From NCBI GenBank assembly GCA_963556255.1, contig OY744610.1, forward strand, positions 11,998,477-12,062,476: a DNA stretch of 64,000 nt. Direction: 5' to 3'. The stretch comes from Allolobophora icterica (Eukaryota > Annelida > Clitellata > Crassiclitellata > Lumbricidae). Within the stretch, counting starts at the first letter, position 1. Every line of letters starts with the position of its first letter. The position numbers and the translations under genes are program-made. The notes under the pieces are model-generated. The model worked only from the letters and a program-made list of their open reading frames with translations. It was not told the DNA's origin and did not search any database. This document shows, piece by piece, positions 1-64,000 of this stretch.

Positions 1-952
1 GACTACAGGAAACTACGCACAACCGTCGAATAAAAAACATGAAAACTTCTTTAGTATGAATGCAAGTAACTTTAAGGTTCACGTCAAGAACCCTGGCGGC
101 CACAAGATGTCGTTGAAGACTGGAAATTAATGAGCACCTCGTTACGTAGACATATTGCAGGCTTGTAGACTTTTTAAGCTCTCCGTGGACACTTTGTAAT
201 CGCGCGCATTTCCAGATCTATAGCAATATCTCTAGTAATGTCAGTCCCAAGCCTGGATAAATGGGGAGGGCGACGATAATCATATTTGTTATGAAAGTTG
301 TCGTTGAACAGCCACTAACCAAGCATCAGATTACCAATATCTCAATTTCATCTCATCAGACGACTTAGAAAGCAGTATTATGCCAAATAATTTCTTTTCA
401 CCCATTAGTAATTGAACGAAAAAAATAAGGACTATAAAACATCGAAAACAAGTGATTTAAAAGTGTCAAAATGTCGCAATATATTTGTAGTTGTGCCGAG
501 TTTCTTTGAATTTTGCACTACAGTTAATGTTGCGCAACTTCTTCACAACTGGTTGCAAAAAACAAACCACGGTTTTTTCACAAAATGAGCTAAATCAAGT
601 GTTGTACATAATTTTTTTGGCAGAGTAACGTTTAGCGAGATCTTATGGATCATAAGGAGCTCAGCAATGCCTCACATTATGAGGATCCATTTCCTGTGGC
701 TTTAAAACATCTAGACCAAAGACCGTTGACGTCAACCATTTTATAATCATTTTGGCAAACATAAAGAACGATTGAACGAAATCATTTATATATAATTTAG
801 ATGAAATCAGTTTAAGAGTGTGTAAACGTTGGCTAATATTATTACAATTATACAGTGTTTAATGACATCTTGTAGCAAAAAAGGACCGTCGAAGTATATG
901 GGTAAGTATGGCGAAAATAAGCATTGTATAATAATAATATGCAGAAAGGATA
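1..952. other. No gene recognised
   Basis: AT-rich sequence with no long reading frame or recognisable element. The last ~70 bases lead into the RTE-like LINE relic and may be its decayed upstream part. Confidence 0.5.
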
Positions 953-1808
953 ATGAGGGAGGCAGGTTTTGATGATGAGGCGGAGGGTGTGAGGATAGCG
1001 GGAAGGATAGTGAACAACTTAAGGTATGCGGACGACACAACACTGCTGGCGAAAACACAGGAGAAACTGAAGGATAACATCAGAAGGCTAAAATGTGCAA
1101 GCGAGAAAGCAGGAATGTACTTCAATATAAAAAAAGACGAAGATAATGACCACTGAGAAATGGAGGTATTTTGAAGTAGATGGGGAGGAGATAGAGGTGG
1201 TATAAAGCTTCTGTTTCTTGCATGGGACTATGGTGGAGAGTGAAGGTGGATGCGAACGAGAAATACGACGGAGAATTACACTGGGGAAGACGGCAATGCA
1301 GGGACTAGAAAAAATATGGAAGGACAAATCAGTGAGTTTGGGAACGAAGACAAGACTTGTTAAAGCAATGATCCTACCAGTGGTGCTTTATGGATGCGAA
1401 ACATGGACAAAAACCAAGGCATTGGAGAAGAAAATTGAGGCATGTGAAATGTGGATTTGGAGGAGGATGTTGAGGGTTTCTTGGACTGAGAAGAGAACTA
1501 ACGGGGATATCCTGGAAGAAATAGGACACTGGAGAGGGAGTTTGACGTTGGGGCAGAGAGCGGCCAGGCAGAAGATGTCATACTTTGGACATGTGATGCG
1601 TGCAGAAGGGCTGGAAAAGGAGATGATGTTGGCGTGTGGGGAGGGCAGGAGGAGGAGAGGACGTCCAGGGAGGAGATGGATGGATGAGATACAAGAGGCA
1701 ATGAAGATGAACATCTCGGAGCTGAGAGAGGCCACGAGAAATCGGAGCACATGGAGAAGGTTGACCATGACAGTCGCTAGGATTCAACGAATCGACAGCA
1801 CAAGGTGA
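953..1808 (+). mobile_element. RTE-like LINE reverse transcriptase relic, C-terminal half
   Basis: Two consecutive reading frames (953-1156 and 1218-1808) encode the end of a non-LTR reverse transcriptase. The first holds the catalytic motif LRYADDTTLLA. The second holds the post-RT segment with VLYGCETWT, a helical region ending in SYFGHVMRAEG, and an Arg/Gly-rich GRPGRRWMDE tail, which is typical of RTE-type elements. A frameshift and a stop near 1156-1218 separate the parts, and the endonuclease and most of the RT are missing. The copy is therefore 5' truncated and dead. Clade assignment is from motif recognition only. Confidence 0.8.
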
Positions 1809-2027
1809 CAAGGTGAATAACGATTCTGATAAAAGACTAACGTTTAGATGATTGGATTGGAATTAGGCCTAAGGATTACGAAATCTTATGGCAATAGAGG
1901 CAGCTGACGCTGACAGAAATTATTTAAAACAGCTCTCACAGTTCGAAATTATTTTCGCATAATACAGTTGCAAGGTATACTTTTTTGTTAGCAATTATCT
2001 GGTTAGTTGCTATTTGTCATTGCAAAG

Positions 2028-2191
2028 ATGATTAGCGTCACTCTATTACTATCTCTAGGGTTAGGACTGACACTACCACAATGATTAGCGTCACTCTAAT
2101 CCTATCTCTAGGGTTATAAGGACTGACACTACCACAATGATTAGCGTCACTCTAATCCTATCTCTAGGGTTAGGACTGAAACTGCCACAAT
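2028..2191. repeat. Tandem repeat, three units of about 54-57 bp
   Basis: Three near-identical copies of a unit starting ATGATTAGCGTCACTCT and containing CTATCTCTAGGGTTA, followed by GACTGACACTACCACA. The middle copy carries a small insertion. Confidence 0.85.
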
Positions 2192-2239
2192 GTCATGTAG
2201 GGTGGTGGAGGAATTAAATACCAACTGTCCTCGTAGCGA

Positions 2240-2256
2240 TGCTGCTGCTGATGACC

Positions 2257-2288
<32 letters not shown>

Positions 2289-2392
2289 CACGATGGTGGT
2301 TTTCATGATAATAATAATTATGATTATGATAATGATGACGACGATGATGGTGGCGATTATGATGATGATGATGATGATAATGACCTAAAATA
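2240..2392. repeat. Imperfect GAT/GAC microsatellite
   Basis: Interrupted GAT and GAC trinucleotides. The Asp-rich and His-rich open frames across it are by-products of the repeat. Confidence 0.9.
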
Positions 2393-2817
2393 ATCATCGT
2401 CGTAGTCGTCCTCGTCGGCAAATATTATTTTGAACAGTTCTCACCATTCGTATAGGCCTACTCATAAATGTAGCTTTCCTCCGTCTGGAAGTGAGCGTCT
2501 GAAGTGCTCAAAACAATAACAGCATAGCACGGCCGATATGATGTTCGTATTAATTTCGGGAAGTATTAGACCAGCATATATTGAGCATTTTAATGCGTAA
2601 ACAGAGGTTTGATAATATGCTCCACGTTCCTACCGTGACCTACATTCAGTCTCTCGGACTCTCTCCTCTGGGTTTTTCTGATTAGGTAGCCAACCGACAG
2701 CACACCCGTCTTTGTCCCTATTCTCTGCTACGTGTAGGCTCTGTATATATGTATGAGTTGAAGCCAATTATCGTTGATATAACGACACTGGTAAACTAAT
2801 CAAATTGATTAATAGTA
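2393..2817. other. No gene recognised
   Basis: Unique-looking sequence between the GAT microsatellite and the left arm of the large inverted repeat. I see no coding or repeat signal. Confidence 0.5.
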
Positions 2818-3139
2818 GGGTCAAAGTACGAAATAAATGTGGTGAACCCCAAAAAAACTGCAAGAAAACGTTTTATGGTGATTTTCGGGTGCATTTGGTC
2901 TGGATAAGAACATACTAAAAGTTTACCGAAATCGGACCACCGGAAGGGGTCTAATTATCGCGCCAAAAAAAGATGGCCGCCAATGGGGAATGAATGACTC
3001 AAATGTACACAACTTGCTGAAATTTACAGAAGCAAATCATGTAACAATTTGCTAACAGGTGTTTCTAGACTAATTTGACCCTGCTGAAAACGAAAATCGT
3101 AGTTAGCAAGCTTGATTTTTAGCGATTACAGGGAAAAAC

Positions 3140-3705
3140 AAGATGGCGGCCAAAATGTCGGCCAAATATCTTCAAATGGCTGTAAGTAAGGTCATGTGTG
3201 TGATAGAAACATAATTTCAGAGTCTAAATTAACATTTTCTGGGTCAAGAAATGCGATGGAACTAAAAACACATATGTAGCACTGCAAAAAAACAAAATGG
3301 CGGACAAAATGGCGGCCAAATATCTTCAAATGGCTGTAATTAAGGTCATGTATGTGATGGAAACATGATTTTAGAGTCTAAAGTAACATTTTCGGGGTCA
3401 AGGAATGCGATGGAACTAAAGACACTTATGTAGCACTGCCAAAAAACAAAATGGCAGACAAAATGGCGGACAGATATCTTCAAATGGCTATAAGTAAATC
3501 ATGTATGTAAAGTCGTGTATGTGATGGAAACATGATTTTAGAGTCTACATTAACATTTTCGGGTTCAAGGAATGCGAAGGAACTAAAGACACGTATGTAG
3601 CACTGCCAAAAAACAAAATGACCGACAAAATGGCGGCCAGATATCTTCAAATGGCTATAAGAGAATCAAGTATGTCAAGTCGTGTATGTGATGGAAACTT
3701 CAGCA
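3140..3705 (+). repeat. ~165-bp tandem array, left arm
   Basis: About three and a half units. Each reads roughly from ATGGCGGACAAAATGGCGG through ATATCTTCAAATGGCTGTAA to AACTAAAGACACTTATGTAG. Short insertions vary the length. Confidence 0.8.
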
Positions 3706-3721
3706 GAGAGCGAAGGTCATT

Positions 3722-5060
3722 TCAGATAATGGGCCAAACTACCGCAAACGCCCTGTGCTGGGCCAAGGCAGTTTTAAACCTGAGAACAAAAAGATCAAGA
3801 CGATGCACAGCGCAGTGAGCGAGAGCGAGATGCATATAGCGGCTTTCGCAAATAGTTGGAGAGATATTTCGGGGCAGTACCCTGCTGAGATTTAAAGAGA
3901 AGGAGGAGGATTTTATAACAGATGCGCACGGCAATAGGGAGCCTGTGCAGGACATCAAGCATGTAAGTAAAGATATGGACAAAGCGGGGGGTCGAGCAAT
4001 GAGTCTAGCGAAAGCATTTACAACAGATTGAAGGGCGAGAGACGCTGCTAAGGGAGACCCATGAGTAGCGAGTTGCAGTAGTCCAAGCATGAGCAGACAA
4101 ATCCCTGAACTACGGTGGTAAAGACAAAAGGTATGACCGAGCGTCTGATGGCCCTCGGACTCCTTAGTTGAAAGAAGCACGAGCGAGTCATGTTGGAGGT
4201 ATGATCTGTGAATGTCAGGGAGGAGTCAAGTGTGACTCCCAAGTCGCGGACGATGGAAGAGTAGGTGTAAGCAGGGAATTTCTCAGTCAGCAATGGAAAG
4301 TCAAGTTTAGCAAGCTGCTGCTTAGTCCCAGATCAGATCAACTGAGTCTTAGCAGTGTTAAGCCAGTAGTGAAGGTCCAGTAGTGAAGGTCAGAGACAAG
4401 ATGGTCAATGGAGCGAACAAGGGAGAGTTGATCAGTTGACGGACCATGTACCAAAGCCTTAGCATCATCTGCATAAAGATGGCCACTTCCCCATGTTTAG
4501 TAAATAGAGACGGGATTTCAGCAATGAAGAGGATGTATTGGATGGGACCGAGCACTGAGCCCTGGGGAACACCAAATTCGACCTCTGTCCACTGAGTCAT
4601 GCTTTCACCAAGGACAACCAGCTGTGAGCGGTCAGAGAGGAATGATTTAAACCAAAGACGAGGACCACCAGAGAGGCCACAGGACAGTTGCTGTCGCTGA
4701 AGCAAGATCTCATGGTTAACCATGTCAGATGCAGATGAGACATCAAAAAGCGCCATGAGAGAGAGATGAGAGTGATATTAAATAGCTATATAAATATCAG
4801 ACACAAGGGATATGAGAGCAGTTTCGGTGAAATGGTGGCCCCTGAAGCCAGATTGGGCGGCCAACATAGCCCAGCTTCCTCAAAGTAGGGGAGTAGCTGG
4901 AGTGAAACTAGTCTTTCAAGGGTTTTCAAGAGGAAAGACAGATGGGAGATGTGCTGGTAATTTTGACAGGCATTTTGGTCACGGTTATTCTTTTTCAAGG
5001 TCGGGAAAACCATAGCCCGTTTTTGGGACGCAGGGAGAATTGCGAAGGAGGGGCATCAAG
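3722..5060 (-). mobile_element. CR1/L2-like LINE relic (reverse transcriptase)
   Basis: Read on the minus strand, four broken frames give an ordered LINE RT. First comes a segment with NYQHISHLSFLLKTLERLV (4786-5013). Next is MALFDVSSASDMVNHEIL with GVPQGSVLGP (4358-4756). In a shifted frame the catalytic LYADDAK lies near 4460-4480. Then comes VRDLGVTLDSSLTFTDH with LDYCNSLLMGLP (4048-4293) and a C-terminal region (3722-4180). Multiple frameshifts make it dead. It occupies the loop of the inverted repeat. Confidence 0.8.
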
Positions 5061-5269
5061 AGTCTACACAATCTTCCCTGTCATCATCTGAAGAAAATCC
5101 TCAGAGGACCCACTGAGCGCGTACCCTGTCCCAGTAGGCCAGATATTGAGGACCAAAGACGTTTTGGGTTGTTTTTATGTTGTTCAACTATAGGCCCTCA
5201 TCGCGTTCCATAAAGACATTTATGTTTCCCCGTGGCTTCTGTGCTAAGAGCGCCTCTGGATAGTTATTC

Positions 5270-5935
5270 TGCCACTTTGTTTTTGACAGTGCTATATATG
5301 TGTCTTTAGTTCCATCGCATTTCTTGACCCATAAAATGTTAAATTAGACTCTAAGATCATGTTTGCATCACATACACGACTTTACAAGTTTACATACTTG
5401 ATTCTCTTATAGCCATTTGAAGATATCTGGCCGCCATTTTGTCCGCCATTTTGTTTTTTTGGCAGTGCTACATACGTGTCTTTAGTTCTATCGCATTCCT
5501 TGAACCCGAAAATGTTAATTTAGACTCTAAAATCATGTTTCCATCACATACACGACTTTACATACATGATTTACTTATAGCCATTTGAAGATATCTGTCC
5601 GCCATTTTGTCCGCCATTTTGTTTTTTGGCAGTGCTACATACGTATCTTAGTTCCATCGCATTCCTTGACCCCAAAAATGTTACTTTAGACTCTAAAATC
5701 ATGTTTCCATCACATACATGACCTTAGTTACAGCCATTTGAAGATATTTGGCCGCCATTTTGTCCGCCATTTTGCTTTTTTGCAGTGCTACATATGTGTT
5801 TTTAGTTCCATCGCATTTCTTGACCCAGAAAATGTTAATTTAGACTCTGAAATCATGTTTCTATCACATACATGACCTTACTTACAGCCATTTGAAGATA
5901 TTTGGCCGACATTTTGGTCGCCATCTTGTTTTTCT
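5270..5935 (-). repeat. ~165-bp tandem array, right arm (inverted)
   Basis: About four units, reverse complement of those in the left arm, each with CCGCCATTTTGTCCGCCATT and CTACATACGTGTCTTTAGTT. Confidence 0.8.
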
Positions 5936-6240
5936 ATGCAATCGCTAAAAATCAAGCTTGCTAACTACGATTTTCGTTTTCAGTAGGGTCAAATTAGTCT
6001 AGAAACACCTGTTAGCAAATTGTTACATGATTTGCTTCTGTAAATTTCAGCAAGTTGTGTACATTTGAGTCATTCATTCCCCATTGGCGGCCATCTTTTT
6101 TTGGCGCCATAATTAGACCCCTTCCTGTGGTCCGATTTCGGTAAACTTTTAGTATGTTCTTATCCAGACCAAACGCACCCGAAAATCACCATAAACCGTT
6201 TTCTTGCAGTTTTTTTGGGGTCCGATGGTATATTGACCCG

Positions 6241-6521
6241 ACTATAATCTCCATGCTACTCGATTGGTGGCGCACCATCAACGCAATTAGCCAATATTAT
6301 TCAGAGTAACACCCAAGACTCGAGAAGGGAGGAGGGCAACCATTCTTTGTATTGAAACAGCAACTAACCAGCGTGAGCGTGCATCTGTTAATTTTACACC
6401 ATGACAAAGGCGAGAACTGTATAGAGAATGCTTTCTCATATATATCTCCAAGACTTTTATTAATTAGGCCTATGTAAGATAAATCTGTTGTGTAGTATTA
6501 ATAGCAGTAGGAATAGTAATT
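6241..6521. other. No gene recognised
   Basis: Short unique stretch between the foldback element and the SINE head. No features seen. Confidence 0.5.
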
Positions 6522-6605
6522 GCGGGACGCGGTGGTGTAGACGTTTGTTCCGTGCCTTGTAACCGGAGGGTCGCAGGTTCGAATCTACCTCAAGCTACTG
6601 CGTAG
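6522..6605 (+). mobile_element. tRNA-derived SINE, head only
   Basis: A pol III promoter-like head: an A-box-like GGTGGTGTAGACG and a B box GGTTCGAATC. It matches the head of the longer SINE at 42663 through CCTTGTAACC and GGGTCGCAGGTTCGAATC. The body and LINE-like tail are absent, so this copy is truncated. Confidence 0.65.
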
Positions 6606-7601
6606 CGACCCAGCGCCATCGATGTTTAGATAGGCCTACAATACAATGTTCTGTCGTATAGTCGCGTGCACTTCTGAATTTTGAAAGTCGGGCAATAACA
6701 AAATATAGTTGTATTCGAGATGACCAATACGTCCATTTCCTTGTCCATAATGTATAATATTATGTATATGTGTGGATGTATGAATGCGGATAAATGTAAA
6801 TATGCACATGAGTGTACGAATTGAAACGTGTACAGTAACTACACGGATGTATTATATATGTATATGTATATAATTTAAGCATGCGTGCATTTTCTTGTGT
6901 ATATAATTAAACGCCTATATAAATGTCGGTTTATAGGCAGGGTCCGATTTGCCGGGGGGGTCGGGGGGGTTGGACCCCCTTGCTTCTTTTTTTGACCCCC
7001 ATGCTTCTAGCCTTTGGCCGACCCCCGAGGGGGTCGTCTTGACCCCCTCAAATTTATTATTCACAGTCCTACACGAAACGATTCCACTATGATTTTCGTC
7101 CTAACACACAAATTTTAGATTTGGCCCGTTGTTCCATCTGATTACATAATATTTAGCCTACGGTGTTCAAAGTGCTACAATCCCGTTTAGGTTTCAGCAT
7201 CTCTGCAGTTTGAGCTGCAGCCTGAACAGTACTATAGCCTGTATGTGACGGATGCTTCGTGGTATGCAGGATACACTGGGCCACAGTGGCACAGACGTAT
7301 GTCTGTCTAGGTCACCCACTCACCCTAACGTGTCGGCCTGTCGGGGTTGACCCTCATCGACCCTGCAGGGATGCTGAAAGATACATGAAGATACGTTCAT
7401 TCGCATGCACACTAATATAGGGGCCTACAGCCAGATTCTCCTTTTCAGGCGTACATTCACTGCATACATCAACGGTATGCACTCAGCTCCAGCGCTAAGA
7501 AATGAAGGTCTGAAATAATATCTCCTTGAAATTATATCTCCCGAGTGAGACAGCAAAAGACAGACGAACATCTGTTCTTTTGCTCGCTCTCGCTTTCGCG
7601 C

Positions 7602-7626
7602 GCTCTCTCTCTCTCTCCCTCCCTCT

Positions 7627-7688
<62 letters not shown>
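7602..7688. repeat. CT dinucleotide microsatellite
   Basis: Nearly pure CT run with a few CGCT and CCCT interruptions, inside the hAT element. Confidence 0.95.
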
Positions 7689-7689
<1 letters not shown>

Positions 7690-7920
7690 CCTGTCGCTGT
7701 CGCAGTATGTCTCTCTCTATGTCTCTCTTAGCGCTTGGCTGTACACACCTCACTGACTATACACGACTGCAGTCTTCATTCTTCATGTTACTTGGCCTGC
7801 TTTGAAAGTTGTCCTTCGTGTTCAAAATATAGTTACTATATTCATTCGTTTACTTTTAAACAAAAACACGACTTTTAGTTACATTTTAAAGTTTAATTCC
7901 TTCAATTTAACAAAGAGGTC

Positions 7921-9395
7921 ATGAAGCGTTATAGAGAAACTGATATGTTGAATTTCTTCACCAAAAAAAAGCAAGCCAGTAACGATTGTGACGGTGGAAA
8001 TGGGACTGAAGAGGTTAGTACTGCAGATAATTCTATTGGCAATTTGGCAGTGTTGTTAACGAAAACGATTTAATAGCTGTAGGCCTATGTGAGCATGTGT
8101 CACTTAACACAGTCTCAGTTGCTCAGTCAGAGGATTTAGGGGCGAACACAGTTAAACAGACTTTAGTCATCAGAATTAACTGATGCAGACAAATTTCGAT
8201 TTCTGACTGAATTCTACACTCCGTCAGAATTGTATGCGTGTCCTAGATTAAGAACTTCTAAAGTTAGAATAGCAGTTGCTGTTGCTTTACTTTTTTTAAG
8301 TAGTGCATAAGTAATTTGCTTCACTTCGTGAAACATTACTAATGCCTTTTACTTAAGCCTTAAACGTTACGCTGTAAATATGTTAAAATAAGAAGTATCG
8401 AGATAGTTGATTCCGTGATTGTCTAAAATTCTATGCCTCTGGAGATCATTTTATTAGCCCAGCCATGTATAGATTCTCTGAAGAGTGAAGACCACTGCTT
8501 CGAATTACCACCCCTTATGGTAAAATCATAGCTATGCCATTGGACGTCAGTAGGCCTAATGATTTGAGCGCGACTTGCCAAAAAATTACAGTCCTGGTAC
8601 GTGATTGCAGAGTCCTGCATGCTCAAGGATGCACTGAGGTGCCTGAAGTTCTTGTCGCTTTATCTGCAAGGGGACAAGGCCAGTGTCATTGATGCATCAC
8701 TTCACGTGGAAGGTTGCCAGAACAAGCTCCTGGCAATGAAAGAGGCAGCTGGGCCGAGCTTACAGAAGTTCCTTGATGGCTTTGATGCAGATGGTTGCTA
8801 CAAGGGTGTTGAAGTAGTGCAGAATGCTTCGGATTACCAGAAATTCTTATCACTGCGTGCCCAATTTTTTCAAGCTCTGCATGACAATCTGGGCCAACGA
8901 TTTCACACCGAGCCCGGAAGCATCCTTGCAGCTGCTAGTGTCCTTGACAAGTCTTCCTGGCCGGAGGATCCTTTAAAGAGGGCACTATATGGTGACAGGC
9001 AGATCGCAAGCCTGTGCAAACAGTTTGAAGTTCCTTCCGCAGAGGCAGCCCAGATTGTGATTGAGTACTCTATGTACAAACAAGGCCAACGTATGGGAGC
9101 TCATCTCGCAACGCTTGAGCAGACGTTGAAGATTCTACCCATTTCGTCTGCAGCTTGCGAGTGTGGCTTCAGCCAGATGAATTTACAGCACACTACAGTG
9201 CGCAACCGGCTGACTGTTGGCCCCATAAGCAACTTGTTGATGATCAGCATTAATGGGCCATCGCTAATGCATTGGAATGCTAGGAAATACGTTATTTCCT
9301 GGCTGAAATCTGGGCGCCATGGTGCCTTAGATAAGCCAACTGGCAAGGCGACTATTGTGCACAAACAGAACAAAAGTGCACAGCTTTTTTCATAG
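7921..9395 (+). pseudogene. hAT transposase, internally deleted
   Basis: An N-terminal piece starts at the ATG at 7921 with MKRYRETDMLNFFTKKK, a typical basic start of KIAA1586/ZBED-like hAT transposases, and is broken by a stop near 8070. Degenerate coding remains to about 8290. A long open stretch (about 8601-9395, no ATG at its start) encodes the C-terminal part. This includes the dimerisation domain with LKILPISSAACECGFSQMN and VRNRLTVGPISNLLMI. The central RNase H-like region is mostly missing, so the protein is not functional. It lies wholly inside the TIR-bounded element. Confidence 0.85.
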
Positions 9396-9931
9396 TGACT
9401 GTACTAGTGTACTTGGTGCACTGGTTCTTTGTGTTTGCTAGCATTTCCAGTTACAGTTCTTGGTGCAATAGTTTGTAAGCTTTGGTTGTGTACTTATATT
9501 TAATTGTTCAGTGTAATTTAGTCATGTCTGACACTTGTGTGTACAATTTGTTATTCCTATTAGTATTACTGCATTAGTACTGCAACTGAAAACTTCTTTT
9601 AATTATTTTTTTCCCATGTCATGTTTGCATCGTAGTTGACTGTTGGTCATTGTAGAATCTTGACGTATTATGGAAGCTCATTAACTTTATTTAAAAATTA
9701 TGAGTGCAAAAATTAATTACGGCTTAATAAATTGTTAATATTTTTTATAGATTTCCGACCCCCCTGCTTCTTTTTTAACAAATCGGACCCTGTTTATAGG
9801 TACGCAGTAGGTAGATTTGTATGTATAAATTAACATTTTCTTAGAAGGCATTTCAGCCATTTTGAACGATTGAAAATTTCTTTCTTTATTTCTGTCTTCA
9901 TTTAAAAAGCACCAACTCACCTCTCCTCTGC

Positions 9932-10047
<116 letters not shown>

Positions 10048-10117
10048 ATCCCTTGATATATCTTGACAACCCCACTGACACGACGCAGCGCTCGTGAATT
10101 ATGTTGTGCCCAGTGTT

Positions 10118-10170
10118 TAGCTTTAGAGCAGCACTTTATAAATTTGAACTTTACGATTACGATTACAAAT
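10118..10170 (+). repeat. CR1/L2-like LINE 3' tail
   Basis: AGCACTTTATAAATTTGAAC followed by GATTACGATTAC. This matches the end of the LINE at 22848-26125 (GCGCTATATAAAT then ATTACA repeats). Only the extreme 3' end is present. Confidence 0.5.
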
Positions 10171-10287
10171 CTTTAAAGAATTATGACTGCTTTTGCTGCT
10201 GATGATGATGAAGACGATCGTGATGGTGGTGATCGTAATGATACCAATAATGACGAGGATGATGGTGACAACGATTATTGTGGCGAT

Positions 10288-10401
<114 letters not shown>

Positions 10402-11344
10402 ATGATGACAGTGACCTAATCTAGTCATCAAGTAGTCGTCCTCGTCACTCATCTTGCCGTCATCACATGATGGTCACAGTAAGTAGTCATTGACATTACA
10501 GTCATCTGTGCTGAAGGCCACGTCATTGTCATTCTCTGAAAATCCACCAGCACCGCCTCCTCTTAGCTCCTATCCATGTGAATTGCAGCCTGGTCCAGCC
10601 TGGAGTTCATTGAGTGCAGCTGAGCCTTAGGCAGCTCAGAGGGACTGCAGCAGACAACTGATAATATACTCACTGCTTGGCTGTCAATGCATTTTCGCAG
10701 CGTTTCTCGAAAGATGTCGCCCATTTAAAATGACAATTTGTTCATGTTTACACATTGTTTATTTCCTCTTAATTCGTCAAGATTAAAAAGTTACATAAAG
10801 CATCAGGAAATGATTAGCCTCTGCTTGGCTGTCAATGCTTGAATGAAATCGTCCATTTATCAAGTTCAGACACATTATTTATTTCGCTCTAATTAAAAAG
10901 TTACATTAAGTTCTATGAAATGATTAGCCTTTGAAAGTTAATAATACTTGAACTAGGTCCCTATACAGGATGTAAGTACAAAGCCTCAAAGTGCAAAGAT
11001 ATTGAAAATCATAAAATTCATAGATGTGGCCATTGTAAATTTTACGAAAATAAGGTGAATACAGATTAGAAATGGACAGCGTTCACATTGTTCATGTGAA
11101 CGTGGCACAATCTGTTTGGTTTGTATGAAACCAGAATATCGTATATGAAACCATGCGTTTTAGAAGGCTCAACAGAGGTGCCATAATTAGATAGGTTATT
11201 GAAGGTACTATAATGAAAGTCAGATGGAACAATTTATAGTTTTTCCGCAACTATTAAAACAAAAAATTGAGCGCCAAACTAACAGAAGAAACTGACCGTT
11301 CTCAGTATTCATTGCAACAGCCACCAAAGTTTCTACATTGACTG

Positions 11345-11927
11345 CAGTGCTCGAAATGGACCGGAACGCACCGGAACGCCGTTCCGGTTCGTCAAATGCC
11401 TCCGTATTATCGTTCCCTTTCGTCCAGTGGAAAATACTATGAAATTAACGTTTTTATTGTGTGAATGCTCCCATATCTTTGACCAGTGAGTAATCTAGAC
11501 GTCTTTGGGGGGGGAAGTTCCCCCCCCAGGATTGATGTTTCCCCCCAGAGGCGAGCAATATTACAACGTACAGACCGTCAGGGGAGGAAAAATCCCCCCC
11601 CAGGATCGATGTGGATACATGGTTTCCCCCCCCCAGAGAGATGGATTTATAAAAAAAAGGTCATCAACTTTTTTGACAGAGGAAAAAAGTGAAAAATTGG
11701 GCGAAGGACTAAAAAAAAAAAAAAAAAAGGTCAACAACTTTTTTCGAAGATGAAAAGTGGAAAAATTTCGGAAAAGTCTGAAACTTTTTAAAGATGGAAG
11801 ACAAAATTTTGTGTCAATTGTTTGCTCCCCCAGAAACCTGGTTTCCCCTCCCAGACGAGGGGGACTAGATTAAACACTGATCTTTGACTAGCGTTCCGTT
11901 TCGTAAAATTTTCCATTTCGAGCACTG
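11345..11927. mobile_element. Non-autonomous hAT-type element (MITE)
   Basis: Terminal repeats CAGTGCTCGAAATGG and CCATTTCGAGCACTG, flanked by the 8-bp duplication ATTGACTG on both sides (11337-11344, 11928-11935). The paralogous site near 58500 is empty and reads CATTGACTGTATC, which proves insertion. The interior has C-run/G-run inverted motifs (GGGGGGGGAAGTTCCCCCCC) and no transposase. Confidence 0.92.
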
Positions 11928-13058
11928 ATTGACTGTATCTACAACTTCCGTTGTTGACCCTAAATTGTTTAATAGTTATATTGACTTTAGCATATTAAAT
12001 AGTTTTTATGGATTATAGCGATTGTAGTGGTGAAAATGAGTTCTCTAGTGGAAGTAATTTCGGGACAGGTCGGGCCTTGGGGGCAGCTTCCGAATGTCAC
12101 CAAATTTTACCTGGTGATAGCTGGGTCCTAAAGTAGTCCAACGCGCCTATTCCCGACTTCGGGAAATGATCAGAGAATATTTTACATTTTTTTAAATTCC
12201 ATAAAACGCAATGGAAAATGGTGTTTACTCGTAGGCGGAACCACGAGTCCACATGTATTTCACATCACGACATTATTGAGGAATTTTTCAATCATAGCGG
12301 TGAATAAGGACAGCGCTTTACGTAGGTTCTGAATGTGCAACTTGAGCTCTAAAAGCTGTCATCGCTCAATATCAATTGTTTTCATAAAGACCCTTATCAA
12401 CCAGTAAAAGATAGAAAAAGGGATTTATGTAGAGCCAGTCTAGATCAGAACGTTTTCTCTATAGTTGCCTGTATAATATAGGATCACAGCGCCCGAGTGC
12501 CACTGACTCTAACCTGTGAAGCAGATGTTGAAGGATGACGTAGTGAGGAGGAACAGCAAAACTGTTGTGGAACAAGACATGAACTTGGGTCTGTTTTTTG
12601 GAATACGGAACTCCCATCTTGAGGGTTGCTGACACCAATGACGTCCTAGAAACCGAAAGGTCATACGGTGGTGCTGTACAGTAGCGCTGAGATCTACCTC
12701 TCCAATGCCTCCCTCCCTATGGCGCAGCGCAGGAATACGGCCTTTATACGGCAACGGCATTCTCTTCACTACAAAGAAACTGGCTTATTATTTACAGTAG
12801 GTCTGCAGATCCTATCAGCCGAGACTCATATCCCCGCACTGACAAGACACAGTGTATATGTTTCACACCTATGTTTACACACTAGAATGGCTCTCCATGA
12901 GATTTCCTTCCAACTCTAACTGGTTGATAACCGTCAATAGCCCGGTCACGCGGTCGGTATATCCGGTAAGGTAGTTTCAGGCTTCTGAATCACCGATCAC
13001 GTAAGATAAATTTCAGTTGAATACATAATTTGGTCACTGATACGCTTAAACTCTTGAG

Positions 13059-15935
13059 CTATTTGTTAATAATACGATGCTTTTGTAGAAGAAACCTGCG
13101 AATGATGTGTTCAAACGGAAGATTAGCTTTCTGAGCAGTAAATTCAATCATTGCTTCTGAATACGGAAGATTGGAGTCGATACCACATTTGAGTTTCAAA
13201 TATCTTGCAAGGAAATGTCTTCCAACGAAATATTGACATTTAATGTAGTAGTAACATTGAAGGAAAGACGAGATCTCATTATGACGATCTTTCATAATTT
13301 CCGCAAAACAGCTTGCAAACATTGAATTTGCATTTAACACAGATTTCCTCAACTCGCCATTCAGAGTTGATAAATAGTAAAAGAGTGTGTGAAATCCAAG
13401 CAGCGACTGTACGTCTCCATCAAAAAAAGTGTCAAGTGGTGGCAACACTAAAACATGCGCCAATGAAAGTTCCTTCAAATCGCTCGGCAGATCAGGTTCA
13501 CGAAGAATTCTTTCACATAAATTCAACACTTCGTCGTATTGGCGACGCTTGTAAAGGTACAAAGCACGATAACAGTCGACAGTGTTGCACTGGATACCAA
13601 ACTCTTTGTGAATCGCATTGTAGAATGTTGCCAAATATTCTAAAGCATATTCCATTGAGGCATAAATTACATTTTCTTTGACTATAACAGGATTAACAGC
13701 AGTAGCTTCGATTTCTTCCAAACCATCTGTTCTGTGGTAAACGATCTGTCTTGTAGCATTGACACGCGTATCTGACTTCATCGCAGCAATACATTTCGGC
13801 TTTGTTAAAGCCTTCAGATATTCGTCCATAGGAAACACTGAATCAGGCAAATAATGATAAATATCGAAATGTTTGGATATTCTTTCGGTAGATAATACAG
13901 CTAAATAATGAACGAATACATTTGGTGAAAGACGAAGATCAAGCCAAAGCCGTCTTCCAATGTAATGAAGATTATTGTTTGTAAACTTCCTGTGAAGCAC
14001 ACACAATCCAACGATTCTTACGACATCGTCAATAAACAGCAAGCAACCTGCGTTGAGTATTTCCTTATCCTTTTGAGGAGTCTGATCTGTGAGGACTGCC
14101 AGGCAGAAACGTATTGCTTGTCGGTAATCTGATGTGGCAAAATGGAGAGCAGCAAGATAGGCCAAAGCTGCAGGTGCAATGCCGTTTGGTTTATTATCGA
14201 CGTATTCTAAAGCTTTTCTCAGAAACTCTTTTGACAAAACAGTAATGAGTTTAAATTCTGAACGGTTATTTGATCCAATTAAATTTTGCATGAGATTCTG
14301 AGCACGCAGAAAGTGAAACTGACAACTTTCGGCTGTGTACGGTTTCGGAAAGTTATGATACCAAGATCTTATAATTTTCGGTTGAATTGAAATTCCATTG
14401 ACCAATTCGACAAAGAGACTGCTATCCCATGAAATCTCTCCGCAACTTAAACCATATGCAGCTTCCAAAATATACAGAAGAATGTCACAGTATGTGAAAC
14501 ATGAGACGTTGTCTGCTGTGAGATTTGCCATTCTAATGTACATTGTAGGATTAATATGTAGTACATTACAATCAGTTCGTAAGTTCAGGCGCAGTCCTGA
14601 ACTTGCCCCCATTTTAATTATAGGACGACAAATTCCGTGAGAAATTGCGAATATGCCAGAAAACAACCAATCAGCTGTTTGCAATTTCTTCTCTCTCCGA
14701 AGTTCATCGAGAGGCAATAAAAAATCCATAAAATGTGGGAATACTTCCAATGACCCTTCGACTTCGAAATTTGTCTTAATGAATGACAGTATGTAATTTC
14801 CTATAAACCAATTACAATGAATGCCAGAATTGCGGAACTTATTTAGTTGTTTCTGTGTTTTGTCAAGCGTTGTGGAGCTCAATGGTTCATGAAATAAATT
14901 TGCTTCAGGAATAAAATAGTTCGGACAGTATCTCCTCTTTAGCCATTCCGAAAGCTTTCGTAACAAATCACTGCAGATCGCAATAACAGAAGATGGGTTC
15001 CACCATTCCGGTGACATCTCTTCACAAGTCCATAACATCAACGTCTTTAAATGATACGGACAGAGAACCTCATCTTCCTTTGGACAATCCTTTTGTATTA
15101 ATTCTCTTTTGGCGAAGATTCTCAGCAAGTGATAGACAATCTGCTGAACTTGAGTCAAACTCTGCAGTAAAATAACCTCCGCGACTGAGAATGAAAATCT
15201 CCACTGATATTTATCGTCTCTGCAAGAACGATGCTGCGCGCATACAACATGACACCCATTTTGTACAACTTCCGAGATTGTATCGGTTGTCGGCCATCCG
15301 AATTTTCTTGGTCGAATGGGCCAATTTTGTGCTTCCTTAGGCCACTGAGGGCTCCACACGTTGTTTACCGCATCAAATCCAATATAACCCTCCTCCTTAA
15401 ATTTACATTTAATGGATGGACCTTGAGCAGAGGTTAGCAAAGTTGCTCCATACACCGTACTAGTGAAATTCGACTTTGAAAGAGTAGATATATTGAAAGT
15501 TTCGTAGCCGTCTAGATGAGCTGATCGTCTACATTCGTACTTTTTATGCTTCCAATTATAGTTCATTTCGCCCCAAAATTGTACTCGAACAAAACCTGGG
15601 TAATTTTCGTATGATTCAATCTTGTAGCACTTGATCGTATCTGCTAGGCCACTCATATCATTTGTCAACACTGGGAAGTCGCCACTGAAGGCCAGCTCAT
15701 CAGTGTTGGAAATTAATGAATCAGTGTCGTCAATACATGACTTCAGTGGTCGGATATAGAACTCCGCGGCGCTGCCACACAAGATCATATATTCTGTTGG
15801 TGCAGTGTCTATGGTCACCATTAAGTCATGCATGCGATCAGTAACAAAAGAAACCGACTTTTGGAGCAATTGACATGTACTAACGATGCACTCTGATACC
15901 ATTTCTTCATTCGATTTTTCCGCATATTCCGTCAT
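13059..15935 (-). CDS. Mab-21/cGAS-like nucleotidyltransferase with TPR-like extension (cGLR copy A)
   Basis: Intact 958-residue single-exon reading frame. The N-terminal ~370 residues match the Mab-21/cGAS-like fold: Gly-Ser of the nucleotidyltransferase loop at 54-55 (LCGSAAEFY), metal-binding acids at 70 and 72 (DDTD), a likely third acid at 188 (FDAV), PQWPKEAQNW at 196-205, WRFSFSVAE at 245-253, and the Mab-21 C-terminal signature LWTCEEMSPEWW to YFIPEANLF (301-348). The family makes cyclic dinucleotide-type second messengers on sensing nucleic acid or other ligands; the ligand here is unknown. Residues ~390-958 are helical with TPR-like pairs (588-616, 787-811). The ATG sits one base after a polypyrimidine-AG acceptor (TTTCTTTTAG), so a 5' UTR intron or upstream exon is likely. 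It is 1 of 3 near-full copies in this window. Confidence 0.9.
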   Translation of the reverse strand: MTEYAEKSNEEMVSECIVSTCQLLQKSVSFVTDRMHDLMVTIDTAPTEYMILCGSAAEFYIRPLKSCIDDTDSLISNTDELAFSGDFPVLTNDMSGLADTIKCYKIESYENYPGFVRVQFWGEMNYNWKHKKYECRRSAHLDGYETFNISTLSKSNFTSTVYGATLLTSAQGPSIKCKFKEEGYIGFDAVNNVWSPQWPKEAQNWPIRPRKFGWPTTDTISEVVQNGCHVVCAQHRSCRDDKYQWRFSFSVAEVILLQSLTQVQQIVYHLLRIFAKRELIQKDCPKEDEVLCPYHLKTLMLWTCEEMSPEWWNPSSVIAICSDLLRKLSEWLKRRYCPNYFIPEANLFHEPLSSTTLDKTQKQLNKFRNSGIHCNWFIGNYILSFIKTNFEVEGSLEVFPHFMDFLLPLDELRREKKLQTADWLFSGIFAISHGICRPIIKMGASSGLRLNLRTDCNVLHINPTMYIRMANLTADNVSCFTYCDILLYILEAAYGLSCGEISWDSSLFVELVNGISIQPKIIRSWYHNFPKPYTAESCQFHFLRAQNLMQNLIGSNNRSEFKLITVLSKEFLRKALEYVDNKPNGIAPAALAYLAALHFATSDYRQAIRFCLAVLTDQTPQKDKEILNAGCLLFIDDVVRIVGLCVLHRKFTNNNLHYIGRRLWLDLRLSPNVFVHYLAVLSTERISKHFDIYHYLPDSVFPMDEYLKALTKPKCIAAMKSDTRVNATRQIVYHRTDGLEEIEATAVNPVIVKENVIYASMEYALEYLATFYNAIHKEFGIQCNTVDCYRALYLYKRRQYDEVLNLCERILREPDLPSDLKELSLAHVLVLPPLDTFFDGDVQSLLGFHTLFYYLSTLNGELRKSVLNANSMFASCFAEIMKDRHNEISSFLQCYYYIKCQYFVGRHFLARYLKLKCGIDSNLPYSEAMIEFTAQKANLPFEHIIRRFLLQKHRIINK

Positions 15936-16031
15936 CCTAAAAGAAACACATCTCCATCCTAAAAATTCGTAACGATCATCATTATCGTCGTCAGAATCAG
16001 TAGTAACAGAATTCTAGTTATTACCCATATC

Positions 16032-16901
16032 CAGTCTTGTTGTCCTCGAGACCAAGGTCTTGGTCTCGAGTGCACTCGAGTTCGTTTTTAAAAGTCTTGG
16101 TCTTGGTCTTGGTCTTGAGGTTCAAGGTCTTGGTCTTGGTCTTGGTCTTGAGGTTCAAGGTCTTGGTCTTGGTCTTGGTCTTGAGGTTCAAGTCTTGGTC
16201 TTGGTCTCGCAAGACCAAGATCAAGACCGGCTGTCAATATGAACAGTCATTTAACAGAACTCAAGAATTCTGTATCAAGCCTGCTTGCATCGTATACGAC
16301 CAATATCTATGGATGGATACAAGTCTTGTTGGTCAGGAAAACCCATTGGCAGTAGCAACAGTTATTCTGTATCAGACGGTATGATAAACCATGGGAAGAT
16401 TTCAAAAGGACTCCCTATCTGTACATTTACATCCAGTGCTTGAAAAGCTTCTTTGTGTGTGTCAGCGACTTCAGCACCTGTCGAACGTATTTTTTCACAT
16501 GGCGGAATTTTTATGAGGCCCACCAGGCACGTCTTGGTCAGAAAATTCTGAGCGAATTGATTTTTATAAAATACAAAAGGCATTTGGAATAATAGTTTGC
16601 ATAAAGGACTTTTGAATACAAATTCGGATTTCTCTGCAGTTTGCATTTAAAATTAATTTGCTTTTCATTAAAATAGCGAATATTCCGACTTGAGAATTTT
16701 AGAAATCTTGACCTGATTGCGATTTTCTTGGTCTTCGTCTTGGTCTTGAGGTTCAAGGTCTTGGTCTTGGTCTTGGTCTCGAGGTTCAAAGTCTTGGTCT
16801 TGGTCTTGGTCTTGAGGTTCAAGGTCTTGGTCTTGGTCTTGAGGTTCAAGGTCTTGATCTTGGTCTTGGTCTTGAGGTTTAAGGTCTTGACAACAAGACT
16901 G
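16032..16901. mobile_element. Non-autonomous hAT-type element carrying GGTCTT minisatellites
   Basis: Terminal repeats CAGTCTTGTTGTC and GACAACAAGACTG, with the 8-bp duplication CCCATATC on both sides (16024-16031, 16902-16909). The paralogous site near 62335 is empty (TTACCCATATCACGC). Two internal arrays, at about 16095-16215 and 16730-16890, repeat GGTCTTGGTCTTGAGGTTCA in the same orientation around a ~480-bp unique core. The element sits about 100 bp upstream of the start codon of cGLR copy A. Confidence 0.92.
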
Positions 16902-16909
16902 CCCATATC

Positions 16910-17560
16910 ACGCTAAAAACACCATCACCCTCACAGTTCGACCAATAAAGTTTAGACGGCAGTCTACATTCAGCTAAGCATTTATTTGATGAAGTTTCCG
17001 ACTCTAACACAACGAATAACAGTCATCATTCTCGTTCAATCAATCAACTAATTTTCGTTTATTCGTCAAGCAATCTGGCAAAGAACGCAACTTGGTGCAT
17101 GGTAAGCACTGGCGGTGATCCTGTTTGACAGGTGGGGGATCACTTTTGAACTGATCTGGTGAAGACAGAGTTTTAAAGTGATCTGCGCAAAAAGGAGGTC
17201 CAAACATTTTCTCGCACTCAGGCGCCAAAAAAATTGTTTGACTTTTTTGGGGTTTCTTCTAAACTTGGGGTCAAATGTATGGTGTGCCCTTCCCACTGTT
17301 AAAGGTGGGGGTCTTGCCCCAGATCGCCGCCCATGATGGTAAGCTAACTGTTAGGTGAGGTGGAAGTGAGAATAAGCTGTTTAACAATTGAGGCTAATAT
17401 GGAAGTTTGCGATGTGAGGTGTCTATAAGGTTTGTTTGAATCAAAACATTTAGTAAAACAGGTCTACAGAAATACACACTTTCTTATCTCCCTTCTCTGC
17501 TTATACTTATTTATCCCTCCTGCTTTCTCCAAAGTATTATGACTTTGACCAAGGTTTCAC
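16910..17560. other. Flank shared with copy 2 upstream of cGLR A
   Basis: No gene is recognised. The sequence aligns with 62340-63005 and lies 5' of cGLR A, so it could contain the promoter or a non-coding first exon. I could not identify a TATA box or a donor site conserved in both copies. Confidence 0.4.
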
Positions 17561-17633
17561 TTGAAACGACCATAGATCCATTTCTTGTGCATTATGACTT
17601 GAAACGACCATAGATCCATTTCTTGTGCATTAT
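17560..17633. repeat. Local duplication of a ~37-bp unit
   Basis: ACTTGAAACGACCATAGATC followed by CATTTCTTGTGCATTATGA occurs twice in a row here but once in the paralogous copy near 63000. Confidence 0.85.
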
Positions 17634-19121
17634 GATAATACCGCTATAGAAGTCATTGGATTAAATTCGCTCACTGGATGTCTTTGATGGAACTGGAACC
17701 AGAATGGTATTCAGTTCTCGGGCATTTTCTGTTCCGTTCCATTTGTAAATTCCATGATGTCGTTTAGGTTAAGGAGAAAGTCCAATCTTTTCGGAAAACT
17801 TTGATGTTATCGGAATCAGAACTTCCCGCAGCCTGATTCAGATTTCATGGGCCTCATAGGTCTAAACTTAGGTATCAGAGAAGGAGAGCTGTCCATTGAA
17901 CTTTCCTGAGAGGATACCTATCTAATTGAGAGTTGAATTGATACGTAGAGGATTCTATTATTTTGGGGTCTGCAAATGATCCTATTTAGTCTTGCATTGT
18001 AAATTATTTAAAACGTTTAAATGTGTCTTTCGAATGCTGAGTCGGTGTTTGCGATTCGTCTGAAGCTCCAGACCGGGTTTTGGAAAAGGGCGTAGCTTAT
18101 GTGTCACGTGTACTTTACCTTGTAATCATTCTTTCTTGTATGAAAGGTTATGTTCTCCCGTCTCCATTCATACTTCCATTTTATTGTGGCTTTTACCTGA
18201 GGGTTTTCCATTAAACTGATTCGATGTGATATGTATTATAAGTACATGTACTTTTCCTGCGCGAGAAGTTGCCCAATTATTACACAAGCCTGTGAGATTT
18301 GCTCCATGGTTTATCCTTCATGTCGCAAAACCCTAGTTTGGACAAAGATATTATCTTTATAAGACTTATCGCTGTGGAGATATGAATGCTCACGTGATCC
18401 ATGTCATATTTTATCGCACAATATCATACATGGACTTATCAAATTCCTCGTAGTAGGTAACTCTAAAGTGGACATCGAGATTTCAAATGCCTATGATAGT
18501 AGGTATGCATAACTGAGCTTTCGAACGTCACGGTGAGTCACTTCACGTGATCTGCATTTGGGAATGGGGTCGCGTGATCCGCATGACGTAATTACAAGAG
18601 GGTGTCAAATATGTTCTGGTAATTCCTGCAATCTAGAAATGTAGTGAAATTGGTAACGCCAGACTAGACTAAGCATTGTGTTTTATGGGCCCTTTATGGT
18701 TTCTGACTTGCCTAAGCGTTTCTGTTTCGTGTGGCCTATTTGTATTTCGTATTAGACTAAGCGTTGTCGTTAGCTATGCTTTTATACGTAATCTTAAGGA
18801 TCTATAAGGTTTGTTGAGTGCATTAAGGCTTGCCCAGACTTGTTTGGTTTGCTATGCATTAGAGTACGGGGAGCTGGGGGTATTATAACTTGTCCAGGCC
18901 TGCTGTGAAACTTGTCTGAACTTGTCGGATCCCAGGCTATTGCAGGGGCTGTGCTAAGGTATAGGGCTTTTGAATATTTATGAGGTATCGATGTGTGTGC
19001 GCTTGTCATGAATATGCATAGTCGCCTATAATGCAAGCATTGCGTGCTGCGTGCCTGGTATATGGACTGCACGGGCATATAGACCGCAGAGGTAAAGGGC
19101 AGGAGAGGTAGACTACCGCAC
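17634..19121. other. No gene recognised
   Basis: Up to about 18018 this is shared duplication flank. Beyond that it is single-copy in the window, with no convincing coding frame. The part from about 18600 may belong to an LTR-like unit. Confidence 0.4.
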
Positions 19122-19182
19122 GGGTATATATACCGCAGAGGTACACTACCGCAGAGGTACACTACCGCAGGGGTATACCTCT
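19122..19182. repeat. Short tandem repeat, ~18-bp unit
   Basis: TACACTACCGCAGAGG recurs three times with variants GGTATATATACCGCAGAGG and GCAGGGGTATACC. Confidence 0.75.
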
Positions 19183-19215
19183 GGTTTTCTATAATAAGGG
19201 GCCGCAACGCGCATT

Positions 19216-19445
19216 GAGTGTTTTCTTTCTGAGATCATTGTGTAGAAAAGACGTGATGTGGTAGTGGAGTTTTGTTGGTTTAGAAATGGCTTTTCTCTCT
19301 GAGATCGTTGTGTAGAAAAGACGTTATGTGGTAGTGGAGTTTTGTTGGTTTAGAAAGGGCTTTTCTTTCTGAGATCGTTGTGTGGTGAAGACGTTGGTGT
19401 AGAAAGAGCTTTTCTTTCTGAGATCGTTGGGTGGTGAAGACGTTG
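19216..19445. repeat. Minisatellite with units of ~78 and ~51 bp
   Basis: Four copies of a unit starting TTTTCTTTCTGAGATCGTTG. The first two carry an extra GTGGTAGTGGAGTTTTGTTG segment that the last two lack. Confidence 0.85.
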
Positions 19446-20515
19446 GTTACGTCTGGATAATTGAGGGTCTTTCACTGAGGATTTCTGGTCATTAAGGACG
19501 TTGGATTGTGAACGTTTACGGAATATTTCTGATCGCTTAAGACGTGAATTGCCTTATACTGTTGATTAACGGATAACTTTCTGGAATTGTGGAGTTATCA
19601 AATATCTTGTCTTGCAACTGAGTTGTGTTACAAGGTCAGTACAAGTAACAGTATTTTGGGTCTGCTGAAAGTAACGGTTGATTGGTTATTCTTTGGCGTG
19701 TGATTACAATTGTCTCTGCAATGGAGCTATATCAATATCCGTGATATCATTGACTGTGGAAGAAGTTATTGTCTGTGAAAGCGCCATATTGGATGTCTTA
19801 TGTTGTCAATGAAGTACTGTGCAATTGGATTTGTGAAGTGTTGTTCGTCTGATTGGAAGAATTGCAATAGAAAATGATTAAGACCGTGTGGAGTTATTCT
19901 TCTTCAATTAACTTGGATTAACTGTCTTTCTGGCGAGGCTTTTCCACTGCCGAAGTCCTTCGACAAAAATCGGAGGCCGGATTACGCGGAATATATCCTT
20001 ATTCAGAATTGCCCTCCTGGCGAAAACTCTCTTTCTCCGCCACTCGGCTAGCGATCCTGGTAAATTGCGTAGAAGAAGGGAGGAGGAAGAGAAGTGGAGA
20101 GTAGAAGAAAGAAAGAGGTCGTGGACAGAAGTATAAGTTCACTACAGTGGTACCAGAAGAAGTGAAGTGATAGGTTTGAACTATACGACGACCGGTGTAG
20201 GTGCTTCAAGACCAGTTTTCGCCACAGAAACAATTATTTTTTACAAGAATATCGTTCTCATAGAAACAATACTTTAAGAGAAAGAGTTGGTCCAATACAT
20301 AACATAGCACAACTTTTTATTGCTCCCAAATCAAACGTCTGTGTGTTACAACATCAATTTAAAATAGGTCGGGATACAAAGAGAGGACCAGAAGGGACCG
20401 AGGTCCCTCTAATGTAGGACCATCTGTGCACCATGAAACGTGTCATAGAGGATAAATCACACATACGAAGTTAAGTATGTTACACCAGGAGACGTAGATA
20501 GAGACAGTAATTATA
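19446..20515. other. No gene recognised
   Basis: No coding frame. CAGTGGTACCAGAAGAAG near 20146 resembles a retrotransposon leader or primer-binding region, but no gag or pol follows. Confidence 0.35.
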
Positions 20516-20523
20516 CACTTAAC

Positions 20524-20770
20524 CAGTTCTTTTTTCTGCCGGAACGCGTACGAACGGTGTTCGGGCACCTTTTTTTCAGCTACTAAATACTTATTTATTT
20601 CAATAATAAAAACAAAATTTAGTTGGTTTAATTTAATTTCAGTGTTGTGAACTGTTTTGAACTGTTGTGAACTGTTTTCAGTGTTTATTGAGACCCCTCC
20701 AAATCCCCTTTTTCTGGGGATTTTAGCCCTTTCATAATTGTTCAGTTCCGGAACCTAGAAAAAAGCACTG
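20524..20770. mobile_element. Short hAT-type MITE
   Basis: Imperfect terminal repeats: left CAGTTCTTTTTTCTGCCGGA, right the complement of CAGTGCTTTTTTCTAGGTTC. Flanks CACTTAAC and AACTTAAC match at 7 of 8 positions. The interior CCGGAACGCGTACGAACGG resembles the subterminal part of the element at 11345. Confidence 0.75.
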
Positions 20771-20820
20771 AACTTAACTAAGTAGGCGACGGAGCTGATA
20801 TTAGATAAAGCATTGTTATC

Positions 20821-21300
20821 TACAGGGTGGGCCAGCATAAATGAACCGACTTTGCATGCATATAACTCCCCAATTTTTGTTAGTTATTTATACTTAATGC
20901 GTCAAATTAAAGATATTTTTAGTATTAGCTTTGATAAAGTCGAAATGGTACTAGTTTCAATTTTCATGAAATATTTTGGAACAGCCCTAGCTACGATATT
21001 TTTTGTCATTAGTGACGCAATATGGCGCCGTTGACAGACGATGATCGAGTTTTGAACCGAATTTTCCGAACTGATAAGGGATTTATGCGTTTCAAATGAT
21101 TAAAGAGTTTCCTAACAGAGGATGGGATAAAAAAAACGTTTGAATCGCTTGATACGGAAAATTGATGAAACAGGAACTTCGCGTCGTAAACCACGCGAAT
21201 CGGTACGCACGTCGCGCACACCCGCTAACATTGCTCGTGTGTCCGAGTTAATTTACAGTCCAGACGATGACCTGGGTACAAGCAGACTATCTCGTAATTA
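20821..21300 (+). mobile_element. Mariner-like transposon relic, 5' part
   Basis: Begins TACAGGGTGGGCCAGCATAA, a TA target followed by a typical mariner-type terminal repeat. A decayed N-terminal transposase follows: MAPLTDDDRVLNRIF, then a helix-turn-helix region with IKEFPNRGWDKK, RKIDETGT, and NIARVSELI, in different frames. It stops near GACGATGACCTGGGTACAAG; the catalytic domain and 3' terminus are missing. Confidence 0.75.
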
Positions 21301-21593
21301 ATAGTTAATTTTGCTGTGCAGTACAAATTTCGGGCTAAATGGTCTCATTTTTCTGTGCAGTTACTGTTAAAATTGTCAAGAATTTTTTTATTAGCTTGTA
21401 ATTGCAAAAGCGATGATTTTTTACATCATGTAGGCTAAAACTACAATAACAAATGTGTTTGAATCTTAACCTTCGTAGGACGAACCCCTTTTACGATACA
21501 CGGAGAACGGAATGGGGTGATTTTTTTACCACAAAAGAATGTGTAATATCTCAGCTCACAGGTAAGCTACGATGACAAATGAAGTATCAATTG

Positions 21594-22284
21594 AAGGGCT
21601 TGCCTCAATAACCAGGTATGTCGACATACCTGGTTTATGTGAAAAAGTATGCCAGCGTGCTTGGAATATTGTATTCTATATACCCTGCAAATTTGGTGCA
21701 AATCCGATAATTTTTTAATTGGCTTTTGGATAAACAAGTGTGTCGACATATGGTATTTAGCAGCCGGCAGCATTACTCCAGTGTAATAACCCGGTATGAT
21801 AAAAAAAATTGTCGTTTTTTCTAATAATCTTTGTATTAAAACCGAGGCAGTAATCAGGTTATTTGACATACCCGGTTATTGACTGTTACATACTCTACAA
21901 TTCACTGATTTTGCGTTATTTTTTCCTTACTGTAAAGTAGCTATGATGACTTACCTTTTCATTGCACGATTAATTTGTACTGTGTGCTAGTCACCATTTG
22001 GTGCAAGAATAAGGTATGTCGACTAACAGCAGGCGATGTTGGGTTATTGAGTGTCAATACCCAGGTATGAAGGAAAATGTCGTGAAAAAAACATTAAAGT
22101 TATCTTTTGCATTGCATTATGTAACAATTTCGTGAAAGACAATAACAACTCAGACGGTGTTTCAAACAGCTTGTCGATATCTCGTAAAATGGCTTAGATA
22201 CTACAGTTTGAAGTGTCAAATCTTTGAAGCCATTTTCCCAAAACTAAAAAAATCCGACATACCTTGTTATTGCTGCAAGCCCTT
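21594..22284. mobile_element. TIR-bounded non-autonomous DNA element
   Basis: Left end AAGGGCTTGCCTCAATAACC, right end the complement of AAGGGCTTGCAGCAATAACA. Both are flanked by CAATTG, or by AATT if the terminal G and C belong to the element. It interrupts a repeat unit whose other copies read straight through TCAATTGTAGC. GGTATGTCGACATACC and other GTATGTCG motifs recur inside. No coding frame. Confidence 0.8.
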
Positions 22285-22299
22285 CAATTGTAACATTTA

Positions 22300-22847
22300 A
22301 AAGGTCAAGGAATCGGTTTATCATAGGAGCAATAGTGTGGCAATACTACTTTCCAGAATGGCGGCCAATATAGCCGTCAAAAACAAAAAAATATTATCTC
22401 AGCACGTACCATTATCAAGGTCAGGAAATCGATTTATCCTAGTGGCAATAGTGTGCGAATACCATTGTCCAAGATGGCGGCAACTATGGCCGCCAAAACA
22501 TAACAATATGTATGTCTCAGCTCATAGGTAAGCTACAATGACAAATGAAATGTCCATTGTAGCATTGCCAGGTCACGGAATCGAGTTATTGTAATGGCAA
22601 TGGTGTGGGACTAATATTTTCCAAGATGGCGGCCAATATGGCCGCCAGACACAAAAATATTTATGTATCTGCTCATAGGTAAGCTACAATGACAAATGAA
22701 GTGTCAATTGTAGCATATTCAAGGTCAAGGAGTCGACGTATCGCAGTGACAATAGTGACCGAGTTGAATGATAATTCATATTTTCGTGTTTTGGCGGCCA
22801 ATATGGCCGCCATCTTGGAGAGTAGTATTCCCACCCTAATGTCACTT
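22300..22847 (+). repeat. ~160-bp tandem array with ATGGCGGCC motifs
   Basis: About three and a half units, each with CTCATAGGTAAGCTACAATG, AAGGTCA..GGAATCG, GTGGCAATAGTGTG and a palindromic GGCGGCCAATATGGCCGCC-type segment. Confidence 0.8.
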
Positions 22848-25800
22848 CGGCTACGGTTAGTCGCACTACGCGGAAAACTTTATTTTCTCTACACCTGTGG
22901 CGGCCTGCTTGGCAGAGGTATGATTCGCCTCCACTAGCCGCTCGACTGGAGTCGACGTTGGCTATCTTCGCCTCGCCGTTATTCCCACGGAATTCTAAGA
23001 CTGGTCCCACAGGGTCTCTGCCACCATCATCCGGTTTAACACACTCACCATCTGGATCATCATCGCTGCCTTCATCATCCGAATCGACTCAGTTACCATA
23101 TGGATTGCCATCGCTGCCCTCTTCGCCGCTACCTCTGACTCAAAGCAGCCATGACGGATTGAGGCTTGGTTCACTAAATGCCCATTCCTTAGGAATCAAG
23201 TACATGGAAGTATCTAACTTAATCTCTCTACATTCATTGGACATCCTCATAATGACAGAGTCCTGGCATGCCACCGCCTCTGACGTCTCAGTGCTTCGAT
23301 CTGCTCCGCCTGGATATTCGTCTATGGATGCTCCTTGTCCAGTCAGTCCCTCACAGGATCCGCTGGGACAAAATTATGGCGGCATCGTTGTTCACTTTCG
23401 TGATAATCTTCGCATCAAAAAGATCCCTGTTCCCTTTGAGGCGACCACCTTCGAACTACTCACTCTTTCGTGTGCTACATCTAGAGGACCTCTCACCATT
23501 CTCGCTCTTTACCGACCAGGTTCTACACCGCTCACGACTGCTTTCTTCTCTGAGCTCTCCTCCCTCCTCGAGGTCTTTCCACATTCAACTTTCAGCTACT
23601 TATTACAGGAGACCTCAATATTCATCTAGAGAACTCTTCCTCTCCCGACACGATTCGCTTCATGGATCTTCTATCGCAGTTTGGACTTGCCCAGCATGTC
23701 GTTGCACCAACTCATGTCCTTGGTGGTTGGCTGGATGTGGTTATCACGCGTGATGACTGCCCAATTTCTGACCTATCCGTCGAACTTCCGTCTATCTCTG
23801 ATCATGGTCTCCTTCGCTTCACAGTGCCACTCCTCTGCACCCAGCCTACCTTCTCCCTCCGGATCTCTCGTGGTTGGAGGCACCTTGACCAGCAGGCCTT
23901 CCGTGCTGGCCTCCTTAGCAGCCCTCTCTGTGGTGACCTGTCGACTCTAGCTGATCACTCGACTGATGACCTCTTCACCCTCTATGACTCGACGATACAA
24001 CCTCTCATCGATGCCCTCCTTCCGTTACGTCAACACCGAACCCGCGCCAGACCGCTACAGCCGTGGCTTGACCATCACTGCGCACACTACGACGGAACGT
24101 TAGACTTCTTGAGCGTAGATATCGCCGTACATATGACCCCTTTGACCGGATTATCTGGATTAACCACCTTCGGGATATGTACCGTGAGTTCCGGATAAAG
24201 GAGACTACATACTGGGAATCGTTAATTGATCGTGAAAAGGGAAATCCACGCCGGCTCTGGGCGACAATTGCTGACGTGCTCGGTCGTTCTACTGTTTCCT
24301 GCTCTTCGTCTCAGACTCCTTTCACGGCGGACGATTACCTAAAGTTTGTCCAGGCCAAGATCGATTCTACTCGAAAATCCACGGAAAATGCACCACCTCC
24401 TTCCTTCACTTCTACTACAGCTATCCTCTCGTCATGGAAACCTCTTGAGCCATCTGCAATCCGTCAGCTGATACTGGATTCTTCCTCGAAGTCGTGTGAA
24501 CTAGACCTGCTTACTCCATTTCTAGCTAAGGACTTTGTAGTTGAATTGACTCCATTTTTGGCATTACTTTGTAATTCTTATCTAGCTCGAGGTTGTGTCC
24601 CGGAACTGCACAAAAGGGCTGTGGTTTCCCTTCCATTAAGCGCCAAGGCCTTGATCCTAACTGTCTTTCAAACTATCGTCCTTTCTGAAACCTCTCTGTC
24701 CTTTCAAAGCTTCTGGAAAAATGTGTCTCTTGTCAACTGATCTATTACCTTGACTCTATAACTCTCTTATGCCTACTCTTCAGTCTGGGTGCAAAAAATT
24801 CTACTCGACAGAATCGCTTATACTGCGCCTTCTAGCTGAAGTATTTCAAGCCTTTGATCGTGGCCAGGTCACTTTACTTGCTCTTTATGACATCAGTGCT
24901 GCCTTTGATACTGTAGACCATGCCATCCTCTGAGACCGACTATCTAAATCTTTTGGCATTGCTGACTCTGCTCTTCTTTTGTTTCGCCCATTCCTTACTG
25001 ATCGTTCTGTTTATGTTGTTTTTGGACCTACCCGGTCTCCTTGGACCCACATCCCGTATGGACTACCTCAGGGCTCTGTCCTCGCTCCCCTTCTGTTCAT
25101 TTTGTATACCTCGGATCTAGCTGGGGTTCTTGGTCCAATGGGTGTTTCGTCTCACCAATACGCTGATGACACACAGGCTTACCTCCATGGTCCAGGTAAC
25201 TCAGCTGCTCTTATGGTTGAACGCATCCTGGAGGCTTCCTCTGCTCTTGATCTCTGGTTGTCCTCAAATCGCCTCCGTCTTAACTACGATAAGATCAAGT
25301 ACATTTTGCTCGGTAATCGTGTCCAGCTTGCCAGGATTGATGCTGACTCTATGCGCCTCAGGTTTCCAATGTGTACTTCTCCTCCTCTGTCCGTGATCTT
25401 GGATTTGTCCTAGATCCTACTCTTTCTCTATCTGATCATGTCGATAGTGTCTCTCGCTCGTCTTTTTACTCTTTACGACAACTTGGTGCCATTCGCCAGT
25501 CTCTTCCGCTGTATGCGATTGAAACCTTGGTTCATGCTCTGATCTGCACTAGGATTGAGTACGGAAACCCTGTCTATATTGGCTTGTCCTCCACTAATAC
25601 ATCTAAACTTCAGTCCATCCTAAATGCTGCTGCTCGCCTCATAGGGGGCATCATGAAATTTGCCCATATCCCGTCCTACATCCGGAACTCCCTTCACTGG
25701 CTTCCCATTCACCAACGCATCCAATTTAAGGCACTTTCCCACATGCGTAACTGTCTTGTTGGCTCAGCTCCGCTGTATCTCAGGGCTTACTGCACCCCAG

Positions 25801-25952
25801 TTTCCAGTTTGTCTGGTCGGGCCTCTCTTCGGTCATCTGCCCGTGGCCACTTGGTAGTTCCTTGGATGCGCACTACTACTGCCCAGTCCCGTAGTTTTGC
25901 GGTTGTGGGCCCTTCCAGCTGGAACAGCCTCCCTCAAGGATTTAGGCTTGTC

Positions 25953-26014
<62 letters not shown>

Positions 26015-26125
26015 GCCCACTTTCGTAAGCGCCTGGAAACATTTCTCTTTGTCAGTGAAGACACTGACCCGGGTCTAGAGCGCCTCTGATTATGAGTGGC
26101 GCTATATAAATTCTCGATTACAATT
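22848..26125 (+). mobile_element. CR1/L2-like LINE, near full length but frameshifted
   Basis: After a short 5' leader, 22958-23629 encodes the start of an apurinic-type endonuclease (RLGSLNAHSLGIK, MTESWHAT, GGIVVHF), and 23662-24198 its end (DVVITRD, LPSISDHGLL). The RT follows in pieces: a 24177-24740 linker, then YDISAAFDTVDHAIL in a broken frame, PYGLPQGSVLAPLLFILYT and HQYADDTQAYL (24979-25413), and the C-terminal region (25371-26078) with RDLGFVLDPTLSLSDHV, LHWLPIHQRIQFKAL and FAVVGPSSWNSLP. The 3' end reads GCGCCTCTGATTATGAGTGG, then a short ATTACA-type tail. At least five frameshifts or stops make it inactive. Confidence 0.9.
25956..26012. repeat. CT microsatellite inside the LINE
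   Basis: Pure CT run, read in frame as Ser-Leu repeats within the LINE C-terminal frame. Confidence 0.95.
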
Positions 26126-26351
26126 ACAATTACAATTACGATAAATGAATTCCTTGACCTTGGAAATTTATGTTACAATTGACACTTTGACAAACAAGAC
26201 GCCAAAGGAAATTTCAATATATCTCTCCGTGTTATAGTCACGCGTTAAAAAACGCTCAGGTGACTAAATTTCCTTCAGGTTGAAGCATAATGGTTAAACT
26301 CCACCACTGCCCTACTTGGGAGGGTTCACTTCAAAACTAGATAAATGAGGA

Positions 26352-26760
26352 GGTGAAGCTATTCATTTTTGTCATGACACAACGTCCTTAAACAGAAACG
26401 CCTCATTGCTTAACACAGTAAAGTTCTTATGGGTCTATTTTGATGGTGTCTTGCCTATTCAAATGCATAAGGTGAGTTATGAATTTCTCGCGATTAATAT
26501 TGATTTTAAAAGATACTGGCCAAAGAGTCGAGGTCATACGCCATAGCTGTAAAGGAAACCTAAATTCAACAACAACAAGACAGTTAAATATCTACTCCAC
26601 TCTATTCCACAGATTGGGAATCGTCCTTTGAGTTTTTAACCTGGTAATCTCCGATCATCGAAATCTTTAATCCTTCCTCCACGTATTTGCCAAAGTATAT
26701 CCCCAGAGAGACGTTTTGTTTTGGAATTACTCGGCGCCAGATCCGCATAGGTTACAATTG
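26352..26760. repeat. Dispersed repeat shared with 63601-64000
   Basis: GTGAAGCTATTCATTTTTGT followed by CATGACACAACGTCCTTAAA matches the right end of the window nearly base for base for ~400 bp, through AGATTGGGAAT and TTTGGAATTACTCG. No coding frame is convincing. Confidence 0.85.
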
Positions 26761-26904
26761 ATACACACTGTTATCGTCGCAACCAGGATGTGCATGTCGT
26801 TCTGGCCTATACGTGCTGGAGACGCTTGCAAGCCGGAGATAATTAATTAAGAAGCATATCTAAAAGCCTACATAAGAAACCACCCCCACCCCGTCACTGT
26901 AAAG

Positions 26905-26909
26905 GCCGT

Positions 26910-26982
<73 letters not shown>

Positions 26983-27235
26983 CCAACATAAGTTCCTGAA
27001 GAAGGTCATTTGGAGACGATAACTACGAATCCTGGCACTCCATAGTCTTCGATCATTTGTCATGTCTAGTGGTCCTCTTGGCGTTAGTCCAAGTGATATA
27101 CGTCCTCATTTATACTGTCTATCCAGTTTAGTCTTGGCCTGCCTTTGTTTCTCTTTCCTTGGAATCTTGCATGTAATGCATTGCCTAGAATCCGGCCGTT
27201 TAGCTTAGGAAAAGGCCGTTTGGTAGATCAACAGT
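26905..27235 (-). mobile_element. RTE-like LINE 3' end with GAT tail
   Basis: On the minus strand, pieces of an RTE-type C terminus can be read (GRPRLNW, then DRQYK.GRISLGLTPRG, decayed). A GAT microsatellite at 26911-26982 follows at the position of the 3' tail. It is heavily truncated. Confidence 0.55.
26911..26982. repeat. ATC/GAT trinucleotide microsatellite
   Basis: About 24 uninterrupted units, probably grown from the LINE tail. Confidence 0.95.
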
Positions 27236-27244
27236 TACTATTAT

Positions 27245-27950
27245 GCATGTTGGTCTCCCAATAGAATATGGTAAATACAGTCAAAGAACCAAATCAATCA
27301 GTTCCAGTTTTACTAGAAAACTTCGTATTAAGTATTATTATCCAGCTCAAGAGATATTATGACTTCGCAATTGAAAATGGAAGCCTTTCGTAATATTATA
27401 ATTCTGAATGAAGGTCACATGACGTGCAAAATGGCAACCATCTCTTTCACTGTTATTTATACTTAACTGGTTTATATCGACACTGTTGTGCGGTTGACAC
27501 TTGTGACTAAGGAAGACACCTGGCTACATACAGTCTAGTAGACGATTTTTAATCATTGATTTATAGTTAGCGATGAAGATTTTCAAGTATGACAATTTTC
27601 TTTAAGCTCAAAGTGTTGACGAAGCTAGGACATCATAGGATCCTATGACTTCGCAAACTCGATTTCAAACACAGACAAATCTTGCGCAAGTTGCACAGAA
27701 GTGAAGAAAGTTAACTAGCCATCCACAAATTCATCAGATAATTTTTTAAGATATAAGATCGTCCTACCTTACTTTGATGAGTCTGAAAGAGTAAATTCAG
27801 TTCTGTCTGAGGTTTCTACAACGATGAAGTAGAGCATGAGCTTGGGTTTTTCTGACTATGGTCATAAAATTAGAGGTTATTAGATTAGAAAGCCCTTCAG
27901 TATGGTTTGCGTTGTTATATATCTCATCGGATTTGATCGTATCGCATTGC
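27245..27950. other. No gene recognised
   Basis: AT-rich unique sequence. No coding frame or repeat seen. Confidence 0.5.
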
Positions 27951-28020
27951 GATGCGCTCTTTTATTATTATTATTATTTTTTTTTACCCGAGGTATATAT
28001 GTTCCCTCAGGTGCAAGATA

Positions 28021-29812
28021 CTAATTAGTGATGTTGACTCTGGAGTGGCCGTCCTGGTCAAGAATCGGGAGAACAAAAGTGCTGTGGAAGGCGACTGCGT
28101 TGAAACGTTGAATTACAACGGAAAGGCGCTGGAACAGATAGCTGGTTTCCCTTGGGTCTCCCGAGATTTGGCTCAGAAGACGTCCAAGGTCGGAGAGGAA
28201 CGCCTGTCCCACGGCGTTAGTTGGTCCCAAGGTTTCAAAAGCCAATGGAACAAAATGATAGAAATGCATCAAACCGGTGTACTTAGCGTTTTTCCTGGAC
28301 TCATAAAGTTCCGCTGCACCTCCCGCCCGAGTGGAGGTTGTGGGCAGATAAGAAGGGGCTACTGTGTCTGCCACAGTGACGTCCCAGGTCAAACGACCCG
28401 AGCGCCATGGAATTAAAGTAAGGCCATCTGGTCGTTTACCGTCCGACCTGGAAAGGCCTGGGGGTTCCTTAACTGCCGGAATGCCCGCCTGAACGAGGCA
28501 TCTGCAGATAAGGTCATTCAAGACCGCATGTCGGGCGTGTCGGCCCGGGCCGAGACGGCATGACAGGCCATGCGAACCATCGGCGGTCACCAGAGTGCCG
28601 CACGGGCAGTCATGTAGATGGCATATGGCCGTGCCAAGGCGAAGGCCGACAGCTATTCGGACTGCCTCGTCATCCAGTCTGAGGCCGCACGTGCTGATGG
28701 GCAAAGCAAACAGCCAGTCACCCGCATGTGGTGCGAAGACTGTTCTAAGTCGTGCTTGATGGTAGGCGCTGGTGTGAAACTGAGCAAGCTCGGTTACTGT
28801 CCTCTGAATAACAGGTCTGTCCCAAAATGACTGTCTGTGAGATAGCTCCCCGTCCGGATATGATATAGAGTAACTGGAGCACCAATCCTCGACCGAGGTG
28901 ACAAACTGTGTGTCTGTGTCAACGATTAAGTTACTGAGCATGGAGGATTGGATGGCGAGGGTACTTGCAGCGGAAGCCAAAAAGGCGGGTAGCGCAAGCG
29001 AAGAAACCCTACGGATACCCAGGCCTCCAGCTTTAACAGGGAGGGAGGCCTGCAACCACTGATCATCCGACAGAGGAATATTCAAGATTGAGCAAAGACG
29101 TCTCTCAACAGAGAGTCGTATTTTTCGAGAAGAGGATGTCCCGAGCAAGGGCCGCAGCGCAGCGTGTGCATCAATTTAGGAGCGCTGAGCGAGCACCTAA
29201 GTAGGATAAGAGCATCCTGTTTAGTGATGCTCATCAGTCTGGATAAGGCCATGGATAGTTCAGAGCAACGGGATACAAGACATGCCGAGAGGGCCTCCGA
29301 GGTGTAGAGCGGGGCGCCCAGAAGGGTGGCACTTTCTGGCTTAGTGACTGAAAAGCGACGGAGCGGTTCAAGGGAGACTGGGTCATCAGAGCGTGATATA
29401 ACCTCGCATTTTGCATGATTCAAATATAACCCTAGTTCTCTGCATTCACGCTCGATGGTTTCAACGTCGGCAGCCACCCCCGCTGCCCCTCCCCCAAAGT
29501 GAGATCATCAAGGTATCCCAGTGCCAGAGGGGATTGCAGGTTAAGTAGAATCGCCTGTAGGGGAAGACAAAATAGGAGCGGGCCGAGGGGTCGCCCTGCT
29601 GCGGTCCCACCTCTGACCGGATGGAGAACCGACCAAACTTAAGGTCAGAGGTTTCCGCGTAAGCTAAATTACAGTATGGCAGAAGTTCAGGTAAAGTGTC
29701 TAAAACCGAAGAAAGCATGCGGTCTCTGTACAAACTGTTAAAAGCATTGGAGAAATCTAGTTTCACAAGTATTGAGTCTTCCTGCATACTGCTTAGGAAG
29801 CGCCTAACGATA
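28021..29812 (-). mobile_element. LINE with restriction-like endonuclease (R2/HERO-type), 3' part
   Basis: Three minus-strand frames in order. 29461-29787 has RT motif A (VKLDFSNAFNSL) and motif B (GPQQGDPSARS). A frameshifted YLDDLTLG (motif C) is near 29500. 29082-29477 has LGLYLNHAKCEV and the thumb. 28021-29148 is a 375-residue frame holding a CPCG...H..SC...H zinc knuckle and the PD-(D/E)XK-type endonuclease (KRPDGLTLIPW and LTWDVTVADT). This domain order (RT, then CCHC, then endonuclease) defines the restriction-like-endonuclease LINEs. The 5' part of the RT is missing and there are two frameshifts. Confidence 0.88.
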
Positions 29813-30185
29813 ATATTATTATTATTATTACTACAACTACTACTAGCCTACTACAACTACTACTACTACAACAACTACTACTACGACTACTGCAACTACT
29901 AAATAACAACTTCCATAGAGCCGGTGTGTAATTCACAAGGTATCAGTCGGTGGCTTAAACCAAGCTGCAATCAGGTCATCCTGAAAAGATCAGCCTTCCA
30001 CCACAGATACAGCCTGTGGCTGAAAATCAATTGGAAAAGGCAAGTATTAAAATAAATAAAGGACAGATATAGGGCCTACACATTAGGGTGGAGTGAAAAA
30101 ATGATTTTTAAATAAATGAATTCCAACAGTGGGCAAAAGATACAACTTAGGTAGATTAAGAAACACACCAAATATTTTAAATTTC
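29813..30185. other. Simple-sequence stretch and no gene
   Basis: 29813-29900 is an imperfect ATT/ACT trinucleotide stretch; the remainder shows nothing recognisable. Confidence 0.6.
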
Positions 30186-30189
30186 AAAT

Positions 30190-31510
30190 GACATCTTCTT
30201 CCTTCTACCGTCGATGCAATATTTCAACGTGATTAACCTAATATTACAATGGATGTCATCCAATCTCCTCTGCCTTAACCTTTCCAAAACAGAATTCATA
30301 ATCCTAGGCCTTCCTGAGCATATCAAGAAAAGCCCTAACCCTTCCATACACCAATCGACTAACTCACCGCTTCTTAACTTTCACATCGGATCCCCCCGTC
30401 CATTACTTGTGATGCACAACTCTCCTTCTCTAACCACATCTCCAACCTTTCGCTCCTGCTTCAGGCACATTTGTGACCTTCGTCGCATCCGGCATAAATC
30501 GACCTTAAAACTTCCTCTACCATTGTTACCTCTATTGTTGATTGATTACAGCAATTCCCTCTTCCTCAACCTTGAATCCACTCAAATCAAGCGTCTGCAA
30601 CTTATCCAAAAGTCACTAGCCAGGGCTGTCACGAGAATGCCCAAACATCATCATACCACTCTCATCCTCAAATCACTACATTGGCTAAAAATCCCAGAGT
30701 GAATCCACTTCAAAGTCATATCACTAACCTATAACTCCCTACAGTATATCCAGCCCAAGTACCTCCGTGGTCTCTTCACCATCCAGGCAACCCGCTCCAC
30801 CCGATCCTCCTATTTCAATCTTTCTCGATATCCGGTCACTACTCATCTCAAGTTCTCCAACCCAGCCATATCCAAAAGAGCACCACGCCTCTGGAACGAT
30901 CTCCCCCTTGAATTCCGCAGATTCTGGGTTCCTCCATCATCATTGGGGGGCCCGATAGCGCATTGGATAACATCTGGCGTAGAGTGCGAGAGGTACAGTT
31001 ATCGAGTCCCATAGGCGGACATGCTTTGTAGGCTGCAACTTGCGCCGTGTATTGCAGGCTGTCTGTTCTGTTAGTAGTTAAGGTTTATCGCATAACATGT
31101 ACAATTGTACATGTACAGCGCAGTGCGTTTGCAGGCGCTTAATTAAAGAATAAATATTATTCCAACCCGTCCTCCATCCTTATCCTCATGTTCCTCTATC
31201 TATCTCCGGGCTTTCCATTCCAAACTGAAGTCTCACTTTTTCAAGTAGGGCCTACTCCTACCCTGACTCATTTGATCCTCTGCCTTCCAATTCTCCTCGC
31301 CCTAAATAACACCCGCCTTCACAGCTGCTCTGCCTCCTCTCTTGGTCTGCCGCCCCCCAGAAACCAGACTCGGACCTCTTGGATGACTCTCCAGAAAACC
31401 CCCTCAACACTCACAGTCGTATGCTGGCGCATCCTTCTTGAACAGAGATTTTGGTACTTCTTTCGTTATCTCCTCATTTTCTTCCTTTCAGCAATGTCGC
31501 TGCATTCATT
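30190..31510 (+). mobile_element. L2-like LINE relic, C-terminal half
   Basis: Starts in the RT palm/thumb (MSSNLLCLNLSKTEFIILGL), continues with LEST.IKRLQLIQKSLARAV and ILKSLHWLKIPE, and runs to a Ser/Pro-rich tail. It is the same subfamily as the minus-strand copy at 39050-40437, where the equivalent segment is better preserved. Stops, frameshifts, and a SINE-like insertion at 30939 break it. Confidence 0.82.
30939..31170 (+). mobile_element. SINE-like insertion in the LINE
   Basis: The LINE reading is interrupted by ~230 bp flanked on both sides by TCCTCCATC. The insert starts near GGGGGGCCCGATAGCGC and contains a tRNA-like A-box region (TAGCGCATTGGATAACATC) and GTTATCGAGTCCC in the B-box position. 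It ends with an A/T-rich tail. Confidence 0.6.
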
Positions 31511-31522
31511 AGGCGTTACAAT

Positions 31523-31725
31523 CATAGGCGTGATTTGTCGGGGGAACAGGTGTAACCGTACCCCATCCCACTCTTTGGGCTGGGGTACCGTACCCCCCAC
31601 TTTATGAACAATGCCAATCAATATTTTATTATTTTGCCTTCCCATAGATCGCAGTCAACGCCCTGCTTCCTGTATGTAAGAAATTGGTACCTCCCCCCAC
31701 TTTTTACACCAAAGTTACACCCCTG
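31523..31725. mobile_element. Short hAT-type MITE
   Basis: 203 bp flanked by the perfect 8-bp duplication GTTACAAT (31515-31522, 31726-31733). Ends CATAGGCGTGA and TTACACCCCTG form weak terminal repeats (7 of 11). The interior is rich in GGTACCGTACCCCCCAC-type motifs. No coding capacity. Confidence 0.75.
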
Positions 31726-31733
31726 GTTACAAT

Positions 31734-33040
31734 TATATAATCCTGTAGCACACCAGAGGCGATTTCCGCTACTGATTTGAATGTGTATTTCATGTATTGT
31801 AACCGTTCGAAGACAGTCAGTTGAAGAAAAAAAAATTGCACCACATTGACGTTATTCAAAGAATTTTATATGGTAAATATTTTACCGCCGGTAGAGGGCA
31901 GAGGACGCAAAGCAAAATCCGCAATATTTTGAGGACTATTTACACTCAAATGCAAGCAATTTTTCCATCGCTATTGGAAAACGTTTGCTTTAAAAAAAAC
32001 ATTTGGCCATTTTCACTTAACCCTACAGCACAATCATGCCACCCGCATGTCGGTCGCTGATCGACAGCTGCGACCTTATGACGTTGGAGTTCATTGGCGT
32101 TAAGTTTGCGTTCCGGACTTGTTCGTCGGTTTTGCCAAGAATTTTTTACGTTTAGAACTTAAGGTATTTTGCCTTATACGTTTTTAAACTTAATTTTGAC
32201 CTAATGGTGTTGATTCGGACTGTAAATGTCAGTCCCCTTGACGTTTGGCTTTTCTCTCCACAAATGTCAAAAATTTCCTTGTTCCACGAAAGCTCATCTA
32301 ATAACTGAATGCGGTCTCGTTTAAACTTTATGGAAGCCATTTTGTGCAAATGTTTATCTAGTCGCTTATAGGCATCGACTGATGAACGTTATTGCGCTAA
32401 ATAACTGAAAGAAACGAAAGCTGCTCTAGCGAGCCTAGAGTTAATCGTCATAACTTGTATCCGGGTACGACTACCCGCATGATGATCAATGCGTCTGTTT
32501 CTTTATTGCGGAAATTTACGAGCTGAAAATACTGGTAGGCCTATCATTTAGATAGGCTACTGCTGAGGTAGATGGAAATCCTAATGAAATAAGAAATATT
32601 GCATAAAACCAGTAAGAAAAAGTCTTACGCTTTCAAGTATAGGCAAAGCATAGTTTTGCATTGACAAATACCGAATCTGTTTAACCTTGGCACCGCGATA
32701 ATGTGTTGCGTCAACAGGGAAATATATTTTAACTCTGATGTTCTGGCTTTTCCACAACTTTCAATTTACGTCTATTTATAGGCCTAGGCCTGCTCCGATT
32801 TAAAAATAGAGCTAATAGCGGTAAATCAGTCAAGAAAATATTTTCCACCGCTCGAAAGTTATGGTAATTAACAATAATTAGTCAAATGCTTTTAATCGCT
32901 GAATTGGTTTGATGTGTCTCTCTCTTAAAGTGGCGCTATATAAATTTGCAAATACTTTTAATACAATTAATTTACCGGAGGTCTGGGAGTAGAGCTTCAC
33001 CTGTGGCTGCCAGGTTTACTGTGCTCTGTGTATTGCCCAT
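31734..33040. other. No gene recognised
   Basis: Mostly unique AT-rich sequence. About 32049-32140 (GTCGGTCGCTGATCGA, GTTGGAGTTCATTGGCGTTA) matches 56505-56640, so it belongs to a dispersed repeat. GTGGCGCTATATAAATTTGC near 32930 is a LINE-type tail. Confidence 0.5.
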
Positions 33041-33046
33041 AATTTA

Positions 33047-33535
33047 CATAATTATGTTCTAAATGAAGATGAATTGATTTGTTTGCTAGGAGAATGTGGC
33101 TTGATATCATTTTACAAAACGATCTGCAGAGACTTTGGTATTCGGTGCGATGCAGCTGATTTTTACTGTGCTACGTATTTATACAATATTGCTGTAAATA
33201 TCCAGAAGTATTTCATTTATGTGAACGAAATCTTGCAGAACGATTTGAATGAACTTGCATTTACAAATGTAATGGTGATACATCGCTTGACTCATATTTC
33301 GACTGAGACGACCATTGTTTCTTCTTTTCACGTAAGCTTACTGCTTTGCTCTTTCTCGTGTCTAAGCCAAGATTTGTCGAAAAGAGAATACAAAGCTAGG
33401 ACGACGTTTTTGCATGAGAGACTTTCTTTGAGAAGAACTTACCTTCTATACTTATTTAGCATGGTTAAGCTGCGGGTTAGCTTTATTTTCTTTGGAAGAA
33501 ATATTCTGGCAAGATATTAGAAAGTGAAATGTCTG
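33047..33535 (+). pseudogene. cGLR C-terminal fragment (degenerate)
   Basis: An open stretch of ~150 codons matches the distal cGLR extension: SFYKTICRDFGIRCDAADFY corresponds to FYNTIRKDFGIHCNTIDCY of copy B, then ILQNDLNELAFTNVMVI, and finally IFFGRNILARY before a stop, as in the other copies (..RHFLARYLKL). The middle is poorly conserved and one segment has slipped frame. It lacks the whole nucleotidyltransferase domain, so it is the decayed tail of a former tandem copy. Confidence 0.75.
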
Positions 33536-33939
33536 ATTGATCATAATTATTTAATGTCAGAAATTACGTTCTAATGTAAGAAATTGAAAAGTTTTTTTCA
33601 TTTGAATACAACGTGATTTGTTTTCTTTAACAGAAACTTTGACCAGGCTGGTATTTGGTAGGACACTGTACAGGCATTTGTTTCAGCAAAATAGAATCGT
33701 TACTATCAGAGCAAATATTAAGCTTCATTTCTTTTATCTACTTTAGGTTTTTTATAAACTGGTAACGTTCATTAAATGTTACACCACTATATCTACGGAA
33801 AATTCTCTCCTAATTGGCTGATTTATAAATTTCGAAGACTTTCCAAATACCCTATCGAAATTGTAATTGTAAGCTACAAATTTCTAAAGCTCTACTCTTA
33901 AGCTTAGCGCAGGACCCCAGCCTAGTCACGAACACTCAG
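33536..33939. other. No gene recognised
   Basis: AT-rich sequence after the cGLR fragment. No feature seen. Confidence 0.5.
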
Positions 33940-34275
33940 TCGTGTCAGAAATGTTGTCCATATATGTCAAAGGAAGATCCCAGTCTGGTTGCCAGAGAGA
34001 CCAGCGAGAGGAGGCGATAGAGCTGCTAAGGTGGATTTCGTTTCAGACGAGAAAGATTGGAAGTCGGAGGAATGGATGAATTAACGTATGAATGATTGAA
34101 GGTGTGGGACGCCAATTTGGAGTAGAAAGCCTGTGTGGTGGTAAACATAGTAGCTTAAGGCAGATAACAGTAGGTGACTGGCTATGTTGGTGGGAAACTG
34201 AGAAAATGCAGAAATCAGTGGGAAGATGGCTCGATTCAGAGGAAGATCGTTCACAGAGTTTTTTTAAATTATTGA
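33940..34275 (-). mobile_element. L2-like LINE 3' remnant
   Basis: AGATTGGAAGTCGGAGGAATGG, shortened here to AGATTGGAAGTCGGAGG, and ACTGAGAAAATGCAGAAATC match the 3' part of the minus-strand LINE at 39160-39400. Strongly decayed. Confidence 0.55.
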
Positions 34276-34432
34276 ATTAAAAAGACATGTATAAATTCGC
34301 CAAACTGTAGAAAACTCTAAACCAAATTGAGTTGTTTATGTCTCCCTCTGGTATTTTTATAAAGTCGCGCAAAGTCAGGCAAGTATTTACTTGCATGAAA
34401 TGTATTGTATTGTATTTATTAGGCGCATCTCG

Positions 34433-34472
34433 CGGTATAGACCATTCAGATGCACTGAATGGACTATACCGT
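34433..34472. repeat. Short perfect hairpin
   Basis: CGGTATAG and CCATTCA, separated by an A, pair with TGAATGG and CTATACCG across a 7-base loop. No known element is attached. Confidence 0.7.
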
Positions 34473-34499
34473 CTCTCTGGCAACCAGAGTAGAATCTTC

Positions 34500-34873
34500 A
34501 TATGACATGACTCATGACAATTAGGTTATTTGTGCTCAACAATAATTTGTCGTATTATTATGTTAACTGAATCAATTTGTAAAGGAGCAATCACTGTGTT
34601 TCGTTCTTGAATTTTTCACGTGCTGTCATTGTATTAAAAACTCACAAACTTGTCACTTACCTTCTTCCTTCATATCGGAGGCTTCTTTGCTGATTTTTTC
34701 TACTAAAAATATATTCGGTCGAATTGTGAGTGAGAAAGGTGATTGCTGGCACTGGACATAGGTGATAATTTAAATTGTGGTCTTCCTGCTGCTACTGCTG
34801 CTGCTGCTAGCGATGATGAAAATGAATATCATGATGAGTTTTAGGATGGAGGTTTATATTTTTTTTACTTGAG
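34500..34873. other. No gene recognised
   Basis: AT-rich sequence with a short GCT run near 34795. It precedes the cGLR N-terminal fragment and may hold decayed 5' flank. Confidence 0.4.
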
Positions 34874-35125
34874 ATGACGAAATTTTCTGGAAAAGTCGAA
34901 GGAAGAAATGGCATCCTGGTTGAGCAAATGTCAGTTGCTTCCAAATTCGTTTTCCTGTGTCTCCAATCACATGCAGGACTTAATCGCATCAGCGGACCTG
35001 CACCAAAAGACTATTTGGTTTTGTGTGGCAGCGCTGCCGAGTTCTATATCCGACCGCTGAATACATTCATCGGTGACACTGATTATTTATCACCCGGGGA
35101 TGATGAGCTGGCCTTCAGTGGCTGA
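34874..35125 (+). pseudogene. cGLR N-terminal fragment
   Basis: Reads MTKFSGKVEG, then a drifted helix, then LVLCGSAAEFYIRPLNTFIG and DELAFSG followed by a stop. This is the first ~85 residues of the cGLR family, including the Gly-Ser loop and the metal-binding Asp pair (DTD). It lies immediately upstream of near-complete copy B (start 35172) and ends just after the LAFSG segment. It is therefore a truncated tandem duplicate rather than an upstream exon of B; it lacks a donor site at its end. Confidence 0.8.
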
Positions 35126-35171
35126 TTATCATGATGACTTTGTAGAATTGAAATGTTTTAAAAAATCTAGG

Positions 35172-38108
35172 ATGACGGAATATGTGGGTAAATCCAATGA
35201 GGAATTGGCATCTGCGTTTATCGTTAGCACATGTCAATTGCTTCCAAAGTCGGTTTCAGTTGTCACGGATCACATGCGAGACCTAATCGCGTCATCGAGC
35301 CCTACACTGAAACATTACTCAATTTTATGTGGCAGCGCTGCGGAGTTCTATATCCGACCGCTGAATAAATGCATTAAAGACACTGATTTTCTAATCACCG
35401 AAGCTGACGAGCTTGCCTTCAGTGGCGACTTTCCAGTGTTGCCAAGTGATTTGAGTGGATTACCAGATAGGATAAAGTGCTACAAGATTGAATCATACGA
35501 GAGGTATCCAGGTTTTGTTCGATTACGAGTTTTAGGGGAAAAGAACTACAATTGGAAATATAAAAAGTACGAATTTAACCATGCAGATCTTACAAATGGT
35601 TACAAGGTGCTAAATATGGCTACCGCTGCAATTGAGTATTCGACTCTTACTCTCGCTAGAGATGCCATGCCAAATAGTGTTACTGGTCCAGCTATTAAAA
35701 GCCAAAAAGATGCATTTTATTATCTCGGAAGTGATACCGTCAAATGCTTGTGGTGCCCTCAATGGCCTAAAGAAGCGCAAGTGTGGCTTAAGCGACCTAG
35801 GAATAATGGTTGACCGACCATTGATACACGAACCGAGGTTATAGAAAATGGAAGTCATGTTGTCTACGTTCAGCATCGCTCTTGCAGAGACGATAAACAA
35901 CAGTGGAGATTTTCATTTTCAGTCGCAGAAGTAATCTTACTTCAAAGTTTTACTAAAATTCAGCAGATTGTCTATCATTTGCTGAGATTCTTCGCCAAGA
36001 GAGAATTAATACAAAAGAATTGTCCAAAGGAGGACGAAGTTCTCTGTAGGCCTACGTATCATTTAAAGACACTGATGTTATGGACTTGTGAAGAGATGCC
36101 ACCTCAATGGTGGAATTCAGCTTCTGTAATTTCGATCTGCTGTAAATTGCTACAAAAGCTGTCACAATTACTCAATAAGAGATACTGTCCGAACTATTTT
36201 ATTCCCGAAGCAAACTTATTTCAGAAACCGTCGAGTTCCACTATGCTTGTGAAGATTGAAAATCGACTTAATGAATTTAGCAATTCTGGAATACTTTGTA
36301 ATTGGTTTGTGGAAAATTACATACTCTCATTCATTCATACAAATTTCGAAGTTGAAACGATAACGGCTTATATGGGTTTTATAGATTGCATGCTGCCTCT
36401 CTTGGAATATTGGAAAGTGAATGCATCGGAATCATTGGATTTATTATTTTCTTTCACAATCGCATATTCCTATAAGGACAGTCGTCATGTAATAAAACGC
36501 GGGTTAAGTTCAGGACTGCGCTATACCTTCAAATTTGGACTTAATTCAAGATGTATTGAATCGAAGGTAGGTCTTCCAACAATAGAGAATGACTTGTGTT
36601 TCACGCACTATGACATGCTACTGAATATTTTGCATGCGGCATATGGTTTAGATTTTGGAGAGATTTCAAGGGATAGCAGTCTATTTGTTGAATTTGTCCA
36701 TGCAATTTCGATACAAACAAAAAGTGTAAGATCTAACTATCACAACTTTCCGAAAACATACGCTGCACAAAATATTCGGTTTCAATTCCTACGTGCTCAG
36801 GATCTCATGCAAAACTTAACTGGATCAAGTTGCCGTTCAGAATTTCAACTGTTGTCTCTCATGTCAAAACAGTTTCTTAGAAAAGCTTTACAATGCAACG
36901 ATTATAAATCGAACGGCATTATATCTGCAACTTTAGCCTATCTGGCTGCTCTCCATTTTGCCACATCAGAATACCAACAAGCAATACAATTATGCACGGC
37001 AGTTCCCGATGATCAGACTTCTCAAAGGGATAAAGAAACATTGAATGCAGGTTGTTTGTTGTTTATTGCCGATATTGCAAGAATTGTTGGATTGTGTGTG
37101 CTTCATAAGAAGATTACTGACAATAATCTTCACTACGTTTGCAGGCGGCTTTATCTTGATCTGCGTCTTTCACCAGAAGTGTTTGCTCATTACTTAACTG
37201 TATTATCTGCCGAAAGAATATCCAAACATTTAGATTTGCATCATGAATTACCAGATTCAGCATTTCCTAAGGACGAATATTTCAAGGCTTTATTAAAACA
37301 GAGGACATATTTAGTGATAGATATTGGGGCTTCAAGTTTGAATCACGTGATAGTTAAAGAAAGAGTTATTGATGCTTTAATGGGAATTGCATTAGAAAAT
37401 ATGACATCTTTCTACAATACGATTCGCAAAGACTTTGGTATCCATTGCAACACAATTGACTGTTATCGTGCTTTGTACCTTTTCAAGTGTGGTCAATATG
37501 ATGAAGTGTTGCATTTCTGTGGGCGAATTCTTCATGAGTCTGATCTGCAGAGCGATCTCAAGGAATTTTCATTTGTGAATGTTTTGCTGATGCCGCCTCT
37601 TGACTCATTTTTTGATGGAGACGTACAATCTTTGCTTGGATTCCACACAATCTTCTATTATTTATCAACTCTCAATAACGATATGTGGAAATGTAAATTA
37701 ACTGACGAGTCAACGATTGCACACTGGTTTGGTCACAATGTAGACTATAATGGGTGTTTAATCCCGGCTTCTCTTCAGTCGTTGCTTGGATTTCACACAC
37801 TGTTTTATTATTTGTCGAAGTCTGATTTAACTGCAAATTCAACGTTTGAAGACTGGTTTGCCAACTATGTGTACTTTTATAGGGATGAACTCTCATGTCT
37901 TCTTCAATGTCAGTACTCCATTAAAAGTCACTATTTTCTTGGAAGACATTTTCTTGCAAGATATTTGAAACTGAGATGTTACATCGACTGTAATCTTCAG
38001 TATTCAGAAGCATTGACTGAATTTGCTGCCGTTAAAACTAATCTTCCCTTTGAACACATCATTCGCAGGTTTATTGTACAAAGGCTTCGTGTCATTAAAA
38101 AGAATTAA
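35172..38108 (+). pseudogene. cGLR copy B, full length with one in-frame TGA
   Basis: A single frame from MTEYVGKSNEE to the stop at 38106-38108 encodes ~978 codons homologous end to end with copies A and C. The Gly-Ser loop (LCGSAAEFYIRPLN), DTD acids, third acid (SDTVK), WRFSFSVAE, LWTCEEMPPQWW and YFIPEANLF are all kept. One TGA (35811-35813) replaces the conserved Trp of the FGWPTTD motif, and the frame continues unshifted beyond it. Against A it has a ~25-residue deletion near residue 715-745 and an internal duplication of the SLLGFHTLFYYLS segment (about 37627-37820). Either a young pseudogene, a polymorphic null allele or a sequencing error. As in A and C, an AG (AAATCTAG) directly precedes the start. 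Confidence 0.88.
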
Positions 38109-39049
38109 AGAGTTTCATCCTATCAGTGACCTAATTTTCTTTTCATATGGATTTGCTTTCCGCTATATGTTATTTGGAAGAATGAAACGCACTTCCAAGG
38201 TATTGTCGCTTGACTTGGTAATCGATCGTTGTCGACGGAGAGACAATCTTGTCTAGAAGGTTTTCGCCGTTATAGTGTCGAGACTTTGAAGTGGAATTGT
38301 AGTCATCATTATTCTTAAGTGACTTTTTAACAAAGACCCAGCAGGAGAGATCTCTTGTTTCTGGTGGCAGTTAGGCTCACAAATAACATTAGATTTTCCA
38401 CCTGGCTCATCCAAGGGACGAAGACTGCTGCTTTTGTGCAATGTGGTTTCGATTCGCTCTTTGGATATCCTTAATGCAAAATACGTGATGTCGTTTATGT
38501 CCAATAAGGAATATAGAGCAACTCTATCGCAATGCTAGCAATATCAATATACTTGCAAGCTGAATCAAAACTGCAATTGACAAGTTTAGTTCCATACCAG
38601 TAGACGTCTGTGAACTGCATGCTTTGAGAAAGAGCGACAGGTTGTTAATCGAATGCATTCTTAGTTTTTATACTATGATAACAAGAATTACACTGCTATG
38701 CATTTTAAAAGAAAGAATCAGATGTCTGATTTATTTTTACTGATTTTATACAATTCTGGCATCCTGATTTCAAATATGTTGATGAAATTTGGCCATCACG
38801 TCACAATTTCGTACAAATCAAATTATAAGTTTATTGAATTTTTACATTATTGAGAAATTATTTTCTCTTTGATACACTGCAGAAAAAAATTATAAGAAAG
38901 GTTTATAAAAGTCCCGATGTCAAAATCTTAGAAACAGATGACAGTGCCCAGATGTTTACAATAATTTTATACAAAATATATGGCAAAATCTTGTATAGAA
39001 TGAAACTGAGACATAAACCGTCTTAGGGACAGAAACGTGTTTTCTTAGA
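38109..39049. other. No gene recognised
   Basis: 3' flank of copy B. AT-rich, without a convincing reading frame or repeat. Confidence 0.5.
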
Positions 39050-40437
39050 TTTTCTTGCGTGTTCTTCCTCTGACGAACAATCTCTGTTCATCATCCAGAA
39101 ATAGTCCATCAAATCAAAGGGGGTTTCCAGAGAGTAGTCCAAAAGTGGTCCAAGTCCGATTCCAGGGTACCAGATCAGGAGAGGCAGAGTAGCTGTCAAG
39201 GCGGGTGTCGTTTACGGCGAGAAGAATTGGAAGGCGGAGGATCAGATGAGTCAGGGTTGGAGTATTTGAAAAGGTGAGACTTCAGTTCTGAGTGAAAGTC
39301 CGGGGGTGATAGATAGAGGAACAAGAGGAGGAGGATGAAGGACGGGTAGCAATGATGATGGAGGCACTGAGAAAGTGCGGAATTCAGGAGGGAGATCATT
39401 CCAGAGGCGTGGTGCTGTGATGGAAATGGCTCGGTTGGAGAACTTGAGGTGAGTAGTGACTGGGGGTCGAGAAAGACTGAGATAGGACGATGATCGGGTC
39501 TGAATGGTGAAGAGATCACGAAGTTACTTGGGCTGGGAATATTGTAGGGAGTTGTAGGATAGTGATAGAACTTTCTAGTGGATTCGCTCTGTGATTTTTA
39601 ACTAATGGAGTGATTTGAGGATGGGAGTGATATGATGATGTTTGGGCGTTCTAGTGACAGCTCTGGCTAGTGAGTTTTGGATAAGCTGTAGATGCTTGAT
39701 TTGAGTGGATTCGAGGTTGAGAAAAAGAGAATTGCAGTAATCAAGCTTTGAATGAACAATGGAGGTAGCAATGGTGGAGGCAGTTTTAAGGTCGAGCATG
39801 GGTCGTATGCGTCGGAGGTCACGAATGTGCATGAAGCAGGAGCGCGAGAGGTTGGAGATGTGGTTAGAGAAGGAGAGGTGTGGATAAAAAATAACACCAA
39901 GCTTGCGAACAGGGGAGTCAGCGGTGAAGGTGAGAGACGATGAGTTAGTCGAAAGGTTTATGGAAGGATCAGGGATTTTCTTGATTTGATCAGGAAGGCC
40001 TAGGATGATGAATTCAGTTTTGGAAGGGTTAAGGCAGAGGAGATTGGATGACATCCACTTTTAAATAAGGTTAACCACGTTGAGTAGTTGTGTGGTGGCG
40101 GTGGAAAAAGAGTCTGGGAAGAAGGATATGAAGAGTTGGGTGTCATCTGCATAGAGATGGTGGTCGACAGAGGAGGATTTTATGAGATGGCTTAAGGGTG
40201 TGGTATAAAGGATGAAAAGTAGTGGATCCAGGACGGAGCCTTGAGGGACACCACAGGAAAGAGGAAGGGGTTGTGAGCAGTGGCTGGAGGCTTTAACAGA
40301 GAAGGATCGGGAAGACAAGTAGGACTGGAACCAGAGTGGAGCAGTATCAGAGACGCTAAACCAAGAAGATAGTCGTTGAAGAAGAAGGCTGTGATCAATG
40401 GTGTCAAATGCGGCAGAGATGTCGAGAAAACCCTACG
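39050..40437 (-). mobile_element. L2-like LINE relic
   Basis: Minus-strand pieces in order: a decayed FDTIDHSLL near 40400, RSFSVKASSHCSQPLPLSCG with VPQGSVLDPLLFILYTT and LYADDTQLF (40061-40318), then MSSNLLCLNPSKTEFIILGL to ILKSLH (39602-40054) with RKLGVIFYPHLSFSNHI and LDYCNSLFLNLEST, and a Ser/Pro-rich tail (39196-39519). Several frameshifts. The endonuclease domain is absent. Confidence 0.87.
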
Positions 40438-41280
40438 TGATACAGAAAAACGGATATCATTTTTGAAATCAGCAGACTAAAATCTTTTAGAAAAACATGT
40501 TTTTGGCAGAACATCAAAAATCATGCATAGCAGTGTTATATATCTTATTCGAGTAAATGCTCCTTTAACTCGACCACTTATGGACATTTCTCTGTACAAT
40601 TATACAAAGTCTTGTATAATAAGCAACCAAGTAACCTCCAATTTCACTTGTTTACCTGCTGTAGCATGATTTCTGTTTTCCCTGATCTCTCGATTTTCGA
40701 CCACACCGCTCTACCGATTTAAATTTCCGAACTACAATTTAACTTGAAAGCGACCATCGACTGATGTCTCGTGAATTGCGTTGATGGCGCTACAGAAGTC
40801 ACTCTACGAGATTAGATTAAATTATTTAACGAACTAATATTATATTCATCAATTTCCACTTGGCTACCGACCATAGTCTGACTTCTGGTTTAGCTGGATA
40901 TTAATTTTCGACTGGACTTCTCCAACTTAATACTTTTTGTGACACACTTTCATTTCAGGCGAACATCGAATGAAGTTGTGTGCATAACTATAATCATTAA
41001 CTGGATCAGATAATGTTTCATAGAGCAAAGTAGAGTGCATTTATGGTTGTCATCGATGTCACGAAATTCTAACAGCGTGAATCATTTAGAAAAGAGTCAA
41101 ACTACGCATTTTGCACGATATAGATGACATATCAGTCATTGGGTTTCACTGATTCATCAGTTTCATTCGAAGTGATCAATATTTTTAAATAGCATAAGTG
41201 ATCGTCGAAAGAAGTGTTGTTATTGCGACAACGATAATGTATCAATGCTAGCAATATACACGGATCAGGACTTGGACCAA
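40438..41280. other. Dispersed repeat family, no gene
   Basis: Contains CTTGAAAGCGACCATCGACT near 40744 and GCTACAGAAGTCACT near 40790, with a second variant (GGCGAACATCGAATGA) near 40957. These resemble CTTGAAACGACCATAGATCC and GCTATAGAAGTCATTGG in the duplication flanks (17560, 63000) and 47565. A short interspersed family is likely. Confidence 0.5.
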
Positions 41281-41288
41281 TCCACTTT

Positions 41289-42243
41289 TTGACCACCATT
41301 TCTGGACTAAAATTGCTTCATGCAGGGAACCGATTATTCGAATACGCAGATGATTGCTATTTGGTGATTCCTGCCTCAAACATAACGACCACTGACTCTG
41401 AATTTGCCCACATAGCAGAATGGGTTAGAAATTGCAACTTGCGCTTTAATCATAGCAAGTTGGGTGAAATCATAATTAGGCGTCCCCTAATCAAAATTGA
41501 AGATACCCCTCCGCCTATTGCGGGAATCGTACGGGTAAATGAAATCAAAATGTTGGGAATCACCTTTCCAAAAAAATTGGGTTCTTGCACATTAACAACA
41601 ACTGTTGTAAACAGGGCTGTAGTGGCAAAATTTGAGGTGAGTACACGCTACTGGTTAGTTTTCCCAAACAAATTAGAGGTGAATATACGAAACAGTATTT
41701 TGTGAGTATACGCTATAGTATTTTAATATAGATAAATATAAATATTTTGTGAGGTGAGTATACGGTCTCTAGAAGTGAGTACACTCTGCATACCCGCGTA
41801 TACCCTCGATTACAGCCCTGTTTGTAAAGCTAAGCAATCCTTTTTTTGCTCTGCGAGTCTTGACTTCGCATGGATTAACTGGAAACCGCCTCCATGATGT
41901 TGTACGTTCCACCACAGTGGCACGAATGTTGTACTCATCTCCAGTATGGTGGGAATTTACCAATAGCCGAGAGAGAGAGAGAGCGTTTGTCCGCTTTGAT
42001 ACGTAGACTTAAGCGACAAGGGTATCTGCCAACTTATACTCCCACATTTGACCAGTTGTGTTCTAAGGCGGATGATGCTCTCTTTGCTGCAATCCTTCGG
42101 AACCCAGTGCATGTCCTCCAGGATTTTCTTTCTCCGGTACGATTATCCGGGTACTCTCTTCGGCCTCGCATGCATAATTGTGAGATACCGCGATGTGATC
42201 CTCTGACAGGGAAGGGTTACATTACCAGGTTATTGCATAAATG
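41289..42243 (+). mobile_element. CR1-like LINE relic, RT end and C terminus
   Basis: 41289-41705 holds the RT catalytic segment LFEYADDCYLVIPASN, then FAHIAEWVRNCNLRFNHSK and a thumb (VNEIKMLGITF). After a decayed gap, 41894-42243 gives the C-terminal tail: SALIRRLKRQGYLPTYTPTF, ADDALFAAILRNPVHVLQDF and YSLRPRMHNCEIP, ending in a stop. The two parts are in different frames, and the endonuclease and front of the RT are missing. Confidence 0.8.
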
Positions 42244-42662
42244 ATAAGAAAACACTTGCTTACTTATTTACTTATTTTATAATTTTTATTTCGATTTATT
42301 AATTCTCTGTTTTACATTCAATGCTTCTAGCTACTGTCCCATTGTGTTTTTGCTAATGGTGTAATCGATTTACTTACTTGTACTAAGGACTCCTAAATAT
42401 CAGCATATTACGCCTATATTTCAGTCACTGCACAGACTGCCTACTGAGAAAGTTCAGTAGGTACTACATAATTATTAACCAGCCGATCTATACCTAGATG
42501 GGAATCCGAATTTTCGTCATCTAACGCTTTTTACTATCATTCTCATAATTTTCCATCCCCATCCCCAGTAACCGCACAGATTTATTGTATTACCGGAACT
42601 ATACTTACTTGTAATTATAGTTGTTTCTGTAATAGAAAATTATAAAACTTGCTTGCATTTTT
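42244..42662. other. No gene recognised
   Basis: Sequence between a LINE relic and a SINE. May include the LINE 3' UTR. Confidence 0.4.
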
Positions 42663-42893
42663 GTGGGCGTGGTGGCTCAGTGGTAAGTTCGGAGCCTTGT
42701 GACCTGAGGGTTGCAGGTTCGAATCCCACTCTAGCTGCTGCGTACGGACCTTGGACAAGTCCTTCAGTCGCGATTGCTCGTGGGGCTTCGGCGTGAAAAC
42801 TCCGACGCAGTATCAATGCTGTAGTCGGAAGCGCCTCTGAGTAGTAGTAGAGTTGCGGAGGCGCTATGGAAATATCCGAAATAAATAAATAAA
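42663..42893 (+). mobile_element. tRNA-derived SINE with LINE-like 3' tail
   Basis: The head has an A box (TGGCTCAGTGGTAAG) and B box (GGTTCGAATCC) in tRNA spacing. The body (GGACCTTGGACAAGTCCTTC) follows. The tail GCGCCTCTGAGTAGTAGTAG ... GGCGCTATGGAAATATCCGA ends in AAATAAATAAATAAAT. The tail matches the 3' end of the L2-like LINE at 26080-26120 (GCGCCTCTGATTATGAGTGG, GCGCTATATAAATT), which would explain its mobilisation in trans. Confidence 0.88.
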
Positions 42894-44384
42894 TACTTGC
42901 CTATTTACTCTTATATTCTATGTTGTAGGCCTACAAATTCCTGTGACAGAAACTGACAATGAATGACTTGCTCTGAGGACCTGTGCTGTTCAAAAATACT
43001 ATCAAACACGCTGATCCGGAGCATTTCGGAACATTTGTTGCAGTGAAAGGTTGAGTGCACGTCGCTTCTTGAGGCTGCAGACTAAGACAATTGCAGTTGT
43101 AACAAGAAACTGCATCTGAACGCCCAACCATTGATCCAACAGGTAGGCCCTGCGAAAAGCAACGCCACGACATTATTCATCTTCCCTGGAAAATACAAGA
43201 AACTGTACGTCTACATTTGAAGAAATATATGACTTACTGAACAAAAACAAACCAGACAGTTGAATTTCTACACAGATTTGTATTACTGACGACAGCATTT
43301 AACCTTGGTCGACCTTCTGCTGAGTAGTTCTGGTGACCTCTAGTATTCCCAATTAAGATGTAAGGCCTCCCGAAAATTAGCAACCTCTTTTTTTAGCTTC
43401 GTTTGTGCTGATTTATACAACCACTTGAGACATCGCATCAACTCGTCAAAATCTACATAAACTGATTTGCATGGGTTTAATTTAAAGCAGGTAGAACGCA
43501 TACCAGATACTCTAATCAGTAACCAATTAGAATTTTAGCGTGTCACCAAGTTGAATGCTACGATCTACAGTGTTTAATAGGAGTTTGCTTAATGCAAAGC
43601 AGTCAGGTGTCTCTAGCTGTGCGTACAATTATACAGGTAAACGTGTAGGAAGCTTGAATAATTTATTTTGCGCATAATTATGTCTCTGTGTGGTGGAATA
43701 ATGTGAAAACATGAGATGCAGATGGCCAGGTCTACGAAGCATTGGTCCATTTAAGAGGATCACATGCAAATAGACTGACGGGCGCACTGCAAAGGTACGC
43801 TGTGTAGGAATGTTTGCGATTGGGCTACATAATCGATCTCTCTCTGAGCCACCTTCCTCCTTGAGGCAGGTGGCACAAGAGACCGGGATCCAGCACGATG
43901 TTCACATGGCTTCCGGTTTAGGCCGGACTCCTGCCCTGTTGTCAACCGGGGCATAGAGTGACAGCGTGTATTTTCATCGTCATCATCTGAATGAATAAAC
44001 GCCAACATTTACATCCTGGCGGCCATTCAACATCCATTCCAGCCGCTACAATAATAATAATACGCACAAATGCCCTGTTCACCAAGAAGAGGAAATTTAT
44101 CTGTAACTTAAATACGCTTTGATAACTGCAAAAGTCCCACTGGTGAGCTCCGGCAAGCACGTAGAGTCCACGGTCAACAGAGTCCCATCCAAAGCTGACA
44201 GTTGACATGTTCATCTTCTCAAACCTCTGCCTCGTGCCTTACCTTCGGAAGCGTCAAAATCTTCCTTCCTTTGTTTCCGTCTTCAATCTTTTGATTGGAA
44301 ATAACACAAAGCAAAATATGACGAAACTTTAAAAACTTCTGGTCAAAACGTTATTCAAATATTTATTAGGGTACTCTATTTAGC
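42894..44384. other. No gene recognised
   Basis: No identifiable element. A minus-strand frame near 44214 begins MNMSTVSFGWDSVDRGLYVL but I cannot assign or extend it. Confidence 0.4.
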
Positions 44385-44458
44385 GTCACTTGAAGATTTG
44401 AACCACAACATCTTGGTTGAGAGTCCAGCACGCTAGCCATTAGACTATTCCGTGTTGC
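44385..44458 (-). tRNA. tRNA-like relic (Glu-type), probable pseudogene or SINE head
   Basis: On the minus strand, AGTCTAATGGCTAGCG resembles a tRNA D arm. TGGACTCTCAACCA could be an anticodon arm with CTC in the loop, and GGTTCAAATC is a perfect B box. The acceptor stem does not pair well, so a functional tRNA is unlikely. Confidence 0.35.
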
Positions 44459-45265
44459 TTATCGACCTTGACAGATTGTTTGCAGTTGAAAAGCGGTATT
44501 ACACGGAAATGTTTTTCATTCGATGCCTTAAATTACGGCAGAAGTTCACCGATTAACAAACAGCAACAACATTCATTTTTCGGAAAACCATAAAATCTTT
44601 GAGTGTCAATGTACAATTTTCAATAATGCCGGAGTAGATTAGGTGATGATGCCGATACTGTCTCACTAAGTGTGTCGCACCCACTGCAAAAGCCAATGTG
44701 AAACTGATCTCGTCTGAACTTTAAATTGATTTTCTTCGTCACCGCCTTCATGGGATTAGCACTTCTTCTTATTATGTCAACTTTCTGACGATATCCAGAC
44801 ATTTTCTCCAGACAATTCCCCTCGGGCAGTTCCTCCGACACTACCCCCGGGACACTTTAGGCGATTTGCGTACTGGTGCGCATGGCGGGGGGTCTCGCCA
44901 AAATGCGTACGTACGCAAAAAATAAATTTCTAGTTATGAAACATTAGAATCACAACTAAAAACCAAATCACTGACTATATTCCTGCTTTATCAATTTTAT
45001 GTAGTGTTAAAACTTTTTGAAATGTGTTAGTTTTGTTGGTATTTTATTTCTTCATAACAGTTAAGAAATTTTAGCTAGTAAATATGATGTTTAACAAAAA
45101 TATTTAGTTGCCCATGGTGAAATAAATGTCTTATAGATGACATTAGGTAATTAACTTTTGTAATGGGGGTAGAGAAACTTAGTTGTATATACGCATGGGG
45201 GAGGAGTCCACAAAATGTACGAGGTGAAACAGGGAGTTTGAAAATATGTTTGTTTGGCTTACGTA
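44459..45265. other. No gene recognised
   Basis: A minus-strand 73-codon frame (44620-44841, MSEELPEGNCLEKMSGYRQK) is open but has no recognisable domain. The rest is AT-rich. Confidence 0.4.
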
Positions 45266-45510
45266 TTATATGGATGGCCCCTGACCGCAGAAGGGCAAGG
45301 TGGCGTTCGTGACCCTCTTTAACACAGCTGCGTGATCGGTGGCTATGCCTGACCTGATGTAAGTGTGAGCAAGGTGAGAAGTAGCGTTGGTGGCAGGTAG
45401 TGTCACATCCCAAGCGAGGCACACACCACCTGACAAGGGATGAGTGCCAAACCGTCTGGCCGCTTTCCGTCTTCTGTCTATTGAGAGACGGAGACTCTTT
45501 CTGCGCAACA
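45266..45510 (-). mobile_element. Restriction-like-endonuclease LINE fragment
   Basis: GVCLAWDVTLPATNATSHLA followed by AAVLKRVTNA corresponds to LTWDVTVADTVAPSYL and YESRKNAKY of the element at 28021-29148. Only the endonuclease core remains. Confidence 0.65.
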
Positions 45511-46943
45511 GGAAATTTCTCTTCGGATAAAGTCGTTTAGCATAGGCCTACTGTTCCGCTGTGTTTTCGTTGCACGCTTTAAAAAATTCTCATTATTGAT
45601 CATGTATTTATAACGTACTCATTTGTGAATTCGCGAATAAAGAACATGCTAACTTACTTCTTGCATATATAAGAAAGCGGTGCACTGTTTTGTGTTAAGG
45701 TAACAGACTGATCCTTATTCATTGTCACTGAAATGTCTCCACGCGTTTTCAACAGTAAAACTCCTCTTCCGGAAGCTAAACGCAACTGTGCCATCTTCAG
45801 CTGAGAGACTGTAACAGTTCTCCAAAAGATCTCTAATGTCAATACCAAGACGTAATCGTTTAAATGACAAACATTTTGAACAACTACTCATAATAATAAT
45901 TAAGGCCAATGCCTAAGACAGTGTCATATAAATGCTGAACTGGATAAATGTTCAAAATTCTATATTAAGAGCTTAATTTTTATACGACTTGATTATTTCT
46001 GATAAACTCTGGCTCAAAGTATTTTTTATTTAGTAATTAAAATACTTTTACCAAACCAGTATTTTTTACTTGTTTTTAAAAATTTGTATGAAAATGTATT
46101 TCTACTTGTATTTTAAATACTTTTTGAACAAGTATTTATACTTTTTCCCATCACTGTCAGTAAACACATAAACAATCATGCATAGCCATAAAACAACCTT
46201 TAGGCCTAGTGTAAGCCTTAATTCACGATCGTTTGAGACAATCTGCGAAGACTTTCGTGTTGCCATTATAATAACTCACAAAGACGAAACACGTACATGT
46301 AGCCATGGCAGAACCTAAACTCTTCTTGTTTAGCGTGTCTAATGATAGGCCTACTGGTGTTGTTTCGGACATTGGCCACTCAACCGCAAACTCTCCACCT
46401 AAACCACGTTCTGCGAGCCTAAAACCTTCCCCCGCTGTGAAGTCGAGGCTTTGTAGCCGACTGCAGAGGAATACTACAGAACTGTGGACGCGTAGGCTAT
46501 ATGGCGTGTTAACGGCCTGCCTTACAGTAGATTAGGTAGAAGCGCCCAGGGTGCCGACTGCCGAGTCGCTGGCCATGGGATGTCTTGATCGATACAGGTG
46601 TCGTTTCGAAGGCGCAACTGCGGTGGATTGCCACAAACTGTTTAGGCTTTCACGCGAACGGATATTCCTATGTCGAACATAGAGGCGCAGTAATACATTG
46701 TAAATATTATAGGCCTAGATAAGAGTAGATTGAATGTGTTGTTACGATAAGCGCAGAAGTTTTGCTTCTAAACATAGACGCCAGTAACTTCCCATCACTG
46801 TCATCGACGCAACAGAGCAAAGACTTTCATAAATTATATTCTTTTTCTTTTTCACATTCATAGCCATGTTGTTTGCTGACAATTCTTAGGAGGTTATATT
46901 ATTCAATATAAAGACCTAAAATTCAGTTCTATTTGCGAACACA
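45511..46943. other. Upstream region of the CARD gene
   Basis: Mostly unassigned. AGTATTT-rich sequence at 46010-46160 ends TTCCCATCACTG, which resembles a hAT terminus (CAGTGATGGGAA on the other strand), and the same 12 bases recur at 46787. A TATAAA at 46907-46912 lies 32 bp before the ATG of the next gene. It is a weak promoter candidate because the 5' UTR would be very short. Confidence 0.4.
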
Positions 46944-47040
46944 ATGGGCGTCTGTGTCGGAAAAGACAAGCGAAATGAAAACGAAAGTAATCTTAAACAG
47001 CAGAAACGTAAATTAGAATTTTCTACAACTCGCCGAAGAG
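46944..47040 (+). CDS. Exon 1: MGVC acylation signal and basic stretch
   Basis: Encodes 32 residues, MGVCVGKDKRNENESN then a Lys/Arg/Gln-rich run (KQQKRKLEF, TTRRR), ending before a consensus donor GTAAGC in phase 1. Gly2 plus Cys4 plus nearby basic residues resembles dual-acylated membrane anchors. Confidence 0.7.
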
Positions 47041-50000
47041 GTAAGCGGAAACAAACAATTTTATTACTAACACTCAAACAGAAAACATCGACGAAAGCAA
47101 TGTAAAGATTGGACGAAATTTTGTTTGTTTCTCGGCAAACTTGAGGAACATGGTTTCAGTATTAGATCTCACACGTTTGCGGTTTGTTGTCACTTGCCTC
47201 GTTCAATGTCTCTTTGTAGGCAAAACAAATCAAACGATTTGGTATATTCATTAAGTTAGTTTGAAAACTGCAGAAATTTAGTTCACATTTAATAATAAAA
47301 GCAGTTTTAAATTTTCTAAATCTGTTTTCTAGTATTTAACTATTTTGAATGGTTTTGCTTTAAATGCAACAGATGAACAGAAAACAGATCCGTCTGGTAC
47401 AACGGTAGGATTGTGAACTATTTTTTAGCTAAGTAATATTCATTCATTCATTGTTTCATTCATTCATTTGAGAATTTATATAGCGCCCCTTACAGGGAGC
47501 TACTCAGAGGCGCTCTCGACTCTAGCAACATGTTTAACAACACAAACTCTCTGACGACCTCACTTGAAGCGAACATCGACTGATACGGAGACAATGGACC
47601 TTAAACCAATGCAGCTTCTCTCGCTGGTGACTGCCATCGTCTCACTGACTCTAAGCTTACTGCAACCAACTATTTTCACATTGCAGTCTCACATTTTCAT
47701 TACCCCGAAAAACAATGTGCCTTAGACTTAATTCAAGCTGCCCTCCTTAAATAATGTTCTATTTCAGTTAACAAATAAGCGCTGTTACTTCAGCGATGCT
47801 AATTTATACATCTTAGTAATAATTGTAACCTTAAAACCGTAAGCTTACGAAGTATCTTGCATGTTTGAAACTCACCTTTATCACTATCTTGTCATTGTTA
47901 ATTATTCCATTTATCATCAATGCTGGTGTTATTGAAATTTATCGTAGTCATTACCCATTCAAAGTCTGAAGCTCTGCCAACTAAATATACGATTCTTGGT
48001 GTACGAATATAATTCCCCTGCACGCAATGCCCCGGACATAATCCCCCGTACATAGTCTCCCCGGGCAGAATTCCCCATGCTTGGACATCATCCTTCAGGC
48101 TAAGATATAATCACCTCAAGATCAGCCAACTGAGTATGCTAAAATTACACATGGTAGCCTATCCAATAACATTCATAGCAATACTTTATTAATAAGAGTA
48201 TATTTTCAATTTGTTTGATAAGAAGGATATTATCTACGATTTGTTTCGTTCTAACACTTAGTCTAATAGTACAAACCAATGGAAAAGTTAATTGTGCCAT
48301 TTTCATCCCATGTTTGTAAAAGATATCCAAAAGCAAATGTTGTATCCAAGTCCGTGCAGCGTTTCTTGGATGGATTTCCTTTATCTCGCCGATCTTGGTA
48401 CAGCTGCAGCAAACGGGGCTGTAGCTGCTTGGCGTTGGCCTGACCCGCTTTTTGGGCAGCTGACCTTGCGAATCCTGCAATATCGCCGTGTTGACCATGC
48501 CCTCATCCTGCTGCAGCGCCCCTGTGAGCACCCATAGCGAGGGTGACTTTAGAACTGAATTACACTAAGAAGTCTTAAATTTATACCTGAATGACATTAA
48601 GAAGTCTTTTTCTACGACATTAACGACCTGAAACTACCAACAAAAACAGGGCAATTAAGGTTTATGAATTAAATGCAGAAATAGGCTAATTGCACAGAGG
48701 ATGGGTCTTGTCCTGGGGAATAATTATGTCCGACCCAAAATGGGAGGATATTTGTCCGGGGGATTTTGTCCAGGGGATTATGTTTTACAATCACGATTCC
48801 TGGGTGCAGAGATTGTCCTTCTATTCAATTTCCTTGTGAACTTAATCGCAAATTCATGCACACCTTCGTTTTTCCGCTTACACTCCACAACCTTTTGCAG
48901 GGTGAATGCAGTGTTGAAGATGGTGGACTGATTTTCTTACTTTTCAAGTTCTGTTTATCATTGCCTTTCTCTCTACTTTCTCAAATAGCCTTACATCGGT
49001 TACTTTAAGTTTTTGTATAAAGCTTTGTTCGAACAACTTGCGTCTTAATTTCTCCTTACCACTTCATCTATCTTTCAATCCTCCTTGTTTTTCTTTCGAT
49101 GACAGACTGTTGAATGGTGGAGTGATTTTTTCCGGTTCTGAATTATTTGTTGTAAGTGGTTTTGTTATATAATTTTGTGGATTGGGCTAATCACCAAGCA
49201 GTCAATATGCAGAAGAGTGCAACAGCTTCAGCAAAATATCCCTTTAGGAGGAAAATTATAGCTCAATATTCGGATTGCCTGTATCAACCATACATAAAAT
49301 ATGTCACTAATAACTAGCGATCATGGATAGAATGAGTTACCATTACAATGTGAGGTGTGAAAGATAAGAGAAAGGCGGTAATGATTGATAAACCAATAGG
49401 AAGAATAAGGAGAGGGAGAGAGCTTCTTTGAATTGGAACCAAACAAGGCCATATATATAAATTATTTAAGAAACCGACAGAATTTAGCGCAGAATAAACT
49501 CAATACAAGAGTTGCAAACTTCTGGACTACTATGAGTGACAGCACTGAAACAATGGATATCACTAATTTTTAAAATAACAGATTTCGATGCTGGGTAAGC
49601 TTACATCATGCAATTTGCAGTGGTTTAAAACCGGTTTAAAACCATGTTTTGCTAATCTATGTCCTTGGCCTACCGCATGCAATTCTAGATAAACTAATCA
49701 TAATAATTGTCATGTATAATCATCCTGTTTAAATATTGCTTCTTATCGCATTTCAGTTGTACAATCTTCCACTGGAGATGTTGGACGTTATCTTACAAAA
49801 GTCGCTTTTGCATTGGATATTGAATTCATCAACACAGCAGAGAGACGAAGAAGTTATCAAGTCTCTCATATCAGTCGACGTTTGCTTCAATCGAAGAATT
49901 ACCAGACAACGGTTCAAGAAGGCAATCTGGCCTTACCTGATGGGTGAGGTACCTTCCAAGCATCACATTTGAACTTAATTACATCAACCACAAGCGATTA

Positions 50001-52288
50001 CTTTGATCAAATATTCTAATATAATTTTAAAACTTTCAGAATGCTATTGTTGTAACGCATATCGTTTATTATCCAGACTCTTGATTCGGCGAATTTAACT
50101 GTCTTATAAAATGCCATCTTAAGCCAGTAACCTAAAGACACCAAAGTCAATAACAAAAAGCTTTCGCAATTAACCTAGGAATGCTTGCATAACAGAGTCA
50201 TCATGTGTGTGCACTTGCACACTTAAAAACCCAGCCGAAGGAGTAATATAAAGAAATTAGCAGTTCACAGTTTTCATAGTTCATGGACCAAGTGGCATCG
50301 AAGATGGACGGTGATATCGTCTGAGATCGATGCGACCGATAATGGTCCGCTTTGTATGGCGCTAGACACTGGGTGAGGTTACAGGGCGCATCGCCTTCTC
50401 TGTCAGCCCACAGGGTCCACTGATCACCCTGGTAGGCCCCCTAAAGCCATCTGTATCAGCGAACAACTGTCACTCACTTTTAGTGAGAAAGTTTTCTCAC
50501 ACTTTTCTGAAAGCATTTTCTCATATAGCAGAGCTACATTATTAAATGAGAATGAGGTGCGTGTGTTGAATTGCGCTGAAGAATTATTGTCGTAATGTAG
50601 CAAAGCTCAGTTATTATTAAAACGTAGTGCTATAATTGTTTTTTTTATAGATGTCTATGATAAAACCAAGAAAGAATCTGCAATTTTTATTAACAACCGA
50701 AATTATCTCTTAAAAAATATTCAACCAAATGACGAATTCATCGATTCGCTCTTTTCTCTCAACTGTATAAAGAAAGAAGAACGTAACTTCATTCAACGAC
50801 AACAGTCAACACGAGATAAGAACGCTCAACTTTTATACGTCGTTAGATCCTTCGACGCAACAAAGTTTTCAAGTTTCGTTAAATGTCTTCGACAAACGAA
50901 CCAAACGGATGTGGCAAGGATCGTCCAAAATGGAGGAGGTTCACAGTGCAAATCTCATTTAAGGGCTCAGTATTAGCATACTAGTGTCATAATTTTAATA
51001 TTAGATAATTATATAGGCCTACATCGAACGACATCAGGATCAGTGTGTGACCATAAGGTAATTCTGTATAATTAATTATGCCCAGCCGTGTTTAGTGTTA
51101 GTCATCGCATTAATTATTATGACATATCCAGTACTAGCATTGTTAATTCACGGAGTGGCTTTACGATACCGGAGTTATGAGTGGGCTCATATCAAAGGAA
51201 AGGGTACGGGTAGCTGGAACAAAAGGGAGTCAAAAGTGCCTATTCGCAACCTTGGGAAACGATGCTAGGATTTTAAACACAGTTTAAAATATTTTACTTC
51301 ACGTATTGGAACACGGTCTGCCGATTGCATGTTTATACATTGTATTGTATTGTATTGTATTGTATTGTATTGTATTGTATTCGGACATTTATAAAGCGCT
51401 TCTAGCGAGAGGGCAATTTAGAAGCGCTCCCTGTGCGAGGGACCCCGAGAGTAGAAACAAGTTTTAAGAAACTTAAAAGAGATTGAGACGTTACCTGAGA
51501 GAATAGAAGAACGAACGGACAGTGGAAGCTCATTCCAAAGAGCAGGGCCAATGGAACCAAAAGACCCAGATTGAGCCAGTGAAGTCCTGATACGGTCAAC
51601 CAGGAGGTCCAAACGGTCAAAGGAACGAAGAGGACGAAGAGGAGCAGCAGAGTGAGGGCGATGAATTAAGTCACATAAATATTTCGGAGCAAAACCAAGT
51701 TGAGCCTTAAAGATAAGGATGAGAACCATGACTTGGATGCGGGCAGAAAGCGGGAGCCAGTGTAGTTCTTCTGCCATAAAGGTGGTGATATGAGAGAATC
51801 GAGGAAGACGGGCAATTGGTTTAGGAGCAGCATTGAGAAAGGACTGAATAGGAGCAAGACGGACCACTGGACGAGAGGGATGCGCCACTCGCGATAATGA
51901 ACAAGTTTCATGTTTTCATCAAGAAGCCAACTTCTAGTTTAAGTTTTAATATGACCATTTTTCTTCGCTCATCCAACTTTTAGTTTTAGCTCTATTTTAA
52001 TCGCTCTTGCAGCAGCTCTAGTTTGAGCTATGTTTTCATAGAGAATCCAACTTCTAGTTTTAGTTAGCTTATATATTTGCATCGACCATCCAACTTCTAG
52101 TTTGAGCTCTATTCTCGATATTATGTGTAAATACACGATCGGCAGACCGTTTTCCAATGTGTGAAGTAGAGTAACACTAAACTCAGAAAGAACCACGTAT
52201 ATAGACGGTAATGAATATCAGTTCAGTTTCTAGGTAATCATACATGTTGTTCTTTTAGTAAAATTGCAGTTGCATAAAATAACACCTA

Positions 52289-52350
<62 letters not shown>

Positions 52351-54835
52351 TGCTTTTAGTTGTCATTAAAGTCGAAATTGTAACTTGTGGCACAACGTGT
52401 CCATCGTCCATAGACCCAAAGTTGCATCATCAAAGAATCAGCGACCTTCGAAACAGAACCGAACCAAGGTCACAAGAAACTGATAAAATCCTCAGCCAAC
52501 TGAAGGGCGAAGGCATAGAAATCCTCAACTCTCAAATGGATAGAGAGACTGTGGTCGTTTGGATCTGGTGTCAGTCACAAGAAGCTCTGGAAAATATTCG
52601 GAGGCTATACGAATCGAATCAACTGAGAGATATATTCTTGGGTGTTACAACTACTCAACATTCCACTTCTGAAAACTTCCAATCGAAAGTGATCAACACT
52701 GAAAGCAATCAATTTGAGAAACGAGTCGGCAAGTTCTTATGAATTCACCCGTCAAAAAAAATTATAAACATATAATCAACGTAATATGTTACACAACTTA
52801 GTTGAATGGAGTGACTGGGACAGCGGTAGTAAAAGAACAACAGGATAACGAGGTTGACAAGGAAGACCTTTGATACATGAGTGGATAGGAAATAAATAAA
52901 AACAGAGACTCGGAAATAGAGGCTGAACAGAAGACTTCTATATAGAGAGAAACCTCATTTACTGAAAGAACCGCTATATTAGTGTCAAGGTACGCACATC
53001 GCAGCCTATAGTATGAGTGAAAGTAAGACATGAAAATAAAGAAAGAGACGAGATTGGAGGACAGCCGTTCATAGGAAAGGTTGGCAAGGTAGAAAGGCAC
53101 GCAGCAGTCTGAAAGCGAGATTGAAAGTAAGTAGGCCTAATACAGGCGGAGAATGAGATGATGCACATACAGTAGAGATTGTAGCAGGTAGTCAAAAGGA
53201 TCTCGAGTAATTGGGACTTTGATGATGGACAGATATTTGAACATATAGTAAGCCATGAAAGATGAGAATGGATGGCAAGTAGATGGACATTTTGTCAATT
53301 GATTTTCCTTATAATAAAATCAGACAGGAATTGTTTGAAGTTAGTAGGTCGGCAGCGTGACACTTATCCAGCGAAAACGAGCATAAAGTCAGAACAAGAG
53401 AAGGACAATAATAAAGAGAATAATGCAGATCGACAGTTAGACTAATAGACAGGCCACATGTAGAATGCTGGAGCCATGCATAGAATCCATATCAGTCCTG
53501 AAGCAAGAAAGTTCAAAAGGAGAAGAGGTGCAGAAAACTGCATAGAACTTATTTTGGTTTATAGGATTGCAACAGTGAAGTTAGACTGAATAAGTTTTTG
53601 ACAGCTTCCAATGACGAACAAGATGAACAGTTGGAGATAAAAAGTGAGTAAGATGTAGAGGCAGTTACAAGTGGAAAACGATCGATGTTGAAAAGGCGGC
53701 GAATAAGATCAGCAGATGAACAGCAACAGTGAGAAGAACATTTATTTACAGATTAGCAGTGAGCTTCAAAAACAGCAAGTGAGATTAACAGCCATATGCA
53801 GATGAACAACGTTTGGCACACATTTAGAGAGGGCAGCGAGTAAGATAAATGAGCAGCAAATAAAATAAAGTAAATATTTTGAATAAATTTTATTATAAAT
53901 AAATGAGGAAAATATTAACAATCAGTTAATTATTATTGTAATTATATATTTTTATTTCAGTCGTGTGCCCGATTTCCATGAACTTTTCTGAGACAACATG
54001 GTTCAGAAAATCTGGAACTGTGCGTGGAGTGACTAAACTGCGAAATGAAATCTACGTCCTATCATTTTGTGGTTGGGGTGCCCAAGGTGTAATTCGTGCC
54101 TATGAGGATCGAAATCCATCAAGTCTTCTGAGGAGTATCAAACTGATAGATATTACATATCCGTGTGACATGGTCTCCAGTGAGAAGGAACATTGTCTCT
54201 ACATCTGCGACCTAGCAGAGGAATGCGTCTGGAAGATAATTAGAGAAAAACAAGAGAAACATAATCACATCAAATGGCTGACCATTGATTATAAACCACA
54301 TTCTCTGTCAATGTCCATCGATGGTCAGTTGTTGGTGGTCAATTATTTAATGCCCAGTCTGTTTATCTACGGGTCAAATGCACAACTCATTCGATCTATT
54401 CAGTTACCAAGACACCTGGCGCGACCTATTCATGCAGTGGAAACATCCATCGGGAATTTCATCATAATTAACGTGTGTTTAGAAAAGGAAGAGGAGGACG
54501 AGGAGGTGGGAGATAGTTGGTCAAGCGGGAGTAGACAGAAAACGAGGTGTGTCATTAGTGAGTTGACCAGAGATGGACAGATGGTCATCCGTCGTTTTAT
54601 TCCTTCCAATGAAACGGAAAAACTGATTAATACTTGCTATCTCTTCCTCGATTCAGCTGATCGGGTGTTTGTGACTGACTATACGAGTGGTGGAGTGATT
54701 CTCTTGGATTCCGATCTTAAATGGAATCGAATTCTTTGTACAATGCCGGAATGTGGACATGAATTTAGAACGTATTACGACGAAGAAAAGAAGCAACTGA
54801 TCGTCGGAGGATATGGAGTCATTGTTTACAGATAG
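46944..54835 (+). CDS. Six-exon gene: acylated N terminus, F-box-like, CARD, TRADD-N-like, beta-propeller
   Basis: Predicted exons: 46944-47040, 47373-47404, 49757-49943, 50651-50938, 52360-52641, 53961-54835. They total 1761 nt, i.e. 586 residues plus stop, with every junction in phase and GT/AG borders. The product begins MGVCVGKDK (Gly2/Cys4, candidate myristoylation plus palmitoylation; strong Kozak ACAATGG). An F-box-like segment, a CARD, a TRADD-N-like segment and a C-terminal NHL-like propeller follow. CARD and TRADD-N mediate homotypic assembly in cell-death and innate signalling; propellers usually bind ligands. It is therefore a likely membrane-tethered immune adaptor or receptor, by inference. 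Weak points: donors of exons 4 (GTTCAC) and 5 (GTGTTA) are non-consensus, and both exons read into stops if unspliced. Microexon 2 (32 nt) is supported only by phase. Confidence 0.72.
47373..47404 (+). CDS. Exon 2: 32-nt microexon
   Basis: Acceptor AAATGCAACAG, then codons for DEQKTDPSGTT (first base from exon 1), donor GTAGGA. It links the phase-1 end of exon 1 to the phase-0 start of exon 3. Transcript data are needed to confirm it. Confidence 0.5.
47462..47530 (-). repeat. LINE-type 3' tail in intron 2
   Basis: AATTTATATAGCGCCCCTTA and CAGAGGCGCTC are the complement of the GCGCCTCTG...GCGCTATATAAAT tail of the L2-like LINE. Confidence 0.55.
48010..48790. mobile_element. Inverted-repeat-bounded insertion in intron 2
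   Basis: The left end repeats CCCCGGACATAATCCCCC-type motifs; the right end has the complement (GTCCGGGGGATTTTGTCCAG). The interior is a non-conserved ~600 bp. I could not fix the exact termini or target duplication. Confidence 0.45.
49757..49943 (+). CDS. Exon 3: F-box-like domain
   Basis: Begins after TCGCATTTCAG and ends before GTGAGG. It encodes 62 residues: LYNLPLEMLDVILQKSLLHW, then an acidic helix and SLISVDVCFNRRITRQRFKK with AIWPYLM. The LP.E+L..IL start and a later SL..V...F.R pattern resemble an F-box with a widened middle. F-box assignment is tentative. Confidence 0.6.
50651..50938 (+). CDS. Exon 4: CARD
   Basis: Starts after TTTTTTTATAG. About 95 residues: an H1-like FINNRNYLLKNI, DEFIDSLFSLNCIKKEERNF (helices 2-3), QSTRDKNAQLLYVV (helix 4), KFSSFVKCLRQTNQTDVARI (helices 5-6). 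Spacing, the charged S.RDKN.+LL block and the LR.TNQ.D.A..+ ending are typical of CARDs. The exon may end at GGAGGAG before GTTCAC, or read on to a TAG at about 50974. Confidence 0.85.
51340..51381. repeat. TTGTA pentanucleotide microsatellite
   Basis: About eight units, next to the 3' end of a minus-strand LINE, consistent with expansion of its poly-ACAAT tail. Confidence 0.9.
51381..51905 (-). mobile_element. CR1/L2-like LINE C-terminal remnant in intron 4
   Basis: The frame encodes IQSFLNAAPKPIARLPRFSH, ELHWLPLSARIQVMVLILIF, APKYLCDLI, and FGSIGPALWNELPLSVRSS, i.e. the conserved C terminus of CR1/L2-type ORF2. It ends with a tail AAGCGC...TTTATAAATG complement. Only the last ~170 codons are present. 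Confidence 0.85.
51906..52122. repeat. Degenerate ~50-bp tandem repeats
   Basis: CATCCAACTTCTAGTTTTAG and variants occur four times, each followed by an A/T-rich spacer and CTCTATTTT or similar. Confidence 0.75.
52291..52348. repeat. AT dinucleotide microsatellite
   Basis: Pure AT run just upstream of the exon 5 acceptor (TTCTGCTTTTAG). Confidence 0.95.
52360..52641 (+). CDS. Exon 5: TRADD-N-like domain
   Basis: Begins VIKVEIVTCGTTCPSSIDPK, then a helix (HHQRISDLRNRTE), QETDKILSQLKGEGIEILNS, and the strand-helix end ETVVVWIWCQSQEALENIRR with LYESNQLRDIFL. The two-layer alpha/beta pattern with a VV.I.C.S.E....+..+Y.S..L++I ending resembles the TRADD N-terminal domain described in metazoan and prokaryotic immune proteins (Kaur, Iyer, Burroughs and Aravind). 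If unspliced, the frame runs on to a TGA at 52740-52742. Confidence 0.6.
52742..53960. other. Intron 5, no gene recognised
   Basis: AG-rich sequence with many GAAGNNNGAGA-like motifs but no coding or repeat structure that I can identify. It ends in the acceptor TATTTTTATTTCAG. Confidence 0.5.
53961..54835 (+). CDS. Exon 6: NHL-like beta-propeller
   Basis: About 290 residues from VCPISMNFSETTWFRKSG to GGYGVIVYR. Repeating blade motifs: VTKLRNEIYVLSF, PCDMVSSEKEHCLYICDLAE, CVWKI, PHSLSMSIDGQLLVV, SLFIYGSNAQLIRSIQLPR, FIIINV, CVISELTRDGQMVIRRF, LFLDSADRVFVTDYTSGGVI, LLDSDLKWNRILC. The D..G.++..+ and DS.DRVFV.D patterns are those of NHL/TolB-like six-bladed propellers. An acidic insert (KEEEDEEVGDSWSSGSRQKT) breaks one blade. 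The whole domain sits in one exon ending with TAG. Confidence 0.85.
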
Positions 54836-55312
54836 ACTCGAAATTAAACTAACGTTTCATCAACAGATTCTGACAAACAAAAGCCTTATAAAACTAGTAC
54901 GAGTATCTGAGATAAAGCTTAAAATTTCATTAGTATCTTTGGAATACTATGTAGCAATAATATTTAACAGATATAAACATAATTTTTTATCAAGAAACAG
55001 CCTGTCTCTTATTTTCTAAAATTTGGTTAGACCTTCACTTTAGAAAAATCACAGAAATGCATTACATATCAGGTAAGTAAGAAGAGCGCAAAAGTTGATG
55101 GCTTTTAGCAATGGCGAAGACCCTTCGTTGATTGGTTGGATTTAAAAACCATTGCATGTTCTCAAAGTGACGGAATGGAGTTTAATAATTAAGCAGACGC
55201 TGTCTCATCTGAAGTGAGGTGCAGACACAGCGGAAACACTTTCAGCGCTGATGAGCAGCATCACTTTGCACCGACAGACAACATGAATGTCATGGATCGA
55301 CGTCGAAGGCTT
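54836..55312. other. 3' flank of the CARD gene
   Basis: AT-rich 3' UTR-like sequence. No strong AATAAA was found near the stop; ATTAAA occurs at about 54842. No other feature. Confidence 0.45.
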
Positions 55313-55609
55313 CACTGCGTTGTAAATATCTAAAGAAGAAGTGGCTAGAAAATCTCATCCGCGGTTACCAAGGCAACATCATCGTCACAGCAACTTAAGA
55401 ACTTCGCGGACTTTGGAGTGGATGACAACATCGGCCAATCTTCTAAATCTGTTTGTGAAGAGAGTTTTAGCAGAAGGAGTGGATGAAGTGATATACAGGG
55501 CAATCCTAACAGCTCTTAACAAGAAGAACCTAAGCACCTGTTCATGCAAGATGTCACTGAGTGAACACAATGCATAAAGGTAACGTACTGGTGTAGCAAG
55601 ATGTTTCCG
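55313..55609 (+). repeat. 297-bp direct repeat, copy 1
   Basis: CACTGCGTTGTAAATATCTA to GTAGCAAGATGTTTCCG is repeated identically at 55766-56062. It contains a short open frame with MTTSANLLNLFVKRVLAEGV that I cannot assign. Confidence 0.92.
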
Positions 55610-55765
55610 ATGCCTTTAACACTTGGGCAAAGATTCATTTATAGAGTCAGTGTCCGGAGACAAGGAACAGCTCTAACAATTGCTCATTTTGCCTATTTCT
55701 GCCATCCATTGCTGAGAGGCCTACATAGAGGTCAGATCTACGTATTGGATACCAGAATGACCTGT

Positions 55766-56062
55766 CACTGCGTTGTAAATATCTAAAGAAGAAGTGGCTA
55801 GAAAATCTCATCCGCGGTTACCAAGGCAACATCATCGTCACAGCAACTTAAGAACTTCGCGGACTTTGGAGTGGATGACAACATCGGCCAATCTTCTAAA
55901 TCTGTTTGTGAAGAGAGTTTTAGCAGAAGGAGTGGATGAAGTGATATACAGGGCAATCCTAACAGCTCTTAACAAGAAGAACCTAAGCACCTGTTCATGC
56001 AAGATGTCACTGAGTGAACACAATGCATAAAGGTAACGTACTGGTGTAGCAAGATGTTTCCG
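55766..56062 (+). repeat. 297-bp direct repeat, copy 2
   Basis: Offset 453 bp from copy 1, with no differences seen. The 156-bp spacer between copies is unique. Confidence 0.92.
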
Positions 56063-56414
56063 GGTGTTAGCTACGAAACAGTTGCCGCAGGCGTTCTCCA
56101 CCTGCTACGCTGGAATATATAAAAAATTGCTACTGAAACGCAGCTAATGTGAGATTGTCTGCATTATTTTAGAGATATAGATCGAAAACTGACCGAGAAC
56201 TGACTGAGAACTGACTGACTGATTTATTGAATGAATAACTGTATAATTAATTAAGAATTTTTAGCGCTCCATGTATTGCATGTCTCGTAGTAGCAGATTC
56301 AGTTTAACGATACTGTGATAACAGAGATCACAAGAGTCGCCTTCCTTTAAAAACTTTATATCCCTTATGCTGTATAGGAATATTTATAGTAATAGTTGTT
56401 GTAGTTGTTTTTGT
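56063..56414. other. No gene recognised
   Basis: Unique AT-rich sequence. ACTGACCGAGAACTGACTGA is a small local repeat near 56190. Confidence 0.5.
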
Positions 56415-57112
56415 GATTGCAGTTGTAATTGGACATTTATATAGCGCCGTTCAGGAGCAAAACAGAACAGAGGCGCTCGTTAATCGATTTCTTGCTAAAT
56501 GTTTGTCGGTCGCTGATCGAAATCTGTGTCGTCTAAACGGATTATTTTGTCTGAATGCAGAACTTGCTCCTAAATTTCGAGCATGTTGGAGTTCATTGGC
56601 GTTAAGTTTGCCTTCCGGACTTGTTCAAAATTGCCAGAGATTTTGTGCGCTCAGAAGTGTACGTGGCATCTACCCGAGTTTTTTCGTCTCTGCGGTTATT
56701 GGAGTGACCTCGACCGTTAGTTACTGATGGCGCTTCAATCTACCGAATAACAAGCGACGAATGCCTCTTCAATGTCTTCATCATAGCCTACTACTTGCGT
56801 CCGACAAATACACATGGCGCACTGAAGAATTAGCCGGACGTGCGTTGCCAATGAGTGACTGCGAACGCTGTCACCTGTAGTCTGTCCTGCCTATCGACGC
56901 AACTTGGTTCAAAGACTCTGAACATCCATGCCGTCTATCTGAGAACCCGTGGGGTGGCTCTGTGTGTGTTCTGGTTTACTCTGCTTTGTTTTGTTGATGT
57001 TATAGTCTTGGTTTAAATTACACTTAGCATGTTTTAGGCAAATACATTGAACGCCACTTTGTTTTGCACTGAGAGCGGTGCAATATAAATGCCCGATTAC
57101 GATTATGATTAC
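56415..57112. repeat. Region bounded by inverted LINE-type tails
   Basis: Starts with TTGTAATTGGACATTTATAT then AGCGCC (complement of the LINE tail) and ends with GCGGTGCAATATAAATGCCC, GATTACGATTATGATTAC (forward tail). The interior shares about 130 bp with 32049-32140. No intact coding frame. Confidence 0.5.
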
Positions 57113-57695
57113 AGAATATTATCAGCGTCGCCCTCCTCCTTTATCCAGGTTTCGAACTGGCACTACAACTTAATTCATCTGCACCTTAGAACAATTATGA
57201 AGCAGCGCTTGTGTCCATCTGGCGAATGCAAGGAGATCATTCAGGAAGATCGGAAAGCGCGATTTATCTTGTACGACTGATAGCTACCGACTGTGGCTTG
57301 GATTTGGTGCGTAATCGGTTGATGCCTTGTGCATTAGACACCGACGCAATAGAAATTGTTATTTGCAATTCCAATTACAAGAATCACGCTAGGCAGACTG
57401 CAGCAGACTGATAATATTATAATCAATTCTTTTTCGCAGCGATTCTCGATATATATATATCCCATTTCAAATGACAATTTGTTCATGTTTGCACATTGTT
57501 TATTTTCGTCAAGATTAAAAAGTTAAATAAATCATCAGGAAATGATTTGCCTCTACTTGGCTGTCAATGCTTGAATGAAATCGTCCATTTAAGATGACAC
57601 TCTGTTCAAGTTCAGACATTATTTATTTCGCTCTGATGAATTAGTAGCATTAAGTTCTACAAAATGGTTTGCCTTGGAAAGTTAATAATACTCTT

Positions 57696-58064
57696 TATTG
57701 TATTGTATTGTACTTTATTTCGCTAACCAAACATTGCAAGCTTAAAAATACATATAATGCTTATAATCATTTAACATAATCTGGCTACACAGGAGACCCA
57801 AAAGGGGTCGTAGACCCCGCTACCATGGCCACCTGGGTAGTAATACAATTTGATGAAAGCAGTCGATATAACACATTCGATTTGCAGTGGTAATGTCATA
57901 GGCATACTTACCTAAAGATTCGATAGTCCATCATTAGCTATGCTATTATTGTAACATTGTACTTAAATAATGACCAAATAGTTCATCATTAGATAAGCAT
58001 ATACATGAATACATCATTAGATAAACATATACATGAATACATATACTTGAACACATACATGATG
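57696..58064 (-). mobile_element. Copy-2-specific insertion with TTGTA repeats
   Basis: Interrupts the shared sequence AAAGTTAATAATACT. It begins with TATTGTATTGTATTGTACTT and contains GGAGACCCAAAAGGGGTCGT, a small palindrome. It looks like a short retroelement on the minus strand with an ACAAT tail; the family is unknown. Confidence 0.5.
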
Positions 58065-59368
58065 TCAGTACAAAACTTCCATGTGCAAAGATATTGAAAA
58101 TCATCAAATTCATAGATGTGGCCATTCTAAGTTATACGAAAACAAGGTGAATACAGATTAGCAATAAACAGCGTTCACCGGAAAGTTATGCAAGCGTGGC
58201 ACAATCTGTTGAAAGTACAAAGCCACAATAATTATCGTCTATGAAATCATGCGCTTTAGAAAGGCCCAAAAGAGGTGCCATAAAAATATAGGTCATTGAC
58301 GGTAGGCCTAGGCCTACTATTGAAGTCAAATGGAACAATTTAAGTATGCTAGTGTGCTATGGCACTTTTAAGAAAAAAAATTATTTTAAGGGATTGGTAG
58401 TTTTTTCCGCAATTATTATAACCAAAACAAAATTGAGCGCCAAACTAGCAGAAGAAACTGACCGTTCTCAGTATTCATTGCAATAGCCACCAAGTTTCTA
58501 CATTGACTGTATCTACAACTTCCGTTGTTGACCATAAACTGTTAAATAGTTATATTAACTTTAGCTTTTTAAACAGTTTTATGAATAATAGCGGTTGTAA
58601 TGGTCAACCTGATTTCTCTAGTGGAAGTAATTTCTTCAATCATAGCGGTGAATAAGGAGAGCGCTTAGCGTAGGTTCTTAATGTGCAACTTGAGCTCTAA
58701 AAGCTGTCATCGGTCATCATAAGTTTTTTCATAAAACCCTTATCAACCAGTATAAGATACAAAAAGTGATTCATGTAGAGCCAGTCTAGATCAGAACGTT
58801 TTCTCTATAGTTGCCTGTATAATATAGGATCACAGCGCCCGAGTGCCACTGACTCTAACCTGTGAAGCAGAATGATGTTGAAGGATGCTGTGGACCAAGA
58901 AATGAACTTGAGTCTGTTTTTTGGAATACGGAACTCCCATGTTGAGGGTTGTTGACACCAATGACGTCATTGAAGCCGGAAGGTCATACGGTGGTGCTGT
59001 AGCGCTGAGACATTCCTCTTCAATGCCTCCCTCCCTATGGCACAGCGCAGAAATAAGGCAACGGCTTTCTCTTCACTACGACGAAACTGGCTTATTATTT
59101 ACAGTAGGTCTGCAGATCCTATCAGCCGAGACTCACAAAAATCCCCGCACTGACAAGGCAAAGTGTACGTTTAACACCTATGTATACACACTAGAATGGG
59201 TATCCATAAGATTTCCTTTTAACTTTGACTTGTTGATAACCGCCAATAGCCCGGTCACGCGGTCGATATCTGGTCAGTTAGATTCAGTCTTCTGAATCAC
59301 ATATCACGAAAGAAAAAATAATTTTAGTTAAAATAGGATTTGGTCACTGATACGCTAAAACTCTTGAG

Positions 59369-62248
59369 CTATTTGTTAGTAATACGATGCTTTTGTAGAA
59401 GAAACCTGCGAATGAGGTGTTCAAACGGAAGATTAACTTTCTGAGCAGTAAATTCAGTCATTGTTTCTGAATACGGAAGATTGGAGTCGATACAACATTT
59501 CAGTTTCAAATATCTTGCAAGAAATTGTCTTTCAATGAAATAATGACATTTCGTGGAGTAATCACACTGAAGAAAATACGAGATATTACTATACGGAGGA
59601 CCTTTCATAATTTGGGCGAACCAGTGCGCAAACGTTGAATCGGCAGTTAGCTGAGATTTGCGCATATTATCATTCAGAGGTGATAAATAATAAAAGAGTG
59701 TGTGAAATCCAAGCAGCGACTGTACGTCTCCATCAAAAAAAGTGTCAAGCGGTGGCAACACTAAAATATTCGCAACTGTAAGCTCCTTCAAATCGCTCTG
59801 CAGATTAGGCTCACGAAGAATTCTTTCACAGAAAAGCAAAACTTCATCGTATTGGCGACACTTGTACAGGTACAAAGCACGATAGCAGTCAACTGTGTTG
59901 CACTGGATGCCAAACTCTTTGTAAATCGCATTGTAGAATGTTGCCAAATATTCTAAAGCATATTCCATTGAGGCATAAATTACATTTTCTTTGACTATCA
60001 CAGGATTAACCGCAGTAGCTTCGATTTCTTCCAAACCATCTGTTCTGTGGTAAACGATCTGTCTTGTAGCATTGAAATGAGTATCTGACTTCATCGCAGC
60101 AAAACCTTTCGGCTTTGTTAAAGCCTTCAGATATTCGTCCATAGGAAATACTGAATCAGGCAAATAATGATAAACATCGAAATGGTTGGATATTCTTTCG
60201 GCAGATAATACAGCCAAATAATGAACGAACACATCTGGTGAAAGACGAAGATCAAGCCAAAGCCGTCTTCCAATGTAATGAAGATTATTGTTTGTAAACT
60301 TCCTGTGAAGCACACACAATCCAACGATTCTTACGACATCGTCCATAAACAGCAAACAACCTGCGTTCAGTATTTCCTTATCCTTTTGAGAAGTCTGATC
60401 TGTGAGGATTGCCAGGCAGAAACGTATTGCTTGTCGGTAATCTGATGTGGCAAAATGGAGAGCAGCCAGATAGGCCAAAGCTGCAGGTGCAATGCCGTTC
60501 GATTTATAATCGACGTATTCTAAAGCTTTTCTCAGAAACTCTTTTGACAAAACAGTAATCAGTTTAAATTCTGAACGGCTATTTGATCCAGTTAAATTTT
60601 GCATGAGATCCTGAGCTTGCAGAAAATGAAACTGGCAACTTACGGCTGTATACGGTTTCGGAAAGTTATGATACCGAGACCTTATAATTTTCGGTTGCAT
60701 TGAAATTGCATTGACCAATTCGACAAAGAGACTGCTATCCCACGAAATCTCTCCGCAACTTAAACCATATACAGTTTCCAAAATATACAGAAGAATGTCA
60801 CAGTACGTGAAACATGAGACGTTGTCTGCTGTGAGATCTGCCATTCTGATGTACATTTTAGGATTAATATGTAGTACATTACAATCAGTTCGTAAGTTCA
60901 GGCGCAGTCCTGAACTTGTCCCGACTTTAATTATAGGACGACAAATTCCATGAGAAAATACGAATATGCAAGAAAACAACCAATCAGCTGTTTGCAATTT
61001 CCTCTCTCTCCGAAGTTCATCGAGAGGCAAGAGGTAATCCATAAAATGTGGGAATACTTCCAATGTCCCGTCGACTTCGAAATTTGTCTGAATGAATGAC
61101 AGTATGTAATTTCCTATAAACCAATTACAAAGAATGCCAGAATTGCGGAACTCATTTAGTCGCTTTTCAGTCTTGTCAAGGATTGTGGAGGCCGATGGTT
61201 CATGAAATAAATTTGCTTCAGGAATGAAATAGTTTGGATAGGATTTCCTCTTCAGCCATTCTGAAAGCTTTTGTATCAACTCGCTGCAGATCGCAATAAC
61301 AGAAGATGGGTTCCACCATTCCGGTGACATCTCTTCACAAGTCCATAACATCAGTGTCTTTAAATGATACGGACAGAGAACCTCATCTTCCTTTGAACAA
61401 TCCTTTTGTATTAATTCTCTCTTGGCGAAGAATCTCAGCAAATGATAAACAACCTGCTGAACTTGAGTCCAACTCTGAAGTAAAATAACCTCCGCGACCG
61501 AAAAAGAAAATCTCCACTGCAGTTTATCATGTCTCGAGTCACGATGCTGAATGTATACAACGTGACAACCATTTTGTAGAACTTCCGAGATTGTATCAGT
61601 TGTCGGCCATCCGAATTTTCTTGGTCGAATGGGCCAATTTTGGGCTTCTTTCGGCCACTGAGGGATCCACATGTTCATAACCGCATCAAATCCAAGACAG
61701 CCATAAGCATCTGATTGACATTTAATTGCTGGACCCTGCGCAGAGTTTCGCAAAGTTTGTCCATACACCGTACTAGTGAAGTTCGTCCTTGAAAGAGTAG
61801 AAATATCTAACGCTATGCAGCCGTCTAGAAGAGCTGTACGCTTAAATTCGTAATTTTTATATTTCCAATTATAGTTCATTTCGCCCCAAAATTGTACTTG
61901 AACAAAACCTGGGTAATTTTCATATGATTCAATCTTGTAGCACTTGATCGTATCTGCTAGGCCACTCATATCATTTGGCAACACTGGAAAGTCGCCACTG
62001 AAGGCCAGCTCATTAATTTCAGAAATTAAGGAATCAGTGTCGTCAATACACGACTTCAGTGGTCGGATATAGAACTCCGCGGCGCTGCCACACAAGATCA
62101 TATATCCTGTTGGTGCAGTTTCTATGGTCACCAGTAAGTCATGCATGCGATCAGTAACAAAAGAAACCGACTTTTGGAGCAATTGACATGTACCAACGAT
62201 GCACTCTGATACCATTTCTTCTTTCGATTTATCCGCATATTCCATCAT
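59369..62248 (-). CDS. Mab-21/cGAS-like nucleotidyltransferase with TPR-like extension (cGLR copy C)
   Basis: Intact 959-residue single-exon frame, clearly paralogous to copy A. All core motifs are kept: Gly-Ser at 54-55, DDTD at 69-72, FDAV at 187-190, PQWPKEAQNW, WRFSFSVAE, LWTCEEMSPEWW and YFIPEANLF; the FGWPTTD Trp lost in copy B is present. TPR-like helices lie near 588-616 and 787-811. A polypyrimidine-AG (TGTTTTATTTAG) precedes GATG, so a 5' UTR intron or upstream exon is likely, as in copy A. Differences from A cluster at residues ~130-190 and ~855-915. Expected role: cytosolic sensor making a nucleotide second messenger, ligand unknown. An alternative is a catalytically active Mab-21 family member with a non-immune role. 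Confidence 0.9.
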   Translation of the reverse strand: MMEYADKSKEEMVSECIVGTCQLLQKSVSFVTDRMHDLLVTIETAPTGYMILCGSAAEFYIRPLKSCIDDTDSLISEINELAFSGDFPVLPNDMSGLADTIKCYKIESYENYPGFVQVQFWGEMNYNWKYKNYEFKRTALLDGCIALDISTLSRTNFTSTVYGQTLRNSAQGPAIKCQSDAYGCLGFDAVMNMWIPQWPKEAQNWPIRPRKFGWPTTDTISEVLQNGCHVVYIQHRDSRHDKLQWRFSFSVAEVILLQSWTQVQQVVYHLLRFFAKRELIQKDCSKEDEVLCPYHLKTLMLWTCEEMSPEWWNPSSVIAICSELIQKLSEWLKRKSYPNYFIPEANLFHEPSASTILDKTEKRLNEFRNSGILCNWFIGNYILSFIQTNFEVDGTLEVFPHFMDYLLPLDELRRERKLQTADWLFSCIFVFSHGICRPIIKVGTSSGLRLNLRTDCNVLHINPKMYIRMADLTADNVSCFTYCDILLYILETVYGLSCGEISWDSSLFVELVNAISMQPKIIRSRYHNFPKPYTAVSCQFHFLQAQDLMQNLTGSNSRSEFKLITVLSKEFLRKALEYVDYKSNGIAPAALAYLAALHFATSDYRQAIRFCLAILTDQTSQKDKEILNAGCLLFMDDVVRIVGLCVLHRKFTNNNLHYIGRRLWLDLRLSPDVFVHYLAVLSAERISNHFDVYHYLPDSVFPMDEYLKALTKPKGFAAMKSDTHFNATRQIVYHRTDGLEEIEATAVNPVIVKENVIYASMEYALEYLATFYNAIYKEFGIQCNTVDCYRALYLYKCRQYDEVLLFCERILREPNLQSDLKELTVANILVLPPLDTFFDGDVQSLLGFHTLFYYLSPLNDNMRKSQLTADSTFAHWFAQIMKGPPYSNISYFLQCDYSTKCHYFIERQFLARYLKLKCCIDSNLPYSETMTEFTAQKVNLPFEHLIRRFLLQKHRITNK

Positions 62249-63342
62249 CCTAAATAAAACACATCTCCATTCTAAATCCCCATCATTATCATCTTCAGAA
62301 GCAGTAGTTACAGAATTCTAGTTATTACCCATATCACGCTAAAAATCACCATCACACTCCCAGTTCGACCAATAAAGTTTAGTTGGCTGTCTACTTTCAG
62401 CTAAGCATTTATTTGATGAAGTTTCCGACTCTAACACAACGAATAACAGTCATCATTGTTGCTCAATCAATCAACTAATTCTCGTTTATTCTTCAAGCAA
62501 TCTGGCAAAGAACGCAACTTGGTGCATGGTAAGCACTGGCGGCAATCTTGTTTGACAGGTGGGGAGACACTTTTGAACTGATCTGGTGAAGACAGAGTTT
62601 TGAACTGATCTGCTCAAAAAGGAGGTCCAAACATTTTCTCGCGCTCACGCGCCAAAAAATTTTTTGAATGTTTTTTGGTTTTTTCAAAATTTGGGGGTCA
62701 AATGTATGGTGTGTCCCCCACAGTTAAAGGTGGGGTCTTGCCCCTCGACCACCCTAGATCGCCGCCCAAAATGGTAAGCTAATTGTTATGTGAGGTGGAA
62801 GTGAGAATAAGCTGTTTAACAATTGAGGCTAATACGAAAGTTTGCGATGTGAGGTGTCTATTAGTTTTGTTTGAATGAAAACATTTAGTAAAACAGGTCT
62901 ACAGAAATACACACTTGCATAATCTCCCTTCTCTGCTTATAGGCCTACTTATTTATCTCACCTGCTTTCTCCAAAGTATTATGACTTTGACCAAGGTTTC
63001 ACTTGAAACGACCGTAGATCCATTTCTTGTGCATTATGATAATACCGCTATAGAAGTCATTGGATTAAATTCGCTCACTGGATGTCCATGATGGAACTGG
63101 AACCAGAATGGTATTCAGTTCTCGGTCTTTTTCTGTTCCGTTCCATTTGTAAATTCCATGATGTCGTTTAGGTCAAGGAGAAAGTCCTATTTTGTCGGAT
63201 TACTTTGATGTTACCGGAATCAGAACTTCCCGCAGCCTGACTCAGATTTCAAGGGCCTCAGAGGTCTAAACTTTGGCATCAGAGAAGCAGGGCAGTCCAT
63301 TGAGCATTCCTGAGAGGGAGTCAGTAGTTAGAGTATATTTGG
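62249..63342. other. 5' flank of cGLR C
   Basis: Aligns with 15936-17900 minus the hAT-type insertion. It may hold the promoter and a non-coding exon. A donor-like GCAG/GTGAGATA occurs on the minus strand near 62957, but the copy A counterpart lacks it. Confidence 0.4.
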
Positions 63343-63500
63343 GGCTAGCACAATCTCTCAAACCCTAGGTTGGGTGCTAGCACAATCTCTCAAACCCTAG
63401 GTTGGATGCTAGCACAATCTCTCAAACACTAGGTTGGGTTCTAGCACAATCTCTCAAACCATAGACTGGGTGCTAGCACAATCTCTCAATCCATAGGTTG
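63343..63500. repeat. Minisatellite, ~33-bp unit, five copies
   Basis: GCTAGCACAATCTCTCAAAC then CCTAGGTTGGGT, with small variations. Absent from the paralogous position in copy 1. Confidence 0.9.
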
Positions 63501-63600
63501 GGAGTCATAGATACGTACAGGATTCTATTGTTTTGGGGTCTGCAAATGACCCTGTTCTAGTCTTGCATTGGTAAATGATCTAAAACGTTATATATCTAAA

Positions 63601-64000
63601 AGTGAAGCTATTCATTTTTGTCATGACACAACGTCCTTAAACAGAAACGCCTCGTTGCTTAACACAGCAGAGTTCTTATGAGTCTATTTTGATGGTGTCT
63701 TGCCTATTCAAACGCAGAACGCTTGTGAAGAATTTCTCGCGATTAATATCGATTTTAAAAGATACTGGCCAAAAAGTCGAGGCCATACGCTATAGCTATA
63801 ATGAAATCTTAATATTATTCAACAACAACCAGACAGTTACATATCAAATCAATTCTCCTCCACAGATTGGGAATAGTGATTTGAATTTTTAACACGGTTA
63901 TCTTCAATCATTGAAATCTGTAATCGTCTTTCCCCACGTATTGGCGCCCTAAGTAGTTCCCCAGAGAGCTGTTTTGATTTGGAATTACTCGACGTCAGAG
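63601..64000. repeat. Dispersed repeat shared with 26352-26760
   Basis: See the matching copy; runs to the end of the window. It abuts the right end of segmental duplication copy 2. Confidence 0.85.

Follow-up and report, generated by a model that had tools for sequence, protein, structure and literature searches.

The gene in the window (the whole 64,000-nucleotide stretch of Allolobophora icterica DNA that was analysed) is probably one member of a large animal gene family that has undergone lineage-specific expansion. The family is read as an expanded set of CARD recognition proteins with a diversified NHL propeller face, to which a probability of about 0.6 was assigned, with a putative function. 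From N to C terminus, each protein would comprise a conserved segment encoded by exon 3, a CARD, the alpha/beta domain of exon 5 and an NHL propeller.

All exons of the window's copy are on the + strand; exon borders within motifs are marked by a slash. Exon 1 (46944..47040) carries the start codon, encodes MGVCVGK... and leaves in phase 1 at the donor GAG/GTAAGC. Exon 2 (47373..47404, 32 nt) is a short linker leading from phase 1 to 0. Exon 3 (49757..49943) encodes the conserved segment LPLEMLDVILQKS...ITRQRFKKAIW. The CARD is encoded by exon 4 (50651..50938), which has symmetric phase 1-1 and the donor GGAG/GTTCAC. Exon 5 in its corrected form (52360..52728) encodes a predicted beta-alpha-beta-beta-alpha domain with the conserved tail INID.NQFKKTV and has 57 relatives. 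It is followed by the GC donor GCAAGT of intron 5 (52729..52734), the use of which is suggested by conservation. Exon 6 (53961..54835, including the stop) encodes an NHL-type beta-propeller with one hypervariable loop face.

The preliminary description had joined six pieces, all bounded by GT/AG, into a chain of 587 codons including the stop. The pieces exist and their order recurs in paralogs; the 3' border of exon 5, previously placed at 52641, was wrong. With the corrected exon 5 (369 nt, phase 1-1) the frame amounts to 1,848 nt or 616 codons (615 residues and the stop). When 1,800 donor/acceptor combinations were enumerated in narrow ranges, four were open (572, 576, 583 and 587 codons), so frame agreement alone is weak evidence. 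Recurrence across paralogs is the better evidence for the exon chain.

For the comparison of paralogs, the genome (1.118 Gb, 328 contigs) was searched with the propeller exon. Scoring of 135 of the 1,223 candidates yielded at least 156 matches, split ones being counted twice. The matches listed were distributed over 13 contigs (C1, C2, C3, C5, C6, C7, C9, C11, C12, C14, C15, C19 and C20). The nearest copy among them was 98% identical and shares the contig of the window's copy at a distance of about 0.87 Mb. In viral contigs, 85 pattern matches were obtained, with no relative among them. 21 loci were then compared over about 9 kb upstream of each propeller: the window, the 19 next-ranked propeller matches and one lower match. 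The 20 paralog loci are thus among the copies most like that of the window.

In 14 of the 21 loci, the window included, the exon-3 segment was followed on one strand by the CARD, then exon 5, then the propeller. Exon 5 preceded the propeller in 20/21 loci, and the CARD was present in 17/21. Within the stretch compared, L025 showed the propeller alone, L011, L012 and L018 showed exon 5 and propeller alone, and L016 and L019 were without exon 3; exons absent there may be located beyond the roughly 9 kb of upstream sequence that was covered. The exon-3 match of L014 was a 34-residue piece on the opposite strand. Copies of exons 1 and 2 are present in L010/L030, with exon 1 kept in L030 together with its donor, and a weaker exon-1 match was seen in L028. 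For the 98% identical paralog (L009), neither exon 1 nor exon 2 was found in a 4.1-kb stretch reaching from upstream into its exon 3. In the copies listed, AG was present at each acceptor for exons 3 to 6. GGAG/GT was found as the CARD donor in 17/17 copies. The predicted gene model is considered well supported, the junction of exons 5 and 6 excepted.

The exon-5 donor was compared in 19 readable copies (L027 was unreadable up to that point). A donor at 52642 was rejected, as GT was present at this place in 5/19 copies, compared to a donor-like site G/GYAAGT at the place of 52729 in 19/19 (16 GC, 3 GT). Coding conservation extends past 52641 to INID.NQFKKTV-G-K, where the conserved donor stands. 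In all 19 copies the glycine codon at the exon end was GGC or GGT and the lysine codon was AAG, and this codon choice argues for splicing at 52729. Single-site donor scores decide little, because a simple score rated both the 52642 site (0.65) and the CARD donor (-0.48) low. According to the abstract of PMC2490688, GC donors are enriched in genes with alternative splicing.

Two public proteins bear on the junctions. P0001 (531 residues, contig of 1,884 bases) joins exon 3, CARD and propeller (exons 3-4-6), and P0002 (368 residues, contig of 1,408 bases) joins an N terminus, exon 3, CARD and exon 5, with a linker similar to exon 2 ahead of exon 3. Both were taken for transcripts because they cross predicted junctions without introns, and the exon 3-4 junction is present in both. 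Since neither contains exon 5 together with the propeller, the 5-6 junction is inferred. No protein joining exon 5 to exon 6 was found among P0001 to P0037 and 32 of P0038 to P0094. Skipping of exon 5 keeps the frame owing to its symmetric phase 1-1, and exon 5 is probably optional in the family proteins.

The same data would fit exons 5 and 6 being alternative ends, with one short product made of exon 3, CARD and exon 5, one long product made of exon 3, CARD and propeller, and a rare or absent full chain. The direct joining of exon 4 to the propeller in P0001, the end of P0002 after exon 5, the missing exon 5-propeller combination and the frame that survives skipping all point this way, as does the C-terminal end of P0002, which runs on as KTV-VGQLN-stop. 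However, the donor-like site after exon 5 is kept in every readable copy in a phase matching the propeller acceptor, and the copies do not share the stop codon past it. An exon start like VGQLN was matched once with a strict pattern (in L010, among 20 loci), and the P0002 end could reflect either splicing from the conserved site into a further exon or another kind of read-through. P0001 and P0002 may moreover come from other paralogs or species. Taken together, alternative ends are a tentative reading that we consider possible but not favoured.

For domain assignment, the joined protein was searched against Pfam, and the CARD was the sole domain above cut-off. PF00619 matched exon 4 over positions 6-83 of 85 with E 2e-8 and 34.6 bits (cut-off 23.9), and the exon-4 profile matched known CARDs in the PDB with E 0.01-1, so the CARD already proposed for this exon was confirmed. 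The propeller, likewise named before, was upheld as NHL-type by its relatives. Pfam NHL matched P0005 (3.8e-7) and P0013 (1.3e-8) above cut-off and P0001 below it; the window's exon 6 alone matched no Pfam model. A profile of 16 propeller sequences matched PknD (9.6e-7), Brat (2e-4), TRIM71 (0.013) and TRIM2 (0.35). Six units were read by eye from the consensus, and the exon-6 propeller is probably six-bladed.

Constraint is stronger on exon 3 and the CARD than on exon 5 and the propeller. Median pairwise dN/dS, calculated from non-independent pairs, was 0.31 for exon 3 (15 copies including the doubtful L014 piece), 0.41 for the CARD (17 copies), 0.57 for exon 5 (20 copies) and 0.67 for the propeller (21 copies); no ratio was obtained for one pair in exon 3 and one in exon 5. 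Between copies, variation falls on the loops assigned to one propeller face, whereas the opposite face has conserved loops. In the 21 copies, dN/dS was 0.99 for b-c and 1.01 for d-a loops versus 0.32 for a-b and 0.60 for c-d loops, with 0.53 for strands. Mean entropy was 2.08 (b-c) and 1.90 (d-a) versus 0.71 (a-b) and 0.88 (c-d), the long acidic loop of blade 4 (own entropy 1.76) being kept out of the b-c figures. The entropy contrast of 11 versus 11 loops (35 sequences) was reached in 0/100,000 permutations, and it is partly circular because loop borders were set by eye, guided by the NHL motif and with knowledge of the consensus. Distances between copies were correlated for CARD and exon 5 (r 0.89) and disagreed for exon 3 and propeller (r 0.06; 14 loci, L014 dropped), which suggests that exons may have been reassorted or converted between copies.

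A dN/dS near 1 fits relaxed constraint and diversifying selection equally. The family could turn over by fast birth and death without any recognition role, its surface loops drifting unconstrained; the variable-loop ratio of about 1, not clearly higher, speaks for this, and four loci (L011, L012, L018 and L025) were without some parts within the stretch compared. Against this, three of the propeller matches listed contained one stop each and the rest were open, although broken copies are under-represented because the best candidates alone were scored. Splice sites are preserved, and one propeller face is conserved while the opposite face varies. We regard turnover without recognition as unlikely.

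Exon 3 had been described as F-box-like, for which profile support was lacking. No F-box model matched any of 18 exon-3 sequences, the window's included, and F-box-like_2 matched one of 18 longer sequences with E 0.075. In a search of PDB sequences up to E 10, the exon-3 profile found no F-box, its sole match being a coumarate-CoA ligase (E 0.89). By eye, LP.E.LD.IL and the later R.F...IWR.L resemble an F-box, and NHL propellers occur in TRIM-NHL ligases. These features and the one longer relative speak for a ubiquitin-ligase substrate receptor, in which exon 3 would bind Skp1 as a divergent F-box, the propeller would hold substrates and the CARD would bring the protein to immune complexes. 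With the profile results standing against it, such a receptor is judged improbable.

For exon 5, the predicted fold was beta-alpha-beta-beta-alpha (E2-8, helices 19-30 and 38-49, E52-60, E63-70, H73-84) with a mean pLDDT of 65; the model contains three strands and helices, and the fourth strand of a TRADD-N-type sheet was modelled without confidence. TRADD-N is described in the sections of PMC8195603 covered as an RRM-like, two-layer fold with kinked helices, a four-stranded sheet and a uS motif between strands 2 and 3. The predicted fold is compatible with TRADD-N without being specific to it. In Pfam searches of 33 exon-5 sequences, the TRADD-N model PF20694 matched one (E 0.11), whereas Anoctamin_N matched 11 (best E 0.0015) and Sigma70_r1_1 matched 16 (best E 0.00095). 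Exon-5 profiles gave four matches to PDB sequences (E 0.12 to 0.65), none of them TRADD, and a second search gave none. Alignment by hhalign with human TRADD and with the NCOA6 candidate of this genome produced no clear excess over shuffles. A local alignment with TRADD was collinear around strand 3 and helix 2 and insignificant. In the structure comparison a TRADD chain was absent among the matches listed, which excludes nothing. A whole-genome search with PF20694 yielded a single match; it lies in an open frame of 993 residues, presumably NCOA6. At the place of the uS motif the window has R-E-T; the residue was Thr in 30/33 sequences and Ser in 1/33, with a tiny residue ahead in 0/33 and mostly Q-T or E-T before strand 3. 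The TRADD-N-like reading of exon 5 is not supported by these searches.

An acylated N terminus had also been proposed. MGVCVGK of the window copy is kept in L030, and other N termini are MCAFAGNQ (L028) and MDASARK (P0017, P0018). The second residue is Gly in P0002 as in the window and L030, Cys in L028 and Asp in P0017 and P0018, so Gly2 is not a family trait. A TRADD-like, membrane-tethered adaptor with exon 5 recruiting TRAF-type partners is quite improbable: its favourable points, a fold compatible with the TRADD-N of PMC8195603 (sections covered) and the MGVC start of window copy and L030, are opposed by the lack of a significant sequence match to TRADD-N, the greater number of exon-5 members matched by other Pfam models, the absence of the uS motif ahead of strand 3 and a Gly2 not shared across the family.

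We return to the favoured reading of an expanded CARD recognition family. An immune role is what we infer for it, and this is strengthened by the expansion of the family and the one-sided variability of the propeller. One conserved and one highly variable propeller side suggests a set of inherited recognition proteins. The variable face would bind varied ligands (microbial, viral or self-derived), and binding would expose or cluster the CARD. The CARD could then form a filament or pair with CARD proteins (caspases, adaptors), leading to cell death or defence signalling, and the output could be tuned by in-frame inclusion or skipping of exon 5. A stronger version is considered more doubtful: more than a hundred germline-encoded CARD receptors, by a wide margin, would use one face of the NHL propeller as a variable surface for ligand binding, and their signalling mode would depend on a regulated, frame-preserving use of exon 5 via the GC donor found in most copies compared. 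If the reading is correct, NHL propellers, directly linked to a CARD, would be added to the scaffolds diversified by animals for recognition. The exon array also provides defined gene models for a family easily broken up by exon-by-exon annotation.

Lineage-specific expansions combining death-fold domain, TRADD-N and beta-propeller are described in the sections of PMC8195603 covered, with DED-TRADD-N-WD40 proteins in Branchiostoma and WD40 versions in Crassostrea. The window family resembles them in having a death-fold domain, a second domain, a variable C-terminal propeller and a large expansion, here as a genomic exon order. It differs by a CARD instead of a DED, an NHL instead of a WD40 propeller, a conserved exon-3 segment in front and an exon 5 whose TRADD-N identity is unsupported. 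The terms NHL and F-box are absent from the main text of PMC8195603, and a literature search (subscription journals mostly outside its range) returned no paper with F-box, CARD domain and beta-propeller together. A family that combines CARD and NHL propeller with these exons is undescribed in the sections of PMC8195603 covered and otherwise matches the published design.

The NHL-type propeller is shared with Brat, TRIM71, TRIM2 and the PknD sensor domain; unlike these NHL proteins, the joined protein of the window contains no RING, B-box or kinase by Pfam. The CARD is common to NOD1, CARD8, Apaf-1, caspase-9 and the window protein, which by Pfam differs from them in having no NTPase, FIIND or protease. 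The C-terminal end of Apaf-1 consists of WD40 propellers. In contrast to all four CARD proteins, the putative sensing part of the window protein is an NHL propeller.

The CARD gene (46944-54835, plus strand) and L009, a 98% identical paralog located ~0.87 Mb away on the same contig, have zero synonymous differences in exon 5 (52360-52728; alpha/beta domain), versus a dS of 0.11 in the CARD, which suggests gene conversion. In two other paralogs, additional partial copies of the exon-5 domain were placed between exon 5 and the propeller (L017:1726-1963 and L024:3118-3404). Intron 4 of the window copy contains a putative reverse-transcriptase-like remnant (51418-51915, minus strand), as read from its frame. 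Directly downstream of the gene lies a direct repeat, in which two frames 453 bases apart (55326-55577 and 55779-56030) have the same 83-residue translation.

The CARD gene is flanked by three predicted Mab-21/cGAS-like genes with CGSAAEFY...DTD (13059-16013 and 59369-62317, minus strand; 35061-38108, plus strand). The Mab-21 domain exceeded the Pfam cut-off in 59369-62317 and within 35814-38105 of the plus-strand copy. This copy has a single in-frame TGA (35811-35813), and its 35061-35810 part was without match in the Pfam scan.

CARD domains are strongly expanded genome-wide (769 candidates, 150 of them scored), and contigs C3, C11 and C2 hold many of them. Since L007 was the sole one of eight CARD loci listed to match exons of the CARD-propeller family (weakly, in the CARD), most may belong to other families.
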